A DNA stretch of 64,000 nt from Terriglobia bacterium (GTDB lineage: Bacteria > Acidobacteriota > Terriglobia > Terriglobales > Acidobacteriaceae), in contig JAIQFT010000014.1 in assembly GCA_020073185.1 (NCBI GenBank), positions 1-64,000 on the forward strand. Reading direction: 5' to 3'. Below, piece after piece: positions 1 through 64,000 of the stretch. The notes under the pieces were generated by a model. That model was not told where the DNA came from. It worked only from the letters and a program-made list of their open reading frames with translations, and searched no databases. A program made the translations under genes and the position numbers. Position 1 is the stretch's first letter. Each line of letters opens with the position of its first letter.

Positions 1-253
1 GTTGGCCGGCCGATATGGTCCAGGAATAGGGTGACGTACCCCCAGTAGCCTGCAGCGTTGCCGTGTAGTTCGAGCCTAGCAGTGCGGCGGGGAGCGACGT
101 GGTCGAGATCACGACGGCAGCCGGCACAGCACTATTCTGGGCTGCCGGCGCATTGGCGCCGACGCTACCGCCGCAACCAGTCAAGATGAACAGGGCAGAT
201 AGTATTGGAAGAGCAAGGAGGGCGGCAACACAGAAAAACGCCCGATTTCGCAT
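1..253 (-). CDS. Lipoprotein with Ig-like domain (3' end outside window)
   Basis: The minus strand reads a protein that starts at 253 (or at an in-frame ATG at 271) and runs off the left edge after 84 residues. It begins with a basic stretch, a hydrophobic segment and a clear lipobox (LTGC, Cys27), so it should be a lipid-anchored envelope protein. The part after the Cys is Ala/Pro rich and then reads GSNYTATLQATGG followed by SPYSWTISAG, typical of the putative Ig (He_PIG) beta-sandwich repeats of large bacterial surface proteins. Neither start has a strong ribosome binding site; 253 gives the normal signal-peptide length. Function beyond surface display or adhesion cannot be judged from the fragment. 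Confidence 0.72.
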   Translation of the reverse strand, partial: MRNRAFFCVAALLALPILSALFILTGCGGSVGANAPAAQNSAVPAAVVISTTSLPAALLGSNYTATLQATGGTSPYSWTISAGQ

Positions 254-271
254 GGGACCACCATCTTTCAT

Positions 272-909
272 GAAACTGCAGCTACGGCACGTACGCAGAA
301 AAGATGGGCGCGTTTCGTTGCCAGCAGTTGCAAGGACTGTAGGACGAAGGTTTACTTCCAGGCGGATAGCGGTTCGTTTGTCTTTGCAAAATAACATGGC
401 AGCTCCGATAGCAAATTCTTCTTGCCGGAGACTCATTGCACGAATAGTCGGCCTTCGGCAGCGTGAATCAATGGAGGGAGTATCTGGCTGCTGCATCAAT
501 TGGCAAATATCACCGAAGACGAAAAGGGATGGAAAACGGCGGCGGTCTTAAGTAACGGCGCAATGGTAATCAAAAGCTGATTCGCTGAAGCCGTACGAAA
601 GGACATGTCCGACAGCCTGTCCTTCGCCAAAAGCAGCTCGCATCGGCGGCGGACCGAGTTGCGCTGACGGCGGTAATCAGCCGGACTTGCGGATGAATCG
701 TTCTTCGCTCCGGCAAAGGTCGCGAACACGCAAGCCTATTCGGTGCTTACCCCTACTGGTTACGCATCGGCTAAGGTCGATTACCAGAGTAATTGGAGGT
801 TTTCGACTAATGCTTATAGAGTGCACTCGTAGACGGCCCCAACCTCTATCGATGCGCACAACCCGTACCCGAAGCCAAGTCTTGTGGGTTTCGAATTGAG
901 GCAAAAACT
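272..909. other. Intergenic region, no convincing gene
   Basis: Several open frames cross this stretch on both strands, but none has a good start, ribosome binding site and protein-like composition together. One + strand frame, 677-832, reads a plausible protein end (about 51 codons, ending YRVHS and TAG) but has no start codon and a stop just upstream, so it may be a gene remnant. A GGACATGTCC palindrome lies at 601-610. Confidence 0.4.
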
Positions 910-1296
910 ATGAGCATTCGAGAATGGGCAAATTCCACGGCGGACTACAGTCGAAAACTGCTGCATAGCGGGCGCGAGGGAGCGGCACGGGGCCGCGAAT
1001 CGTTCCTGCACGGAACACGACTGGGATCTTACCTCCACGACTCGGCTCGCGAGGCATTGCAACCGGCTGCGCTTGGCGCCTGCATCGGTGTGTTGGGCCG
1101 CTCTTCCGAAAGGCAACATGGTTCGACGCGCCAGAGGTTCATCCGCGGCTTTCTCGGCGGTGTGATCGGCTTTAGTGCGGGCGTGCTTTGGCAGACCCGG
1201 CGCCTGGCTGCGAGCGTCGCTGCGGGTGCGCTGAAAGACATCAGCCGAGCACGCGATGACCATTGGCTGGAAAGGAATCCGATCGACTACGCATAA
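910..1296 (+). CDS. Small Gly-rich membrane-associated protein, unknown function
   Basis: This is a 128-residue protein with a GAGG ribosome binding site 8 bases before the ATG. It has an amphipathic, charged N-terminal half with an Arg/Gly/Glu pattern, then two short Gly/Ala-rich hydrophobic stretches (about residues 51-63 and 77-94, the latter FIRGFLGGVIGFSAGVLW). Spaced glycines resembling a glycine zipper suggest association with a membrane. It sits upstream of the exosortase gene on the same strand, but 355 bases separate them and the exosortase has its own promoter-like sequence, so co-transcription is not assured. I do not recognise a family. The frame is supported by composition and ribosome binding site only. 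Confidence 0.6.
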   Translation: MSIREWANSTADYSRKLLHSGREGAARGRESFLHGTRLGSYLHDSAREALQPAALGACIGVLGRSSERQHGSTRQRFIRGFLGGVIGFSAGVLWQTRRLAASVAAGALKDISRARDDHWLERNPIDYA

Positions 1297-1539
1297 GACA
1301 ACGTTGGGTTGATCCGCGACAACAGGAACTGTACCGCCAGCTTGCGAATGTTCTAGCGCAGGGACCCGCTCAATAGAGCTTCGCAGCATGGATCGACGAG
1401 CGCTTGGGCAGACGACAATCGGGTAACGATGCGTAAAGCGTGCCAGCAAATCCCGCCTCCGACAGCAGCCGGCGATCTCCTGCTCGGGTGTAGGTATGAG
1501 TCCGCTAGGGGCGCTGCCGAGTGGGGACGACCGTCAGTG

Positions 1540-1568
1540 TTGACGATCTCCCGGACATACTCTATTGT
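1540..1568 (+). promoter_or_regulatory. Sigma70-type promoter before the exosortase gene
   Basis: TTGACG at 1540-1545 and TATTGT at 1563-1568 are separated by exactly 17 bases, a good match to a housekeeping promoter. It lies about 85 bases before the preferred ATG of the exosortase-EpsI gene and would leave a leader of roughly 75 bases. The rest of 1297-1539 shows nothing recognisable. The call rests on consensus match only. Confidence 0.4.
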
Positions 1569-1651
1569 TCAGGCCTAGGGCGTCAAAAGAAGAGTTAGCC
1601 GGTGCAGAAAACCTGCATCGCGACCACGGGGCAGGGTATCGGGGAACCCGA

Positions 1652-3232
1652 ATGGCTGATACGTTCGCAGCTGGAGAACTCCAATCCGTGGTTGCGCCAA
1701 AATCTCAGGCTGGCAAGCTACAGTTCGCCCTTGGTCTCGGAGTGCTGATTGCCCTGCTCGCGTTCGTCTACTATCCCACTTTTAAATGGCTGGTTACGGA
1801 GATCTGGTGGCTGGATAAGGAGTATTCTCACGGCTTCCTTGTCCCGTTCATTGTCGCTTACCTGATATGGATCCGGCGCGGCTATCTGGCTAGTTTGCCG
1901 ACACGTCCGGCGCCGGTAGCCGGGAGCTTGGTCTTGCTTTTTAGCGCCGGCCTCCTTTTGGGCGGACGCGCCGGCGGCTTCCGCCAGGCGGAAGGATTTT
2001 CCTTCCTGTTTGTGCTCCCAGGGCTGGTTCTGTTCTTGTGGGGCTGGACCCACCTCAAAGCCCTCGCCTTGCCTCTGGCCTACGTGCAGTTCATGGTGCC
2101 GTGGATGGAGGATTTCATTGACCGCGTGCATTGGCCTTTCCAGTTGCTGTCAGCCGAGATTGGGGTCGGTGTTCTGCGCGTCTTCGGTTACCCGGTGTTT
2201 CACACCGGCAAGTACATAACACTGCCGGCCATCACACTTGAAGTGGCCCGCGAATGCAGCGGCCTGCGTTTCCTGATGTCGATTATTGCCCTGGGCATAC
2301 CGCTCGTGTACCTGACTCAGCGGAGTTGGAAGCGGGCCATCACGGTAATCCTCTCCGCGATTGCGATCGCGATTATAGCCAACGGGTTGCGCGTCGCACT
2401 GGTAGGTATGAGCGCGACCCGCTACGGGGAGTCGATGTTGCACGGTCCGTGGCACGTCTTTCAAGGCTGGTTCGTGTCACAGGTGGGAATCGTAGTCCTG
2501 TTCATCTTCAATTGGCTGGCGACCAGGAAAAAAGGGGACGACAGACCCAGACTGTACGAGCGCGCCGCGAGGCGTGCCGACGGTCGGAGCGAACCGTGGT
2601 TCCGGCATCTGATGGTCGCCGTCGTCTTCCTGGTCGTGTTTGGTTCTTGGCTTAACTACTATGCTGTGAGTGTCCCGGTGCCCTTGAAGCGCTCGTTCAC
2701 GTATTTTCCCGCCGAGATCGGCGGCTGGCGTGGTGGCGCCGTTCATTGGTTTGCTGGAGAGGACGCCTATCCTGGCACCGCTAGTGAACTGAGTCGCGTG
2801 TACCGCAACGCAGAGGGTAAAGCAGTCTATCTGTACGTCGGCTACTTCGACGCACAACGGCCCGGGAAAGCGATGATCAATGGCCGCGCAAATAACCCGT
2901 TGCGCGGGTCCGCAACCCAGTTATCGTTCAAGGTTGATGCCGCCACTCGTGATGCCATAGGCCTCAGCGACGTAAACGTATCAATTCCGATCTTGGGCGA
3001 CACGCCGTATGCCGCCGTGTACTGGTATCGTTTCCCGTCCGGCGCGGTAAAAGGCCGCTACCAGGCGAAGTTGACCGGGCTGATGAATGCGGTGCTGCAC
3101 AGGCATGACAATGCCGCCGTGATTGTTATCGCGGAACCACTGCCCCGCGATGTGGCCTCAGAGGCTGCCGTCGCTGATCTGCTCGCCTTCGCACGTGCCG
3201 CCACCCCCGTTGTTCGCGACTATATTCCCTAA
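1652..3232 (+). CDS. xrt: Exosortase-EpsI fusion protein
   Basis: This is a polytopic inner-membrane exosortase, a cysteine transpeptidase-like enzyme thought to cleave PEP-CTERM-type sorting signals, fused to a C-terminal EpsI (DUF3485) domain. With the ATG at 1652 (GGGGAA upstream) it has 526 residues. Multiple membrane helices fill about residues 22-290. The catalytic triad is visible as Cys202 in ARECSGLR, Arg247 in ANGLRVAL and a His in GPWHVFQGW (about 268). After a basic linker, residues 310-526 have one membrane helix and a periplasmic EpsI domain (AEIGGWRGG and later YVGYFDAQRPGK). A TTG at 1565 is in frame but has no ribosome binding site. Fused exosortase-EpsI genes usually lead EPS loci, as here. 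The exosortase subtype cannot be fixed by eye. Confidence 0.92.
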   Translation: MADTFAAGELQSVVAPKSQAGKLQFALGLGVLIALLAFVYYPTFKWLVTEIWWLDKEYSHGFLVPFIVAYLIWIRRGYLASLPTRPAPVAGSLVLLFSAGLLLGGRAGGFRQAEGFSFLFVLPGLVLFLWGWTHLKALALPLAYVQFMVPWMEDFIDRVHWPFQLLSAEIGVGVLRVFGYPVFHTGKYITLPAITLEVARECSGLRFLMSIIALGIPLVYLTQRSWKRAITVILSAIAIAIIANGLRVALVGMSATRYGESMLHGPWHVFQGWFVSQVGIVVLFIFNWLATRKKGDDRPRLYERAARRADGRSEPWFRHLMVAVVFLVVFGSWLNYYAVSVPVPLKRSFTYFPAEIGGWRGGAVHWFAGEDAYPGTASELSRVYRNAEGKAVYLYVGYFDAQRPGKAMINGRANNPLRGSATQLSFKVDAATRDAIGLSDVNVSIPILGDTPYAAVYWYRFPSGAVKGRYQAKLTGLMNAVLHRHDNAAVIVIAEPLPRDVASEAAVADLLAFARAATPVVRDYIP

Positions 3233-3321
3233 TACGAAGTGCAATGCCTTTCGCCGGACGCCTGCGTGGGCCCCGTTCAGATTCTCCCATCGAATTCCTT
3301 TCCCTCTGTGACTGAAGTAAT

Positions 3322-3337
3322 CTCCACGTTAGTGGAG
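3322..3337. other. Perfect hairpin CTCCAC-GTTA-GTGGAG
   Basis: A 6-bp stem with a 4-base loop lies in the 240-bp gap between the exosortase gene and the RraA-like gene. No T-run follows it, so a classical intrinsic terminator is not supported. It could mark transcript processing or weak termination. The rest of the gap shows nothing recognisable. Confidence 0.3.
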
Positions 3338-3473
3338 GGTCCGTGCTACTCTCCCGACAGTAGTGGGTTTTCACCTCTGACGAGCGCCCTTGCGCTGCTC
3401 GAATCAGTGTCCGAGATGTGAACATAGAGTTGCAGCCAGAGCAGGAGTATCTTGAATTAGCAATGGTGCGGCA

Positions 3474-4214
3474 ATGACAGCGACGAAACCGAAATCGGCA
3501 GAGATGTTTCCTGGGCCGGGCTTTCGCGTAAAGCCGGACTTTGACCGCCTCGACAGCGGGTTCATGCAACAGTTTGCGGACTTCGCTACCCCGGATATCT
3601 CCGATCTGCTCAACCGCCTGTATGCGGTTGATCCGTCGATTAAGTGTCTCACCGGCGCGCACCACCGGCTGTGCGGACCGGCGTGTACGGTGAAGGTATT
3701 TCCGGGCGACAACCTGATGGTGCACAAAGCGCTCGATGTGGCCAAACCGGGGGACATCGTTGTAGTCGATGCGCATGGCTCGTCGATGAACGCGGTATTG
3801 GGCGACCTGATCTCGACTAAGGCAAAACACCGCAAGATCGCGGGTTTCGTGGTGGACGGATTCATCCGCGACCTGCCCGACATTCAGCAGCTGGATTGGC
3901 CTGTTTTCGCCCGTGGGGCGACACCCATCGGACCTCTGCACCGCGGCCCTGGCGAGATCAACTACCCCATCTGCTGTGGTGGAGTGGTGGTCCACCCTGG
4001 CGATATGATCGTGGGCGACGGCGCCGGCGTAGTCGTCATCCCGCAGGAAATTGCAGGCGATTTGCTGCAGCGGCTGCGCCATCAAAAGGCCAGCATGGCA
4101 GCCTACCTGGCGGGAGTCAAACGCGGCGATTTCTCCAACGATTGGGTAGACAGGGTCCTGCAGGAAGCTGGGTTCACCGTCGGCGCGGCATCCGCCAAGG
4201 CACAAGGCAGTTAG
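3474..4214 (+). CDS. RraA/HMG-aldolase family protein
   Basis: This is a 246-residue member of the RraA-like superfamily. The family contains class II pyruvate aldolases (4-hydroxy-4-methyl-2-oxoglutarate aldolase, oxaloacetate decarboxylase) and the RNase E regulator RraA. The metal and substrate motif is present: GD at 110-111 and, after IAGFVVDGF, Arg132-Asp133. The following region (ARGATPIGP, then VVVHPGDMIVGDGAGVVVIP) is the family core barrel. Retention of the Arg-Asp pair favours an enzyme over a pure regulator. The preferred ATG follows a weak purine stretch. It starts a + strand cassette with two ATP-grasp ligases and a beta-hydroxyacid dehydrogenase inside an EPS locus, so it may supply or remove a hydroxy- or oxo-acid building block. 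That role is inference. Confidence 0.85.
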   Translation: MTATKPKSAEMFPGPGFRVKPDFDRLDSGFMQQFADFATPDISDLLNRLYAVDPSIKCLTGAHHRLCGPACTVKVFPGDNLMVHKALDVAKPGDIVVVDAHGSSMNAVLGDLISTKAKHRKIAGFVVDGFIRDLPDIQQLDWPVFARGATPIGPLHRGPGEINYPICCGGVVVHPGDMIVGDGAGVVVIPQEIAGDLLQRLRHQKASMAAYLAGVKRGDFSNDWVDRVLQEAGFTVGAASAKAQGS

Positions 4215-4281
4215 CGCACCACGAACCGTCAGCCAAGCTGGCAATGCGTAGCCCTGACGATGAGTTCCGAAGAGAGAAGCT

Positions 4282-5400
4282 GTGGCGTCTCTTAATTACT
4301 GGCGATATCCCGGCCTGCTCAGAGTTCTACGTCGCGCCTATCGTGCGCGGGTCTGGTATCGGGAGCGGCAGCCCGCGCTGCATCGGGCATGGGAACATCG
4401 ATCTAACTTTTACGAGCAAGTGTGGCGGGAGGCTGCCAGCCAGCTGGGCGCCAGCGTCACCCCTCTGGGCAATGACATCCTGGAAATCCGCTGCGGCGAA
4501 GCCTGCACCCGGGTGCGGCGGAACTCCACTCCCATTGACGATCCGGTCACCCTGGCAGTTGCGCTCTACAAGCCGCTGGTGCACCGTCTTCTCGCCCAAC
4601 GGGGGCTGAGAGTTCCCACTCACCTTGAGTTCACCCTTCCTGACGTTGCCAAAGCGATCACCCTGCTGGAAAGCAACGGAGGGGAATGGGTAGTCAAACC
4701 GGCCGGCAGCAGCGCCGGGTCGGGAGTCACTACCGGGATAAACACTGGTTCCGACTTGGCCCGCGCCGCCGCCGCCGCCGCTGCTTACGGTTCCAGCCTG
4801 CTGCTGGAACAGCAGGTGGCAGGGGATGTTTTCCGGCTGCTCTACCTGGAAGGTAAGTTGCTTGATGCCATTTTGCGCAAACCTCCGACGGTAGTCGCCG
4901 ACGGCAGGTCCACGCTTCGCAAGCTCGTGTCCCTGGAGAACGAAGCCCGGCTAAGAGCGGGTACCAACAATGCCGAGGCGCTGATCTCTCTCGATCTGGA
5001 TGTTAGTCAAACTCTCCAGAAGCAGGGGTTCTCGCTCTCTTCGGTGCCCAAAGAAGGAACGGCAGTCAAGCTCAAGACGGTCATCAACGAGAACTCGGGA
5101 AGTGAAAATGTTCCCGCGCTGAACCTGTTGTGCGAATCCATCATCGAAGACGGCGCGGCGGCGGTCTCGGCGGTGGGAGCGCGGTTGGCCGGCGTAGATG
5201 TGGTTACGCCGGATGCGGGCATGTCGTTGGCGAGATCCGGAGGAGTCATTCTGGAAGTCAATACTCCCCCCGGCTACCAGTACCACTATCACCGGCAGGG
5301 CGGCAGGTCCGCGATCGCCGTGCCCATCTTGGAACACCTTCTCCGCATCGGTCAAAACGACGAACATTTCGCGTCGGAAAGGGTTAATCTCAAGCCTTGA
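4282..5400 (+). CDS. ATP-grasp ligase, cyanophycin-synthetase-like
   Basis: This is a 372-residue ATP-grasp carboxylate-amine ligase starting at GTG 4282, with AGAGAG upstream. ATP-grasp features are visible: WVVKPAGSSAGSGVT (about 135-150, nucleotide-binding Lys and Gly loop), LLLEQQVAGD (about 178) and the metal-binding end GGVILEVNTPPGYQYH (about 327). The arrangement GVDVVTPD then EVN resembles the ATP-grasp module of cyanophycin synthetase, but the Mur-ligase half is missing. Such enzymes activate a carboxylate as acyl phosphate and join it to an amine. It is followed after 25 bases by a second ATP-grasp gene. The substrate is unknown; an amino acid linked to a sugar or acyl precursor of the EPS is a reasonable guess. 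Confidence 0.85.
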   Translation: MASLNYWRYPGLLRVLRRAYRARVWYRERQPALHRAWEHRSNFYEQVWREAASQLGASVTPLGNDILEIRCGEACTRVRRNSTPIDDPVTLAVALYKPLVHRLLAQRGLRVPTHLEFTLPDVAKAITLLESNGGEWVVKPAGSSAGSGVTTGINTGSDLARAAAAAAAYGSSLLLEQQVAGDVFRLLYLEGKLLDAILRKPPTVVADGRSTLRKLVSLENEARLRAGTNNAEALISLDLDVSQTLQKQGFSLSSVPKEGTAVKLKTVINENSGSENVPALNLLCESIIEDGAAAVSAVGARLAGVDVVTPDAGMSLARSGGVILEVNTPPGYQYHYHRQGGRSAIAVPILEHLLRIGQNDEHFASERVNLKP

Positions 5401-5425
5401 ATAAAACGCCCGGGGCTTAACCACG

Positions 5426-6706
5426 ATGAGCAGCGTCCAGCAGAGACCGTTGCGTCCGCCCGCCATCATTCTTGGCGGCGCCGGCAACGCCCTCTCGGTC
5501 GCACGGAGCCTGAGTAGCGCCGGCATCGAGGTGTACGCAATCAACCATCCGCAAGCGGTGGTTAGGCATTCCCGCTTGTGCAAGTGGATCGACCTGCCCA
5601 AGACCGCCGGTGATGACGTAGAGGCTTGGACCGCGTACCTGGTGGGGAGAGAGTCCGATCACCTGCGAGGGGCGGTCCTGCTGACCGCTAGCGATGAGGG
5701 AATCGAACTCATTGCCAAGCACCGGCGGCAACTCACCGAGAAGTTCACGCTCGATGTATCCGATCCGGAAGCGCAGCTTTGCATGCTGAATAAGCTCTCC
5801 ACCTACCGGGCCGCGCAGGCAGCGGGCGTGCCGACTCCGAAGTTCTGGGTCGCTGACAGCCGAGCGCAGATCGAGCAATTAAGGGGCGACTTGACCTTTC
5901 CCTTGATTGTGAAACCGCTGTTCAGCCACAAGGCTCAGAAAGTTGGGGATAAGCTCGTGCGCGTCGAGGAGTTCGACGAGCTGATCCATGCCTTTGAGTC
6001 CATGCAGCAGGCAGGCATCCGCACGTTCCTGGTGGAAGTAATCCCTGGGCTCGATGACAAGTTGTGCAGTTACTACACTTATCTCGATGAGAACGGCGAG
6101 AGCGTGTTCGATTTCACGAAGCGGATCATTCGAAGATATCCGCTCAACGTGGGACTGGGTTGCTACCACGTGACTGATCGGGTGCCCCAGGTCAAGGAAC
6201 TGTCGCTGAGGCTGCTGCGGCAGGTTGGGCTGCGTGGAATCGCCAACGTCGAATTCAAGCTCGACGAAAGGGATGGTCAACTGAAGTTGATAGAGTGCAA
6301 CGCCCGGTTCACGGCCGCGGATTGCCTGGTCGCCGCCGCCGGCGTGAATATCTCCTTATATGTTTACAATCGGTTGACTGGCCAGGCGCAGCCGCCCCCG
6401 CAGGATTACCGCGTCGGACTAAGGCTGTGGTACCCGATCGACGATTTTCGGGCCTACCGGCAACTGCACGGAATGGGGCTGCTGAGTTTCCGCAGTTGGA
6501 TAGGCAGCATCCTGCACCCGCAGACTTTCCCGTTTTTCCGCTGGTATGATCCTCTGCCTGCTATCGTCAAAGGGGGCCGCTTCGTCGGAGACTATTTGTA
6601 TCGTCATCTCGGTCTGGCGAAACTTACAGCGCAGCGAGATCCAGGTTCTGTCCGCTGCGAGGCCCCCTGCGAGGCCGCGGAAATCCGACGGCACGCGAAG
6701 CGGTAA
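5426..6706 (+). CDS. ATP-grasp carboxylate-amine ligase
   Basis: This is a 426-residue ATP-grasp protein. The N-terminal preATP-grasp domain has a Rossmann-like loop (LGGAGNALSVARSL, about 15-28). The ATP-grasp domain shows FPLIVKPLFSHKA (about 155) and ends with the metal-binding ANVEFKLDE and LIECNARF (about 274-294). The build is like D-aspartate ligase and related carboxylate-amine ligases found in surface-polymer clusters. The C-terminal 110 residues are aromatic and basic (WYPIDDFRAY, FPFFRWYDP) and could contact the membrane or a lipid-linked substrate. It lies 25 bases after the first ATP-grasp gene and just before the dehydrogenase gene, so the set is probably one operon. The substrate cannot be read from sequence. 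Confidence 0.85.
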   Translation: MSSVQQRPLRPPAIILGGAGNALSVARSLSSAGIEVYAINHPQAVVRHSRLCKWIDLPKTAGDDVEAWTAYLVGRESDHLRGAVLLTASDEGIELIAKHRRQLTEKFTLDVSDPEAQLCMLNKLSTYRAAQAAGVPTPKFWVADSRAQIEQLRGDLTFPLIVKPLFSHKAQKVGDKLVRVEEFDELIHAFESMQQAGIRTFLVEVIPGLDDKLCSYYTYLDENGESVFDFTKRIIRRYPLNVGLGCYHVTDRVPQVKELSLRLLRQVGLRGIANVEFKLDERDGQLKLIECNARFTAADCLVAAAGVNISLYVYNRLTGQAQPPPQDYRVGLRLWYPIDDFRAYRQLHGMGLLSFRSWIGSILHPQTFPFFRWYDPLPAIVKGGRFVGDYLYRHLGLAKLTAQRDPGSVRCEAPCEAAEIRRHAKR

Positions 6707-6726
6707 GCCCGCCGGTGGCCAATATC

Positions 6727-7629
6727 ATGACTGAACCAACGATAGGCATTCTGTATCCGGGCGAAATGGGTAGCAGCTTCGGGAAACTACTGGCCGAAAG
6801 CGGCTTTCCTGTGGTCACGACCACCCAGGGCAGGAGCGCCCGCACGCAGAGCCTTTGTCACGAGGCGGGCATGACGGTGCTTGCTTCGATTCCTGAAGTG
6901 CTCCATCGTTCGGCTATCGTGATCTCCCTGGTCACCCCTGCCGCTGCGCTGGAGGTAGCCCGGCAGGTGTCTGCTCAGGTGCCAAGTTCGTCCAGACGGC
7001 TGATCTACGTTGATGCGAACTCCATTTCCCCCAGCACTGCGCTTCAGATCGCGGGGGTGCTGGGGTCCGGCCCCGTTGACTTCGTGGACGCGTCCATTCT
7101 CGGCCTGGCGTCCCTGCTGCGGCAGCGCGGCAGGCTGTATTTGAGCGGATCGCGCGCGTCGGAAGTCTCCAACGTTTTTAGTCGGTTCATGCGGGTCAAG
7201 ATCACCGGCGAAGCGCCCGGGCAAGCCTCCGCTTTCAAGATGATCATCGCAGGAATACCTAAAGGACTGGTCGGCTTGTTCGTGGAAACCATGCTGTTCG
7301 CCCGCGACATGGGCCTGCTTCGCGAGGCCCTGGAAGCGTGCAATGAGCTTTATTGCGGGGTAATGGAGGTCGCGCAGCGGATGCTGCCAACCTACCCGCA
7401 GCACGCTGCGAGACGGAGCGAAGAACTGCGCGAGATCGAAGCCACAATGTTGCTGAATGGTTCCACCCCACGGATCCTGCGCGCGGTATTGGAAGTGACT
7501 GCGGACTTGGCCAAGGTGGATTGGGTAAAAGGGCGAGAACCGGCGCAGGGTACAGTTGCCGAAATCCTCGAAGAGATTCATCGCAGCCGGACCCGCGCCT
7601 CGAGCGCGGAGAGCGCTACGCGCCTCTGA
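6727..7629 (+). CDS. 3-hydroxyisobutyrate-dehydrogenase-like enzyme
   Basis: This is an NAD(P)-dependent beta-hydroxyacid dehydrogenase-like protein of 300 residues from ATG 6727 (GGTGG 8 bases upstream). A GTG at 6715 is also in frame. The N-terminal Rossmann domain opens with IGILYPGEMGSS, the form of the family GxGxMG motif with P-G, and continues with VISLVTP and IYVDANSISP (substrate loop). The family Lys is in SAFKMIIAG (about 168), but the usual Asn four residues later is not there. The all-helical C-terminal domain resembles DUF1932 (6-phosphogluconate dehydrogenase-like). It is 20 bases downstream of the second ATP-grasp gene. With the RraA-like aldolase it could interconvert the hydroxyacid that the ligases attach. 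Confidence 0.8.
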   Translation: MTEPTIGILYPGEMGSSFGKLLAESGFPVVTTTQGRSARTQSLCHEAGMTVLASIPEVLHRSAIVISLVTPAAALEVARQVSAQVPSSSRRLIYVDANSISPSTALQIAGVLGSGPVDFVDASILGLASLLRQRGRLYLSGSRASEVSNVFSRFMRVKITGEAPGQASAFKMIIAGIPKGLVGLFVETMLFARDMGLLREALEACNELYCGVMEVAQRMLPTYPQHAARRSEELREIEATMLLNGSTPRILRAVLEVTADLAKVDWVKGREPAQGTVAEILEEIHRSRTRASSAESATRL

Positions 7630-7765
7630 CTGTTTCCGTGCGAATACATCTGGCCCGGTCGATGTGCAGGGTAGTACACTGCGGAAGTTCCCCCTCAAAT
7701 CTGTGAAGCTGATTGGGACGGATTCTGAGCACGCCCTGTTCTCCGGAGTTTCGCGGGATCGGTCA

Positions 7766-9091
7766 ATGAAGCAGCGGGACGAATCCGAGCGCGAAAAAGT
7801 GCCCGCGGCGGTCCCCAGAGGGGAACCGAGCAATTGCCCCGGCGCGGCTCCGCCGGTCTGCGACCACCCCCCTATCAGGCTTCTCATCGTCGAGAGCGGG
7901 CGTGGCGCCGGCGGCTCCACCATGTCTCTTTACTACCTGCTCAAGGCCCTAGACCGGACCCGGTTCGATCCGCTGGTCGCGTTCTATTTCGCCAATGACG
8001 GGCCTGACACGGAGCGGCTCAGGCTGGCTGCCCCGATTGCGTTTCTTTCGACCAGAACTGCTCGCGCCGAATCGAAGTTGCTGAGGAGGTTATTCCCTTC
8101 TCTGTTGATTCGAGGCGTCCGGAAGCTCATTGTCAGACCTTGGAACATGCTGGCGTCCGGCGTGGCGGCACTGTGGCGATTGCTGCGATTGATGCGGACA
8201 AAGTCCATTCAGTTGGTATTGCTGAACAACGATGTTCACTACCACGTCCCGGCAGTGCTGGCCGCGAAGCTGAGTGGCGTCCCATGCGTCTGCCGCAAGG
8301 CGGGTGGCATCGGCGAGGGAAGGCATGTCAAGCGATGGATCACGCCGTGGGTAAACCTCTTCATCAGCATTTCCCTGGCAACCCACCTAGACCAGATCGC
8401 TAACAACCCTGGCACACGGAAGGTGACGACCGTCTTTACCGGGATCGACCTCGACAGATTTGCCGCCAGAGCGCGCCCCGAACTGCGCGCCGAACTCGGA
8501 CTGCCCCCGGGCAAGAAAGTCGTCGCCAGTCTGGCCCGCCTCACTCCCGGCAGAGGGCAACAGGAACTGCTGCACGCCGCCCCGCGAATCGTGCAGGGCC
8601 ACGAAAATGTGGTCTTCCTGTTTGTGGGAAGTGAATCGCCGAGCGCTGTCTCCTACCTCAGTTCGCTGCGAGCCGAAGCAGACCGCATGGGCATTGGCGA
8701 CAAGGTGATCTTTCCCGGCTGGCGTACCGACGTGCCCGACATTCTTGCGCTGGTCGATGTTGTGGTGCAGTGTCCGAACACGATCATCGAGGGTCTTTCA
8801 GTCGTGGTGCTGGAAGCCATGGCAGCGGGCAAGCCGGTTGTAGTCACTGACAGTGGAGGACTGCCGGACGCAGTACATAGTGGCCGGACCGGGTTTGTCG
8901 TTCCGCGTGGCGACGCCAGCAAACTGGCTGAGGCAGTGCTGAGTATTCTGCAGGATGAGGCGCTCGCTCAACGCATGGGAGCGGCAGGCCGGCAGCGGGT
9001 TGAGGCTGACTTCAACAATGTCAGGAACGTGAAGAAAGTCGAGAAGCTGCTGGAGCAGTGTGTGACGGAAGCCTCGGGCGGTCATCGATAG
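7766..9091 (+). CDS. GT4-family glycosyltransferase
   Basis: This is a retaining GT-B glycosyltransferase of 441 residues from ATG 7766. Longer frames upstream overlap the preceding gene and lack a ribosome binding site. The N-terminal 37 residues are a hydrophilic Pro/Arg-rich tail, then the Rossmann domain begins with IRLLIVESGRGAGGSTMSL. The donor-binding half shows VASLARLTPGRGQQELL and the E-x7-E motif in EGLSVVVLEAMAAGKPVVVTD, where GT4 enzymes bind the nucleotide sugar. It is the last + strand gene of the first block; its stop is 31 bases from the stop of a convergent GT4 gene. It likely adds one sugar of the EPS repeat on the cytoplasmic face. The specificity is unknown. Confidence 0.9.
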   Translation: MKQRDESEREKVPAAVPRGEPSNCPGAAPPVCDHPPIRLLIVESGRGAGGSTMSLYYLLKALDRTRFDPLVAFYFANDGPDTERLRLAAPIAFLSTRTARAESKLLRRLFPSLLIRGVRKLIVRPWNMLASGVAALWRLLRLMRTKSIQLVLLNNDVHYHVPAVLAAKLSGVPCVCRKAGGIGEGRHVKRWITPWVNLFISISLATHLDQIANNPGTRKVTTVFTGIDLDRFAARARPELRAELGLPPGKKVVASLARLTPGRGQQELLHAAPRIVQGHENVVFLFVGSESPSAVSYLSSLRAEADRMGIGDKVIFPGWRTDVPDILALVDVVVQCPNTIIEGLSVVVLEAMAAGKPVVVTDSGGLPDAVHSGRTGFVVPRGDASKLAEAVLSILQDEALAQRMGAAGRQRVEADFNNVRNVKKVEKLLEQCVTEASGGHR

Positions 9092-9096
9092 CTTCG

Positions 9097-9130
9097 GCGG
9101 CTACAGCAATTCCTAAACTGCACTAGCCGC
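9097..9130. terminator. Possible bidirectional terminator between convergent genes
   Basis: GCGGCTA at 9097-9103 pairs perfectly with TAGCCGC at 9124-9130 across a 20-base loop, exactly at the junction of the two convergent glycosyltransferase genes. There is no strong T-run on either side, so this is only a weak candidate. Confidence 0.25.
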
Positions 9131-10286
9131 GAGGTTGCGACAATCTCGCCAAATTCGTGCGCTTGCCGGCCGCGTCCAAATAGACTTCACGGGTACGTCG
9201 CGCCACGGCGGCAGGATGGAAGCGGTCCAGTGCGATGCGGCGGGAGCAGGCTTCCATGGCAGATCGCAGGCCATCGTCCCGCAACAACTGTCCTAGGCGG
9301 CACGCAATATCATCCGGATCGTTCGGGTCTACCAGGAATCCACTTTCACCATGACGCACCATGTAGGGCATGCCGCATCGGTTGGAGGCGACCACGGAAA
9401 TTCCGGCTGCCATGGCCTCCTCGATTCCCATGGGAGAATTTTCCTCCAGAGACACCAGCGCAAAAACGCTGGCCTGCGCCAGTTCTTGCGAGACCTGCTC
9501 CACGCCAAGCGAACCCAATAGCGAGACCCGATCCGCCAGACCGAGGGCGCGTATTTTCTCCTGCACCGCGGCGCCATACTCCGGATGGGTAATCTTGCCG
9601 GCGAGGCGTAACTCGGCATCCACCCCCGCGGCCACAAGCCGGGAAAACGCCTCGACCAGGACGAGAGTGTTCTTTCTGGGACAGATCAAGGCGGCACTAA
9701 AGATCACGCCTCGACGCTCGCACCGGGGGATCTCGAAGAACCGCTCGCCCACGGCATTGTCAATGTCGTGGATAACGCCGCTTGCGATACCGGCCAGCCG
9801 TTCCCGCACGTACGGGCTGATGGAGATGATATGCGGCTGGTCAGCCCAGGCCGAGGTTTCCACCCACCGCCAAATCCGCGACCGCAACCAAGGCCAGCGT
9901 TGGCCGGAAACAAGCGTGTCTCCATAAATGAAGCCGTGGATGGTAAACACGCGCGGAATGGGCAGGCCTTTGACCATGATCCCATAGGTATCGTGGGCAT
10001 GGACCACGTCGGGAGCAAGGCGCTGGACGTACTGCGAGATCTGGGCCCGATCTGGCCCCGTGGCGCCGCCCAGCATGGTCCGCCCCAGTTGCGGCAACCG
10101 GTGCATGTTGATTTTTCCGAGGACCGAACGGTTTGTCTCGGAACAGGCAGGATCGATGGTCACAACGTGCAGTTCCAAGTCGTCAAACTCCGCCAAGGCT
10201 CGGACCAGGTTCACGCTGACGGTCTCAACCCCTCCGTGCGGAGCATTAGGATCGCTGGGAAACTGCGTGACCACGGCAACCCTCAT
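9123..10286 (-). CDS. GT4-family glycosyltransferase
   Basis: This is a 387-residue GT-B enzyme. The start is MRVAVVTQFPSDPNAPHGG, a typical N-terminal beta strand and glycine loop, followed by DVVHAHDTYG. The donor domain has VIFSAALICPRKN, then the E-x7-E motif in SLEENSPMGIEEAMAAGISV. Its ATG overlaps the end of the upstream gene by 4 bases, so the two GT4 genes are translationally coupled. This is the most distal gene of the - strand run. It probably adds a sugar to the lipid-linked EPS repeat in the cytoplasm. Confidence 0.9.
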   Translation of the reverse strand: MRVAVVTQFPSDPNAPHGGVETVSVNLVRALAEFDDLELHVVTIDPACSETNRSVLGKINMHRLPQLGRTMLGGATGPDRAQISQYVQRLAPDVVHAHDTYGIMVKGLPIPRVFTIHGFIYGDTLVSGQRWPWLRSRIWRWVETSAWADQPHIISISPYVRERLAGIASGVIHDIDNAVGERFFEIPRCERRGVIFSAALICPRKNTLVLVEAFSRLVAAGVDAELRLAGKITHPEYGAAVQEKIRALGLADRVSLLGSLGVEQVSQELAQASVFALVSLEENSPMGIEEAMAAGISVVASNRCGMPYMVRHGESGFLVDPNDPDDIACRLGQLLRDDGLRSAMEACSRRIALDRFHPAAVARRTREVYLDAAGKRTNLARLSQPRG

Positions 10287-11440
10287 GCCTGCACCTCATC
10301 CATGACAGCGCTTTGCCCTCTCATCACCCGCAGGAAGAGCTGCTCGAAGCGCAGCATGGCGGCGTCGGGGGCGTGATTTTCCACGTAGTACTGACGTGCG
10401 TTGTGCGACTGCGTGCGCCACAGGTCGGGAGAATTCAGCAGCGTGGCGATGCCCTTAAACAGGTTTTCCTTGTCCGGGGCGGCCATGCCCAGCCCGCGGG
10501 AGGCAATCAGATCATCAGGATCAATCGTCGACACCACCGGGACGCCGTAGCTCCAAGCCTCCAGAAAGGTATTGGGGAATCCCTCGAAGGCCGAAGTGCA
10601 GCACAGCAGAGCAGCCCGGCCATACAACTCCGACATTCGGTCACGCGGCACACTGCCGTGCACAATTACATTGGGTAGGCTGCGTGCCCGGGCCAGGATC
10701 GCCTGCGAGTAGGCATTCTCGCAGTCGGGTTTCCCGGCGATTTCGAAGGTAACATCGGGCAAGGCGGCGGCCAGATCCAGCAGCACTTCCAGCCGCTTGA
10801 CTTCAGCAATTCTGCCCACCCAAAGAACGCGTCGCGAACCACCGCGTGGCGGGGCAGCCGCCGGACACTCATCCGCCGTGGCGCCCGCGCAGGGCATGGG
10901 GAGCACAATCGCGCCCAGGCCGAAGCCCTGCCTCAGCATGTGCCGCTGCTTGTTGGTCTGCACGATGATGCGGTCGGCGTGGCGGATGCCGTAGCGATAA
11001 AAAAGACGGTCCTTAACCTTGGGCATGTCCGGCAAGGCGGGATCACACTCCGGATCGCTGGCCGAGGAATAAACGAATTTCCGGCCGTTCTGGCGGCACC
11101 AGAGCGCCACCTGCCCGGTGACGTACTCGGCGCAGTTGTGGTAGTACAGCGCTGCGTCGGCGCGCTTCAGCGCCGCATTCAGGCTGCTCCAGCGAGGGTG
11201 GAAAAACCTCAGCCCGGGCAGTCCAGCGTCGCTGCGGCACATCTTGATGACGCGCACGCCATCGATCTTGACTTCGTCGTCCTGCCCCTCATCCCAGGTC
11301 AACAGGGAAACCTGGTGGCCGCGCGCCGCCAGCCAGCGCGCCATGAAGCTGGTCTGCCGTTCCACGCCGCCAAAATGTCCACTGTGGCCGCCATTAATGC
11401 TGCCGAAAGCGAAATGGGCGACGATGCTGATCCCTTCCAT
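10283..11440 (-). CDS. GT4-family glycosyltransferase
   Basis: This is a 385-residue retaining GT-B transferase. The N-terminal domain has FGGVERQTSFMARWLAARGH (acceptor loop and first helix) and ALYYHNCAEY. The C-terminal donor domain begins at RRVLWVGRIAEVKRLEVLLD and has the acidic pair in SAFEGFPNTFLEAWSYGVPV. GGAG lies 6 bases before the ATG. It overlaps the following GT4 gene by 4 bases and is only 10 bases after the polysaccharide deacetylase gene. The role is sugar transfer during EPS repeat assembly; donor and acceptor are unknown. Confidence 0.9.
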   Translation of the reverse strand: MEGISIVAHFAFGSINGGHSGHFGGVERQTSFMARWLAARGHQVSLLTWDEGQDDEVKIDGVRVIKMCRSDAGLPGLRFFHPRWSSLNAALKRADAALYYHNCAEYVTGQVALWCRQNGRKFVYSSASDPECDPALPDMPKVKDRLFYRYGIRHADRIIVQTNKQRHMLRQGFGLGAIVLPMPCAGATADECPAAAPPRGGSRRVLWVGRIAEVKRLEVLLDLAAALPDVTFEIAGKPDCENAYSQAILARARSLPNVIVHGSVPRDRMSELYGRAALLCCTSAFEGFPNTFLEAWSYGVPVVSTIDPDDLIASRGLGMAAPDKENLFKGIATLLNSPDLWRTQSHNARQYYVENHAPDAAMLRFEQLFLRVMRGQSAVMDEVQA

Positions 11441-11450
11441 AGCAGCTCCG

Positions 11451-12533
11451 CTAGGTGTTGCCCCGGTTCAGCAAGGCTAACAAGGATTGCTTGGCGCGGG
11501 CGATAGCGGCTGTGATGCCGCTGACAACGGCGAGCAACTCGGTTTCGCTCCCCGCTAGCGGTAGCGCGATGCGCTGCAGAGTCATGGGGTCGGCCCCTGT
11601 GCGGTTCGTGCCCTCGTTGACGGTGACGGCTGCCATATACCCGCATTCGCGGACGATCTCCACGGTGCGAGCATTGTAACTTCCATTGGGATAGGCCAGA
11701 TACCGGCATGGGCGCTTGGTGTGCGCCTCGATCATCCGCTTAGAACGAAGAAGTTGGTCGCGCGCAACACCATCCTCCACCCGACCCAGGAGAACGTGAT
11801 CCACGGTGTGGCTTTCAAAAGAGAGCCCGGTGCCGGCCAGAGCTTCGATCTCCTCCCAACTGAGCAGCGCCGTCCAGGGGTCGTCTTCGAAGACGTCAGC
11901 CAAGCGGCGTCCGCTCTCCGCCTCCAAGGTTGCGGCGATCTGTTCCAACTCTTCCCGCATCTCGCCGTCTTGCCGAACGACCGCCTTGGCGGCGTCGCGG
12001 AGGCGCTGGTAGGACTGGCGCAGTTCGTTCCGGCCGGAGGCGGAGATGCGAACTTTGTCGTTGCCGATCTGGAACTCGTGATCGTCATCGCCGGCATGCT
12101 GCAGGGCATAATCCAATCGATCAACCCAGAAGGGCTGTCGCCGTTGCACGTGGCCGGCGGTCACAAAGATGGTGGCGGGCACACCGAAGCGGCGCAGCAC
12201 CGGCCAGGCTCCCGTGACATTGTTGCGATATCCATCGTCAAAGGTGACCACCAGAGAGTTCGGGTGGAAAGGCCGGTTACCGGCCAACATCTCCACCGCG
12301 TCGTCCAGGGAAACGAACTTGTAGTAGCGGGTGAGAAGCCGTAACCACTGCTCGAGCGTCTGCGGGTCCAATTGCGGCCGCAGCGGCGCCCAGCAAGCTT
12401 GCCCATTCGCGGGCGCTGCGGTGGCATGCAGCATGAGGATGGTAACGCGCTTGCGGTGCAGAAAACGCCACAGGTGGAAAAATCCCGTCCACCGCAAGAG
12501 CGCCTTGATGATAGCCCGTATACTCACACTCAC
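11451..12533 (-). CDS. NodB-type polysaccharide deacetylase
   Basis: This is a 360-residue carbohydrate esterase family 4 (NodB homology) protein. The metal and catalytic motif VTFDDGYRNN lies at about 96-105, and the second metal motif is a variant, SHTVDHVLL (H-x3-H, with Asp where many members have Pro later). LAYPNGSYN (about 286) is the third conserved block. The N-terminus has a basic amphipathic stretch (about 1-30) that may tether it to the inner membrane. The family removes N- or O-acetyl groups; here the substrate is likely an EPS amino sugar. The GTG start overlaps the stop of the acyltransferase gene upstream (GTGA), suggesting coupled production of a deacetylase and an N-acyltransferase. 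Exosortase-linked EPS loci usually contain such a deacetylase. Confidence 0.9.
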   Translation of the reverse strand: MSVSIRAIIKALLRWTGFFHLWRFLHRKRVTILMLHATAAPANGQACWAPLRPQLDPQTLEQWLRLLTRYYKFVSLDDAVEMLAGNRPFHPNSLVVTFDDGYRNNVTGAWPVLRRFGVPATIFVTAGHVQRRQPFWVDRLDYALQHAGDDDHEFQIGNDKVRISASGRNELRQSYQRLRDAAKAVVRQDGEMREELEQIAATLEAESGRRLADVFEDDPWTALLSWEEIEALAGTGLSFESHTVDHVLLGRVEDGVARDQLLRSKRMIEAHTKRPCRYLAYPNGSYNARTVEIVRECGYMAAVTVNEGTNRTGADPMTLQRIALPLAGSETELLAVVSGITAAIARAKQSLLALLNRGNT

Positions 12534-13765
12534 TTTGTGCTCGAAGAATCTTCGTCGGCACGATCCGGGGGGTCGGCATTGCCCGGATCCCCGGCCCGCC
12601 CCAACACGCGGTAAAGAAATCTTTTCACCGCAGGGCGGAGCCTTGTTTTGTACCTAAGAAGGAAACGGCCGTAAGTATGCCTGCTGAAAATGAAACAATG
12701 TGCCGTGTGTCGTCCTTGTCTCGTCCAGTGCAGCTTATAATCCATTTCCGGACCCAGATCGAGCTCGGAGAACCCGCGCTGCCAACTGTCGTGCGCCATT
12801 TCGTTGAAAAGCAAATGGCCAGGAGAGTAGTGGAGATACTCCTCGGCACACCCGAGCTTCAGCGCGACCACGACTTTGCCAATCTGCAGAGAATATAAGA
12901 TCGACAGCGTGCGCTCGCCAGCCTTGAGAAAGTGCAGGGACGAACATCGCCGTTTGGCAAAGGAGGCTGCGATTGCGCTATAAAAGTTTTTCGTCTCCGG
13001 CCTGCTGGAGATGGCGGTGCGCTGCCGGCCCTTCCACCCGGAACTCTCGATGGCAAATAGTTTCTCCATCTGTTCTGGGCCGGGTTCGTCGACTCTCTCA
13101 AACTGCAGAGATCCATGCAGTCCTTCCGCAGCCCTGCGTGCCAACCTCCGCAGGTCCTTGCGAAAGCGGCTATTGGCATCCCCCTGCCATGGATTCTGCT
13201 GTCCCGCAGCACCCGTCAATGCAATATGAAGCATACGTTGAGCGTTGTGCAGGGTGGGAAAGCCGCCGGCTTGTGCCAAGGTCAGCCACTGCTCCCCAGT
13301 GCCGGGATACGGCAGGGACGGAATTTCCAGTACATCCCAGCCCGGAAATCCCCGCAAGCAGTTCCACATCGAGGAGAGAACAGCATCGCCCTCCGGCCCG
13401 GGCATTCTCAAGATATCGAATCTGAAGGAGTGCGAATTGACGGCAGCACGGATTCGGCGCACGGGGAGGCCGTGAAACACAGCTCGATCCTGGATGAGCG
13501 GCAGCACCCCGAGCAGCCGGCCTCCGAGCCTTGCCGTCAGCAACCACACCCTGGAGCTTGGCTCAAAGCACCGGAGGTAGGCATCGATCCAGTCCGGATG
13601 ACAGAATGGATGATCCGGCTGGGCTTCCTCCCAAAGCTGCAACCATTCGTCGGCCACAGCTTGAATGGCTGCCACACCAGAGCTTATCTGGGTAGCCATG
13701 TTCAAGCTCCTGGATAACGGTTCCGAGATCGTAAGCTGCACCTCGCTGACGTACGCTGCGTCCAC
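12530..13765 (-). CDS. CelD/FemAB-like GNAT N-acyltransferase
   Basis: This is a 411-residue protein of the CelD/BcsL-FemAB acyltransferase type (two GNAT-like halves). Diagnostic features are PFCHPDWIDAYLRCF near the start, RFRKDLRRLARRA (about 203), and the C-terminal GNAT core from KAGERTLSILYSLQIG through PGHLLFNEMAHDSWQRG to ELDLGPEMDYKLHW. Members transfer acyl or aminoacyl groups to amines, and a FemAB-like protein is a usual part of exosortase EPS loci. The GTG start has GGAG 5 bases upstream; an internal ATG at residue 23 is possible. It overlaps the deacetylase gene by 4 bases, which suggests the amine freed by deacetylation may be re-acylated by this enzyme. The acyl donor is unknown. 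Confidence 0.82.
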   Translation of the reverse strand: MDAAYVSEVQLTISEPLSRSLNMATQISSGVAAIQAVADEWLQLWEEAQPDHPFCHPDWIDAYLRCFEPSSRVWLLTARLGGRLLGVLPLIQDRAVFHGLPVRRIRAAVNSHSFRFDILRMPGPEGDAVLSSMWNCLRGFPGWDVLEIPSLPYPGTGEQWLTLAQAGGFPTLHNAQRMLHIALTGAAGQQNPWQGDANSRFRKDLRRLARRAAEGLHGSLQFERVDEPGPEQMEKLFAIESSGWKGRQRTAISSRPETKNFYSAIAASFAKRRCSSLHFLKAGERTLSILYSLQIGKVVVALKLGCAEEYLHYSPGHLLFNEMAHDSWQRGFSELDLGPEMDYKLHWTRQGRHTAHCFIFSRHTYGRFLLRYKTRLRPAVKRFLYRVLGRAGDPGNADPPDRADEDSSSTK

Positions 13766-13796
13766 AAGACTCCAAAGGGGTAGATTGTGCTGCCGG

Positions 13797-14855
13797 CTAC
13801 CCGCCGGCTCCGATCCTGGTGCGAACGCCGGAGGCTCGTTCCAGGATCCGGTCCTTCGCCTTAAGTACCGACCGAATGGCGTTGCCGGAAAACAGCCATC
13901 CCGGAACCAGGGAAGCCGCCCGATATGCTAACGGCGCATCCTTGACCAGGCGAAGTTCGTCGCGTGCTTCGGCACGGCGGCCATCTCGCAGCATTGCCCT
14001 GGCCCGGATCAGGCGCTGAGTCCGAACAGCCTCCTCGAATAGTGCCGAGTGTTTGGAGAGAAAATCCCGGTCATGACCCCATACCCGGCTATAGATCGTC
14101 AGCCTCGTCGTAGCGCGATCGTAATCTTCGGCATCCGTGAGTCGCGGCCCTGAATGTCCATAATTCCAGGCAGTTTCGCAGTCCAGATACGCCCCCAAAC
14201 CGACGCGGGCGACTCTGGCGAAACACTCCCAATCTTCATAGGTGGGCAAATCCTCGGCAAAGCGCAACGCCTCCGCCGCCGATTCACGCCGCACCAACAC
14301 GGTGATTGTGCAAACGCAACCTTCCTTCACCAGGGAAAGATAGAAGTCCCCGATGTGAACCGAGAAGTCAGGAACGTCTTTGGGCAAAGGGGCCAAGGAC
14401 GAATACCCAACGCCCGGGCCGAATAGCTCATCCCAGGTGCACGGGCGAGAGAACCAGTTAGACAAATAGCGGCGTTTCTCCATTCCCTTGGCGCGCACGG
14501 CAAAATTGGAGCAGCAGAAGAGGACGTCGGGGCGGGCCTGCAGCAGCGCTCGTTCCAGGGTCAAAATGTGCGGCATCCACTCATCATCGGAATCCAGAAA
14601 CGCGACCAGCGGATTGCGTGCCACGCTGATGCCGAAATTGCGGGCTGCTCCGGCGCCGCGATGAGGCACACGCTGGTAGCGAATGCGATCGCCATAGGCC
14701 GCCAAAGCGCGCTCGGTGTCGTCCGTGGAAGCATCATCGACAACGATGATTTCATCGCCAGGGGAAATAGCCCTCAACGCAGAGTCGACCGCCCTCGAAA
14801 CCAAAGCCGCCCGGTTGTAGGTTGGGATAACGACACTCACTCCCAACGGATCCAA
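13797..14855 (-). CDS. GT2-family glycosyltransferase
   Basis: This is an inverting GT-A transferase of 352 residues. The start region is VSVVIPTYNRAALV, followed by EIIVVDDASTDDT and the metal-binding DSDDEW (DxD, about 91-96). A conserved ED follows at TYEDWECFARV (about 206). The C-terminal 90 residues are helical and basic and may contact the membrane. The TTG start at 14855 abuts the stop of the upstream gene with GAGG in that gene's end; a GTG five codons later is an alternative. The enzyme likely transfers a nucleotide-activated sugar to a lipid-linked intermediate. It is flanked by two CelD-type acyltransferase genes in the same orientation. Confidence 0.9.
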   Translation of the reverse strand: MDPLGVSVVIPTYNRAALVSRAVDSALRAISPGDEIIVVDDASTDDTERALAAYGDRIRYQRVPHRGAGAARNFGISVARNPLVAFLDSDDEWMPHILTLERALLQARPDVLFCCSNFAVRAKGMEKRRYLSNWFSRPCTWDELFGPGVGYSSLAPLPKDVPDFSVHIGDFYLSLVKEGCVCTITVLVRRESAAEALRFAEDLPTYEDWECFARVARVGLGAYLDCETAWNYGHSGPRLTDAEDYDRATTRLTIYSRVWGHDRDFLSKHSALFEEAVRTQRLIRARAMLRDGRRAEARDELRLVKDAPLAYRAASLVPGWLFSGNAIRSVLKAKDRILERASGVRTRIGAGG

Positions 14856-16160
14856 TTAGGCCTCCTCGGTTGACGGTTGAGCATTCGTCTGGCGGCCCGC
14901 GCCGGCATCCCCGCCAACGCTGCCGGCTTGGACAATGAGGGGAGCATGCGAAGGACGCAGATAGCGCCCCGTCGGCCATATTCCTTTGTAGAATAGGGCG
15001 GCATTTTTCAGGCTCTTCTTGCCGATGAAAAAGTCCCAGCCATCGCGCTGCTGCGCCAGCCATCGACGCTTGTGCTCCGTCATCGCCCCCAGGAAGTCGT
15101 ATCCCTTCACCCCATCCTCGATGCAGGCCTCGATGGACTTCGCCCGCAGCACATTGCCCGCGCCTTTGACATAAGCCGGGTCAAAGCCCTCCTGCAACTG
15201 CAGGAAGTTGCCGCGATACACGTATCCAATCTGCACGGCTTTGAACTCGCCGTTCTCCTGCAAGCCGTAGATCCGCAACCAACCCTTCTCGAGCGCACGC
15301 GGGGCAAAGCAGCGGTAGAACGCGGCCTCGCTGGGCTTACGGCGGAAAGTGCCCTCTTGCCCCTCTCCTTTCCAGCGGCGGTAATGAAGGTCGAACAGCG
15401 CGTCCAGGTACCGCGGTACCTGATCGGCAGTTTCACAGCGCGAGATCGTCACGCCCGGCCGCTGCATCACTCGCTTCATGTCGGCGCGCATCTGCTGCCT
15501 TCGATTCTGCGAGAGGGCGCGAACATACAGGTTCCAGCTTTCGGGCAGATCGAAGCAGGCAAAATCGGCGGCTCGGGTATGGCAGTAGAACCCCTGCTTT
15601 TCGCATGCCCGCTGCAATCGCTCGCGAGCTCCCGTCCAACCGGAAACGGCCGGCATCCAGATGCAATCCCAAGGGCGCGACGAGGAAGCCAGCGCCGCAG
15701 CGATCGCATCCACAGCGGCATCTTCGCAATCGCGGCGCACAATCCAATCCGGGTACTCGGCTCCCGTCGCGTAGTCGGCCATTACCCGCAGAGTGCGGAA
15801 GGAAACGGTGCGGAGCAGACGGAGCTGGGCCAGGTAGAAGGCGGCCGCGCCCGCCAGCACTCCCTGCCCATCCCTGACGGTGATCACGAAAGGCTGAAAC
15901 TTGTGGCCCGCCACCTCGATCCAGGAGCGGATCCAGTCCCAGGTTAGAAAGATGGTGTCGGCGCGCGAATGGGCTAGAAGTCCGTCCCATTCGGCCGCCA
16001 GCGAAAGAAAGGCAGGCCAATCCGCGATCAGTTCCGCCTTCATCCCAGTGGATTCATGAGCGCATGAAGACTGCGCGATCATACGGTTTTGTATCCCCTC
16101 ATCCATGGTGACCACGGAAGGATGAAGTTCGGTGCTGGCGCCGCTGGCAGACAAAGTCAT
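14856..16160 (-). CDS. CelD/FemAB-like GNAT N-acyltransferase
   Basis: This is a second CelD/BcsL-type acyltransferase, 434 residues. After a 40-residue poorly structured leader the domain begins at KAELIADWPAFLSLAAEWD, with DTIFLTWDWIRSWIE, the usual first block. The second half has ALSQNRRQQMRADMKRVM, YRRWKGEGQEGTFR and FLQLQEGFDPAYVKGAGNV, then YDFLGAMTEHKRRW. The ATG at 16160 has GGGAG 6 bases upstream, which supports the long form; an ATG at residue 40 is possible. It shares architecture but little exact sequence with the copy at 12530-13765, so they are likely diverged paralogues with different acyl groups or acceptors. Confidence 0.82.
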   Translation of the reverse strand: MTLSASGASTELHPSVVTMDEGIQNRMIAQSSCAHESTGMKAELIADWPAFLSLAAEWDGLLAHSRADTIFLTWDWIRSWIEVAGHKFQPFVITVRDGQGVLAGAAAFYLAQLRLLRTVSFRTLRVMADYATGAEYPDWIVRRDCEDAAVDAIAAALASSSRPWDCIWMPAVSGWTGARERLQRACEKQGFYCHTRAADFACFDLPESWNLYVRALSQNRRQQMRADMKRVMQRPGVTISRCETADQVPRYLDALFDLHYRRWKGEGQEGTFRRKPSEAAFYRCFAPRALEKGWLRIYGLQENGEFKAVQIGYVYRGNFLQLQEGFDPAYVKGAGNVLRAKSIEACIEDGVKGYDFLGAMTEHKRRWLAQQRDGWDFFIGKKSLKNAALFYKGIWPTGRYLRPSHAPLIVQAGSVGGDAGAGRQTNAQPSTEEA

Positions 16161-16175
16161 CCGCGCTCCCGACTC

Positions 16176-16448
16176 TCAGATTAATTGCCGAGTTACCTGT
16201 TTGCAGCAACCCGATAACGCAGGAGCAATCGGTCTTCCAATTTTACCCACGAGTTTGCGGCTTGTTTGCAACAACATACACGGTGTCATGTGCGGAATTC
16301 GAGGAATTGGTCGGACACAACCGCAAAACTTTGCACATTCCTCGGCCAACAGTTCCAAAACAGGGCGCTGGGAAATCATGAAAAACACCTTCCCGTAGCG
16401 TACTGTTTGTGCTGGATAAAAAATATCACAGTGGTGCAGCCTGACCAA
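16176..16448 (-). pseudogene. Truncated copy of the PIG-L protein N-terminus
   Basis: The frame reads YGKVFFMISQRPVLELLAEE, which closely matches the region GRELFFMISRRPLLELLPEE of the intact PIG-L gene at 16579-18138, then diverges into unrelated sequence. The DNA upstream also resembles that of the intact gene, with a shared TGTCCCGAATT-like element. The parsimonious reading is a remnant of a duplicated gene start, left between the acyltransferase and PIG-L genes. No catalytic part remains. The whole gap 16161-16578 otherwise looks non-coding. Confidence 0.55.
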
Positions 16449-16578
16449 GCCTCAAGGGTTCGTCAGAGATGTCCCGAATTGGCACCAGCAGGGGGGACGG
16501 CACGGTCCTCGGGCAGGCGTCTGCAGATTCGCCAGCTCAGCGTCCTGAAATCCTGTGCTGGTGCCGCGACCCGGCAAG

Positions 16579-18138
16579 CTAGCGAATGACACTTTCAATG
16601 ATGGCGCCGATTTGCTCGTTCAATAGGCCACAGAAATCCGATAGCGTGGCGGCGAATATCACCATGCGAAAAGCAAACAGCGACTTGATGACCTTCTTAT
16701 TCAATCCGTTACCATAGGCGCCCCACCACAGGATGAGGGTCGGGGTGCGGAAGCGAAACAGCTCGCGCAACATGACCCCGGCCCATCCCAAGATTCGTCC
16801 GTGGACGGCCTTGACCTTAACCCTCTCGCTGCCTCCGGCTTGGGCTGGCCAAGCCAGCTTGTCGGATGCGTAGACGAGGATTTCGGCGTTGGGCAGGGCC
16901 GCGGATAGCGATTCACTATCAATCTTCAATTCCCCGAGAGAACTCGGCGGCTCCGCCAAGACGACGGTGAGACGGCGGTACTCCTTCCGCTTCGCCATAA
17001 GCGCAAGCATGTCGGTCTGGAGCGCCGCCAAACGGGTCCAGCGCCGGCTCAAACGCGACTCCGGGGGAAGCCGCCGCACTCCCTCGACGCAGTGATAGGT
17101 TTCGGCCAACCTGCCCGCACCACCACCTTCGCGTTCAGCGATGTCGCGAACCTTGGATTCCATGTAAGAGAGTTTGAATTGCGAGGCATAAACGGACATC
17201 AGCCGCAGCTTCTCTTGGAACACGTCCGTAATGTCTTCCTGGCCATCAACCAGACGCGTGCCACAGTCGGTCAGGGCAGCACGAATTTGCTTTGCATGTT
17301 CGACATCGGCAGCGTAGGGGAGTTCCTCATACATGGCCACTGGAACATTGGGAAACCGGTCACGAGCCTGGGCGAGCATCAGAAGACACGCGCTCCGGGT
17401 AGTGCGATGGTCGACGTGGTCGCCCAGCCCCATCGGCATCCAGATCTCGTCCGGCGCCAGACGGCTCAGAAGCTGGGTTAGCTGCTCCGCGATCCGCGTT
17501 ACATCTTCCGGATTTGGGAACAAGTCGATGAACGAATGGGGGGCCCTGCTGAACTCTTCCACCATGGCAGGAGACCATTGCTCGGGCGGGCAGTGACGAA
17601 GTGGAGCATCGGTCCAATCGAGAGAACGATGCTCCGCCCCAACCAGCCTGGCTGCCAGCGCCGATTCCCGTTCCCGCAGGCGGGTAATCTCGTCAATGTC
17701 CAGAAAATTCCGCTTCAAAAGCAAGTAGGTAGTGAAGTTGCTCCATTTAACCAGCGACAGGATTGTGATCCGGCATTGTCCCCGGCGGTGAAGGAGGCGA
17801 CCTCCGACGCTGATCACAGCGTCATCCATGTGCGGCTCGATGACGACGAGGTGCGGCTGGCGAGGCGCCGCAAGCGGAGGGATCAGCTCCAGGATTGCCG
17901 CTTCATGCCACTTCAAAAGGCGCTCTCTGGCGCCCGGGTAGAGCTGCTCCAACTCGGCCACTGTCTTGCGTCCGTCTACGCTCTCATAAAGAGGGACTTC
18001 CTCGGGCAACAACTCCAGAAGGGGGCGTCGGGAGATCATGAAGAAAAGCTCCCGGCCACGCCGTTGATTGTGCGGCCGGAGTTGCGGGACGTGTCTGGCG
18101 ATGTCGTCCAGTCTCATGCCCATGCCTACCAGGAACAT
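16579..18138 (-). CDS. PIG-L family deacetylase with PqqD-like N-domain
   Basis: This is a 519-residue protein. The central domain is a zinc-dependent PIG-L/LmbE N-acetylglucosamine deacetylase: EPHMDDAVIS (102-110, with Ala where Glu is common) and the second metal motif HVDH at 241-244. Such enzymes deacetylate GlcNAc conjugates. Residues about 9-85 look like a PqqD-type peptide-chaperone domain (MRLDDIARHVPQLRP, then ESVDGRKTVAEL). The C-terminal 150 residues (from RRLTVVLAEPPSS) are an extra domain of unknown type with aromatic and hydrophobic stretches. An ATG at 18114 fits the usual PqqD-like start and may be the true one. It is divergent from the DUF362 gene across a 244-bp region with a quasi-palindrome. 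Confidence 0.85.
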   Translation of the reverse strand: MFLVGMGMRLDDIARHVPQLRPHNQRRGRELFFMISRRPLLELLPEEVPLYESVDGRKTVAELEQLYPGARERLLKWHEAAILELIPPLAAPRQPHLVVIEPHMDDAVISVGGRLLHRRGQCRITILSLVKWSNFTTYLLLKRNFLDIDEITRLRERESALAARLVGAEHRSLDWTDAPLRHCPPEQWSPAMVEEFSRAPHSFIDLFPNPEDVTRIAEQLTQLLSRLAPDEIWMPMGLGDHVDHRTTRSACLLMLAQARDRFPNVPVAMYEELPYAADVEHAKQIRAALTDCGTRLVDGQEDITDVFQEKLRLMSVYASQFKLSYMESKVRDIAEREGGGAGRLAETYHCVEGVRRLPPESRLSRRWTRLAALQTDMLALMAKRKEYRRLTVVLAEPPSSLGELKIDSESLSAALPNAEILVYASDKLAWPAQAGGSERVKVKAVHGRILGWAGVMLRELFRFRTPTLILWWGAYGNGLNKKVIKSLFAFRMVIFAATLSDFCGLLNEQIGAIIESVIR

Positions 18139-18273
18139 CGCGACGCCATCAGGTTAGCCTTTTAGCCTTGAGCAGGAACCCGTGCGAAGAACCCACTACC
18201 CTTATTGTGGATCGCAAGAACAACTATGCGCGGCCAATACCAATCCGGTTCTCGCGCTGACTAAAAGTACCAC

Positions 18274-18297
18274 AATTCGGGACAGATGTCCGAAATT
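18274..18297. promoter_or_regulatory. Quasi-palindrome between divergent genes (candidate operator)
   Basis: The sequence has AATT-cg-GGACA-ga-TGTCC-ga-AATT symmetry: 9 of 11 positions pair in each arm. It sits midway between the PIG-L gene and the DUF362 gene. A half-like version (GATGTCCCGAATT) occurs at 16468-16480, upstream of the truncated copy of the PIG-L start. A dimeric regulator could bind here; no experimental support exists. Confidence 0.35.
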
Positions 18298-18382
18298 GGA
18301 ACCAACGGCAGGATTGCGCCGTCCGCCCTTTGCGTGTATTGTTACAGAGAATCCGCTTCACAATGCGGAGTTTCGCGCCTAA

Positions 18383-19936
18383 ATGGGAGATCCCACGGCT
18401 GAGAGTGCAGCAAAGGCCAGGCTTGACCGGCATGTTAGCGTCAGCTTCGCCTCCCAGGCATCCTACCCCTCGACACCGCCGTTTCATCCGGCTCACCCCT
18501 ACCCCGAGTACCCCTTTGCCGGGCAGCTCGGCTCGGAGCCGAACTCCGCCTACGACGCCGCGCGGGAAAGCCTTCACCTGCTCGGTCTCGATCGGGAGAA
18601 CTATGGAACACCGGCCTGGAATCCGCTGGGCGAGATTGTGCGCCCCGGCGACTGCGTCCTGTTGAAGCCGAATTTCGTCAAAGAGTCGCGCACCGACGTG
18701 CTCAGCGAATGGATTCAGGTGATCACGCACGGCTCGGTCATTCGTGCCGTCGCCGATTATGTTTACATTGCGCTGCGGGGGCACGGGCGCATCATCGTTG
18801 CCGACGGCCCCCAGACCGATTCCGATTTTGACGCGATTCGCGAGCTGACCGGGCTGCGCGTGCTGCAGGATTTTTACCGCCAGTCCGCCGGCTTCCAGTT
18901 GGAGGTTTACGACCTGCGCAACGAACACTGGATCGAGCGCGACGGCGTCTATGTCGACCGCGAGCGCTTGGCGGGCGATCCCGCAGGCACGGTGGCGGCT
19001 GATCTTGGCGCCCGCACGCATCTGAGCGACATCGGCTCCAATAAGTATTACGGCGCCTTCTATGATATTGAGGAGACCAATCGCCATCATTCCAACGGAC
19101 ATCATGAGTACGCGTTTTGCCGGACGCCGCTGCTGGCTGATGTGGTGATCCATCTCCCCAAGCTCAAGACGCATAAGAAGTGTGGCGTCACCATCAATCT
19201 CAAAGGCCTAGTCGGTTTGAATGGCAACAAGAACTGGCTCCCGCATTACATTTTTGGAACGCCCAAAAACAAGGGGGACCAGTTCGCTGACCCATCCGTG
19301 GTGCATGCCATTGAAAACGCCCTCGTCCGCTGGGCCAAAAAACTGTTGCTGGGCGACTCATGGGTGGCGCGGGTAGTGGCCCGCAAGCTGAAATCACATG
19401 CCTACGGCGTTTTCGGCAAGACCAGTAATACCGTGCGGAGCGGAAACTGGTATGGCAACGACACGGTCTGGCGGATGGCACTTGACCTGGCTGCCGTCCT
19501 AACCTTTGCCGACGCAGACGGACGCTTGCACGATTCCCCCCAAAGGCGTTTCTTTTCCGTCGTGGACGGGATCATTGCCGGCGAAGGCAACGGGCCGATG
19601 GAAGCGGACGCCCTTCCCACCGGCATCATCGTCTCCGGCAGTTCGCCCGTCTCGGTGGACGCGGTCTGCGCGCGCCTCATGGGCTTCGACTACCGCAAGC
19701 TGCCGATCATCGCCAACGCCTTCCGGCCCACACCCTGGCCCTTTGTGCAACACCGCTACGACGAAATACGGGTCTTCAGCAACCGCAGCGACGTGGATAC
19801 GGCTCTGCTCTCCGATCCGACGCGGAGGATATTCCAGTTCAGACCTCATTTCGGATGGGTAGGCCGGATTGAACTCCCAACTGAAGCTGCGAGCAGCACT
19901 ACCCCTGCGAAGACTCTGGCGTCAGTTCAGGATTGA
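18383..19936 (+). CDS. DUF362 domain protein
   Basis: This is a 517-residue protein of the DUF362 family, recognisable from CVLLKPNFVKES (about 92-103), IIVADGPQTDSDF, IHLPKLKTHKKCGVTINLKG (about 256-275), SVVDGIIAGEGNGPM and the end motif SPVSVDAVCARLMGFDY. The ferredoxin-like Cys cluster found in some relatives is absent. DUF362 proteins have no agreed activity; several occur in EPS loci beside sugar-modifying genes. It has its own orientation within the - strand block. Its last 38 bases overlap the end of the convergent PaaK-like gene. The start follows an A/T-rich, weak ribosome binding site. Confidence 0.8.
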   Translation: MGDPTAESAAKARLDRHVSVSFASQASYPSTPPFHPAHPYPEYPFAGQLGSEPNSAYDAARESLHLLGLDRENYGTPAWNPLGEIVRPGDCVLLKPNFVKESRTDVLSEWIQVITHGSVIRAVADYVYIALRGHGRIIVADGPQTDSDFDAIRELTGLRVLQDFYRQSAGFQLEVYDLRNEHWIERDGVYVDRERLAGDPAGTVAADLGARTHLSDIGSNKYYGAFYDIEETNRHHSNGHHEYAFCRTPLLADVVIHLPKLKTHKKCGVTINLKGLVGLNGNKNWLPHYIFGTPKNKGDQFADPSVVHAIENALVRWAKKLLLGDSWVARVVARKLKSHAYGVFGKTSNTVRSGNWYGNDTVWRMALDLAAVLTFADADGRLHDSPQRRFFSVVDGIIAGEGNGPMEADALPTGIIVSGSSPVSVDAVCARLMGFDYRKLPIIANAFRPTPWPFVQHRYDEIRVFSNRSDVDTALLSDPTRRIFQFRPHFGWVGRIELPTEAASSTTPAKTLASVQD

Positions 19937-21344
19937 ATTGATCGGCACCAGGAGTCCTCTGGTCAACGTAGATCGCCTTCCCGTTTTTTGACAGCGCGAT
20001 CGATTCCACCAGCTCGACACTGAAGTCGACGCGGCCGGCCAGTTTCCGTCGCAGGCTATTTGCGATGCGCGCCCGGTCGTCTTCGCCGAAACCAGCGCTC
20101 GGCACCACCCTCAGCATAGCCGTGCCCGGCGAATCCTGGCGGAATTGAAACTGAACGACCTTGTCGAAGGTGTCGTCATGCAAGTTGAGGGCGACCCAGG
20201 AAACCAAGGTTCCATCGGAGGCCAAAAGCGATTCCTGCACCCTGTGGCCGCGTATTTCGGTGATCAACATGTGTTCGCGGCCGCACGCCTTACACTTGTC
20301 TCCCACGTAGGTGGCGTAGTCTCCCGTCCGATAGCGGATGAAGGGCGTAACCGAGTTGATGAAGCCTGTGCCCACGATCTCGCCCCGTCCCCCCGGCGTG
20401 GTGACCGGGCGGCCCGCCTCATCCAACAGTTCCAGGTAACCGTAAGTCGGCCAGACGTGGTAGACGGTGGATTTCTCGCATTCGGCGGCCGCCACCAGTT
20501 TTTCCGTGTGCCCGTAGCTGGAAAAGTAGCGGCACCCAAAAGTATCTTCGACTAATTGGCGCTGGTCCGGGTACACGTTTTCCGACTCGGCAAGGATCCC
20601 CCGGATGTTGCCAGGAGGCGTCATGCCCGAGCGCTGGACGAACCTGGCCAGCGTCGTGATCGAAGACGGATACACGTGCAAAAAGCAAGGTCCAAGGCCG
20701 CTCACGTGCTCCAGGTAGGCGCGCATGTTCTCTTGGGTCATGTGAAAGTTGCTGTAAGAATGCTGGCGCAACAGCGGATCGTAATCGTGGCGTAAACCGC
20801 TTCGGTCAGGGGGAACCACACGCCCGCGAAAAACAGCTCGCTCCGCTGTTAGCCGGAAGCCGGCGCGCCCCCAGCCAGAAACGAGATATGCGTACTCGAT
20901 GGCCGAACGTCCCGACCCAATGTAAAAATGCAGCGGCATTCCGCTGGTGCCCCCGGTGCTGGTGTAATCCACTTGGGGAGAGGAGGGCGGCAGGGTACAC
21001 ATCTCTTGCAGATGCTCGTGAATCGTGCTGCGATCGATGGTCGGCAAGCGCTGCATGTCTTCCAGGCTGCAGCCGCGCGGGTCGAAGCCGGCGTCGTGAA
21101 ATACTTTTCGGTAATAGGGCGCCGTACCGGCGATCATGAAGATACGCTGCAGTTGCTCGAGTTGATAGGCGCGGGATTTTTCCGCCGGCCACCACTGTGC
21201 TTCTTCCACGAATCGCAAGTTGCGGCGGAATCTCCCGCCCAACAGGTACTCGGGGGGGACCATACCCAGCACCAACCCCACACTACCCTTCAGCCACCCA
21301 GGGCTGTGCTCCCATAGATTTTTGCGAGACAAAGCCAGCTTCAT
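19899..21344 (-). CDS. PaaK/CapK-like adenylate-forming ligase
   Basis: This is an adenylate-forming enzyme of the phenylacetate-CoA ligase (PaaK) branch that includes the capsule protein CapK, 481 residues. Motifs: TSTGGTSGMPLHFY (ATP loop, about 132), FSSYGHTEK (about 284) and PFIRYRTGDYATYV (about 336), followed by a CKACGRE pair of cysteines, as in PaaK zinc sites. The C-terminal domain ends with the catalytic-Lys-like LSKNGKAIYVDQ. The ATG at 21344 overlaps the stop of the upstream GT4 gene (ATGA), so I prefer it to the longer frame. Homologues in EPS loci are thought to activate a carboxylic acid for transfer to the polymer; the acid is unknown. Confidence 0.85.
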   Translation of the reverse strand: MKLALSRKNLWEHSPGWLKGSVGLVLGMVPPEYLLGGRFRRNLRFVEEAQWWPAEKSRAYQLEQLQRIFMIAGTAPYYRKVFHDAGFDPRGCSLEDMQRLPTIDRSTIHEHLQEMCTLPPSSPQVDYTSTGGTSGMPLHFYIGSGRSAIEYAYLVSGWGRAGFRLTAERAVFRGRVVPPDRSGLRHDYDPLLRQHSYSNFHMTQENMRAYLEHVSGLGPCFLHVYPSSITTLARFVQRSGMTPPGNIRGILAESENVYPDQRQLVEDTFGCRYFSSYGHTEKLVAAAECEKSTVYHVWPTYGYLELLDEAGRPVTTPGGRGEIVGTGFINSVTPFIRYRTGDYATYVGDKCKACGREHMLITEIRGHRVQESLLASDGTLVSWVALNLHDDTFDKVVQFQFRQDSPGTAMLRVVPSAGFGEDDRARIANSLRRKLAGRVDFSVELVESIALSKNGKAIYVDQRTPGADQFNPELTPESSQG

Positions 21345-22714
21345 TCCACACCTTGATGACGCGGGGCACAACGCGCTGCCGCCGCACCGCGCTCCCCCAA
21401 TAAGGACTCATCCTGCTCGGCGGACACCTGTGATTCAGGAAACGTCAGGATCCAGTTCCACCGCTGCACCATCCTGGCGGTTTCGTGCGCCACGGCTGAG
21501 TGCCGCGCCGCCTGCGAGAAGCGTCGCAGCCGTTCGGGATTGGCAAGTAATTCCACAATGCGCGCCGCAAATGCTTCCCCACTGCGTTCCCTGACCAAGA
21601 ATCCGTTGACACCTTCCTCGACCAGATCGGCCAGGTCGCCTACGTGGGAAACCACCGCCGGCAAGCCATACATCATCGCTTCCATCAGAGCCAGGGACAG
21701 TCCCTCCGAATCGGAGGTGAGCACGAACAGCTTGGCAGTGTTGAGCCAGTTTGAAATGTTTGTCTGGTGGCCAACAAAGCGGACGTTTTGGCCCAGCTCG
21801 AGCTCGCCCGCGAGTTCTTCCAGTCTCGCCCGCATGACGCCGTCCCCCACAATCGTGGCGGTGATGGAAGGTAAGGCGCGGCGAGCGGCGTGAACAGCCT
21901 CGAGCAACAGGTCGAGCCGCTTAATGGGCGACAGCCGGCCGACAAACACAATGTCGGTGGCACGATTGTCCCCGCCAGCGGACGGCAGCGGCGGCTCAAT
22001 GCCGCCGGAGACCACGTGTATCGCGCTGCGCACACCGAGCTGCCGAAAGTATTGTTGGGCAGATGTGCCCATGGTGATTACCAGGTCGCAGTCTGCCACG
22101 GCGCGGTGGAGGCGCCGCTCGATGATCGCATCGGGTACTTCCAGCTTCTCAAACAGCCGGTTTTCGCAGCCAAAGCCCCCGCCTAGAACCTCCAGCGGGC
22201 CCCCGACGCAGAAATACGCCGATCTGCTTCCGATCAAGCGCGCCACCATGGCCGCCGCCATGGCGTTGAACTGGAGGTGAAAACCGCCTACGACATCGGG
22301 TTGGGATCGCAGCCCGACCCAGAAGAATGTCGCCAGCCGCGCCGGCACCGAGCCTACGATCCGTACCAACCACGCAGGCGGGTAGATGGCTTCCACCTTG
22401 TCCACCGCAGGCACCGGGTTGGTGGCGACGAAGCGCACACGCGCACAGCGGTCCGACATCGCCAAAGGCCGCACGTGCGCCAGGATCCAATTGTCCGAAG
22501 AGAAGGTACCGGTCAGCAGCACCTCCAACGGATTCCCGTCAAGAGGGCGCTGGTTCCGGCCGACCCGGCCAGCGATCCACAGCAAAGCCGCATAGACTGC
22601 CAGCAGGACACGTATGCCCCGGTGCGTCAGCCAGCGCTTAACGCGCACGATGAAGGCCGGCACCGGCACCGTGTTTCGCCCGGCTTGAGCCGCCGCAGAT
22701 TGAAACGTACTCAT
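21341..22714 (-). CDS. GT4-family glycosyltransferase
   Basis: This is a 457-residue GT-B glycosyltransferase with an N-terminal membrane-associated helix (about 34-52, VLLAVYAALLWIAG). The donor domain shows IVFVGRLSPIKRLDLLLEAV, GDGVMRARLEEL, FVGHQTNISNWLNTAKLFVL and the acidic motif SEGLSLALMEAMMYGLPAVV. The C-terminal tail (about 430-457) is Ala/Glu rich. It overlaps the NodB-like gene upstream and the PaaK-like gene downstream by 4 bases each, so all three should be translated together. The role is sugar transfer in repeat-unit assembly. Confidence 0.9.
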   Translation of the reverse strand: MSTFQSAAAQAGRNTVPVPAFIVRVKRWLTHRGIRVLLAVYAALLWIAGRVGRNQRPLDGNPLEVLLTGTFSSDNWILAHVRPLAMSDRCARVRFVATNPVPAVDKVEAIYPPAWLVRIVGSVPARLATFFWVGLRSQPDVVGGFHLQFNAMAAAMVARLIGSRSAYFCVGGPLEVLGGGFGCENRLFEKLEVPDAIIERRLHRAVADCDLVITMGTSAQQYFRQLGVRSAIHVVSGGIEPPLPSAGGDNRATDIVFVGRLSPIKRLDLLLEAVHAARRALPSITATIVGDGVMRARLEELAGELELGQNVRFVGHQTNISNWLNTAKLFVLTSDSEGLSLALMEAMMYGLPAVVSHVGDLADLVEEGVNGFLVRERSGEAFAARIVELLANPERLRRFSQAARHSAVAHETARMVQRWNWILTFPESQVSAEQDESLLGERGAAAARCAPRHQGVE

Positions 22715-24000
22715 AAGCTTGGGAACGCAAGTTTTTTCCAGGGCAGCGAAATGCTTGGCCGCCCCGTGTCGTCGACATCGTTATGAATGTGATCTACCTC
22801 GCCGCCGTTCACTGTGAGGCGCGTTCGCACACCAGCGGGTACGTACACGGTGAGCCCGTCCAGATCCGAGCGCCGTACGCCCGGCTCGCTTCCAAGGCTC
22901 GCGGCAGCTAAATCAACCGACAGCACTCCGTCCCGCATGATGCCAGTAACCGCGATGGATCGCATTGCCCGGCAGTACCCTAAAAGCCGCCGTGTAGTCG
23001 TGACCAACACGTCACCTTGATTCGCGTATTCTGCCAAGAGTCTTAATGCGCTCTGGCTTTGCGGACCCAGCGGTTGCTGCCGGTTGGTAATTTTCCCGAG
23101 ATGAGTGTAGAGAACGCATACCCCTTGGCGTTCCAGCAGGGTCCGCAGCATGCGATGGGTAAGCACCTCGGGCAGGCCGGCACCGGTTTCACCACGGCTG
23201 ACGCCACCCCAATGAGGGTTGCAGCGCATGAATTCATGGACGTTGTGCCCGCTGCGCAACTCTATTTCCCGCAGCAGGTGATTCCGACCATGCATGGCGT
23301 ATTTTGTGTCGCGCTCCGCGACAACGCCCTTCACCCATTCTTTCGCAGCGGTCTTAACGGAGGCGAAGGGATGGCGGACGTGGAAAATGCCGCTGAGACT
23401 ACGCGGCGCATCCTGGCCAATTACGCTGGTCACGCGCCCTCGCCAGACGTACTGAATGCCCGAATCACAACTGAGGTCGGCATGGTAGGCAGCGGCGCCC
23501 GGAACGTCCCCGGAACCTTGCATAATGTCGCCGCCGAAATTGGTCGGGGCGATAGCATGATCAATCCAGACCTCCAGGCGGCAATGGTTCCGTCCCAGTT
23601 CATCCCGTGCGCGGGCGGCATGGGACCGGCTGTGGGCGAAATCGCCGTAGGAATGCAGGCAGTCGATGTGCCCGGACTGGATCAATGCGCGCACCATTGC
23701 CCGGCCGGAATCGTCCGTATTCCAGTAGGAAAACTGGTCCGCCGGCATGTCGAAGTAAATAGTGTTACCCACTTCAAGACCTACGCCGGGGCCCATCGAA
23801 GTGTTCTCGGTCGTGTTCAAGAAACGCGAAGTTTCGAAATACACCTGGCGGTCGGGCGTTTCATCCAGGTCGCTGCAGATGGCCAGCAGAGCGCGATAGG
23901 GATAGGGGAAACGCCGCAATGGCACACCGTGGACCCGGCCCCGCGATACTTCCGCGTCCGCCCCGGCGCCCCCCAAAACTTCAACGTGCCTCGTTGCCAT
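22711..24000 (-). CDS. Uncharacterised NodB-like (putative carbohydrate deacetylase) protein
   Basis: This is a 429-residue cytoplasmic protein from ATG 24000, with AAGGA 9 bases upstream; a longer frame to 24072 exists but overlaps the flippase gene more. I do not recognise a named family. The order of acidic and His motifs resembles the NodB/deacetylase barrel: ICSDLDETPD (about 41-50), DCLHSYGDFAH (about 113-123), WIDHAIAP and a late LYTHLGK. The C-terminal 100 residues look like a small beta domain. It overlaps the end of the flippase gene by 20 bases and the following GT4 by 4. In context it may trim or deacetylate the EPS precursor. The assignment is tentative. Confidence 0.6.
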   Translation of the reverse strand: MATRHVEVLGGAGADAEVSRGRVHGVPLRRFPYPYRALLAICSDLDETPDRQVYFETSRFLNTTENTSMGPGVGLEVGNTIYFDMPADQFSYWNTDDSGRAMVRALIQSGHIDCLHSYGDFAHSRSHAARARDELGRNHCRLEVWIDHAIAPTNFGGDIMQGSGDVPGAAAYHADLSCDSGIQYVWRGRVTSVIGQDAPRSLSGIFHVRHPFASVKTAAKEWVKGVVAERDTKYAMHGRNHLLREIELRSGHNVHEFMRCNPHWGGVSRGETGAGLPEVLTHRMLRTLLERQGVCVLYTHLGKITNRQQPLGPQSQSALRLLAEYANQGDVLVTTTRRLLGYCRAMRSIAVTGIMRDGVLSVDLAAASLGSEPGVRRSDLDGLTVYVPAGVRTRLTVNGGEVDHIHNDVDDTGRPSISLPWKKLAFPSL

Positions 24001-25648
24001 GAACCGAGTTCCTTGCGCCGGCAGCAGCCGTCGCCTTGACTTGCTCTGGTACGGACCGCGAGCCTGTGCCACGGTGCAAGAATCCCACTATCGCCGTCAG
24101 GTGTTCTGTAATCAGTGCCCGCAGGCGCTCGGGCAGCATGTAGACCCAAAACAGGGGGGCAAGAACGACGGTGCCGACCGCACAGCCAGAGATGATGGCG
24201 AGCCACGGCCGATGCCCGAGCAACACCCGGCTTGCCACCAGGCAGGCAGCGAAGGGGATGCCACAGGCGATCGGGGCGACAAATACCCGCCGCACGTACT
24301 TCAGGATGGGAACGTTGAGCTTGCGGCAAGCAAACACTGGGATCACCACCCCGTTGGCGATGGTCAGAGGAACCACAATCATGACCGCCGCCACCGTAAG
24401 GCTCCATCCCACGAACATCAACACGCCTGCGCCCATTCCGAAAATTGCTATCGCTGCAATTAGGCTGATGACACTGATACGGCCGTGCATGTTCAAGCCG
24501 GTGAGGATATTCAGAACCGACTGCTGGGACAACTGCAGAAAAGCTCCCGCCGCCATGATGGTCAGGATGATCCCGTACTCGTATCGCGGTCCCATCCAGA
24601 TGCGCAGGATCATGTCACTGTAGATGGAGAGAATCAGCACGATGGGGACGGCAAGGAAAGTGGCAAACCGCGAAGTTTCGCTCAGGAAGCGCCGAAGTTC
24701 GGCTGTCTGCCCGCTGCCCTGCAGCGAACCTGCCATGGGCGTCAGCACAAAGGCAAACTTGTTCAGGAAGGTCTGGGCATTTCGCACCAGGTTACTCGGG
24801 CGAGAGTAGACGGCCAGGGCAGCCGGCCCCAGATGGCTGGCAACCATAATACTTGTGGCCTGGCCGAGAATGAGCGGAGCTAGCCCGCTGACCAGCGTCT
24901 TGCTCCCGAATACGATCATCTTGCCGGCTTCTTTGCGGCTCACCTCGGCGATCGAGAGCGACAGTTCCTGGCACACTCGAAGCGCCACGATCACACGAAT
25001 CACCTCACCCACTGCCGTGCCGGCAAGGTAGACCGCCGCCATACTGCGCAGCCCCCCGCCCCAGTGCAAAGCCAGGATCATTGCGCCCGCGGTGGCGGCA
25101 TAGGCGCCGGAATTGATGGCGTTGTGCAGGTCCCAGCGGTGACATCCGGTCATCACCCCGCGAAACGTATCGAACACCGTCTGCACGGCCAGGGTCGCGC
25201 CCAGCAGGACCACCACCCAGCTTGCCTCGCTGGTATGCGAGTTCAACCTCCCGGAAAACAGCCATGGCAGGGACCAGGCCGCGAGGAATGAAAGGACCAT
25301 CACCAGAACGGCAACGATGGCTTGCACCATCAGCACCGAACAGACCATGCGCCGCAGCCGGTCAGGCTGGTTGGCAGCGCGGTACATGGCCACGTGGCGG
25401 TTGACCGAGGATCCGATCCCGAGACTAGCAAGACCGAAATAGTTGACCAGCGACCAGCCGAAATCCCAAATCCCAAGCGAGACTTGGCCGACGTGGCGGT
25501 CGATGATGCGCGGCATAATGAAGCCAGCCACCACGAACACCATGTGGCCCATCCAACTTGCGACCACATTCCAGGTCATCCTGCTGCGGCCGGTGACATC
25601 GTAGGGGCGATTCTCCTCGATGCCAGTTTCTGTATTCGTCGCTACCAT
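23981..25648 (-). CDS. Polysaccharide flippase (Wzx/MVF-like)
   Basis: This is an integral membrane protein of 555 residues from ATG 25648 (a TTG at 25681 is in frame). About 12-14 hydrophobic helices run from WMGHMVFVVAGFIMPRIID to the C-terminal AIISGCAVGTVVLAPLFWVY, the layout of Wzx/MATE-type lipid-linked oligosaccharide flippases. The characteristic loop RPSNLVRNAQTFLNKFAF lies near the middle. The tail after the last helix is basic and Thr/Ala rich. It would move the undecaprenyl-linked repeat to the periplasmic side for polymerisation. It lies 49 bases after the sulfotransferase gene and overlaps the next gene. Confidence 0.88.
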   Translation of the reverse strand: MVATNTETGIEENRPYDVTGRSRMTWNVVASWMGHMVFVVAGFIMPRIIDRHVGQVSLGIWDFGWSLVNYFGLASLGIGSSVNRHVAMYRAANQPDRLRRMVCSVLMVQAIVAVLVMVLSFLAAWSLPWLFSGRLNSHTSEASWVVVLLGATLAVQTVFDTFRGVMTGCHRWDLHNAINSGAYAATAGAMILALHWGGGLRSMAAVYLAGTAVGEVIRVIVALRVCQELSLSIAEVSRKEAGKMIVFGSKTLVSGLAPLILGQATSIMVASHLGPAALAVYSRPSNLVRNAQTFLNKFAFVLTPMAGSLQGSGQTAELRRFLSETSRFATFLAVPIVLILSIYSDMILRIWMGPRYEYGIILTIMAAGAFLQLSQQSVLNILTGLNMHGRISVISLIAAIAIFGMGAGVLMFVGWSLTVAAVMIVVPLTIANGVVIPVFACRKLNVPILKYVRRVFVAPIACGIPFAACLVASRVLLGHRPWLAIISGCAVGTVVLAPLFWVYMLPERLRALITEHLTAIVGFLHRGTGSRSVPEQVKATAAAGARNSVHGNEAR

Positions 25649-25697
25649 ATGTCCGCTTTTGCTTTCGCTGCTGTCAGCCAATGCGTTTGCTATTGTC

Positions 25698-26711
25698 TCA
25701 GTTGTAGCCGAGGCTGCGGTTCATCTTGCCCGCAACTCTGTCGAACACCGCGAGGTCGTCGGCGCTCAACGACGATTTCCATCTTTCGTCCAATCGGACC
25801 TCGCGAACCGAATCCAGCCGCATCCCGTTGCCGATCACGTGTTGTTCCAGCAAGCGGAAGGAGTCCAGCGCCTTTACCGGGGCCACGCCGACAAATCGAA
25901 ATAACTTCTCCAGCACCGGCTCCGGTTCTCTACATAGGTCCTCGTAGCGTACTTGGGTCCAGTCCGAGGCGCGAACTCCTTGCAAAACTGCTTCCGCTTC
26001 CTGGTTGCTGCGCCGCCACTCGAAGGCGGCTTCCGCCATGCTGAGTCGCTCGGATTCCCGATTGCCGCCCGCCCCGCCACCTCGCAAGCGCGGATCCGCA
26101 GCATCAGCAAAACGAGCTGGATCGGTATAGGTCAGCGCAACCCCTCGCCCGTCGCGTACGAGTCGTATGGCCCGCACCTCGAGCTGCGGATTGCGCAGCA
26201 GGTACTTGAGTCGGAGGGCAACCTTCGAGGAGTCTACGATCACCCGCTTACCGCTGCGCACTTCCAGACAGTCGACCAAGGCGGCAATCCTGGCTTGGAC
26301 CCCCGGACAGCCGGCGCGCCATGTCGGGGAAAGCGCCAGTGCGCCATCACGCACGAATTCCAGGAGGGCTCCGCGGTGCAGCGGGCGTAGCAGGCGCCGC
26401 ACATAGGGGGTCGCCCCGGAGCGGAAATCCGTTCCGGCACGCGTAATGTCAAAACTAAAACCCCGGCGCAGCATTTCCTCGGTCACACCCGCCCAAAAAG
26501 GGCATTCGCGGATGGGCGCAAGGCAGGAACAGCGGTAGGTGTCGAGATCATGCAGACCGCTCAGGGTGAGTTCGCCAACCGTGCAAATCTCAGGGTGGCT
26601 TCCCAGAAGCATGGACAGTAGGGTCGATCCTGAATGGCTGGCAGCCAGAATGTATACCAGTCGCGATTTGTTGGGACCGCTACTGCCGCCGTTCTGTCCT
26701 GTACCGGTCAC
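25698..26711 (-). CDS. Sulfotransferase-family protein
   Basis: This is a 337-residue member of the PAPS-dependent sulfotransferase superfamily. The 5' phosphosulfate loop reads AASHSGSTLLSMLLGSHPE (about 23-41) and the 3' phosphate region is IVDSSKVALRLKYLL (about 158). RDGRGVALTYTDP and VRYEDLCREPEPVLEKLFRF are typical later family blocks. The GTG start overlaps the stop of the upstream O-antigen-ligase-like gene (GTGA). Its place between the polymerase and flippase genes suggests sulfation of an EPS sugar, which would make the polymer anionic. A glycolipid acceptor is possible. Confidence 0.85.
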   Translation of the reverse strand: MTGTGQNGGSSGPNKSRLVYILAASHSGSTLLSMLLGSHPEICTVGELTLSGLHDLDTYRCSCLAPIRECPFWAGVTEEMLRRGFSFDITRAGTDFRSGATPYVRRLLRPLHRGALLEFVRDGALALSPTWRAGCPGVQARIAALVDCLEVRSGKRVIVDSSKVALRLKYLLRNPQLEVRAIRLVRDGRGVALTYTDPARFADAADPRLRGGGAGGNRESERLSMAEAAFEWRRSNQEAEAVLQGVRASDWTQVRYEDLCREPEPVLEKLFRFVGVAPVKALDSFRLLEQHVIGNGMRLDSVREVRLDERWKSSLSADDLAVFDRVAGKMNRSLGYN

Positions 26712-28210
26712 GACGCAACTCCCTGCGCGACATCCCGGCTGGGCACCTCAGGCCAAAGCGGGGGCTCAGTCACCGGCGCCGGCGCCACGGCAGGCCACCA
26801 CGGCTTCGCCGCCAACTGCTCGCTGCTCTCGTGCGCGACTTGGCGCTGCGCTCGCTGCACGTAAACACGCAACATCAGCCCAATCGCACACCACATCCCC
26901 ACCGCTCCCTCGCGAGGGTAGAATGTCTGGCTGCCGACCGACGCAAACAGCAAGGCCAGCACCAGGGCGCAGGTCACGCCGCCAATGGCGACATAGGTGG
27001 GATCCCGCGAGTCGCGGAAGAGCGAGAAGGCGTACTTCAGAATCAGCACATAGAAAGGAATAACCATGAAAAAGCCCATGAGACCATTGTCGAGTAGCAG
27101 CTCCAAGTATGCATTATGGGGGTGGGGAAAGAGCTCTCGGAACTGTTGGTACAAGTACAAGTAAAGTCCTGTCTTTATCATTGCCAGCCGACCGTACCCC
27201 ACCACCGGGGATTCGCCAATCTTATCGATCACGAAGGGCCATGCCACGTTTCGTCCTGCGGTGATGGTATAGGCATCGCCTCCTGCCACTGTCTCGTCCA
27301 GCGCCGCTGCCCTGGTGTTCGTGTCGACGGTATCTGGCGAGAAGCCCTGTTCAAGCCGTTCGGCCGCCCCCGGAAACAGCAAGAGGATGGCGAGCACGGC
27401 TACCGGCGCCACGATCAGATATTTCCGCCAACGCGCCAGGCACAAGACGAGCCCAACTGCCGCCCAAGTGACGTAGCCGGTGCGACCGGCGGTCAAGGAC
27501 TGCCCGAACAGCACGATCAAGCTTGCAAGCGCTATCAGGAACACCCGACCGCGACGACTTGCCAGGGGTCGCGTGGCGAAAATGGCCCATGAGGCGCCGG
27601 CCAGCATCATGGAAAGATTGACTCGATGAAAGCCAACTTCGTGCGACAGGAACTTCAAACTGAGGGCCGCCAACTCCTCGCCGCTGGCGGCAGCACTAAA
27701 AGGCATCCACCTGATCACCTGAATGGCCAGCAGAAAGTAAATCCCCAAGCACGCCAAAAGCCCCATCCGAAAGCGCGCCTCAGTGCGACAACCGTGAAAG
27801 AGCAGTAATCCGGGCAGGACAAATTTGATATTGTTGATCAGGTACTCGCTGATCGCATACGCCGTCGTCTCCTTAGCAAGGTTCGCATCCAAAGCGCCCC
27901 CCGCGAGCATCAAGCGGACAAAACTGCTGACAATCACGGCCAGGTACGTCAGCAGGAAAAAGGTAACAATACGCGGCATGTCCCAGCGCAGATGCTCGCG
28001 CCCAGCGGCTGCCACCCAGGCAAGGACGACGACCAGCAACACGAGATTCCAGGGGTTCAGTCCCTGGATGCCGAACAGCGTCGTCGGCATGTCTGGATGT
28101 TGAATCACCGACACCAGCAGGATCAGTCCACACAGCGATTTGTACCAGTCCTTCCACGCGTAGATGACCAAGAACAGGCAGTACAGGGTAAGCAGCGCAA
28201 TTCGGACCAT
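26708..28210 (-). CDS. O-antigen ligase/Wzy-like polymerase
   Basis: This is a polytopic protein of 500 residues with about 11-12 hydrophobic segments. The O-antigen-ligase (WaaL/Wzy_C) signature is present: LTAGRTGYVTWAAVG (about 240) and, after a long periplasmic loop (about 285-360), HPHNAYLELLLDNGLMGF. The C-terminal 50 residues are hydrophilic and Pro/Trp rich. Such proteins polymerise or ligate lipid-linked repeats on the periplasmic face; in a single EPS locus a polymerase is the likelier role. It follows the WecG-type gene by 3 bases and overlaps the sulfotransferase gene by 4. Confidence 0.88.
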   Translation of the reverse strand: MVRIALLTLYCLFLVIYAWKDWYKSLCGLILLVSVIQHPDMPTTLFGIQGLNPWNLVLLVVVLAWVAAAGREHLRWDMPRIVTFFLLTYLAVIVSSFVRLMLAGGALDANLAKETTAYAISEYLINNIKFVLPGLLLFHGCRTEARFRMGLLACLGIYFLLAIQVIRWMPFSAAASGEELAALSLKFLSHEVGFHRVNLSMMLAGASWAIFATRPLASRRGRVFLIALASLIVLFGQSLTAGRTGYVTWAAVGLVLCLARWRKYLIVAPVAVLAILLLFPGAAERLEQGFSPDTVDTNTRAAALDETVAGGDAYTITAGRNVAWPFVIDKIGESPVVGYGRLAMIKTGLYLYLYQQFRELFPHPHNAYLELLLDNGLMGFFMVIPFYVLILKYAFSLFRDSRDPTYVAIGGVTCALVLALLFASVGSQTFYPREGAVGMWCAIGLMLRVYVQRAQRQVAHESSEQLAAKPWWPAVAPAPVTEPPLWPEVPSRDVAQGVAS

Positions 28211-28213
28211 GGA

Positions 28214-29068
28214 TCAGCTCCGATGGCTCGGCATCCCAGACTGCGGTGTCGGGCGGAACAGTTCGCGCAGCACCATCAGGCAGAAAAGAGTGTTGGTGAC
28301 CAGGTACCTGCGGAACAGGCGGCGGGGCTCCTGGACGAGCCGGTACAGCCATTCTAAGCCCACCCGCTGCCAACCCGCCGGCGCGCGCTCGACTTTGCCG
28401 GCGAAGACGTCAAACGAGCCGCCCACACCGTGGCAGACGGACACATGCATCCGTTCGCCCCATCGGGCCATAAATTTTTCCTTCTTGGGGGAGGTTATCG
28501 CCACGAACAGAACATCCGCCCCGGCTGCCTCAATCTCTGCCGCAATTGCGGCTTCTTCTCCTTCGCAAAAGTATCCATTGTGCGCGCCCACGATCTTCAC
28601 TCCGGGAAATTCGGCCGCAATGCGCGCAGTGACTGCATCCAGAACCTCCTGCGTGGCGCCGAGGCAGTACACGCGATACCCTCGTTCATTGCCTGCGCGC
28701 AGAATTTCCTCGAACAGATCGATACCCGTCACGCGCTCCGGCAGCGGTTGGCCGAGCAGACGACAGGCCCAGACCACGGATATGCCGTCCGCCAAAATCA
28801 GGTCGGAGGAGAGCACGTCCTGACACAGCAGCGGGTTGCGCCGCATATTTACAACTTTGGCGGCGTTGACAACGCCGATCAGCAACCGTCCGCGTCGGGC
28901 AACGACTTCATCGATGCAATCCAGCACCTGGCGCATGGTCATAGCCGCGATGGGGATCCCACAAAAACTGCGCCGCGCCGGCTTCGCAATATCAAGCAGC
29001 AGCCCTTTCGCCTGCTCCGGCGCTGTTCCCGGCAGCACTTCCCGTACTTCCGTTACCATATCTGTCAT
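28214..29068 (-). CDS. WecG/TagA/CpsF-family glycosyltransferase
   Basis: This is a GT26 enzyme of 284 residues. Family blocks are LIGVVNAAKVVNMRRNP, LILADGISVVWACRLLG, ERVTGIDLFEEIL, VYCLGATQEVLDAV and the signature FVAITSPKKEKFMARW, then GVGGSFDVFAGKVERAP. The C-terminal region (WLYRLVQEPRRLFRRYL) is the amphipathic end that peripherally anchors these enzymes to the membrane. An in-frame ATG at 29059 has better-spaced AAGGA and may be the real start. GT26 enzymes usually add the second sugar (often ManNAc or a uronate) to an undecaprenyl-diphosphate sugar, fitting its place after the initiating transferase. Confidence 0.92.
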   Translation of the reverse strand: MTDMVTEVREVLPGTAPEQAKGLLLDIAKPARRSFCGIPIAAMTMRQVLDCIDEVVARRGRLLIGVVNAAKVVNMRRNPLLCQDVLSSDLILADGISVVWACRLLGQPLPERVTGIDLFEEILRAGNERGYRVYCLGATQEVLDAVTARIAAEFPGVKIVGAHNGYFCEGEEAAIAAEIEAAGADVLFVAITSPKKEKFMARWGERMHVSVCHGVGGSFDVFAGKVERAPAGWQRVGLEWLYRLVQEPRRLFRRYLVTNTLFCLMVLRELFRPTPQSGMPSHRS

Positions 29069-29074
29069 CCTTGC

Positions 29075-30268
29075 TCAGTGATCGGCGCGCGTACTGCTCC
29101 ACTGCCCGCGCCAGGCATACAACAGCCACCCGAGGTGATACGGTCGATCTTCGTGGTCCACGGCAGTCGCCGGGAATGCCAAATCCGTTCCCGGCACTCG
29201 CAGAGACGAGTGCAACCGGCTAGCAATTGCCTGCAGTCCACGAGAAAGCTTTCCTGGCTCGCGGCGCGCCACCTTGCGCCAAACCAAATCCGCCTGCTCG
29301 TCGATTAGGGATCCGCCAGCCAACTCGGGAGAATGCTCCAGCCACTCCAGCCCCTTCTCCAATTCCCTGCTGAAGTCCGCGCCCCCGGCCTCGCGCAACG
29401 CCCGCAGCGCCATGGGACCCATGGCGTCCTGATGGATGGCATAGACGGGATAACCTTCAACGACCGCACCTGTCCGCGTGTCGTAATGCCACCACCACTG
29501 CCCGGAGTCACCCTGCACACGACAGATCTGGAGGGCGCATTGGTTCGCCGCCAGCAATGCGGCCTGATCCCCGCTGATTCGGAAATAATGCGACAGGGCG
29601 TGAATGGGATAGACCTGGTCGGCGAAACAAGCGACGTGCGAACGCAGACCCTTTCGACTTTGCTCAACCACGTGGGGGAAAATGCCAGTCCGAGAGTTGA
29701 ACGATGAGAGTAGGTTGCGCGCAATCTCCTGTCGCAGGTTTGCGGGCCCGGCTTCCACGTTCATACAAAGCGCTGCCAAGGCCCAGGCCACTTCGACGGT
29801 AAAATGCCCGGGCTCGGCGGGTCGCAGCTCCACGAGCTTGTTCCACGCCCACGCACAATCGGCCTGCCCGATCGCGTGCATAGCCCAGGCAATCACGGCA
29901 ACGTCGCCCAAGTTCCGCGAACGCGCCGTCTCCTGCTGGAGACGCTGGCGAACGTCATGCAGGCTAGGCTCGCCAAAAATGCTGGCGCGGACAGTGTCGT
30001 CCTCGTCCGCCAGCCCGATCAGCGTCATCGCCGTGTAGCGGGGGCTAAGGCCTTCGCGCAGGATGGCGCCGTCCTGGAGGCGCAACCGGAATAGGAACAG
30101 CTTTTCGTCCGGCGCGTACATGCGCTTCAGGGAACGCAGGGCGATCGGCCGCAGCCTGGTAATCAGCCGCGGCGCATAGTCCCAGGTTCGCTTCGTTAGA
30201 CTCCCGACCGCCGCCCTGCCAACCCGATCTGTCGAATTCGTGCTTGTGCCTACGTTGCTCACTTCCAC
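29075..30268 (-). CDS. Uncharacterised alpha/alpha-barrel-like protein
   Basis: This is a 397-residue protein with no signal peptide. The sequence is mainly helical with repeated blocks that place aromatic and acidic residues after helices: GIFPHVVEQSRKGLRSH (about 195), FADQVYPIHALSHYF (about 215), QWWWHYDTRTGAVVEGYPVY (about 258) and AIHQDAMGPMALRAL. This resembles alpha/alpha-toroid enzymes that act on polysaccharides (glycoside hydrolases, lyases, uronate epimerases), but I cannot name the family. The GTG start at 30268 follows GGAAGG; a second GTG two codons on is possible. It lies between the initiating sugar transferase and WecG-type genes. A cytoplasmic role on precursors or a scaffold role are both open. 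Confidence 0.65.
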   Translation of the reverse strand: MEVSNVGTSTNSTDRVGRAAVGSLTKRTWDYAPRLITRLRPIALRSLKRMYAPDEKLFLFRLRLQDGAILREGLSPRYTAMTLIGLADEDDTVRASIFGEPSLHDVRQRLQQETARSRNLGDVAVIAWAMHAIGQADCAWAWNKLVELRPAEPGHFTVEVAWALAALCMNVEAGPANLRQEIARNLLSSFNSRTGIFPHVVEQSRKGLRSHVACFADQVYPIHALSHYFRISGDQAALLAANQCALQICRVQGDSGQWWWHYDTRTGAVVEGYPVYAIHQDAMGPMALRALREAGGADFSRELEKGLEWLEHSPELAGGSLIDEQADLVWRKVARREPGKLSRGLQAIASRLHSSLRVPGTDLAFPATAVDHEDRPYHLGWLLYAWRGQWSSTRADH

Positions 30269-30290
30269 CTTCCAGTTGCTCGATCCCGCC

Positions 30291-31706
30291 CTAGACCGCT
30301 CCAGTCCCCTTGAGCACCGCCGGGATGGTCTTCAACAAGATCTTGAAATCAAGTCCAAGAGACCAGTTCTCGATGTAGTAAAGATCCAGCTCCAACCATT
30401 TCGAAAACGGAAGCTGGCTACGTCCGGAGACTTGCCAGATGCAGGTCAGCCCAGGCTTCACGCTGAAGCGCTTGCGTTGAATGCCACGGTCAAACAGGTC
30501 CACGTCGCGCAGCGACATGGGGCGGGGCCCGACGAAACTCATCTCCCCTCTTACAATGTTGAAAATCTGCGGCACCTCATCCAGGCTGGTCTTGCGCAGG
30601 AATCGCCCCACGCGGGTGACCCGCGGGTCATTGCTGATCTTGAAGATGGGGCCTTGGGCCTCGTTCAGATGCTCGAGTTGCTCCTGCATACGGTCGGCGC
30701 CTTCCATCATGGTGCGGAACTTGTACATGCGGAAGCGCCGCTTGTTTTGTCCGATGCGTTCCTGCACAAAGAACACCGGGCCGCGGGAGTCCAGCTGGAT
30801 GGCAATGGCGATCAGGGCCAGCAGCGGCCAGGCGAAGAACAGCACCACGATGCCCATGGCCAAGTCCAGCAAGCGCTTGACGAAGACCTTCGCTTGCTCT
30901 TGGGCCACCGGTTCCAGGGTGAGCAGCGGGACGCCGCTGAGTTCGACCAACGAGACCCGGGCAACATGGACGTCGAACACGTCCGCCATCAGGCGCAGCT
31001 TGACGCCTTCCTCTTCGCACGCGCGCGCGATGGCATCCACGTCGGGAATCATGGCTCTGGGCACGGCCAAGATCACTTCGTCGACGACGTGATTCTTCAA
31101 TATGGTGCTGATATCTTGTACCGTGCCCAGGACCGAGCACTCTCCCACGCTCGTGCCCACCCGCCGGGAATCCGGATCGAGGTGGCCGATAATGTGCAAC
31201 CCCCATTCCGCTTTCTCTCGCAGCAGCCCAGCCAGGCGAATCGCGCGGCTGCCGGTGCCGATGATCAGAATCCTTAGAAAGTACTTATCCCCGCGGCGCA
31301 GCGAGGTGCGGAAATAATAGACCGCTCCCGCGCGCACCGCCCACAGCAGAACGAGGTCGAGAACGGCAAACATCAGTGCGGCGGCCCGGCTGACGTACTG
31401 GATCTGCAGCATGAACAACAAGGCCAGCAGCACCGCTACCGTCGCGGACACCGACTTGAACACTACCCACATGTACCGCAACAACGAAGTTCCGCGCGGG
31501 CTACGATAGGCTCCGAAGAACCCCGAGAAAAACATCCACAGGAACACCAGCATCGGGACGGGCGCGGCATGCGAGATAAAATCGGGGTGGCTGTCCGCCA
31601 CGGAGCCTGCCTGCCACCACACCGCCGCTACATAAGCCGCGATGGAGGTGATGATATCCAACAGCGACATGACCGTTCGTAATTGTCTTGACCTCTCGTC
31701 AAGCAT
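30291..31706 (-). CDS. Polyprenyl-phosphate sugar-1-phosphate transferase
   Basis: This is an initiating glycosyltransferase of the WbaP/WcaJ type, 471 residues. It has four N-terminal helices (about 10-130), a Rossmann-like domain with ILIIGTGSRAIRLAGLL (about 146), another helix (about 280-300) and the catalytic bacterial sugar transferase domain: KRLLDLAMG, FVQERIGQNKRRFRMYKFRTM, SNDPRVTRVGRFLRKTSLDE and SFVGPRPM. The end KPGLTCIWQVSGRS...ELDLYYIENWSLGLDF is diagnostic. It transfers a sugar phosphate to undecaprenyl phosphate, the first step of repeat assembly. It lies 44 bases downstream of the tyrosine-kinase gene. It probably corresponds to the exosortase-associated sugar transferase of related loci. 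Confidence 0.95.
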   Translation of the reverse strand: MLDERSRQLRTVMSLLDIITSIAAYVAAVWWQAGSVADSHPDFISHAAPVPMLVFLWMFFSGFFGAYRSPRGTSLLRYMWVVFKSVSATVAVLLALLFMLQIQYVSRAAALMFAVLDLVLLWAVRAGAVYYFRTSLRRGDKYFLRILIIGTGSRAIRLAGLLREKAEWGLHIIGHLDPDSRRVGTSVGECSVLGTVQDISTILKNHVVDEVILAVPRAMIPDVDAIARACEEEGVKLRLMADVFDVHVARVSLVELSGVPLLTLEPVAQEQAKVFVKRLLDLAMGIVVLFFAWPLLALIAIAIQLDSRGPVFFVQERIGQNKRRFRMYKFRTMMEGADRMQEQLEHLNEAQGPIFKISNDPRVTRVGRFLRKTSLDEVPQIFNIVRGEMSFVGPRPMSLRDVDLFDRGIQRKRFSVKPGLTCIWQVSGRSQLPFSKWLELDLYYIENWSLGLDFKILLKTIPAVLKGTGAV

Positions 31707-31750
31707 GGGTTGCGCTCCACCTCTCCTGCATTTACCGAGTCACTTTGCGT

Positions 31751-32710
31751 TCACTTCCCACTACGGCTCTTGGTCCCGTTTTCCTTTGCTGCCTTGCTTT
31801 TCTTACCTTCCGCCGGGGGTTTGCTCGCATCTCGGTACGCGCCGTAGTAGTACGAGCTGTACGTTGCCCTAGCCTCCACACCGTTCAGAACCACACCCAG
31901 CAGGGGCCGGCCCTTAAATTCATCGAGCGCCTTTCGGGCCATCTCGTACGGCGTACTGGCCGCCTTCACCACCAGCACCACTCCGTCACAGACCTCGGAC
32001 ATCAGCGAGGCATCCGACACCGGCACGACGGGCGGAGAATCTATGATCATCCAGTCAAATACCGGCTCCAAGCGTTGGATCAGCGCTTTCAGACGGCCAT
32101 TGTTTAGAAATTCTGCCGGGTTTTCCGCCGCTGTCCCGGCGGGAATAAAGAACAGGTCCTCCAGAGGCGAGTGCTGAACAATGGAGGCTTCGTCAACGCT
32201 CCCGCGCAGGTATTCCAGCAATCCTGGCGCTGGCGATGTGCCGAGAAAGCGGTGCAGACTGGAACGACGCAGGTCGCCATCAATCAGCAGCACGCGGCGG
32301 CCGCGCTGGCGGGCCATCATCTGCGCCAGGTTGGATGCTACGAAGCTCTTGCCCTCTCCCGATACCGCGCTACCGATCAATAGCGTTTTCAGAGACTGCT
32401 TCTCCCGGATGCGATACAGCCGCGAACGCAGGCTGCGGAACTCTTCCGCACCCGGAGCCGAGTGCACGTCCGGATCGAGAAACAGCGCCCGTTCCGGATC
32501 AGGGTTCCACGCCGGCCGCGCGCTATGCGCCGACAACAGCGACAGCGTCAACGGCGCGATGTCCAACTCTTGACTCGCGGGAGTGGAAGGAGCTGTGACT
32601 TTGACAGCGCTGACGGGCGGCGTTTCCTGGGGCTGTGCTACGCCCAGCGTGCTCTGCTGTCCCGCCCGCTCCTCCTCGGCCTTCTTTAAAGCTTCATGAA
32701 TCCGGCTCAT
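31751..32710 (-). CDS. CpsD/Wzc-like tyrosine autokinase
   Basis: This is a cytoplasmic P-loop ATPase of the bacterial tyrosine kinase group, 319 residues. It starts with MSRIHEALKKAEEER, the usual N-terminus of exosortase-linked kinases. Walker A is GSAVSGEGKS (113-122), Walker A' is VLLIDGDLRR (140-149), and Walker B is WMIIDSPP. The C-terminal tail contains a tyrosine cluster (YSSYYYGAY), the likely autophosphorylation site, followed by a Lys-rich end. It would control chain length with the Wzz-like protein encoded two genes upstream. Its ATG overlaps the ExeA-like gene by 4 bases. Confidence 0.93.
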   Translation of the reverse strand: MSRIHEALKKAEEERAGQQSTLGVAQPQETPPVSAVKVTAPSTPASQELDIAPLTLSLLSAHSARPAWNPDPERALFLDPDVHSAPGAEEFRSLRSRLYRIREKQSLKTLLIGSAVSGEGKSFVASNLAQMMARQRGRRVLLIDGDLRRSSLHRFLGTSPAPGLLEYLRGSVDEASIVQHSPLEDLFFIPAGTAAENPAEFLNNGRLKALIQRLEPVFDWMIIDSPPVVPVSDASLMSEVCDGVVLVVKAASTPYEMARKALDEFKGRPLLGVVLNGVEARATYSSYYYGAYRDASKPPAEGKKSKAAKENGTKSRSGK

Positions 32711-33651
32711 CTTTTTTCTTCCCCTGGCACGGTTTTCTCGTGCTGCAGCTTCTCGCCAACTCGCGACAAAACTCGTAGCGCTTCGACCAACGTCATGTTT
32801 TCCCCGGCGAGGGCGGCCTGGGCGGCTGCGGTCGGGGCAGTTTCGTGCAACTCAAACTCGCGCGCTACGGTCTCCACGGTTTTCGCTAGAATCGGTTTCT
32901 CCTGATCCACAAACGCGCTGATCAGCGCGTTCTCGCAGACCAGGTTGGTCACGCGCGGGATGCCCAGCGAGTACTTGAAGACGGTATCCACCGCTTCCCG
33001 GCTGAAGATCGGCACGCCGTTGGCGCCCGCGATTCGCAGCCGCTGGATGATGTACTGTCCGGTCTCTTCCTGGGTCAGCGGTTGGGTGCGGCAGCGCAAC
33101 GAAATACGCTGCCACAGTTGCCGCATTTCGGGCTTCTTGAGCTTTTGTTCCAATTCGGGTTGGCCGGCCAGCACGATCTGCAGCAGCTTTTCCGTGGAAG
33201 TCTCCAAGTTGGTGAGCAGCCGGATTTCTTCCAGCACGTCAGGCGTCAGGTTCTGCGCTTCATCCACGATCAGCACCGCGGTCTCGCCCGCGCAATAACG
33301 CCCCAGCAGCCATCGGTTCAGGCGCATCAAAAGCTGGCTCTTGTCTTTCGACTCCCCCGGAACGGCAAAATCGGCCACCATGTAATCGAGAAACTCCGAG
33401 ATGTTCAGCCGCGGGTTGAAGATGAAGGCGGTGGCGACGCGCTGCATCCGGAGCCATTCCAAGAACCGGTTCAGCAGCGTGGTCTTGCCGGTCCCAACTT
33501 CGCCGGTCAGCATCACGAAGCCCTTGCGGTTCTGGACCGCGTAGGTCAGGCAGGCCAGCGCCTCCTTGATGTGCCGCGTCAAGAAGAGAAATCTCGGGTC
33601 CGGATTCACGTTGAAGGGGTTCGCCTTCAATCCGAAAAAGCTCTTGTACAT
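32707..33651 (-). CDS. ExeA-type AAA ATPase, exosortase EPS-associated
   Basis: This is a 314-residue general-secretion-ATPase-like (ExeA/AAA_22) protein. The N-terminus MYKSFFGLKANPFNVNPDPR is the family hallmark. Walker A is MLTGEVGTGKTTLLN (about 47-61) and Walker B is AVLIVDEAQNL (about 128). The sensor region QRISLRCRTQPLTQEET follows. The last 50 residues are Ala/Glu rich. Homologues sit next to the tyrosine kinase in exosortase loci, where their precise function is unknown, perhaps energising assembly of the export apparatus. It is 6 bases after the chain-length gene. Confidence 0.93.
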   Translation of the reverse strand: MYKSFFGLKANPFNVNPDPRFLFLTRHIKEALACLTYAVQNRKGFVMLTGEVGTGKTTLLNRFLEWLRMQRVATAFIFNPRLNISEFLDYMVADFAVPGESKDKSQLLMRLNRWLLGRYCAGETAVLIVDEAQNLTPDVLEEIRLLTNLETSTEKLLQIVLAGQPELEQKLKKPEMRQLWQRISLRCRTQPLTQEETGQYIIQRLRIAGANGVPIFSREAVDTVFKYSLGIPRVTNLVCENALISAFVDQEKPILAKTVETVAREFELHETAPTAAAQAALAGENMTLVEALRVLSRVGEKLQHEKTVPGEEKR

Positions 33652-33657
33652 ACTGCG

Positions 33658-35187
33658 CTACGCCCTCGCTTGCTGACCTTCTGCTTGCTGTCGCCGCAGC
33701 TTTCGCCACATTCCTTGTCCGCCGGCACCACCGTTAGCCGCCTCACTGCTTGCGCCCACCATCGGCATCAGCGCCAATACCGGCAACCTCAGATAGAACT
33801 CGACATCTTTCTCCGTGCGCAAGAAATTGGCGCGGAGCTCAAGAAGCAGCGCCATTCCAATGCCTAACAACAACCCGATGCCCAGCCCGCCACCGGCAAA
33901 GGCGGGTCGGTTGGGATACGTCGGCCGTTCTGGCACGTTCGGCGGATCCATGATGCGGAATTGCTCACCCTGTTGCTGTTTTTCCAAGTTGGTGGCCATT
34001 TCCGCTTGCGTTCTCTTGCCGAGCAGCTCGTTGTAGAACTGCGAGGCATTGTCGTAATCGCGATTCACTGCCTTGTATTGCTCTTCCACCGTGGGGCTTG
34101 ACTGGAGCTTTCCCTGGATTCTGGCGATCTCTCGCTGCAGCCGATCCTGCTCCGCAGTCCTCATCCGGATGCTTTCTTCGGTCAAACGCAGCGCCACCCG
34201 CAACTGCGCAATGTCCCCCGGCTCGTTGGCGCGCGGCTTAACTTCTTTGGGGGCGGCCGGGCGCGGATTTTCCAGTTGCCGCTTCAGCGCTGCCACCTGG
34301 CTTTTGGCGCGGATGACGTCCGGGTGATCGTCGGTGTAACGCCCCTGCAGCGACGCCAGTTGCGCCTGCGCGATTTCGATCTGCCTCTGCAGATCATCAG
34401 GATTGCTGACGGGGTTCTGCCCTAACTGCCAATTGGAGATGTTCTGTGCCAGCACCGACTCCTGCAGCGCCTTCTGCTGATGGGCCGCCGACACCGACTG
34501 GTTGACCGCATTGAGTTGCTGGGTCAGGGTGTTCAGCATCTGGATGTTGCGCGGTTCATCGCTGGGCAACTGGCCCATGTATTTCCGTTTGAAGTTGGCC
34601 ATCCTGGCATCGTTTTCGTCGAGCCTGCGCTTGGCCCCTTCCAACTGACTGGTCAGAAAATCGGTTGTGCCCTGGGCCCGCGTCTCGCGCAGCTTGAGGT
34701 TTTCCTCCATAAACATCGACAGGATTTCCGCACACACCTGCTGCGCCAGGCGGGGGTTTTCCGTGGTGAACGAGATGGAAAAGCCCGGCATCCCTCCATG
34801 GGCCCCGGCGTCGCCGCGAATCGGGCTGACGTTCACCGCCTTCCGCAACTCATCCACTAATTCCTCGGCCGGAACCTTGCCGGCGCGCTCATGGAACAGA
34901 CCGAAGCGCTCGATCAGCGGTTGCAGGCGAGTGCGGCTCAGGATCTGCTCCTGCATGGTGACTAGCCGCATGTTCAGCTGTTCGGTGATCACCGGCGTCA
35001 CAAACTTGTCCGGCACCTTCTGCTGCTCCACCAACACCAGGGCTTGTGACGTGTAGCGGGGTTTGAGTTTCAACGTGATCAGGTACCCGATGACGGGCGA
35101 GATCAGCGTCGGGATCAGAATCCACCAGATGCGCCGGCGCACGATGGCAACGATTTCGTCGAAGTTGAGTGCCTGGTCTCCGAGCAT
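33658..35187 (-). CDS. Wzz/GumC-like chain-length determinant
   Basis: This is an inner-membrane polysaccharide co-polymerase of 509 residues. It has an N-terminal Wzz domain with the first helix (about 20-38, IWWILIPTLISPVIGYLI), then a long periplasmic region rich in coiled coil (about 150-400) and a second helix (about 430-448) after a Pro-rich stretch (PPNVPERPTYPNRP), the typical Wzz motif. No kinase domain is fused; the separate kinase gene follows two genes downstream. It sets polymer length and links synthesis to the outer-membrane exporter. The gene starts 8 bases after the beta-barrel gene. Confidence 0.93.
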   Translation of the reverse strand: MLGDQALNFDEIVAIVRRRIWWILIPTLISPVIGYLITLKLKPRYTSQALVLVEQQKVPDKFVTPVITEQLNMRLVTMQEQILSRTRLQPLIERFGLFHERAGKVPAEELVDELRKAVNVSPIRGDAGAHGGMPGFSISFTTENPRLAQQVCAEILSMFMEENLKLRETRAQGTTDFLTSQLEGAKRRLDENDARMANFKRKYMGQLPSDEPRNIQMLNTLTQQLNAVNQSVSAAHQQKALQESVLAQNISNWQLGQNPVSNPDDLQRQIEIAQAQLASLQGRYTDDHPDVIRAKSQVAALKRQLENPRPAAPKEVKPRANEPGDIAQLRVALRLTEESIRMRTAEQDRLQREIARIQGKLQSSPTVEEQYKAVNRDYDNASQFYNELLGKRTQAEMATNLEKQQQGEQFRIMDPPNVPERPTYPNRPAFAGGGLGIGLLLGIGMALLLELRANFLRTEKDVEFYLRLPVLALMPMVGASSEAANGGAGGQGMWRKLRRQQAEGQQARA

Positions 35188-35195
35188 ATTTCCCT

Positions 35196-36608
35196 CTAGA
35201 AAATCCCGATTGGCCGAGACGTCCAGTTAAACCCGATACTGAAAACGTGCTGCTGAAACGCGATGCCGCAGCCCTGCGCGGTGCACGCGGCGCTACCCTT
35301 TTGGTGCTGCAGGTTGTAATTGAAATACATTCCCAGGTAGCGACCGAAGCGGCGGTTCACGCCTACTCCCGCGTATTCCGTTTCGAAGCTTTGCTGAGTG
35401 CCCAGGCCGGTGTTGTGGGCGTATCCGCCGGTCACGAGCACGTTCCAAGCCGATGCGATCCGGCGCCCTGCCCGAAATGTGACACTGTTGGTTTGCGCCC
35501 CGGGCAGTACTCCCGATCCCGCGGATACCGAACGCATCCAGTCTGTGTTGAGCGACGTTTTCCCGATGGCATACGCCAATCCGGCGTGGCTGCTCCAGGT
35601 GATGTCATGTTGGCTGGTGAGCGGGTCGTCGATGTTGTAAAACTGAGCGCCGACATCCGCGGTGAACCTTAGTTGCCCTACCAGGGTGCGTCCGTACATC
35701 ATGCTAACGGTATGGCTGTCGATAGCGCGGTCCAAGGCGCTGAAATCCATCCGGGTGTAGCCGTAGGCCCATGCCATCGTCGTCCGAGGGCTGACCAGGT
35801 AGTTGTAGCCGAAGTTGGCGTTGTACTGGCGCGTGTCCAGCAGATCCTCATTGATCGGGTGCAGCAACCCATAGGAACCCGTCAAGGTCACCGAATTACG
35901 GAAGTTCAGCCGGTACTCCAGTTCGCCGACCGTGGTGTCATCGATGCGCGCCGAAGGCGCGGTCAAAATACTCTGGTTGGGAATGTAGGAAGAATTGAGG
36001 GTAGCGACGCCCGCGCTGGCAGCGCCCTGCGGCAGGCTGCCAAACCCGCTGATGCCGCCGCCTAAGTTCATGCCGAGCAACCCTTCCATACCAGCGCTGC
36101 CGAAGTCCGTCGCCGGTGTATAGCCGAACTGATTGCTCAGTAGGAAGGACACCCGCCGGCCCACGAATTTCTCCGACACCAGAACGCGGTGGGTCTGGAA
36201 AACCTCATCGCGCTGGCTGTTGTAGCTGGCGGCACCTTGATAAAATAACTGGCCGCGCCGCCAGTACTCACTCATTTGAACGTTGCCCGCGACATTTGCT
36301 CCGCCGTTGTATGCGTTCTGACTACCGGCGACGTAATTGCTGTTGGAGTTCACGGTCTCACTGGCCGCGAAGCCGAACACCACGTTGCTGTGCTCACTGG
36401 CGGGGACGCCCAGTCCGCCCGCCTGTGCACCGCTCAGCGGCCGATTGTCCGGCACCAGGGCGACGCCGGCGTCGGCGTCGGGCGGGGCAGTCTGATCCTG
36501 CGTTGCCGGTGAAGGCATAGGCGGATTCTGGGGGGCGTCTTGTTGCCCCCAAACGGTCGCCACAACAACCACCGACAGCAAAATTACAATTGCAACTCTC
36601 GCCTTCAT
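35196..36608 (-). CDS. Outer-membrane beta-barrel protein of EPS locus
   Basis: This is a 470-residue exported protein with a signal peptide (about 1-21, ending VWGQQ), a Pro/Asp-rich linker and then about 380 residues of alternating amphipathic strands rich in Tyr, Asn and Gly. The last residues (RPIGIF) end in Phe, as outer-membrane barrels do for BamA recognition. GGAGG precedes the ATG. Exosortase loci commonly encode such a barrel next to the Wza-like protein, and it may form or line the EPS export pore. It could equally be a structural porin-like partner. No catalytic motif is visible. Confidence 0.85.
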   Translation of the reverse strand: MKARVAIVILLSVVVVATVWGQQDAPQNPPMPSPATQDQTAPPDADAGVALVPDNRPLSGAQAGGLGVPASEHSNVVFGFAASETVNSNSNYVAGSQNAYNGGANVAGNVQMSEYWRRGQLFYQGAASYNSQRDEVFQTHRVLVSEKFVGRRVSFLLSNQFGYTPATDFGSAGMEGLLGMNLGGGISGFGSLPQGAASAGVATLNSSYIPNQSILTAPSARIDDTTVGELEYRLNFRNSVTLTGSYGLLHPINEDLLDTRQYNANFGYNYLVSPRTTMAWAYGYTRMDFSALDRAIDSHTVSMMYGRTLVGQLRFTADVGAQFYNIDDPLTSQHDITWSSHAGLAYAIGKTSLNTDWMRSVSAGSGVLPGAQTNSVTFRAGRRIASAWNVLVTGGYAHNTGLGTQQSFETEYAGVGVNRRFGRYLGMYFNYNLQHQKGSAACTAQGCGIAFQQHVFSIGFNWTSRPIGIF

Positions 36609-36620
36609 CGAGTCCTCCCG

Positions 36621-37235
36621 CTACGGCACCACGATGGTATCGCCGGGTTGCAGAAGAAAATTCTGCTCCGGATGGTTGCCCTTAATTACTTCCTTGTAAT
36701 TGAAGGGAAGCCTCACCTGTTTGCCGTTTTCCTTCCGCAGCACATAAATCTTCTTGGCGTCGGCGAATTGCGCCAGTCCACCCGCAGTCGAAAGCGCCTG
36801 CAAGACAGTCATGTTTGCCTGCAGAGGCAACGCGCCCGCACGGCCCACCTGGCCCATCAGGTAAATGCGCCGGCTATTGATGGTCGTGACGATGACTGTG
36901 ACCCGCGGCGCGTCAAGATACTTCTTCAACTGGTCCGTTATCGCCGCCGATAGTTGCACTGGGGTGAGACCGGCCGCCTGCACATCATGCAACAAGGCCA
37001 GCGAAATCTTGCCGTCGGGACGCACCGGAAACGCGCCGGAAAATTCCGGCTCTTTCCAGACATTCACCTGCAGCACATCTTCTGCCCCAATGATGTATCC
37101 GGACACATTGGACGCAGCGTTGGTCATTTCCGGGGCAGCAGCCGCGGTGCCGGACTGCGACCGCTGCGCGAATGCCGCTACGGCAAGTAATAGACAGAGC
37201 AACATCAGAGAGGCAATTCGAACTGGGTTCCTCAT
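36621..37235 (-). CDS. Wza-like polysaccharide export protein
   Basis: This is a 204-residue periplasmic/outer-membrane protein with a signal peptide (about 1-23, ending AFAQ). The polysaccharide export domain (Poly_export) starts at YIIGAEDVLQVNVWKEPE (about 47) and includes PVRPDGKISLALLHDV. A SLBB-like beta-grasp follows at RRIYLMGQVGRAGALPLQ through ALSTAGGLAQFADAKKIYVL, and ends LLQPGDTIVVP. No lipobox Cys follows the signal, unlike E. coli Wza. It should form the export conduit with the beta-barrel encoded 12 bases downstream. Its ATG overlaps the stop of the regulator gene. Confidence 0.95.
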   Translation of the reverse strand: MRNPVRIASLMLLCLLLAVAAFAQRSQSGTAAAAPEMTNAASNVSGYIIGAEDVLQVNVWKEPEFSGAFPVRPDGKISLALLHDVQAAGLTPVQLSAAITDQLKKYLDAPRVTVIVTTINSRRIYLMGQVGRAGALPLQANMTVLQALSTAGGLAQFADAKKIYVLRKENGKQVRLPFNYKEVIKGNHPEQNFLLQPGDTIVVP

Positions 37236-38209
37236 AAGCTCTTTCCTTCCTGGGGCGCAAGATCGTCATCCAATCCAATCTGCTTAAGTTTGTAGAGCAA
37301 GGCCTTGTAACTAATCTGTAATTCCTGCGCGGCGCGCTTGCGGTTCCAGCGCGTACGCGAGAGCACACTCAGGATGAGTTCGCGCTCGGCCAGCCGCGAT
37401 GCCAGGCGCGAGGCCTGCTTCAGCGACACGCGCTCGCCAGCACCGCTGTTGCGCTGCGATTCCATGGCGTGCGAGCGAAGACCGGCAATGGCCAGGCTCT
37501 CGTCTGCGAGAGCGGCTACCATCTTCACCGTCTCTTCCAATTCACGTACATTGCCCGGCCACGAATGCTCGAGAAAGAAACGCTGCATCTGGGCACTCAG
37601 AGCCGGCTCGGGTCGCTGTAACAGCGCCGCGTACTTGCGGAGGAAGTAATCGCCGAGGCCGCGAATATCTTCCCGGCGGTGGCGCAGCGGCGGAATGCGC
37701 AGGCATACGCCGCTAATCCGGTAATAAAGGTCCTCGCGGAAGCGTCCTGCTTCGATCTCTTGCTCGAGGTTCTTGTGGGTGGAGGCAATCACGCGCGCAT
37801 GTCTGCCGGCCTGCTCGCCGGTGTCGAACAGCGCTTTGTAGAGCTTGGCCTGGCAGCTGGAGCCGACGTCGGAGATTTCGCTCAGGAATAGGGTCCCGGC
37901 GCCAAACAGTCCGGCCGCCGTACTCCCGTTCACTTTTCTAACAATGAAATCCGCGGTCAACTCGGCGCAGTTAACCACATTGAAGCTCTCGTCGCGTCGC
38001 ACTGACTGGCGATGGATCTGTAATGCCAAAGCCCGCTTACCCGTGCCGCTCTCACCAACAATCAACACCGGGGTATCGCTGGCGGCGACATTGGTCGCCA
38101 CCGACTGCAGCGTCCGCATGGCCGGATTTTGGGAAAGAACATAAAATGGATCGCCGCAGCTAACTTTGCTGTGATCAGGCGACGGAAAACCGGGGAAATT
38201 CTCTTCCAT
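37232..38209 (-). CDS. Sigma54-activator-like AAA regulator lacking GAFTGA
   Basis: This is a 325-residue AAA protein of the bacterial enhancer-binding family without a receiver domain. Walker A is GESGTGK (52-58) and Walker B is GTLFLSEI (105-112). Between them, after VVNCAEL, the usual segment with FGHEKGAFTGA is missing: only about 20 residues separate it from GLFGAGTLF. Later blocks are normal (RVIASTHKNLEQEIEAGRFREDLYYR, LEHSWPGNVRELEE). A Fis-type helix-turn-helix ends it (about 272-312, RKRAAQELQISYKALLYKLK). Without GAFTGA it is unlikely to remodel sigma54 directly and may act as a TyrR-like regulator of the EPS operon it leads. It overlaps the next gene by 4 bases. Confidence 0.9.
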   Translation of the reverse strand: MEENFPGFPSPDHSKVSCGDPFYVLSQNPAMRTLQSVATNVAASDTPVLIVGESGTGKRALALQIHRQSVRRDESFNVVNCAELTADFIVRKVNGSTAAGLFGAGTLFLSEISDVGSSCQAKLYKALFDTGEQAGRHARVIASTHKNLEQEIEAGRFREDLYYRISGVCLRIPPLRHRREDIRGLGDYFLRKYAALLQRPEPALSAQMQRFFLEHSWPGNVRELEETVKMVAALADESLAIAGLRSHAMESQRNSGAGERVSLKQASRLASRLAERELILSVLSRTRWNRKRAAQELQISYKALLYKLKQIGLDDDLAPQEGKSL

Positions 38210-38393
38210 TCTTCTGCTCTTCCGTACGACAACGGTTGTGTTTGGTTGGTCCTATCTCAAGCTGGACGCACGAAGCGTGCCATCGAAAGCCCGGGGCGGC
38301 AAGTAACTTTAGTACTCATTGAAAACAAGTCGGTTCAGAGTGACACCCTGCCTCGCGCGAGTCGTGGAAGACGGCAGTCCTTGCCGACATAGA

Positions 38394-38407
38394 GGAAAAT
38401 GTTTTCC
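38394..38407. promoter_or_regulatory. GGAAAA-TG-TTTTCC inverted repeat followed by T-run
   Basis: Two 6-bp arms with a 2-base spacer are followed by CTTTTTT. It is too short-looped for a normal hairpin terminator, so a protein-binding site is as likely. A related arm (GTTTTCCCT) recurs about 150 bases to the right. Confidence 0.25.
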
Positions 38408-38706
38408 CTTTTTTCCTCGGCTTTTCGATATGCCCGGATCGGCATAAATGGGCGATAGTCGAAGGTAATGCCCTTGTTTTCAAAGCCCTTTTGAGTTGAG
38501 GGATCTAAGGGAAAAACTTTGGGACAGAATGGAAATTGTTTTCCCTCGCCGCCGCCGTTGTCACCTTCTCTCTCCTGTAGTGGGGGCCAAATCTGCAGAA
38601 TCGGTGTTGCTGGCACTATGGACACGGGCGGCCACAGCTCCAACTTTTTCTTCAGCTTGCGGCCTAGATAGGGCTAACTACACGGCTCAGCCAACAACAT
38701 GGTTCC

Positions 38707-38720
38707 ATTACCTAGGTAAT
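38707..38720. promoter_or_regulatory. Perfect 14-bp palindrome ATTACCTAGGTAAT
   Basis: This fully symmetric site lies about 195 bases before the TPR lipoprotein ATG and about 500 bases before the regulator gene. A helix-turn-helix dimer such as the Fis-type regulator encoded next door could bind it. This is inferred from symmetry alone. Confidence 0.35.
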
Positions 38721-38914
38721 GTCTCGGTGCTTTGATTCGGCGCAAATGCGTTTGCCTAGATCGTCAGCCTAGGATAATAATGAGGCGCTAATCATCACTC
38801 TTCATGTGGTCCGTCGGCTGCCCTGCGCCCTACGGCGTAGATGGGAGGTCAAGCCCGAGTTGGCTTCTTCCCCGGCGATAGGTCCGCTGACTAGGCAAGG
38901 GGAAGGGAAAGTTT

Positions 38915-41197
38915 ATGAAGCGGTCTACGGTTGTTCTTCTGCTGCTGGCAACCATAGTTTCGGCAACATTCTTTGCATGCTCGCGCGATCCTAATGTCAG
39001 GAAGCAGAAGTACATGGAAAGTGGCAAACGATATGCAGCCAAGCAGAAATATCGCGAAGCCGCTATCCAGTTCTCCAACGCTTTGCAGATGGATCCCGGC
39101 TATGCCGACGCCCATTACCAACTCGCCCTGGTCCAAATGAAGCTAGGCGCTTACTCCTCCGCCTTCGCCGAATTGAAGCGCACGGTGGACCTGCAGCCTG
39201 ACAATGCCAGTGCGCAACTGGATTTAGGCAATCTTCTGCTCGCCACCAGTCGCCCCGACGGGGCGGAAAAACTGGCCCAGGCCGTGCTGGCGAAAAACGC
39301 TAACAGTGCCCCTGCCCATGCTTTGCTGGCCAACGCCTACGCCGCACAGAGCAAGTTGGATCTCGCCATCCAGGAGGTCGGTACCGCGCTGCAGTTGGAT
39401 CCCGGGAATGCCGGCTTTCATAACAATCTGGGGATGTTTCTGGAGCGCACCGGAGATGTCGCGGGTGCTGAAGCGGCCTTCAAGAAGGCCGCCGAACGGG
39501 ATGCCAAATCCCCCACTCCTTTCTTACTGATGGCAGAATTGTATGCTCACCAGCAGCGTATGCCGGAAGCCGAGCAGGCTCTGCAAAAGGCAGTAGAACT
39601 CGATCCGGCGTCTCCGCAGCCCCGCGTCACCTTGGCTCGCTTCTACATCCTGCAAGGCAAGCGAGACCAGGCGGAGCAGGTGCTGGTCGAAGCCAAGAAG
39701 GCGATGCCCGACAATAGCGAAGGCTATCGTCTGCTGGGAGACTTCTACCTGACCTCAGGTGATCGGAACAAGGCTGCCGCCGAGTACGCCGAACTGTTGC
39801 AACAGCATCCCGACGACCTCAAATTGAAGAAGGTGTACATTGCCACGCTTCTGGACAGCAGCCGCTTCGAGGAAGCAGGCCGGCTGACAGATGAGGTCCT
39901 GAAGAAAAATCCGAAGGACCCGGATGCTCTCATCGCTCAGGGTCGAATTCGCTTGGTGCAGAACAAGGCCTTTGATGCGGTACGGTTGCTGGAAACCGCC
40001 CTCAAGGAGGACCCGGGCAACGCGACCGCCCATTACTTCCTCGCCTTGGCTTCCGACATGGCCGGCGATACGGCGAGACCAGAAAAGGAACTCCGGGAAG
40101 CGGTCCGCTTGCGGCCCGACTTGGTCGAGGCTCAACTGGCTCTCGCCGCCATCGCCCTGCGCAAGCGAGATTGGGACACCGTGTACAGCGTTGGGCAGGC
40201 GGTCGTTCAGACCCAGCCCAAGGCGCCGCAAGGATATGTGTTGCGCGGCATGGCCGAAGCTAACCGGAAGCAGATCCCCGCCGGGGAAGCTGACCTCAAC
40301 CAGGCCATCCAGGTCGCGCCGCAGCATCCCCTGGGCTACATCCGCCTGGGAGAATTGAGGGTAGCGCAGGCCCGCTACAAGGAAGCGGATCAACTCTTCG
40401 AACAAGCGCTGGAACGCGATGCCAACGCGGCGGAGGCAATGGAAATGCTGATTGCCAGTAATGCCGCCCAGAAGCAGCTTCCCTCGCGGATCATCCCTCG
40501 CATCTCCGCCCAGATCGCCAAGGCGCCCAACAACGCCGCTTACTATGCCATGCTGGGCGCGATCGAGGCGCAAACGCGCGATTTCGCCAATGCCGAGCAA
40601 CATCTCCGCAAGGCCATCGAACTCGATCGCAACAGCTTCCTGTCCTACACTACTCTCGCCCAGGTGCAGATTGCGCTCGGGTCCGCCGATAAGGCTATTG
40701 CCACGTACCAGAATTGGTCACAGCAGAACCCGAAGGACGTCCGTCCGTATGTGCTCATGGGACTGGTTTACGAGTCCAAGAATGACTGGCAGAATGCGCA
40801 GCTCATGTACCAGAAAGCGATGGATGTGGCGCCTGACCACCCAGTGGCGGCCAATAACCTGGCCTACTTGCTGCTGCAGCATGGCGGCAACGCCGACGTG
40901 GCCTTGTCGTTAGCGCAAACCGCCCGCCGCGGTATGCCCGAGTCGCCCAATACCGCCGACACGCTGGCTTGCGCCTACATCCAGAAAGGCGCCTACGGGT
41001 CCGCCATTGACCTCCTACAGGAGGCCCTGAAGAGGGTGCCGAAGAACGCTACCTACGAGTATCACCTGGGCATTGCCTACGGGAAGCAAAAGCAGACCGC
41101 GAATGCTCGCCTGCATTTGCAGCGCGCACTTCAGCTCGATCCCAAATTCGCCGAAGCCGACGCCGCTCGCAGGCTCCTCAGTGAAACGAAGAGTTAG
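38915..41197 (+). CDS. TPR-repeat lipoprotein of EPS locus
   Basis: This is a 760-residue exported TPR protein. The signal peptide ends with a lipobox-like TFFAC (Cys22). About 18-20 tetratricopeptide repeats follow, recognisable as A-x-Y-x-x-A and L-x-P motifs, for example KYREAAIQFSNALQMDPGYA and NAEQHLRKAIELDRNSFL. Exosortase EPS loci often contain a large TPR lipoprotein of this build (PrsT-like), thought to scaffold assembly or export in the periplasm. The ATG has a good GGAAGGG ribosome binding site. The gene is divergent from the regulator operon. Confidence 0.9.
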   Translation: MKRSTVVLLLLATIVSATFFACSRDPNVRKQKYMESGKRYAAKQKYREAAIQFSNALQMDPGYADAHYQLALVQMKLGAYSSAFAELKRTVDLQPDNASAQLDLGNLLLATSRPDGAEKLAQAVLAKNANSAPAHALLANAYAAQSKLDLAIQEVGTALQLDPGNAGFHNNLGMFLERTGDVAGAEAAFKKAAERDAKSPTPFLLMAELYAHQQRMPEAEQALQKAVELDPASPQPRVTLARFYILQGKRDQAEQVLVEAKKAMPDNSEGYRLLGDFYLTSGDRNKAAAEYAELLQQHPDDLKLKKVYIATLLDSSRFEEAGRLTDEVLKKNPKDPDALIAQGRIRLVQNKAFDAVRLLETALKEDPGNATAHYFLALASDMAGDTARPEKELREAVRLRPDLVEAQLALAAIALRKRDWDTVYSVGQAVVQTQPKAPQGYVLRGMAEANRKQIPAGEADLNQAIQVAPQHPLGYIRLGELRVAQARYKEADQLFEQALERDANAAEAMEMLIASNAAQKQLPSRIIPRISAQIAKAPNNAAYYAMLGAIEAQTRDFANAEQHLRKAIELDRNSFLSYTTLAQVQIALGSADKAIATYQNWSQQNPKDVRPYVLMGLVYESKNDWQNAQLMYQKAMDVAPDHPVAANNLAYLLLQHGGNADVALSLAQTARRGMPESPNTADTLACAYIQKGAYGSAIDLLQEALKRVPKNATYEYHLGIAYGKQKQTANARLHLQRALQLDPKFAEADAARRLLSETKS

Positions 41198-41372
41198 CGG
41201 AGCCGCGCGACGCAACCCGCCAACTCGATTCGGGTGCGCGACCAGTGCGGGCGTGAGCGTCGTCTCTAGCCGGCCGCGGTTCACCTCTGGTCGCTGATCC
41301 TTTGCCGCCGCCGCTGCGCACCTTTCCTGCTGCGCTCTCGGTGCCAACTCCGGTACACTCACGCTTCCGCTC

Positions 41373-44114
41373 ATGGCGAACTTCTACAACCGTTTTCTGC
41401 AGTCGGTAGAACGCTGGCCCGATCTCATCGCGGTCGAAATACAACGCTTTGACGGGCCGGTCGAACGCCTCACCTATTCGCAATTGCGCACCATGGCCGA
41501 ATCGCTCGGCCGATGGCTGTTGACCAGCGGCGTGGAGCGCGCCTCGCGTTGCGCCATCCTCGCCGCCAACGGCCCGCGCTGGATTGCCGCATACCTTGGG
41601 ACGGTGGCGGCTGGTATGGTCGCCGTTCCGCTCGATATAGCTTTCAATGCCGATCAGGTCGCCAAACTGCTTCGCGCCAGCGGCTCTTCCCTGCTCTTCG
41701 TTGACGCCAAGCACCTGCCCACCGCGCAGCGTGCTGTTGCCGGCAGCGCAATTCGACTCATGCTTCTCGAACCGGCGGAATCTCCCGTTTCTGGCCCCGA
41801 CTTCGAAACCCTTCTGAAGCTCGGTCCGGACGGATTCACACCGGTAGTGACTCCCGGCGACGACACCGCCGCTATTCTGTATACCTCCGGAACCACGAGC
41901 GATCCCAAGGGCGTGATGCTCACCCACGACAACTTCCACGCCGAGACCGAAGGCGTGTTTCGGCTGCTCGACATCACCCCGCGCGACGCCATTCTCGGCG
42001 TGCTGCCCTTGTTCCATGCTCTGGCGCAAATGGCCAACCTGCTACTTCCTCTGGCTGGCGGCGCCCGCGTCGTATTCCTGGAGTCGCTCAATACCGAAGG
42101 ACTTCTCCGTGCGCTGCGCGAGCGCGACATCACCCTTTTTTGCTGCGTGCCGCAATTTTTCTACCTGATCCACGAACGCATTCACAAAGAAATTGGCGCG
42201 CGCGGCCGGCTCGCGGAAACCGTTTTCCGCTGGCTTCTGCAACTGTCGCGTTTCTGCCGCCGGTTCGGAGTGAACTTGGGCAAGCTGCTCTTCCGTCCGG
42301 TACATGTGATGCTCGGCCCCAAAATGCGTTACCTGATCTCCGGCGGCTCGAAGCTCGACGCCGGCATCGCCGGCGACTTCCATGCCATGGGTTTCGAACT
42401 GCTCCAGGGTTACGGCCTCACCGAAACCACCGGCGGCGCGATCGGGACTCCTCCGCACGACAACGTCATTGGCTCCATCGGCAAGCCTCTCCACGGAATG
42501 GAGCTGAAATTCGGTGATCCCAAGCCGCGCGAAGACGGCACAGGCCCCGCCATCGGCGAGCTCCTTGTCCGTGGCCCTCTTGTCATGAAGGGCTACTACG
42601 CCCGCCCGGAAGCCACTGCCGAAGTCATCCGCGACGGCTGGCTGCACACGGGTGATCTTGGTTACCCCGATGCTGACGGCAATGTCTTCATCACCGGCCG
42701 CGAGAAGGAAGTCATCGTTCTTAGCAACGGCAAGAACATCTACCCGGAAGAAATCGAGGCGCATTACCTCAAGAGCCCCTACATCAAGGAAATCTGCGTT
42801 CTCGGCCTTCAGGGAAAACCCGGCGAGCCATTCGCCGAACGCCTGCACGCCGTCGTGGTTCCTAATTTTGAAGTGCTGCGCGAGCGAAAGATCGTCAACG
42901 CCCGCGAGATCATCCGCTTCGACATCGAAACTCTCTCCACGCAGTTGCCGAGCACCAAACGCATCCTCGGCTTCGATATCTGGCAAGACGAGCTTCCCCG
43001 CACCACGACCCGCAAGATCAAGCGCTTTGAAGTGGACCGCCGCGTCAAGGAAGGCCAAGCCGCGGGGCAAGATCAAGGCGGAGAACTGGCGCGTCCGTTA
43101 ACCGACGAAGAGCGGCAATGGCTGGCTGAACCGGAGGTCGGGCGCGCCATGGAAGTCATTGTGCGTGCCGCCAAGGCCGGCAAAACCCAGGTGCATCCCC
43201 GTGACAACCTGGAACTCGACCGCGGTCTCGACTCCATGGAGCGCGTCGAACTGCTGGTGGCGCTGGAGCGCGAACTCGGCGCCAAGGTGCCCGACGCTGT
43301 CGTCTCCGAGGTTTACACGGTACGTGAACTGGTGGACGCCGTCCGCCAGAGCGTCGGGCGTGCCGGACGCACTCAGGAGCGCGCCGCCTGGGATTCGATT
43401 CTCAACACCGACCCCACCGATCCCGACGTGCTCGCCGTGGCCCACCGCAAGCCCATCGCGGAACGCGGCTGGTATCTCGTTGGCCGCCTTTTCAACCTCT
43501 TTGTACGCGACCGTTTCGGCCTCACCGTCACCGGAATCGAGAAGCTTCCCCAGCGCGGGCCGTTCATCATCTCCCCCAATCACCAGAGCTTCCTCGACCC
43601 CGCGGTGCTGGTGAGCACGCTTCCCTACTCTGTCCTGCGCGACGCTTTCTACGTCGGCACCAGCGAGATTTTCGGCAACGGCATCCTCCGCGCGCTGGCA
43701 CGTTCGCTCAAGCTTGTACCCGTGGATCCCGACGCCAACCTCGTTCCCGCCATGCGTGCCGGGGCTTATGGCCTACGTCGTGGCAAGGTCCTCATCCTTT
43801 ACCCGGAAGGCGAGCGCAGTATTGACGGCACGCCCAAGGTCTTCAAGAAAGGTGCGGCCATCCTCGCGACACATCTGAAGGTGCCGATCTGTCCCGTCGC
43901 CTTGGAAGGATTCTTCGAAGCCTGGCCGCGCGGCAAGGGATTTCAGAAGTTCACCGGCCTGCACATCGCGTTTGGCGACCCCATCTACCCGCCGCAACCG
44001 GCGGATAATCCCGAAGCCAACTACAACCAACTGACAGCGGAATTGAAATCCCGGGTGATGGGTTTGTGGTTGGACCTGCATGAACCCCGGCAGCCTCGCA
44101 CCGCCGCCGACTAG
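41373..44114 (+). CDS. AMP-ligase / carrier / PlsC acyltransferase fusion
   Basis: This is a 913-residue three-part protein. Residues 1-570 are a fatty-acyl-AMP/CoA ligase: ILYTSGTTSDPKGVMLTHDN (about 169), QGYGLTETTG (about 347), GWLHTGDLGYPDADGNVF (about 423) and catalytic Lys in RTTTRKIKRF. Residues about 595-670 look like an acyl-carrier domain with LDSMERVELL, Ser being the likely phosphopantetheine site. Residues about 690-905 are a PlsC acyltransferase: NHQSFLD (HX4D) and LYPEGERS. E. coli Aas has PlsC first and no internal carrier, so the order here is different. It could load a fatty acid and pass it to a lysophospholipid or other alcohol. It converges on the HD-GYP region. Confidence 0.9.
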   Translation: MANFYNRFLQSVERWPDLIAVEIQRFDGPVERLTYSQLRTMAESLGRWLLTSGVERASRCAILAANGPRWIAAYLGTVAAGMVAVPLDIAFNADQVAKLLRASGSSLLFVDAKHLPTAQRAVAGSAIRLMLLEPAESPVSGPDFETLLKLGPDGFTPVVTPGDDTAAILYTSGTTSDPKGVMLTHDNFHAETEGVFRLLDITPRDAILGVLPLFHALAQMANLLLPLAGGARVVFLESLNTEGLLRALRERDITLFCCVPQFFYLIHERIHKEIGARGRLAETVFRWLLQLSRFCRRFGVNLGKLLFRPVHVMLGPKMRYLISGGSKLDAGIAGDFHAMGFELLQGYGLTETTGGAIGTPPHDNVIGSIGKPLHGMELKFGDPKPREDGTGPAIGELLVRGPLVMKGYYARPEATAEVIRDGWLHTGDLGYPDADGNVFITGREKEVIVLSNGKNIYPEEIEAHYLKSPYIKEICVLGLQGKPGEPFAERLHAVVVPNFEVLRERKIVNAREIIRFDIETLSTQLPSTKRILGFDIWQDELPRTTTRKIKRFEVDRRVKEGQAAGQDQGGELARPLTDEERQWLAEPEVGRAMEVIVRAAKAGKTQVHPRDNLELDRGLDSMERVELLVALERELGAKVPDAVVSEVYTVRELVDAVRQSVGRAGRTQERAAWDSILNTDPTDPDVLAVAHRKPIAERGWYLVGRLFNLFVRDRFGLTVTGIEKLPQRGPFIISPNHQSFLDPAVLVSTLPYSVLRDAFYVGTSEIFGNGILRALARSLKLVPVDPDANLVPAMRAGAYGLRRGKVLILYPEGERSIDGTPKVFKKGAAILATHLKVPICPVALEGFFEAWPRGKGFQKFTGLHIAFGDPIYPPQPADNPEANYNQLTAELKSRVMGLWLDLHEPRQPRTAAD

Positions 44115-44425
44115 TTGGGAGATCGCGCACCCTAATCCACGCCGAACGTCCTCATCTCCACCGCGCTCGCTTGCGTCCCGCGTCTGCGGAAGACCTGGAT
44201 CATGGCATCCACAACGTCCGCGTCGTACTCGATGCCGGCGCGCTGCGAAATCCGCTCCATCGCTTCCGATGGCGAGATGCGCGCGTTCTTGGCGCTGGTC
44301 AGCGAATCGTATACATCCGCCACCAGCAGAATGCGCGCCTCCAGCGGCGCGTTCGGCAAAAGTTGCGATTGCTCTGCCTTCTCCATCAGCGCATGATGTG
44401 CCAGCAACGTGGGGATAATTCGCCA
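44077..44425. repeat. 350-bp direct repeat, left copy
   Basis: This stretch holds the last codons of the AMP-ligase/PlsC gene and a copy of the 3' end of the HD-GYP gene. It matches 46211-46561 at roughly 90 percent with small indels. The two copies lie 2.13 kb apart in the same orientation. The match starts in CTGCATGAACCC and stops sharply at GATAATTCGCCA, where the flanking sequences become unrelated. Confidence 0.9.
44132..44425 (-). pseudogene. 3' fragment of the HD-GYP-like gene (duplicate)
   Basis: The frame encodes 91 residues from MLAHHALMEKAEQSQLLPNA to EMRTFGVD, nearly identical to the C-terminus of the intact protein at 46268-47293, with a few changes such as RRRGTQASAVEM for RRRGTQPGEPEM. 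It is cut off at the repeat edge, so no start or HD part remains. It arose together with the direct repeat and should be non-functional. Confidence 0.85.
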
Positions 44426-44467
44426 TTGCGGTTGCGTAGCTTATGAAGGTTCGAGGGTCGCTAACTT

Positions 44468-44926
44468 TCAACGGAGTTCCGGACAATCTCCACCCACGAT
44501 AGCCGCATATGAGGCGGCAAGAACAGGAAGGACAGACTGGAAGGAGACGATAGAACCATATCGGTAAGAATTGCCCGTCCAGGAGAGAAGGCTCCAATCT
44601 TCTGGCACCCGAACCGTCTCGTTTCCATTGCTGTCCAAGGTTAAGAGCATTACGGGATCTGTTGCAGAAGCCTGCGAATCGACAAGCACATTTCCATCTG
44701 CCGTAGCCATGTATGGCCACGAATATGCCCCGCCGGTCTTGGTCCACTTGACGTTTGCACCAGCATCGAAAGCGACGATGGCGTATTGCCAAGATCCGTT
44801 TGTATCAGGTCCATAGGTGGCGCCAATGAACGTGCCATCGGCTTTCTGGAGAACCGGTACAACAATACTGCTCTGACCTGCTATGTTCAGCGGAACGTCC
44901 CCAGCCACACTGCCGCCCGAAATAAA
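44468..44926 (-). pseudogene. Beta-propeller-like fragment
   Basis: The open frame (about 153 codons between stops) reads beta-rich sequence with propeller-like repeats: QKADGTFIGATYG, YAIVAFDAGANVKWTKTGG, WPYMATADGNVLVDS and LLTLDSNGNETV, similar to PQQ/WD40-type surface proteins. It lacks a credible start: the sequence appears to begin in the middle of a blade just after a stop. I read it as the 3' remnant of a large surface protein, left in the island between the direct repeats. Confidence 0.55.
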
Positions 44927-44943
44927 TCAGCCTAAACCCCATG

Positions 44944-45384
44944 CTAGTGCTGGGTGCCCGACACTGGTCGTCGTGGCTGGCGCAATCTGATCGCGGACAC
45001 TACCCCTGCCACTCCAACCATGATGATTGAGGCCTCTCTCGATACCTGACCGGAGTAGTTATGCACCGTGAACTGCCATTGCGTCGTGAGAAACGCCAAT
45101 AGGCAGACAGGCAGAGCAATCGCGCAACCGGCTATCCCTATTTTGGCGCTGAGTCTGGGTTTCAAGAAAGCAACCAGGGTCGCAACGACGAGCAGCAGGA
45201 CCGCAGCAACCATAGGATATAATACTATGGGAATGTTGCGATCTGCGGCCTCATAGACAATTTCCGTGTAGAGAGCCCAATCTCCGAGAAACAGAGCCGT
45301 AACGAAATAGACAAGCCCGACTCCTAAGCGAAGCTGCCAAGGCGTCGGAATTCCAGGTTCGCCAGCTGCAGTCGTTAGTAACAC
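44944..45384 (-). CDS. Small membrane protein, candidate immunity partner
   Basis: This is a 146-residue protein with four hydrophobic helices (about 20-42, 52-74, 81-101, 120-137) and no known motif. It starts at GTG 45384 with a strong AGGAGG 5 bases upstream, inside the last codons of the amidase-like gene, so the two overlap by 10 bases and are probably co-translated. Membrane proteins overlapping a peptidoglycan-amidase gene are sometimes immunity proteins; that role is only a hypothesis here. Base composition is lower in GC than in the surrounding genes, as for the rest of the island. Confidence 0.65.
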   Translation of the reverse strand: MLLTTAAGEPGIPTPWQLRLGVGLVYFVTALFLGDWALYTEIVYEAADRNIPIVLYPMVAAVLLLVVATLVAFLKPRLSAKIGIAGCAIALPVCLLAFLTTQWQFTVHNYSGQVSREASIIMVGVAGVVSAIRLRQPRRPVSGTQH

Positions 45385-46145
45385 ATGAACCTCCTGACAA
45401 ACGAGTCTTGCTTCAGACCTTGATTGCTGGTCGGATTGCTAGGATCGAACCCCGAAAGACGAAAACCGTAGTCGGTCAGCGTCACTGTACCTCGGATGAA
45501 GGTCTGTTTCTGCTCCAAAGTCCAGAAGTACGGTGGAACATCCGCTGCGGAGGCTAGTTTGAAGTTAGGAGTTCCTGCGTTGGGTTGTACAACGATACCG
45601 ACGTGTCCAGTGCCGTCCGGCCCACCGGGGGGGTATCCCGTAGCCAGTATATCCCCTGGGCGCGCGTCATCTGGGCCCGCAGCCACAGTTTTCCAGCACC
45701 CAGCGCTCCTGGTAGGATTAGCCCAATCGGCAGCGAGAAAATTGATAGTCCTGCTCAGGCCGAAACGGTTGGTGAACGTCCTTGTCGGAGGAGGCTCTTG
45801 AAGCATCGTCGCATCTGAAGCCTCTTGTAAAACATCTGCGACGAACTTATTGCAGGTGACTGGGGGATTCGGAAAACCCTCTTTCCATCGGACGCCGTTT
45901 CCAACGTAGCCTTTCGCAAGGCTTGCGACTTCTGAGCGGTAAATGGATCCCAGGCTCGGGACAGCGGTTCCGGCCTCGCGTGGGAATCGAGTGACCCGAC
46001 AATCGTGGGCATATCCGCTGATAACCCGCCCGTCATCACGGCGAAGGCTGTCGGGCACGTTACCATCACCGCGGCCGACGGCACCGCCGACGTAACCGTA
46101 TATCCTGGACCATACTTGCCGATCGGCACAGTAAAGTGGTCCCAA
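45375..46145 (-). CDS. NlpC/CHAP-like cysteine amidase, N-terminus uncertain
   Basis: The frame is 256 codons, but only the part from about residue 64 (below 45960) looks like a real protein. The first 60 codons overlap an Ig-like fragment on the other strand and are probably not translated as such. The credible part resembles papain-like peptidoglycan amidases: nucleophile region PPVTCNKFVADVLQEA (Cys98) and the His region RPGDILATG...GTGHVGIVVQP (about 160-187). No signal peptide is visible, which fits an effector-like toxin or the 3' end of a longer truncated gene. It overlaps the membrane protein gene downstream. Neither a true start nor the family subtype can be fixed. Confidence 0.6.
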   Translation of the reverse strand: MGPLYCADRQVWSRIYGYVGGAVGRGDGNVPDSLRRDDGRVISGYAHDCRVTRFPREAGTAVPSLGSIYRSEVASLAKGYVGNGVRWKEGFPNPPVTCNKFVADVLQEASDATMLQEPPPTRTFTNRFGLSRTINFLAADWANPTRSAGCWKTVAAGPDDARPGDILATGYPPGGPDGTGHVGIVVQPNAGTPNFKLASAADVPPYFWTLEQKQTFIRGTVTLTDYGFRLSGFDPSNPTSNQGLKQDSFVRRFMCY

Positions 46146-46212
46146 CCCGGGGACGGATCTGGAGTGTACTGGATTCTGCCTGCGGTGCCGTCAGAGCAGG
46201 GCGTCGCCGACT
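45936..46212 (+). pseudogene. BIG2/Ig-like surface-protein fragment
   Basis: On the + strand this stretch encodes an Ig-like domain end: GSGLAWESSDPTIVGISAD then VITAKAVGHVTITAADGTAD and VTVYPGPYLPIG. This is the usual pattern of BIG2 domains in large bacterial surface proteins. It has no start and runs into the right direct repeat, where the reading frame soon stops at 46269-46271. It is a fragment oriented opposite to the amidase and propeller pieces, so the island is a mosaic with at least one inversion. Confidence 0.6.
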
Positions 46213-46561
46213 GCATGAACCCAAACAGCTTCGCAGCGCTGCCGACTAGTTGGGAGATCGCTCACCCCTAATCCACGCCGAACGTCCTCATCTCCGGCTC
46301 GCCCGGTTGCGTCCCGCGTCTGCGGAAGATCTGGATCATGGCATCCACAACGTCCGCGTCGTACTCGATGCCGGCGCGCTGGGAAATCCGCTCCATCGCT
46401 TCCGATGGCGAGATGCGCGCGTTCTTGGCGCTGGTCAGCGAATCGTATACGTCCGACACCAGCAGAATGCGCGCCTCCAGCGGCGCGTTCGGCAAAAGTT
46501 GCGATTGCTCTGCCTTCTCCATCAGCGCATGATGTGCCAGCAACGTGGGGATAATTCGCCA
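46211..46561. repeat. 350-bp direct repeat, right copy
   Basis: This is the counterpart of 44077-44425. It contains a degraded copy of the end of the AMP-ligase/PlsC gene (GCCGACTAGTTGGGAGATCGC is shared) and the genuine 3' end of the HD-GYP gene. The two repeats enclose 1785 bp of lower-GC sequence, consistent with insertion by recombination or a duplication at the junction of two convergent genes. Confidence 0.9.
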
Positions 46562-47293
46562 CAGGGCTCCGCCTTTGGCCGGCGGCAGCTTTCGTCCTTG
46601 CGCCAGACTCGCCTGGATCTGGTCCAGTTCCGCGGGGGTCATGTTCGCAGCCTGATACAGCATCTCGTTGGAGATCCCAACTTTGTCGATTTCGTGCAGC
46701 AGCGCGGCTGCGCGCACGTCCTCCACCCGTTGTGAGCCCAGTTCCATCTGCTCGGCGATCTTGCTCGCCGTTAGCGATACGCGGAACGGGTGGTTCTGGC
46801 TGTACTTGTTGTCCGACGCGATGTGCTGCAGGATCATCAAAATGCCTTCATAGCTTTGCCGCAATTCCCGCAGGTGCTCTTCCTTGCGGTCATAGAGCGT
46901 GCCCATCAGGTAGGCGATCACCAGCAGTGTTCCGCCCCACACCATGAAATCGAACCACGGCTCCTCGGCGATGAAATCGAAGCTCTTTCCCAGCACGATG
47001 GGATTGACGTAAGCGAGCGCCAGGATCAGGAACACGCTGGCCAAGGCGGTCAGAACCGCATGCCGCCGGCCGTAGTAATAGGCCGAGAAGATCGTGGGCA
47101 GCACGTAGACGCCGAGCAGCATGCGGTGCTCCGCTACCATCAAATTCAGTAACAGCGCGATCGCAAACATCGCCAGCAGCAGCCAAAGCTCTCGGTTTAC
47201 CGACCCCAGCCCGCGCTTCCGTACCTTTCTCTTATGAGACGAATCCGCTCCACCGCCGATCGCCGGATTCGCCACCGTTTCGATCGAAGACAT
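46268..47293 (-). CDS. Membrane-bound degenerate HD-GYP-like protein
   Basis: This is a 341-residue protein. Three to four N-terminal helices (about 35-130) form a small sensor-like membrane domain, followed by an HD-type helical domain. The HD signature is altered: NHPFRVSLTASKIAEQM is normal, but LLHEIDKVG has Glu201 for the metal-binding Asp, and the HHERxDGxGYP block is reduced to HHALMEK with no GYP. The later ARILLVSDVYDSLTS is kept. A cyclic-di-GMP phosphodiesterase activity is therefore doubtful; it may be a binding or signalling protein. AGGAG sits very close to the ATG. The last 92 codons are duplicated at 44132-44425. Confidence 0.82.
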   Translation of the reverse strand: MSSIETVANPAIGGGADSSHKRKVRKRGLGSVNRELWLLLAMFAIALLLNLMVAEHRMLLGVYVLPTIFSAYYYGRRHAVLTALASVFLILALAYVNPIVLGKSFDFIAEEPWFDFMVWGGTLLVIAYLMGTLYDRKEEHLRELRQSYEGILMILQHIASDNKYSQNHPFRVSLTASKIAEQMELGSQRVEDVRAAALLHEIDKVGISNEMLYQAANMTPAELDQIQASLAQGRKLPPAKGGALWRIIPTLLAHHALMEKAEQSQLLPNAPLEARILLVSDVYDSLTSAKNARISPSEAMERISQRAGIEYDADVVDAMIQIFRRRGTQPGEPEMRTFGVD

Positions 47294-47317
47294 ACTCCTG
47301 CACCTCTAGGCAGTCGC

Positions 47318-48262
47318 TCATTTCGCTCGCGGATGAGTTGCATCGTACACCTGAATCACATGCTTCATGGACAATTGCGTGTATCGTTGGGTCGTGGCCA
47401 ATCGTTCATGTCCCAGCATCTCCTGAATGGCCCGCAGGTCGGCACCTTCCTCCAGCAGGTGCGTGCCAAAGGCGTGCCGTAGCGTGTGGGGATGCAGGTC
47501 CGGCGGAAGCCCCCGCGCCACCGCGACACTCTTTACGATCCGCCCCACACTGCGCGTCGTCAGCCGTCCGCCGCGGCGGTTCACCAGCAGCGCCGGCGAC
47601 GACTTCTTCCGCGCTTTCAATACCGCCTCCCGTGCCGGCAGGTACGCCGAAATCGCGGCGCCCGCCGACTCGCCGAAGGGCACCACTCTTTGCTTGCTAC
47701 CCTTGCCGCGCACCAGGATGACGCCGTTCGACCAGTGAATGTCGGCAAGGTTCATGCCCACCAGTTCCGAGTTCCGCAACCCGCAACCGTACAGCAGTTC
47801 CAGGATCGCGCGATCGCGCTCCGGGAACGCCGCCGCGTCCGGCATCCCACCGTCCAGCACGGTATTGATCTCCTCGATCGTCGGCACGCGCGGCAGTTTC
47901 TTCGCAAGCCGTGGCGTTGCCACCAGTGCCGCTGGATTCTGCTCGACAATGCCCTCGCGAGCCAGCCAGCGGTACAACGAGCGCACCGCGGCCAGCGCCC
48001 GCGCCACCGAGGTCTTGCTCAGTCCTCGTTCGTACAGATGCGACAGGAAACCGCGGATGCGCACGTGATCGATGGCGCCCCAAGTCGCCTCGCCGGCGTA
48101 CTGTGCAAACTCGCCCAGGTCGCGCGCGTAGGCGTGGATGGTGTGAAGCGAAGCATTGCGCTCGCGCAGGCTGCGCAGGAAATTTGCGACGCCCTTCTCG
48201 ACCGCGGTCTTCGCGACCCGTCCGTCCTGTCCTCTCTGCGCGCTCAATCTGCTAACTCCCAA
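47318..48262 (-). CDS. xerC: Tyrosine recombinase XerC
   Basis: This is a 314-residue site-specific recombinase. The SAM-like N-terminal domain (about 22-110) contains [17 protein letters not shown]. The catalytic domain has the Arg in [11 protein letters not shown], Lys in [14 protein letters not shown]-x-x-R in [17 protein letters not shown], His in [15 protein letters not shown] and the nucleophilic Tyr in that same block. It acts with XerD at dif to resolve chromosome dimers. It starts at TTG 48262 directly after the xerD stop, or at a nearby downstream TTG. XerC and XerD assignments rest on likeness to the E. coli pair and could be swapped. Confidence 0.88.
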
Positions 48263-49213
48263 CTACCAACTCCTTCTCTTCGCCCGTGGATGATGCTGCA
48301 TGAACACCGTCTTCAGCCGGTCAATCGCGACGTGGGTGTACACCTGCGTCGTCGAGATATCCGCGTGACCGAGGATGGTTTGCACCGTGCGCAGGTCGGC
48401 GCCGTTTTCCACCATGTGCGTCGCGCAACTGTGGCGCAGCATGTGCGGCGACGCCGCCCGTCCGCTCGCCTGCGACGCCGCGCGCACGATTTGCCACACG
48501 CGCTGCCGCGTCAGGCGCCGTGCCCCTCGCGCGATGAACAGAAGGGGTGAACTTCGCTGTCCCGCCAACACCGATCTCGGTCCGGCCAGATAGTGCTGCA
48601 AAGCTTCCACCGCCGCGCGCCCCAGCGGCACGATGCGCTCCTTGTCCCCCTTGCCGCGCACCAGCACGCATCCCTGTTCGTTCTTCAGATCATTCAGGCC
48701 AACGCCGACCGCCTCGCTGACGCGCAGCGCCCCGGCGTACAGCATCTCCAGCATTGCCCGGTCGCGCGCCGCGATCGCCGTTCGACTCGGGTTCGTGTGG
48801 CATGGGTCTCCAACCTGTGGTGCCTTTGGGGTCAGCAAGCTTTCCGTTTCCGCCCACGACAGCGCTTTCGGCAGCACCTTCCACTGCCGCGGCGTGTCAA
48901 TGTTCAACGTGGGATCGTGCTCGATCATCCGGTCGAGCAACAGGTACTTGTAGAACTGCCGCAGCGCGGAGAGCTTGCGCGCCACCGAGCGTCCGTCCGC
49001 CTGCTGCGAGAACAGGCGGCCGAGAAAGTCGCGGACGTCCTGCCGCCGGGCGCGCAGCAGCGCACGCGCCGGCTTCGGCCGCTGCAGAAAGTCGGAAAAC
49101 TGCTTCAGGTCGCGGACATAGGCTTCCACCGACAGCCGCGCCAGCCCCTTCTCGATCTTCAGGTAGTCGACAAACCCGGAGAGCACTCGCTCGTTGAGCG
49201 CAGAAATAGCCAC
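48263..49213 (-). CDS. xerD: Tyrosine recombinase XerD
   Basis: This is a 316-residue tyrosine recombinase. It matches XerD strongly at LPKALSWAETESLL, GKGDKERIVPLG, SPHMLRHSCATHMVENGADL and LGHADISTTQVYTHVA, ending in QQHHPRA-like MQHHPRA. The catalytic Arg is in GALRVSEAVGV. Between the conserved LL and RDRAMLEM there is a 22-residue stretch (about 128-149, containing GDPCHTNPSRT), about twice the E. coli length, so a short in-frame insertion is likely. It lies upstream of xerC on the same strand with no gap. The GTG start at 49213 lacks a strong ribosome binding site. Confidence 0.88.
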   Translation of the reverse strand: MAISALNERVLSGFVDYLKIEKGLARLSVEAYVRDLKQFSDFLQRPKPARALLRARRQDVRDFLGRLFSQQADGRSVARKLSALRQFYKYLLLDRMIEHDPTLNIDTPRQWKVLPKALSWAETESLLTPKAPQVGDPCHTNPSRTAIAARDRAMLEMLYAGALRVSEAVGVGLNDLKNEQGCVLVRGKGDKERIVPLGRAAVEALQHYLAGPRSVLAGQRSSPLLFIARGARRLTRQRVWQIVRAASQASGRAASPHMLRHSCATHMVENGADLRTVQTILGHADISTTQVYTHVAIDRLKTVFMQHHPRAKRRSW

Positions 49214-49312
49214 GCCGCGATTATGTCCGATAAGTTTCCACTGGCGCGATACTCAGGTGGGTTCCCGTCGTATGTCAGTGGTGCTGGTTCACCGCGACCG
49301 GAGACAGTAGAG

Positions 49313-50086
49313 CTAAGCGGCAGCGCTTGATCCACCGGCGACCGCCTCCAGCAGTTCTCGCGCATACAGCGGGCTGTCTGGGCGCTCCTCGTGCTTGAAG
49401 AAGGCGTAGATCTCGCCGACTTGGTTCAGGCGCTTACGCATCGCCGTCGCGATCTGCTGCCGCTCTGTCTTCAAGTATTCCGGCTTCCGCAAGCGGAAGT
49501 AGGCGAAGTCAGCGGTAAACCTTTCAGGCGACGCCAATTTATCGCTTTCCGCGATGCACAGCGCAGCGTTGTGTCGCTCCAAGACCGCAAATACGTCAGC
49601 GTTGAACCAGGATGCATGGCGAAACTCGAACGCCACGCGCAGCCGGCGTGGCGCCAGCTCGAGAAACGAGTTTAGCAAGTGCGCATCAGCCTTGAGGTCC
49701 GGCGGTAACTGGAACAGGACCGGCCCCAGACGTTCGGCCTGCGCCAACGGCTGTATCGAATCCACGAAGCGCTGCAACGGCTCTTGCGCATTTTTGAGCC
49801 GGCGGAAATGGGTGATCGCCTGGTGCGCCTTGAGCGCGAAGCGGAAATGCTGCGGGGTTTGCGCCATCCACGAGGCGATGATCTTTTCGTTCAGCATGCG
49901 CCGAAAGCTGTAGTTGACCTCGACCGCATTCAACTGCGTGGAATAAAACTTGAGGAAATCTTTTTGCGGCAGCTTGGGGGGATAGAAGTCTGGCTTCCAC
50001 ACCGCGTACGCCCACCCCGATGTGCCCGCGTAGAACTTGCTGGAACCGGTTTCCATGTTCCTGCTTCCGGAATCTCGACGCGCCAC
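49313..50086 (-). CDS. DUF72 family protein (YecE-like)
   Basis: This is a 257-residue DUF72 protein, a TIM-barrel-like family of unknown function. Conserved blocks: YAGTSGWAY (about 19-27), WKPDFYPPKL, FYSTQLNAVEVNYSFRR, RFALKAHQAITH, LGPVLFQLPP and RVAFEFRHASWF; the late YAFFKHEERPDSPLYAREL is also typical. The GTG at 50086 directly follows the livF stop. An internal ATG at 50056 is an alternative start and would better fit the usual length. It may be co-transcribed with the liv operon, though no functional link is known. Confidence 0.88.
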   Translation of the reverse strand: MARRDSGSRNMETGSSKFYAGTSGWAYAVWKPDFYPPKLPQKDFLKFYSTQLNAVEVNYSFRRMLNEKIIASWMAQTPQHFRFALKAHQAITHFRRLKNAQEPLQRFVDSIQPLAQAERLGPVLFQLPPDLKADAHLLNSFLELAPRRLRVAFEFRHASWFNADVFAVLERHNAALCIAESDKLASPERFTADFAYFRLRKPEYLKTERQQIATAMRKRLNQVGEIYAFFKHEERPDSPLYARELLEAVAGGSSAAA

Positions 50087-50803
50087 TTACAGCCCCAGGT
50101 AAGCGCTCCGGACCTCGTCCATGTTCTCCACTTGCTGTGCCGGCCCTTCCAGCCGCACCCGGCCTTCGGCCATGACGTAGGCGTAATCGGCGAGCGCCAG
50201 CGCCAGGTGAACGTTCTGCTCCACCAGCACGATGGTGATCCCCTCCTGCTTCAGCTTCTTCAACGTAAGGAAAAGCTGCTGCGCCAGCAAGGGGGACAAG
50301 CCGAGCGACAGCTCGTCAATCATGAGCACCAGTGGCTCCTGCATCAGCCCGCGGCCCACCGCCAACATCTGCTGCTCACCGCCCGACAGGGTTCCGGCCA
50401 GTTGGCGCTTGCGCTCCTGCAGCCGTGGGAACAGTGTGTACACGCGATCGAGGTTCTTGGGGACATTTTTCCGTGTGCGCGGCGGGTACGCGCCCATTTG
50501 CAGGTTCTCCTCGACCGTCATATCGCTGAACAGTTGCCGCCCTTCGGGCACCAGCACCAAACCCCTCTGCGCCTTGGCATGCATGGACAGGCGCGTGACA
50601 TCCTGGCCATCCAGCATCACCCGTCCCTTCCACGGCTTCAGCCAATGCATGATGGTGCGCAGCGTGGTGGACTTGCCCGCTCCATTGGCGCCCAGGATGG
50701 TGGTTAACTGCCCGGTACGCACCCTGAGTGACACACCCCACAGCACCTGCACCTCGCCGTAACCGGACTCGAGGCTCTCGATTTCGAGGGCAACATCCGT
50801 CAT
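50087..50803 (-). CDS. livF: Branched-chain amino-acid ABC transporter ATPase LivF
   Basis: This is a 238-residue ABC ATPase. Walker A is GANGAGKST (about 38-46), the Q-loop region is GLVLVPEGRQLFSDMTVEENL, the signature is LSGGEQQMLAVGRGLM and Walker B is LVLMIDELSLGLSP. The H-loop region reads IVLVEQNVHLALALAD. VPEGRxLF is specific for LivF-type subunits. It drives uptake of branched-chain amino acids or related compounds together with LivG. It overlaps livG by 4 bases. Confidence 0.95.
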   Translation of the reverse strand: MTDVALEIESLESGYGEVQVLWGVSLRVRTGQLTTILGANGAGKSTTLRTIMHWLKPWKGRVMLDGQDVTRLSMHAKAQRGLVLVPEGRQLFSDMTVEENLQMGAYPPRTRKNVPKNLDRVYTLFPRLQERKRQLAGTLSGGEQQMLAVGRGLMQEPLVLMIDELSLGLSPLLAQQLFLTLKKLKQEGITIVLVEQNVHLALALADYAYVMAEGRVRLEGPAQQVENMDEVRSAYLGL

Positions 50804-51552
50804 TGCACCTCCCGCAACTTGTCGGCGATGTCGGCGCTGCCCAGGTAGGCTTCGATGACCGCCGGATCGCGCACCACCTCGTCCGGCTTGCCCTCGGCAA
50901 TCTTCAGGCCGAAATTCAGGACCATCACGCGGTCGGAAACGGCCATCACCGCGTGCATCAAGTGCTCGATCATGATGATGGAAACTCCTTGATCGCGGAT
51001 GGCCCGGATCAGTTCCAGCATCTTCGCGACCTCGGTGGGATTCAGCCCTGCCAGCACCTCATCCAGCAGCAGCAGCCTGGGTTTGGCGGCCAGCGCACGC
51101 GCCACTTCCAGCCGCTTCTTCCCCGCAATGGTCAGATGCTTCGCCAGGATGTTGGCGCGGTCGGCCATGTGTACCCGCTCCAGCACCTTCAGTGCGATCT
51201 CGCGCGCCGCGCGCAGACCCAGATATTCTCTCCCGAAGCAGGCGCCGACGGTGACATTGTCGAGCACGGTCATTTCGTTCAGCGGCTTGACGATCTGGTG
51301 GGTGCGCGCCATGCCGTTGTGCACCAGCTTATTGGAAGGCCATCCGGTAATGTCCTGTCCGGCGAAGATGAAGGTTCCGCCGTCGGGCTTGTACACCCCA
51401 TTCACGACGTTGAACAGCGTCGTCTTCCCGGCGCCATTGGGGCCGATCAGGCCGAGGATCTCGCCTTCGTTCAAAACGAAGCTCACATCGGAGACTGCCA
51501 GCAGTCCGCCGAAGCGCTTGGTGACCGCCTTGCCTTCCAGCAGCGCGCTCAT
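50800..51552 (-). CDS. livG: Branched-chain amino-acid ABC transporter ATPase LivG
   Basis: This is an ABC ATPase of 250 residues from the ATG at 51552, which overlaps the livM stop (ATGA); a longer frame to 51594 exists inside livM. Walker A is GPNGAGKTTLFN, and the LivG-type long insert follows (GMARTHQIVKPLNEMTVLDNV). The signature is the variant LTIAGKKRLEVARAL rather than LSGGQ; similar variants occur in other LivG proteins. Walker B is LLLLDEVLAGLNP. It pairs with LivF to power the permease. Confidence 0.94.
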   Translation of the reverse strand: MSALLEGKAVTKRFGGLLAVSDVSFVLNEGEILGLIGPNGAGKTTLFNVVNGVYKPDGGTFIFAGQDITGWPSNKLVHNGMARTHQIVKPLNEMTVLDNVTVGACFGREYLGLRAAREIALKVLERVHMADRANILAKHLTIAGKKRLEVARALAAKPRLLLLDEVLAGLNPTEVAKMLELIRAIRDQGVSIIMIEHLMHAVMAVSDRVMVLNFGLKIAEGKPDEVVRDPAVIEAYLGSADIADKLREVQ

Positions 51553-52514
51553 TCGAGCACCTTCCGTGCCCGTGGTACGAGTTTGTACAGCCAACCGATC
51601 AGCCCACCCGGCGCAAACAGGATTACCAGCAGCAGCAAGCCGCCGGCAATAACCAGGTGGAAGTTGGAAAGCTTGGGCGAGGTCAGCAGCGACGACCGCA
51701 GTTGTTCATACAGCCCCGCTCCCAGCGCCGCGCCCACGACCGTGCCCTGACCGCCCAGCATCATCATCACGATCGCCTCGATCGAGGCAATGAGCTCGAA
51801 GGCCCCCAGGGGATCGATCATGCCGTTCTTGAAGAACATTAGCGCGCCCGCCACCGCCGGCAGAAATGCCGACACGCTGTAGACGATGGCCTTGTACACG
51901 GTGGTGTTGACCCCCAGCACCACCGCCGCGTCTTCATCCTCGCGGATGGCAAACAAGCCCAAGCCAAATTTCGAGATTTTGATGCCCAGGCTCAGAATTA
52001 GCGACAGCGCCATCACGCCGACGACCAGGTAATAGGTAATCCAGAGGGCCCGCATGGCGCCGCCCAGCGGTGCATACACCTCGAAAGAAACATACATGCC
52101 GGTGGAACGGCCCCACGGGTCGAAATTGGAGACGAAGGACTGCACCGCCTGCAAAATACCGATGGTGGCGAGTGCAAAGTATGCTCCGCGCAATCGCAAG
52201 ATAGCCAGGCCGAACAGCAGGGCGAAGATCATGACCACTACGCCCGCCGCCAGCGACGCCCAGATCAGGGGCCAGCCCTTCACCGTCACCAGGTACAGCC
52301 CGATGTATCCGCCCAGCCCGTAGAACACGATGTTGCCGAAGTTGACGTACCCGGTGTAACCGATCATCAGGTTGAGGTTGCTGGCCAGGATGATGGCCAC
52401 GGCCACCAGCAGAAGGTCCTCGCGCAGGGGGACGTTATTGGTTCGCACCGGGATGGCGATGAACAGCGCCGCAGTAATCAGGATCAGATAGAACAACGGC
52501 CGGCGAACAATCAC
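51549..52514 (-). CDS. livM: Branched-chain amino-acid ABC transporter permease LivM
   Basis: This is an inner-membrane permease of 321 residues from GTG 52514, which overlaps the livH stop (GTGA). It has eight to nine hydrophobic helices. The LivM motifs are LNLMIGYTGYVNFGNIVFYGLGGY near the start and IREDEDAAVVLGVNTTVYKAIVYSVSA (the coupling loop to the ATPases), followed by AIVMMMLGGQGTVVGAALGAG. It forms the channel with LivH. Confidence 0.94.
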   Translation of the reverse strand: MIVRRPLFYLILITAALFIAIPVRTNNVPLREDLLLVAVAIILASNLNLMIGYTGYVNFGNIVFYGLGGYIGLYLVTVKGWPLIWASLAAGVVVMIFALLFGLAILRLRGAYFALATIGILQAVQSFVSNFDPWGRSTGMYVSFEVYAPLGGAMRALWITYYLVVGVMALSLILSLGIKISKFGLGLFAIREDEDAAVVLGVNTTVYKAIVYSVSAFLPAVAGALMFFKNGMIDPLGAFELIASIEAIVMMMLGGQGTVVGAALGAGLYEQLRSSLLTSPKLSNFHLVIAGGLLLLVILFAPGGLIGWLYKLVPRARKVLE

Positions 52515-53371
52515 GCGTTTTTCCTCGCGAAGATCCCGCGCGGGAAGAAGATCAGTACCACGACGAACAGCGCGAACTCGATCAGCGGCACCCAACTAAC
52601 CGCGATAAACGGTGTCACCAGTCCTTCCAGCAACCCCAGCAGCACACCGGCGACCAGCGCGCCCACCGGTTTGCCCAGCCCCGCCAATACGGTCACCACG
52701 AAGCTCTTCAGCTCGTAAACCCCGCCGGAAAGAATAGTGAAGGGAAACAAAGTGGAGACCAGGGCGCCCGACGACGCCGCCAGCGCGATGCCGATGCCGA
52801 AGGCGGTGGCGAGCACCGCCGTGGAGGAGATGCCCATCAACTCGGCGGCATCGCGGTTTTGTGCGACGGCGCGAATGGCTTTACCGATCCGGGTGCGGAA
52901 CAGAAACAGCTCCAACGCCAGCGCTACCACGATGGCCGAAATCGCCGCCGCGATGTGGTTGCCGGTGAACGTGTACGCGCCAACGGTGATGCCTGGCAGG
53001 CTGAAGTTGACGTTGTAAGGGCTGGTGCTCCAGATGATGGTGCCGATGCCGATCACCATCATATTGACGGAGAAGGTGGCCAGCAGGCTCATCAGCACCG
53101 GCCGTCCTACCACCCAGTGCACCGACATCCAATACACGATCACTCCGAGGACCAGTCCTCCAACGATGACCGGCAACAGCAGGAGGTATGCATTGGTGGA
53201 GATCGCGGTAAACAGCATGTACATGCCGAACATACCCAACGCAATCATGGAGCCATGGGTGAGATTGATGACGTCCATCACGCCCCAGATCAAGCTCAAA
53301 CCCATGGCCGCCAGGCCGTAGACCGAGCCGACCAGCACGCCATCAATCATTGAGGCCAAAATGCCGCCCAT
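52511..53371 (-). CDS. livH: Branched-chain amino-acid ABC transporter permease LivH
   Basis: This is a 286-residue permease with about eight helices. The start is VYGLAAMGLSLIWGVMDVIN with LTHGSMIALGMFG following, the standard LivH N-terminus. The coupling segment is KAIRAVAQNRDAAELMGIS, and FVVTVLAGLGKPVGALVAG is near the end. AGAGG lies 6 bases before the ATG. It is the first permease gene after the binding-protein gene, with a 71-bp gap that contains nothing else. Confidence 0.95.
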   Translation of the reverse strand: MGGILASMIDGVLVGSVYGLAAMGLSLIWGVMDVINLTHGSMIALGMFGMYMLFTAISTNAYLLLLPVIVGGLVLGVIVYWMSVHWVVGRPVLMSLLATFSVNMMVIGIGTIIWSTSPYNVNFSLPGITVGAYTFTGNHIAAAISAIVVALALELFLFRTRIGKAIRAVAQNRDAAELMGISSTAVLATAFGIGIALAASSGALVSTLFPFTILSGGVYELKSFVVTVLAGLGKPVGALVAGVLLGLLEGLVTPFIAVSWVPLIEFALFVVVLIFFPRGIFARKNA

Positions 53372-53442
53372 GCTCTACCTCTTGATGCCGGAATGGGCCA
53401 GCAGCAAGCGGCTATCCGCGGTTTGCCGCTGGCCAGAGCGTT

Positions 53443-54648
53443 TCAGTGAATGGGATAGACGTGGTTGGCGCTCTTGTTGGCGAGCGGCCAGATGACCTGC
53501 TTGATCAGCTTCCCGGATTTGTCCTTCTGCCACTGAGCGATGACCATGGTGTGCCCGATTTGCAGGCCATGCTCACTGGGCGTGGTGGAGAACTTGGTGC
53601 GCCCGTAAAAGGTGATCGCATCCAGCCCGTTCAGCGCCCCGGCGACCTTCGCCGAGTCAATGCTCCCTGCCTGCTCGATGGCGTGCTGCAGGACCAGGCC
53701 GGCGGCGTAGCCACCCGCCGACTCATAGCTGGGCTCGGTGTTGTATTTCGCCGTATACGCTTTATTGAAATCCGCCACCGTCGGTCCGAACTGCGGCTTC
53801 ACCGACAACTGCGGCTCCCATTGCGACGGAACGCTGACGCCGATCGCGGCATCGCCCAGCTCCGACCATTTCGGGCTGTCCGGCGCCACCAGCAGCGTGA
53901 CCATGTTCATCTTCGCCTTGCGGGCGAACAGCTGCCTTGCCAGCGTGGAACCGTCGGCGTAATGCCCTCCGCCCATCAGGACCTTCGCCTTCGATGCCGT
54001 GACCTTGTCCAGAATGGCGCTGAAGTCGGTGGTGTTGGGAGCGTACGCTTCGCTGAACACCACGTCGAATCCTTGCTGCTGGGCGTACGGCTTGGCCGGA
54101 TTCACGACCGCCACGGAAAAGGCCGCGTCCTCGTACACGAACGCGACGGTCGCCTTGGGGTCCTTGGCCTTGAGGGCATCAATCGCCGTCTCCAGGTATT
54201 GCGCCGCCGGCGCAAACATCTGGAACAGGTACTTGTTGCCCTGTTTGTAGGTCTTCTCGTCGGCTGCGCCCGTCGTGAGCATCACTTTCCCGTACTGCTC
54301 CGAAACGATGGACGCGCTGGTCGTCAAGGGGGAGGAGTAGGGGCTGAACAGGAAGTCGGCCTTGTCTTCCAGGATCAAACGCGAGTAAAGCTGCTGCACG
54401 CGTTTGGATTGCGATTCGTCATCGTAACTAGCGAACTTGACCTGGTAGCTCTTCCCGCCCGCCTTGATACCGCCAGCGGCGTTCACCTGGTCGCGCCAGA
54501 GTTCAAAGCCGTTGTATTGCTCCAGGGAATCGACGTTGAGGGCTCCGGTCTTGGATACCGTGAACCCGATGGTGATGGTTTGCTGCGCCTGAACCGCCAG
54601 GCAGAACGCAAAAAACAATAGCAAAAGGCAAACGCCAGTGCGTTTCAC
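53443..54648 (-). CDS. livK: Periplasmic amino-acid-binding protein (LivK-like)
   Basis: This is a 401-residue substrate-binding protein of the Leu/Ile/Val type-1 periplasmic fold. The signal peptide (about 1-21, ending AVQAQQ) is followed by TITIGFTVSKTGAL, the usual first strand, then YNGFELWRDQVNAAGGI and the hinge/ligand regions FLFSPYSSPLTTSASIVSE and TVAFVYEDAAFSVAV. GTG start with GGAGG 7 bases upstream. It heads the livKHMGF operon. Ligand specificity may be wider than leucine: amides, aromatic acids or urea-like compounds are possible for this family. Confidence 0.9.
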   Translation of the reverse strand: MKRTGVCLLLLFFAFCLAVQAQQTITIGFTVSKTGALNVDSLEQYNGFELWRDQVNAAGGIKAGGKSYQVKFASYDDESQSKRVQQLYSRLILEDKADFLFSPYSSPLTTSASIVSEQYGKVMLTTGAADEKTYKQGNKYLFQMFAPAAQYLETAIDALKAKDPKATVAFVYEDAAFSVAVVNPAKPYAQQQGFDVVFSEAYAPNTTDFSAILDKVTASKAKVLMGGGHYADGSTLARQLFARKAKMNMVTLLVAPDSPKWSELGDAAIGVSVPSQWEPQLSVKPQFGPTVADFNKAYTAKYNTEPSYESAGGYAAGLVLQHAIEQAGSIDSAKVAGALNGLDAITFYGRTKFSTTPSEHGLQIGHTMVIAQWQKDKSGKLIKQVIWPLANKSANHVYPIH

Positions 54649-54782
54649 AATAGGACCTCCAAATAGGCGTATTGGTGCGTTTGGCTTTATACCACGAGCG
54701 AGCGCCGTGGTGCAGGGTTAGTGTGGCCGGCCAGCGTGGCTCAGCTCAATAGGCAGGGTGATCAGAAAGCACGATTATTCAC

Positions 54783-54811
54783 TTGACACAAATACGGCCT
54801 CGGTGTAGCAT
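54783..54811 (+). promoter_or_regulatory. Strong sigma70-type promoter of the IS leader ORF
   Basis: TTGACA at 54783-54788 and TAGCAT at 54806-54811 are 17 bases apart. The expected transcription start falls at about 54818-54819, on or next to the ATG of the small ORF, which implies a leaderless or nearly leaderless transcript. Confidence 0.5.
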
Positions 54812-54818
54812 GTGGGGC

Positions 54819-54914
54819 ATGCTGAAAACGGCACTAATCACATTGGCTTGCGCAATCGCCGTGATGTTGTTGACCAAGGTGATGTTCGATCTGCGCAAAG
54901 GCGGTCCAAAATGA
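54819..54914 (+). CDS. 31-residue hydrophobic leader ORF of the IS
   Basis: ATG 54819 opens a 31-residue frame (starting MLKTALITLACAIAV) that is one hydrophobic helix with a basic tail (VMFDLRKGGPK). Its TGA overlaps the transposase ATG (ATGA), an arrangement for translational coupling. It may be a leader peptide that meters transposase expression or a small membrane protein. Only the overlap and promoter position support it. Confidence 0.5.
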   Translation: MLKTALITLACAIAVMLLTKVMFDLRKGGPK

Positions 54915-55867
54915 ACATCCGCGAAGCAACCGCGAAATTCAAGACGGACGACGATTGCTTGACCTACATCGAGCAAATGCGCTGGCCTGATGGCACCGTG
55001 CGCTGCCCAACATGCGGCGATCATAACGTCGAGAAGTATGAACGCCCTGTGACCAATCCTGATCGCCGCCGCTCTAAGACCCGCTCCGAAGACAAGACCA
55101 ATCGCCGGAAGTGGTTTTACATTTGCCGCAACTCCGATTGCCGTGAGCAGTTCTCGCCAACGTCGGGCACGCTATTTGCTGACACACATCTGCCGCTGAT
55201 AGTTTGGTTCCACGCCATTGCAATCATGCTAAACGCGAAGAGGGGTATCAGCGCGATGCAACTCCAGCGCGACCTGGGCATCGGCGGTTACAAGACCGCC
55301 TGGTATCTGAATCATCGAATCCGTGAGGCCATGCAGGAATCGAATCCTGAACAGCTCGGCGGCACGGTAGAAATCGACGAGACGTACATTGGCGGCCGAA
55401 TCAAGGGCAAGGGAGTTAGCTACGCGAAGGCGCAGAAGCAGGTTGTCAGGGGCGCTGTGCAGCGTGGCGGCCAGGCTCGGTTTCGGCACGTTTCCAATGC
55501 CCAGATAGAGACGATTCGCGGATTCGTCACCGCTCACATTAGCCCCGAAACTGAGAACGTCTATACCGACCAACGCGGCGTTTACCCTTCGGCACTTGCG
55601 CCGCAGTTCACAAACCGTCACCAGACCGTGAACTACATCATCGCCGAGTACGCGCGGGGAGACATGACGGCCAACAGCGTCGAATCCGCGTTTTCATTGC
55701 GCAAGCGTGGCGTGACAGGCTAGTTCCACAAACTCTAAGTCAGGCACCTGCATCGCTATCTGCGGAAACATCGGCACAACGATGCTGACCCCTTCATTGA
55801 GACAGTGCGGCGGCTCTGCGGCTTCGCGCCTCTGACGATTACCGCGCTGACTTCCGAGAAAGCTTAG
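54911..55867 (+). pseudogene. IS1595-family transposase, nonsense-interrupted
   Basis: The reading frame from ATG 54911 is 319 codons with in-frame stops TAG at 55721-55723 and TAA at 55736-55738. The N-terminal part has the IS1595 zinc ribbon (CPTCGDH ... CRNSDCREQF), then GTLFADTHLPLIVWFHAI. The DDE catalytic residues are present: VEIDETYIGG, ENVYTDQRG and NSVESAFSLRKRG. Past the stops the frame continues with RHLHRYLRKH and a family-like C-terminus, proving nonsense decay rather than a frameshift. Stops fall just after the last catalytic residue, so a truncated product may exist but is probably inactive. Confidence 0.85.
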
Positions 55868-55973
55868 GCTTCGCCTGGGCCTTCTTGCCAGCCTTTATCT
55901 CCGCCGTTTTCTGCGGTGGAGTGTGCAGCATCCGCGATAGAACGGCGTCGAATTGACCCTTATCGGCTTTCAT
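55839..55973 (-). CDS. Small basic protein, unknown function
   Basis: A 44-residue frame starts at ATG 55973 and reads MKADKGQFDAVLSRMLHTPP, followed by a Lys/Ala-rich tail. It overlaps the C-terminal codons of the transposase remnant on the opposite strand. From memory, short proteins with a FDAVLxxML motif are frequent in bacterial genomes and some resemble antitoxins, but I cannot confirm a family. A longer frame to 56072 exists but overlaps the M20 gene region. Confidence 0.4.
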   Translation of the reverse strand: MKADKGQFDAVLSRMLHTPPQKTAEIKAGKKAQAKPKLSRKSAR

Positions 55974-56072
55974 GTTTTTCCCGGACCCACGTCCATTGGC
56001 AGTGCTCAAAAAATGTGCGGCGGTCCTTGTTGAGAATGGCTGCTGCCGCGCGCTGATTCGCCGGTTCTGCAA

Positions 56073-57506
56073 CTACTTCGGCTCCGCCACATTCGGCACC
56101 GTGTACACCATCCGCAGCGCCGCCTGGTATTCGTCAAACAAGCCGCGGATGGTGTCGAACTCGCGCTTCACCGCCGTCCGGTAATCCGGGTGCGTGGCAA
56201 AGTCGAACAAGACCGCCGTCATGGTTTCCGCATCCACCACGAACCCGTGATGCCCGATCTCCTGCAGCGCATCAGCTTCCATTTCATAGGTGTGGTTGGA
56301 CGAATTCGAGGTTTGCGTCGTCACCTCCACCCCCGGTACCGCGCTCGACAGGCTGCCCGTCTCCTCGTACCCTTCCGGCTTCTCCGGTTCGGGAGTCACC
56401 GCGGTTGCTCCGTACTTGACCATGTAGGCAAAGGCAAGCTCCGACAATGTCGCCACCGAAATGCCGTCGCGCGAATGGCCGTAGTCTTCAATCTTCACTT
56501 TTGTCCCGGTGGCCAGCGCTGCGCCACGCGCCGCATCGTCCACCATCCTCTTGACCTGCGCGACGTACACCGCATCCGGATAGCGCACCCAGATGTCGGC
56601 GACGGCGCGATCCGGCGTCACGTTGGGCGCCGCGCCGCCTTCGGTAATAATCCCCTGGATCCGCGTCTCCGGCCGCACGCTCGAGCGGATAGCATCGATG
56701 TTGTTGAATAGGTGGATCACGCCCTCCAGCGCGTTGCGTCCGTTCCAGGACGTCAACTGGTGCGCCGGCGCGCCACTGAAAATGTATTTCACCGCATCGA
56801 TGTTCATGCAGCAGGTTCCAAAGCCCGGCGCCGGCCGCGATGTCCGCATCACCGAGTGGCTGCGCACGACAACATCCATCCCGTTAAACACGCCCGCTTC
56901 GAACATCTGCGTTTTGGCTTCCGGCGGCATGATCTCCTCGCCCGGCGTGCCGAACACCACCACGCTCCCGGGCGACTTCGTGCGCTGCAGGTACTCCGCC
57001 ATGGCCAGCGCGGTGGCGATCCCCACCGGGCCTTGTGCGCTGTGCTGGTCGCCATGGAAGGGTCCCTTGGTTCCGCGCAACGCGTCATATTCAAGGATCA
57101 CGCCCAGGTTGGGCCTGCCGTTGTTCCCTTTCCAGCGTCCCACGAACGCCGTTTCCAGCCCGCCAACTCCCATCTGCACCTCGAAGCCGTGCGCGCGCAG
57201 GTAGTCGGTCAACACCTGCACCGAGCGCTTCTCCTTAAATCCGATCTCCGGGTGGGTGGTGATGTCGTCGCACATGGCGAGCAGATCTTTCTCCATCAGC
57301 TCGCGGGCGCGCGCGACCACCTTGTCGCGCTCTGGATTCGGCGCAGTAAGCCTCTTCACCATGGCAGGAACGTCGAGCGACTTTTCCAGGGTCGCGATCT
57401 TCTGCACCACGTCACGCGCCGCCTCGCGCTCGGTCGCGGTTTCCTGGGCCGCGCATAGCGGACTCAACAGAGCAGCCAGAGCCAGACAGCCGATGACATG
57501 CCGCAT
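56073..57506 (-). CDS. M20-family amidohydrolase/peptidase, exported
   Basis: This is a 477-residue metallohydrolase with a signal peptide (about 1-20, ending LCAAQ). The M20 AbgB/HipO-like core shows THPEIGFKEKRSVQVLTDYLR (about 84), LGVILEYDALRGT (metal region), GDQHSAQGPVGIATALAMAE and VVVFGTPGEEIMPPEAK (bridging Glu). The dimerisation lid includes FSGAPAHQLTSWNGRNALEGV. The substrate is likely an N-acyl amino acid or p-aminobenzoyl-glutamate-like amide in the periplasm. GGAG stands 11 bases before the ATG, and a perfect inverted repeat lies 34-58 bases upstream. Confidence 0.9.
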   Translation of the reverse strand: MRHVIGCLALAALLSPLCAAQETATEREAARDVVQKIATLEKSLDVPAMVKRLTAPNPERDKVVARARELMEKDLLAMCDDITTHPEIGFKEKRSVQVLTDYLRAHGFEVQMGVGGLETAFVGRWKGNNGRPNLGVILEYDALRGTKGPFHGDQHSAQGPVGIATALAMAEYLQRTKSPGSVVVFGTPGEEIMPPEAKTQMFEAGVFNGMDVVVRSHSVMRTSRPAPGFGTCCMNIDAVKYIFSGAPAHQLTSWNGRNALEGVIHLFNNIDAIRSSVRPETRIQGIITEGGAAPNVTPDRAVADIWVRYPDAVYVAQVKRMVDDAARGAALATGTKVKIEDYGHSRDGISVATLSELAFAYMVKYGATAVTPEPEKPEGYEETGSLSSAVPGVEVTTQTSNSSNHTYEMEADALQEIGHHGFVVDAETMTAVLFDFATHPDYRTAVKREFDTIRGLFDEYQAALRMVYTVPNVAEPK

Positions 57507-57539
57507 CTTAGGAAATCTCCTCGGTGAAGTTGGCGGTAG

Positions 57540-57564
57540 AGCTTATCATTCGGTGGGATAAGCT
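57540..57564. promoter_or_regulatory. Inverted repeat AGCTTATC-N9-GATAAGCT
   Basis: The two 8-bp arms are perfect complements with a 9-base spacer and lie about 34 bases upstream of the M20 ATG. The site could be an operator for a dimeric repressor or a hairpin in the 5' leader. No T-run follows on the minus strand. Confidence 0.4.
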
Positions 57565-57673
57565 AGAGTTCGATCATGTGACATGTTATCTAGAAAGGTA
57601 TTATCGCAGCGCGGTGAGCGTTGCGGCCCCCTCCCCATCCCAAGACGCAGAACCAATAACTTGCGCACGGTAT

Positions 57674-57700
57674 ACCTGCAGGTAACCCACGGTAACCGTG
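57674..57700. repeat. Two adjacent palindromes (ACCTGCAGGT, CACGGTAACCGTG)
   Basis: ACCTGCAGGT at 57674-57683 and CACGGTAACCGTG at 57688-57700 are each perfectly symmetric and only four bases apart. They could be a two-site operator. They share a GGTAAC core with the flanking sequence. Confidence 0.3.
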
Positions 57701-57911
57701 AGGTGGCGCAGTTAACCGATAAGATAACGTTTGTGTGTGGCCGGAAGGTGATTTTGTTATCCAATAACTAAACAATGGGTTGTAAAGACACTACAACCCA
57801 CGCCTCTACGTAAGGATACCCATGATTGGGGGAAGATGTCTGTGACAAGCGCGGAAAATTTGCTGTGTGTTATGTACGCTTTGCAGATTCGAGAACAGTA
57901 GTCAGAAACGA

Positions 57912-57975
57912 CCCACCCTGTCTCGCACCGTCACTCCGTTTCGGGGTGGGCGCTTCCCGGCGAGACAAGGGTGGG
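57912..57975. repeat. Long stem-loop, CCCACCCTGTCTCGC arms
   Basis: CCCACCCTGTCTCGC (57912-57926) pairs with GCGAGACAAGGGTGGG (57960-57975), one bulged base, around a 33-base loop. The long GC-rich stem and lack of T-run suggest a dispersed palindromic (REP-like) genome repeat rather than a terminator. Copies elsewhere in the genome would confirm that. Confidence 0.45.
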
Positions 57976-58190
57976 GCAACCTCGACAGGAGGTGCGGCGG
58001 AAAGGGTGAGCCAGCACCCCATCCTCATATCAACCTCCCTGAAAATAGGAGGGTCCCAATTGCCGGGTTATTAAGGAAGGAGCAGCCCGTTTCGAACAAA
58101 AATCTTTTTTTGTTCTAGATTCGGAACAAGCATCGGATTTCGCAGAGTGACATGGAAACGACCTACATTCGCTAAGACGGGACAAATCTG

Positions 58191-58293
58191 GGGCTGGGTT
58201 CTGCCGTCCCTGCAGGACTCGGGTCTCTTAATCTTTCGAGTTTTCCCGGACTCCCGTGCCGGGCTGGGTTCTGTCGTCGCTGCGCGACTCGGG
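58191..58293. repeat. Imperfect 33-bp direct repeat, two copies
   Basis: Two 33-base units beginning GGGCTGGGTTCTG and ending GACTCGGG lie at 58191-58223 and 58261-58293, a 70-bp period, with about four differences. Neither is part of a gene. They look like fragments of an interspersed repeat family. Confidence 0.4.
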
Positions 58294-58470
58294 GTGACGT
58301 AGCTTCGATTGTTATTCTCCATCCTCCAGTACTTCAACCTGGATGGAGGAACCGCACCTTCCGGATTCTTGCCCAAGCAGCTTGACGTCACCGACTCCGG
58401 ACTCCGTTTGACAGCCATTTTCGCCGCAGCGTAACGTTTTTAGGTTTGTTGCCAGGTGCACGGAGGTTTC

Positions 58471-59997
58471 ATGAGAAGGCTCGCCCGGCTATTTGCCTTT
58501 CTCTTCTTTATTGCCGTTCCACTCCTCTCACAGGACATTGCTTCGTTCGAGAAGCGCATCACCGTGCGCAAGCTGCCCAACGGCCTCACCCTGCTGGTCA
58601 TGGAGCGTCCCGAGGCTCCGGTGTTCTCCGCCTTCACGCTGGTGGACGCCGGCTCGGTGCAAGATCCCAAGGACGAAACCGGCCTGGCCCACATGTTCGA
58701 GCACATGGCCTTCAAGGGAACGAGGGCCATCGGCACCACCAACTGGCCGGCGGAGAAAGTCGCGCTGGAAAGAGTCGAGCAGGCTTATGCCGCCTACATT
58801 CGGGAGGCGGAGCGGCGCATCGGCCGCGATGAGAAGAAGGTCGCCGAGCTCGAGAAAGCCTGGCAGGACGCCATCCAGCAAGCCGGCAAGTACGTGGAGC
58901 GCAATGCCTACCCGCAGATCATCGAGGACAACGGCGGCGTCGGGATGAATGCCCAGACCAGCGACGACCAGACTGTCTACTACTATTCCTTTCCGGCGAA
59001 CCGATTTCAACTCTGGGCTTATCTGGAATCGGACCGCTTCGTCGAGCCGGTCATGCGCGAGTTCTACAAGGAGCGTGACGTGGTGTTCGAAGAGCGCCGC
59101 ATGAGCACCGAGAGCAGTCCCTTCGGCCGCTTGTACGAACAATTCATTGCGACCGCATTCCTGGCGCATCCCTACCACCGCCCGACCATCGGCTGGGCGT
59201 CCGATCTCCACCGCTTCTCCGCCACCGACGCCGAGCGATTCTTCCGCACCTACTACGTTCCCGGGAACATGGTGGTCGCCGCCGTGGGCGACATCAAGAG
59301 CGAACAGGCACTGCCGATTCTCGAGAAATATTTTGGCCGACTGGCGAAGGCGCCGCAGCCGATCGAGAATCCCACCCTCGAACCGCCGCAGCGCGCCGAG
59401 CGCCGGGTCGTGCTCACGGAAGCCACACAGCCGATTTATATCGAGGGCTACCACCGCCCGGACTATCGGGATCCCGACGACGTGGTCTACGACGCCATCT
59501 CCGACATCCTGTCCAACGGGCGCACCTCGCGTCTGTACCGCTCCCTGGTGCGCGACAAGAAGATCGCCGCCGATTCCGCCGGCTTCAGTGGCTGGCCCGG
59601 GGTCAAGTATCCCCACTTGTTCGCCTTCTATGCCGTGCCGACGCCCGGGCACAGCAACGACGAAGTCCGCGACGCCATCCGCGCCGAAATCGAGCGCCTG
59701 AAGACCTCCGACGTCAGCGACGAAGAACTCGCCATGTTCAAGACGAGAGCCAGGGCCGACCTCATCCGCAGCCTCGGCAACAATTCCGGCCTTGCCGCGC
59801 AACTCGCCACCTTCCAGGCACGCTTCGGCGACTGGCGTGAGCTTTTCCGCCAGCTCGATCGCTACGACAAGGTCACCAAGGCCGACATTCGCCGCGTCGC
59901 CGCCAAAACGTTTGTTCCCGAAAACCGCACCGTCGGCATCATCGAAAGCACCAAGATGGCAGGCGCTGCACCAGCCCCGAAGTCGGAGGAGAAATGA
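58471..59997 (+). CDS. M16-family zinc peptidase, catalytic subunit
   Basis: This is a 508-residue exported M16 (pitrilysin/insulinase-type) peptidase. The ATG at 58471 has GGAGG upstream; a GTG at 58456 is less likely. The signal peptide covers about 1-21 (ending PLLSQ). The inverted zinc motif HXXEH is HMFEH at 74-78 within GLAHMFEHMAFKGT. A helical insertion of about 50 residues (EQAYAAYIREAERRIGRDEK) separates it from the conserved GGVGMNAQTSDDQT. The second M16 domain ends the protein. It overlaps the following M16 gene by 4 bases, which lacks the zinc motif, so the two likely form a heterodimer acting on peptides in the periplasm. Confidence 0.93.
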   Translation: MRRLARLFAFLFFIAVPLLSQDIASFEKRITVRKLPNGLTLLVMERPEAPVFSAFTLVDAGSVQDPKDETGLAHMFEHMAFKGTRAIGTTNWPAEKVALERVEQAYAAYIREAERRIGRDEKKVAELEKAWQDAIQQAGKYVERNAYPQIIEDNGGVGMNAQTSDDQTVYYYSFPANRFQLWAYLESDRFVEPVMREFYKERDVVFEERRMSTESSPFGRLYEQFIATAFLAHPYHRPTIGWASDLHRFSATDAERFFRTYYVPGNMVVAAVGDIKSEQALPILEKYFGRLAKAPQPIENPTLEPPQRAERRVVLTEATQPIYIEGYHRPDYRDPDDVVYDAISDILSNGRTSRLYRSLVRDKKIAADSAGFSGWPGVKYPHLFAFYAVPTPGHSNDEVRDAIRAEIERLKTSDVSDEELAMFKTRARADLIRSLGNNSGLAAQLATFQARFGDWRELFRQLDRYDKVTKADIRRVAAKTFVPENRTVGIIESTKMAGAAPAPKSEEK

Positions 59998-62246
59998 TGA
60001 CTCGCAGATTCCTCCGCGGCACGTCCGTTCTCATCTTCATCCCTGCTTTCCTCGCCAGCGCACTGTTGGCACAAACCGCAGCGCAAAAACCCGCTGGCGC
60101 CCAAACCACTCAGCCTCCCAGCGGCGTGAAGTCGCAAAAGCCGGGCGCCGGCGGCCCGCCGGCCGCGTGGAAGCAGATCCCGATCCCGCCGCTGCCGGCG
60201 TTTCATCCGCAGGAACCCAAGCGCATCCAGCTTTCCAACGGCATGGTGATTTTCCTTCAGGAGGACCACGAGCTGCCGATCGTCGGCGGATTCATGCGCG
60301 TCCGCGGAGGCTCCATCTCGGAACCTGCGAGCAAGGTCGGGCTGATCGATGTCTACGGCGAAGTGTGGCGCACCGGCGGCACCACCAACCGGTCCGGCGA
60401 TCAGCTCGACGACTTTCTCGAAACCCGTGCCGCCAAAGTCGAGACCGGTGGCGGCTCGCAATCCACCACCATCTCGTTTAATTGCCTGAAAGATAAGTTG
60501 GACGAGGTCTTTCCAGTTTTCCTGGAACTGCTGCGCCAGCCCGCGTTCCGCGCGGACAAAATCGAGCTGGCAAAGACGCAGTTGGAGACTGGAATCGCCC
60601 GCCGCAATGACGACATCGGAGAAATCGCCGGGCGCGAATCGTCTCGGCTGGGCTATGGCCGCGACAATCCCTATGCCCGCATTCCCGAGTACTCCACCGT
60701 CGCCGCCATCACGCGCGACGATCTTTTGAAATGGCACCAGACTTACGTCCATCCCAACAACATCATCCTTGGCATTTATGGCGACTTCGATCCTGCCGCC
60801 ATGGAGCGGCGCCTGCGTCAGGCATTCGAGTCCTGGGAAAGTGCGCCCGTATCTTACAAGCTCGCTGTTCCCTTCCATGAACCGAAGCCCGGCATCTTTT
60901 TCATCGAGAAGTCCGACGTCACCCAGAGCGAGATCCGCATGGTGAAGCTCGGCATCGCGCGCAACAACCCCGACTACTTCGCAGTCGAAGTGATGAACGA
61001 AGTTCTCGGCGGCGGCTTCTCCTCCCGCCTGTTCAAGAGCATCCGCACGGAAAAAGGATTGGCGTATTCGGTGGGCGGCGGCATCGGCGCTGCCTTCGAC
61101 CATCCCGGCATGGCGCGCTTCAGTATGGGCACCAAGAGCCCCAGCACGGTGGAAGCCATCCAGGCGCTGCGCTCCGAACTGGAGGGCATGCTGACCCGGC
61201 CCGCCACCGGGCAGGAGGTGCGCGAAGCCAAGGACGCGATCCTGAACCGCTTCATCTTCAACTTCGATTCCAAGGACAAAGTCCTCGGCGAGCGCATGCT
61301 CTACGAGTTCTACGGCTATCCCGCCGACTTCCTGGAGCGCTTCCGCGCCGGGATTGAGAAGACCACGCCCGCCGACGTAAACGCCGTCGCGCGCAAGTAC
61401 ATTCATCCGGAACAGTTCGCCGTTCTCGTCGTCGGCAACGCAGAGCAGTTCGGCAAGCCGCTATCTTCACTCGGCCCGGTGACGCCCATTGACATCACCA
61501 TTCCCGCGCCCGGCGCCTCGCCCAGTGCCGGCGCCGGCCAGCCCACGCAGTCGGACCCGAAGGCCCGTGCGCTGGTGGAAAAATTTGTCAATGCCGTCGG
61601 CGGGGGCGCCAAGCTCGCCGGCGTGAAGGCGCTGCACCAGGTCGTATTGGCTACCCAGCACACGCCGCAGGGTTCCATGACCCTCACCAACGACATCACC
61701 ATCCAGTTCCCCGACAAACTGCGCGCCGCCGTCACCGCCGAACAGCTTCCCGGCCAGATGCTGGTGGTGGTCAGTCCCACCAGCGCCTTCATGAGCATGC
61801 CCGGAGCGGGCACGCGCGACATGCCCTCCTCCCTCAAGCAGAACCGGCTGAACTCGCTCAAGCGCGACTGGCTCCCGCTGGCCCAGCATGCCGCTGATCC
61901 GGCATACGTTTTCACGCTCGGCGGCACGCAGAAGGTGGGCGGCGCCGAGGCGCAGGTCGTCAACATTTTCGGGAGCGGCGTGTCTGTGAAGTGGGCGCTG
62001 GACCCGCAGAGCAGCCGGTTATTGCGGGCTTCCTATGACGACGTCGGGCAGCGCGGGCCGGTGCAGCGCGCGATTGATTATTCGGACTGGCGCCCGGTGG
62101 ACGGGCTCACTGTGCCTTTCCAGCGCGCCATCACCGAAAACGGCGAGCCCAGCGCAACCGAGCAGATCCAGAAGTACGACATCAATCCGCCGATTGACGA
62201 CAAGCTGTTTGACAGGCCGGCGGATGCGCCTGCGCCCGCGAAGTAG
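59994..62246 (+). CDS. M16-family non-catalytic subunit with C-terminal extension
   Basis: This is a 750-residue exported protein. After the signal peptide (about 1-26, ending LLAQ) and a Pro/Ala/Gln-rich linker, residues about 75-500 are two M16 domains. At the zinc-motif position it has GLIDVYGEVWRTGGT instead of HXXEH, so it cannot bind zinc there. The second domain keeps the Arg/Tyr substrate-binding pair in SIRTEKGLAYSVGG. Residues about 525-750 are an additional beta-rich domain like an outer-membrane lipoprotein carrier fold. It pairs with the catalytic subunit encoded just upstream (4-base overlap). Confidence 0.92.
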   Translation: MMTRRFLRGTSVLIFIPAFLASALLAQTAAQKPAGAQTTQPPSGVKSQKPGAGGPPAAWKQIPIPPLPAFHPQEPKRIQLSNGMVIFLQEDHELPIVGGFMRVRGGSISEPASKVGLIDVYGEVWRTGGTTNRSGDQLDDFLETRAAKVETGGGSQSTTISFNCLKDKLDEVFPVFLELLRQPAFRADKIELAKTQLETGIARRNDDIGEIAGRESSRLGYGRDNPYARIPEYSTVAAITRDDLLKWHQTYVHPNNIILGIYGDFDPAAMERRLRQAFESWESAPVSYKLAVPFHEPKPGIFFIEKSDVTQSEIRMVKLGIARNNPDYFAVEVMNEVLGGGFSSRLFKSIRTEKGLAYSVGGGIGAAFDHPGMARFSMGTKSPSTVEAIQALRSELEGMLTRPATGQEVREAKDAILNRFIFNFDSKDKVLGERMLYEFYGYPADFLERFRAGIEKTTPADVNAVARKYIHPEQFAVLVVGNAEQFGKPLSSLGPVTPIDITIPAPGASPSAGAGQPTQSDPKARALVEKFVNAVGGGAKLAGVKALHQVVLATQHTPQGSMTLTNDITIQFPDKLRAAVTAEQLPGQMLVVVSPTSAFMSMPGAGTRDMPSSLKQNRLNSLKRDWLPLAQHAADPAYVFTLGGTQKVGGAEAQVVNIFGSGVSVKWALDPQSSRLLRASYDDVGQRGPVQRAIDYSDWRPVDGLTVPFQRAITENGEPSATEQIQKYDINPPIDDKLFDRPADAPAPAK

Positions 62247-62282
62247 GGTGCGCGCCCGCTGAGACCGAAACTGAAACTGAAA

Positions 62283-63953
62283 CTAGATCTCCAGGATTAC
62301 CGGCATGATCAGCGGCCGGCGTGAGGTGTTCTTCACGATGAAGCGCTTCAGATCCTGGCGGATCTTTTCCTTGATGACGCCCCAGTCGCGCTTCTCTTCC
62401 TCGGTCGAGTGTTCCAGCGTGTCCATGATAATCTGCCGCGCCTCGGTCATGAAGCCGTTATCCGCGCTCGCCGCCGCGAAGCCGCGCATCACGATTTCCG
62501 GCGCCGACTCGATCTGTCCGGTCAGCTTGTTGATCGCGATGATCGGCAGCACGATCCCGTCCTCGCTCAAGTGGCGCCGGTCTTTGATAATGAGGTCCTC
62601 GACCACGTCCCCGCGCGAGCCGGAATCAATGCACACTCGTCCCACCGTCACGCGTCCGGCCTTGCGCGCGCCCAATTCGTCGAATTCCAGCACGTCGCCG
62701 CTCTCGATCATCATCACCGACCCCACGGCTCCCAGCATGCTCCCCGCCATATCCGCGTGACGCTTGAGCTGCCGGTACTCGCCGTGGATCGGGATGAAAT
62801 AACGCGGCTTCACCAGGTTGATCAGCAGCTTCAACTCTTCCCGACTGGCGTGGCCGCTGACGTGCACCGGCGGTTGCGAACCGTCTTCGTAAATCACGCG
62901 CGCCCCGCGGCGGTACAGGTGGTCAATCATCCGGTAGATGGATTTTTCGTTCCCCGGGATGATGCGCGACGACAGCACCACCGTGTCGCCGGGCTCGATC
63001 TTGGCGTGCTTGTGATTGTCCACCGCCGCGCGCGACAGCCCCGACATCGGCTCGCCCTGCGTCCCGCTGATCAGCACCATCACCCGCTCCGGCGGGAAAG
63101 TCTTGATCTCGCCGGGATGAATCAGCAGCCCGTCTGGCACTTCGATATACCCGAGGTCCTGCGCGATCTCGGTTGATTCGTTCATACTGCGACCCACCAG
63201 GGCCACCTTGCGCCGGTGCTGGTACGCCATCTCCATGGCCAGCTTGATGCGATGGATGGAGGACGAAAAACATGAGATGAACAGCCGCCGCGGCGCGCGC
63301 GCGAACACTTCGTCAAACCTTCGTCCCACCGCGCGCTCGCTCGGCGTGTACCCGGGCCGTTCCACGTTGGTTGAATCCTGGAACAGCGCCAGCACGCCTT
63401 GCTTGCCGTATTCGGCGAACGTGTGCAGGTCGAACAGTTTGTGGTCGGTGGGTGTGGGATCAACCTTGAAGTCGCCGGTGTGGATGATCACGCCCAGCGG
63501 CGTGTGGATCGCCAGCGCCACGCAATCCACCAGCGAATGCGTCACGTGGATGGGCATGATCTTGAAGGGCCCGAGGCTGACAAGTTCGCCCGCCCGCATC
63601 TCGATCAGCGTCGCATTGTCCAGCAGTCCGTGCTCGTCGAGCTTGTCCTCCACGTATGCCAGCGTGAACTCGGTGCCGTACACCGGCACGTTTAATTCGG
63701 TCAAAATCCAGGGCAGCGCGCCGATGTGGTCCTCGTGCCCATGGGTCAGCACGATGGCCTTCACCTGCTTGCGGTTCTGGATCAGGTAGCTGATGTCGGG
63801 GACAACAATGTCCACCCCGAGCAGTTCCATCTCGGGGAACATCAAGCCGGCGTCAATCACGACGATGTCATCGCCCCAACGCAGGGCCATGCAGTTCATC
63901 CCGAACTCGCCGAGTCCGCCGAGCGGCACGACCTGGAGTTTTCCCGTAGGCAT
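62283..63953 (-). CDS. rnj: Ribonuclease J
   Basis: This is a 556-residue metallo-beta-lactamase/beta-CASP ribonuclease. The zinc motif is HGHEDHIGA (71-79), with HVTHSLVD, HTGDFKVDPTP and the beta-CASP segment (GRSMNESTEIAQDLGYI, ISGTQGEPMSGLSR). HVSGHAS and the late PIHGEYRQLKRH complete the active site. The C-terminal dimerisation domain ends about residue 556. It combines 5'-3' exonuclease and endonuclease activities in RNA turnover. It converges with the M16 genes with a 36-base gap that contains a short GAAACT tandem repeat. The role as RNA processing enzyme follows from family membership. Confidence 0.95.
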   Translation of the reverse strand: MPTGKLQVVPLGGLGEFGMNCMALRWGDDIVVIDAGLMFPEMELLGVDIVVPDISYLIQNRKQVKAIVLTHGHEDHIGALPWILTELNVPVYGTEFTLAYVEDKLDEHGLLDNATLIEMRAGELVSLGPFKIMPIHVTHSLVDCVALAIHTPLGVIIHTGDFKVDPTPTDHKLFDLHTFAEYGKQGVLALFQDSTNVERPGYTPSERAVGRRFDEVFARAPRRLFISCFSSSIHRIKLAMEMAYQHRRKVALVGRSMNESTEIAQDLGYIEVPDGLLIHPGEIKTFPPERVMVLISGTQGEPMSGLSRAAVDNHKHAKIEPGDTVVLSSRIIPGNEKSIYRMIDHLYRRGARVIYEDGSQPPVHVSGHASREELKLLINLVKPRYFIPIHGEYRQLKRHADMAGSMLGAVGSVMMIESGDVLEFDELGARKAGRVTVGRVCIDSGSRGDVVEDLIIKDRRHLSEDGIVLPIIAINKLTGQIESAPEIVMRGFAAASADNGFMTEARQIIMDTLEHSTEEEKRDWGVIKEKIRQDLKRFIVKNTSRRPLIMPVILEI

Positions 63954-64000
63954 GTGTCAGCTTCCGATGCTAGCACGTCCATGCGTTGATCAGGGCACGA

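Follow-up and report, generated by a model that had tools for sequence, protein, structure and literature searches.

Amino acid and hydroxy acid decoration of polysaccharides shapes surface charge and recognition, and the enzymes for rare decorations are mostly unknown. Among the described systems nearest to the locus reported here, GarL is an aldolase that yields tartronate semialdehyde and GarR is the reductase for that product. In HMG/CHA aldolase, functional roles have been assigned to Gly-101, Arg-123, Asp-124, and His-75 (PMC5065237). Active-site roles have also been described for cyanophycin synthetase, including those of the P-loop His267 and the primer-binding Glu215 (PMC9427784), and for exopolysaccharide loci there is the PEP-CTERM/exosortase system (PMC1569441). 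We analyzed a stretch of 64,000 nucleotides from the genome of a soil bacterium of the Acidobacteriaceae (Terriglobia bacterium, GCA_020073185.1, contig JAIQFT010000014.1, positions 1 to 64,000 of the forward strand), hereafter the window, in which an RraA-like gene, two ATP-grasp ligase genes, and a dehydrogenase gene form a cassette (Table 1). These enzyme families are each known, while their combination appears undescribed. In the open-access papers covered, which leave out most subscription journals, we found no report joining RraA, ATP-grasp, and exopolysaccharide and none of WbqC with ATP-grasp, and DUF1932 appeared only in unrelated topics.

Table 1. Positions of the cassette genes, of other features of the window, and of the fifth gene found in relatives.
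Feature	Position	Strand	Size	Remark
Exosortase W with EpsI-type C-terminal domain	1565..3232	+		upstream context; exosortase W model
Gene 1, RraA-like, class II pyruvate aldolase/decarboxylase type	3474..4214	+	246 aa	PF03737
Gene 2, ATP-grasp ligase 1	4282..5400	+	372 aa	GTG start; single-domain; cyanophycin synthetase/GshAB-like
Ligase-ligase junction	5401..5425	+		site of the fifth gene in relatives, empty here
Gene 3, ATP-grasp ligase 2	5426..6706	+	426 aa	CPSase-like
Gene 4, DUF1932/6-phosphogluconate-dehydrogenase-like NAD(P) dehydrogenase	6715..7629	+	304 aa	length from GTG
GT4 glycosyltransferase	7556..9091	+		downstream context; coordinates of the longest ORF, start codon probably more internal
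PIG-L deacetylase	16579-18138	-	519 aa	PIG-L domain at residues 98-251
DUF362 protein	18383-19936	+	517 aa	in the polysaccharide locus
Fifth gene, locus L007	14942-15985
Fifth gene, locus L015	11083-12114
Fifth gene, locus L013	about 10925-11950

The cassette genes are separated by gaps of 67 and 25 bases, followed by 8 bases if gene 4 starts at its GTG or 20 if it starts at an alternative ATG at 6727. An earlier note on this DNA had described four plus-strand genes between an exosortase-EpsI gene and a glycosyltransferase gene; its coordinates and placement were confirmed, with the last gap of 20 bases holding only for the ATG start, and the upstream protein scored 499.5 bits against the exosortase W model (cut-off 425). 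The family calls for the four products also stood, based on profile and structure-sequence matches, but the description of two different ATP-grasp folds did not, as the ligases represent two subfamilies of one fold, ATP-grasp. Intact orthologs at 51-80% identity in other genomes indicate that the four are not chance ORFs. The GC content of the cassette (0.59-0.62) is the same as that of its surroundings, so there is no sign of very recent import, and a foreign base composition was rejected. A consensus scan of window positions 3000-8000 gave no sigma-70-like promoter and no excess of terminator-like sites over chance.

Gene 1 matched PF03737 (E 1.2e-48; 165.6 bits, cut-off 24.5) and subfamily NF004850 (234.2 bits, cut-off 231). 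Its identification as a LigK/PcmE HMG/CHA aldolase equivalog was rejected, the score of 121.1 bits being well under the cut-off of 304.5. Gene 1 nevertheless aligned without gaps over 129 residues to the HMG/CHA aldolase of Pseudomonas putida F1 (3NOJ), ending at gene 1 residue 193, so that the second metal ligand, Glu-199 of the neighbouring subunit, lies outside the comparison. The pyruvate-site Gly, Asp, Arg, Asp, and His are kept, with H84, G110, D111, R132, and D133 at 3noj positions 75, 101, 102, 123, and 124; R132 and D133, the equivalents of the pyruvate-site Arg-123 and the metal-binding Asp-124, are invariant across four orthologs. Whereas the aldolase belongs to an aromatic degradation operon, gene 1 lies in a polysaccharide locus. 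Its orthologs are 75-82% identical, the highest conservation within the cassette.

Gene 2 matched no Pfam family at 0.001, but did match cyanophycin synthetase and GshAB in their ATP-grasp domains. Cyanophycin synthetase is its nearest relative among solved structures, with about 280 residues aligning to the G domain of CphA1. Against cyanophycin synthetase models gene 2 reached 148-151 bits (cut-offs 850-877); the match covered only positions 170-475 of the profile (147.8 bits against a cut-off of 850). When numbering was mapped by eye via the homolog 7lgn, gene 2 was found to keep the equivalents of Lys220, Lys261, Arg309, and Arg323 and the E-x-N metal site, and with these the ATP-binding Lys and two carboxylate-binding Arg of CphA1. 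Residues K97, K139, R185, R199, E325, and N327, aligned to cyanophycin synthetases, are invariant in four orthologs, which are 51-58% identical to the window protein. The Glu215 position is Ala in gene 2, and the His267 position is Ala in gene 2 and Gly or Ala in its orthologs. Since both positions have changed while other site residues are kept, sequence comparison identifies gene 2 as a carboxylate-amine ligase of the cyanophycin synthetase ATP-grasp type and not as a cyanophycin synthetase, an assignment also rejected on its length of 372 aa, single domain, and low score. The kinship would allow ligases 1 and 2 to build a polyamide chain, such as a short cyanophycin-like or poly-amino-acid polymer of the extracellular matrix. 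We consider this highly improbable, because ligase 1 lacks the N and Mur-ligase domains of CphA1 as well as the P-loop His and primer-binding Glu, and falls far below the cyanophycin synthetase cut-offs. An AlphaFold2 model of gene 2 (3 sequences) had a mean pLDDT of 41 and was not used.

Gene 2 also matched the N-acetylglutaminylglutamine synthetase model (E 1.1e-33, 116.6 bits, cut-off 569) and the GshAB model (E 1.1e-29, 103.4 bits, cut-off 425). It shares an ATP-grasp branch with these enzymes and GshF, but lacks their acetyltransferase or GshA domain. These matches would suit a cassette that makes a free small peptide-like metabolite, an osmolyte, chelator, or signal in the style of N-acetylglutaminylglutamine or glutathione, and merely shares the polysaccharide locus; this alternative is weighed below with the genomic context.

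Gene 3 gave weak matches to CPSase-like and ATP-grasp models, including a weak full-length similarity to PRK12767 (CPSase-like; 61.6 bits, below the cut-off of 218). PRK12767-type ligases occur in polysaccharide loci and on Priestia plasmids, whereas gene 3 is joined to RraA, ligase 1, and DUF1932 genes. Its residues K163, E204, E276, E290, and N292 are kept in orthologs, which are 59-63% identical. Full-strength matches were confined to G000, G034, G166, and G189 among 249 genomes searched, with distant relatives in 23 further genomes (best-hit E about 1e-34 to 1e-46). Polysaccharide loci of Acidobacteriota often contain such distant relatives but not the other cassette genes: in 20 Acidobacteriota regions of 13-20 kb around them, blastp at 1e-5 detected no homolog of RraA, ligase 1, or DUF1932.

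Gene 4 matched PF09130 (DUF1932; 39.3 bits, cut-off 25), PF03446 (NAD_binding_2; 31.5 bits, cut-off 21), and the structure 1i36 (E 3.7e-24). Its sole NCBIfam matches were weak ones to tartronate semialdehyde reductase models (22-23 bits, cut-offs 341-397). As in GarL and GarR, the cassette pairs a class II pyruvate aldolase type with a beta-hydroxyacid dehydrogenase; however, gene 1 comes from an unrelated aldolase family, the cassette lacks a catabolic setting, and the gene 4 match is weak. Orthologs of gene 4 are 60-63% identical. The usual catalytic Lys position, K175 in a G-x-x-S-A-x-K stretch, is kept in the window, G034, and G166 and is Arg in G189, so activity may vary among orthologs. 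With catalytic residues mostly kept, the cassette likely encodes active enzymes.

The order RraA, ligase 1, ligase 2, DUF1932 recurs in three further genomes of Acidobacteriaceae (G034, G166, and G189), loci L007, L012, and L013 matching the window, with gaps mostly below 20 bases or overlaps. An Edaphobacter MAG contig carries RraA and then ligase 1, where it ends. The conserved synteny on which the earlier note had made its proposal depend was therefore found. Across samples that overlap, so that co-occurrence counts are not independent, close orthologs of the four genes were found only together. For ligase 1, the most specific of the four genes, the sole close match beyond the window's genome in 150 family genomes was in G034 (53%), with matches at 30% in G097, G104, and G139, two of these three in frames longer than 900 aa. 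A two-row ligase 1 profile at E <= 1e-50 detected 4 of 298 order genomes and 3 of 396 phylum genomes, all of them either the genome of the window itself or members of a single further genus. A pattern-based scan with the ligase 1 alignment, which covered one genome per species for 84,980 species and detects fairly close relatives only, returned two loci (the G166 contig and the Edaphobacter MAG); the same type of genome-contig scan with the gene 2 sequence alone found no relative. When 200 genomes of the family were sampled, only G000, G034, and G166 had RraA matches at E <= 1e-50; these three also had the DUF1932 matches at 61% or more, and two further genomes had DUF1932 matches at 29-31%. 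The cassette is absent from three more genomes of the genus to which the window belongs. In genus g35 an empty-site comparison failed, as ten other genomes also lack the flanking sugar transferase, and the polysaccharide locus there therefore seems to be gained or lost in one piece.

On plasmids, RraA, DUF1932, and ligase-2-like genes were each found often; four of five plasmid regions inspected had no other cassette member annotated, and the fifth was unannotated. RraA-like proteins about 40% identical to gene 1 are very common elsewhere, for example on plasmids, without such ligases annotated, and plasmid searches gave the same picture for DUF1932 proteins. This distribution would fit ligases that decorate a glycan while RraA and the dehydrogenase act separately, for example in keto acid recycling or the breakdown of unused precursor. 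We regard such a division as decidedly unlikely, given that close RraA and DUF1932 orthologs occur only where the ligases occur in the family sample, and that RraA is the most strongly conserved member of the cassette. The four genes are a real, conserved but rare unit. They very likely act in one pathway, given that they keep their order, lie close together, and co-occur exclusively.

All three relatives that were read through carry a fifth gene (341-347 aa) between the two ligases, which is close to its neighbours or overlaps them in L007, L012/L015, and L013. Its copies are 78-80% conserved among the three. Because this gene is missing from the window's genome, the pathways of the window and its relatives may differ. 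The protein had no match in Pfam (best E 0.22), the PDB (best E 0.43), or NCBIfam, none on plasmids, and, among 200 genomes of the order, none outside these three. From motifs alone, an H-x-D (H115, D117) followed by the conserved histidines H195 and H199, one might guess that it could be an Fe(II)/2-oxoglutarate oxygenase. A single-sequence AlphaFold2 model (mean pLDDT 36) was not used, and the similarity between its C-terminal end and the N-terminal end of the window PIG-L protein was too weak to keep (hhalign probability 7.6%).

In every genome where it was found, the cassette lies inside a polysaccharide locus, and these loci share glycosyltransferases, a sugar-phosphate transferase, and PIG-L or other deacetylases. 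In the relatives it comes after genes for a PglD-like acetyltransferase and the sugar-phosphate transferase, in a locus that also holds WbqC, PIG-L, YdjC, and glycosyltransferase genes. The window neighbourhood encodes a polysaccharide deacetylase, two GNAT/FemAB-like proteins, a PIG-L protein, a PaaK-like ligase, and another sugar transferase. With polysaccharide genes around the window cassette that are unlike those around the relatives' cassettes, the context does not point to any one acceptor. Two types of polysaccharide locus thus house the cassette, and the exosortase adjacency appears incidental rather than part of the set. Although the window cassette adjoins an exosortase W gene, it is not linked to one elsewhere: no exosortase was present in the stretches read on either side of the relatives' cassettes, and the exosortase homologs of G034, G166, and G189 are on other contigs. 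The earlier note's assignment to an exosortase EPS locus consequently holds for the window and not for these three genomes.

Occurrence in two kinds of locus also means that the cassette is not tied to one polymer, as a free metabolite would predict. Yet its presence within polysaccharide loci in all genomes found, the similar setting of the order's distant ligase 2 relatives, and the lack of an accompanying transporter or regulator in the stretches read argue against a free product, which we judge unlikely.

Genomic context and enzyme type instead point to the cassette adding an amide-linked small acid group to a glycan, our best reading, with a probability approaching even. We infer each reaction, their order, the acceptor, and the product. 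The cassette would be a compact biosynthetic unit residing in variable Acidobacteriaceae polysaccharide loci. Gene 1 would perform metal-dependent pyruvate-enolate chemistry (aldol or oxaloacetate-type decarboxylation) on a small oxo or hydroxy acid, which gene 4 would reduce or oxidize; by analogy with GarL/GarR, a glycerate-like acid is one guess. Gene 2 would use ATP to activate a carboxylate and couple this to an amino-acid amine, as in the related GshF and cyanophycin synthetase domains. Gene 3 would form a second amide, most likely onto an amino sugar precursor with an amine freed by a deacetylase; the PIG-L and other deacetylase genes close by suggest that the acceptor amine is on a sugar, and in Priestia and Cytobacillus, too, ligase-2-like genes have PIG-L and GT4 neighbours. 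The outcome would be a glycan unit carrying a small (acyl-)amino-acid group. The fuller proposal, in which the aldolase, dehydrogenase, and two successive ATP-grasp ligases build this group for exopolysaccharide and the orphan enzyme modifies it in Granulicella-like relatives, is possible and put forward tentatively. Since the genes travel together, one could express the pathway and directly identify what it makes, which could yield functions for a DUF1932 protein, a Pfam-less ATP-grasp branch, and the matchless fifth protein.

Several other arrangements were observed in passing. The window PIG-L deacetylase has long additions on either side of its PIG-L domain, and the DUF362 gene lies on the strand opposite to its neighbours. 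The Priestia and Cytobacillus plasmid loci L039 and L040 carry PIG-L, GT4, ligase-2-like, and kinase-like genes in succession; spore-coat genes are close to the Priestia row. Loci L053, L059, and L061 are polysaccharide-type loci with a tandem pair of ligase-2-like genes and sugar transferase genes close by. In L052, L055, and L063, a ligase-2-like gene adjoins one encoding a protein that matches both the FemAB-like protein and the polysaccharide deacetylase of the window, where these gene types are unfused, and a PaaK-like ligase gene is also close in two of the three.
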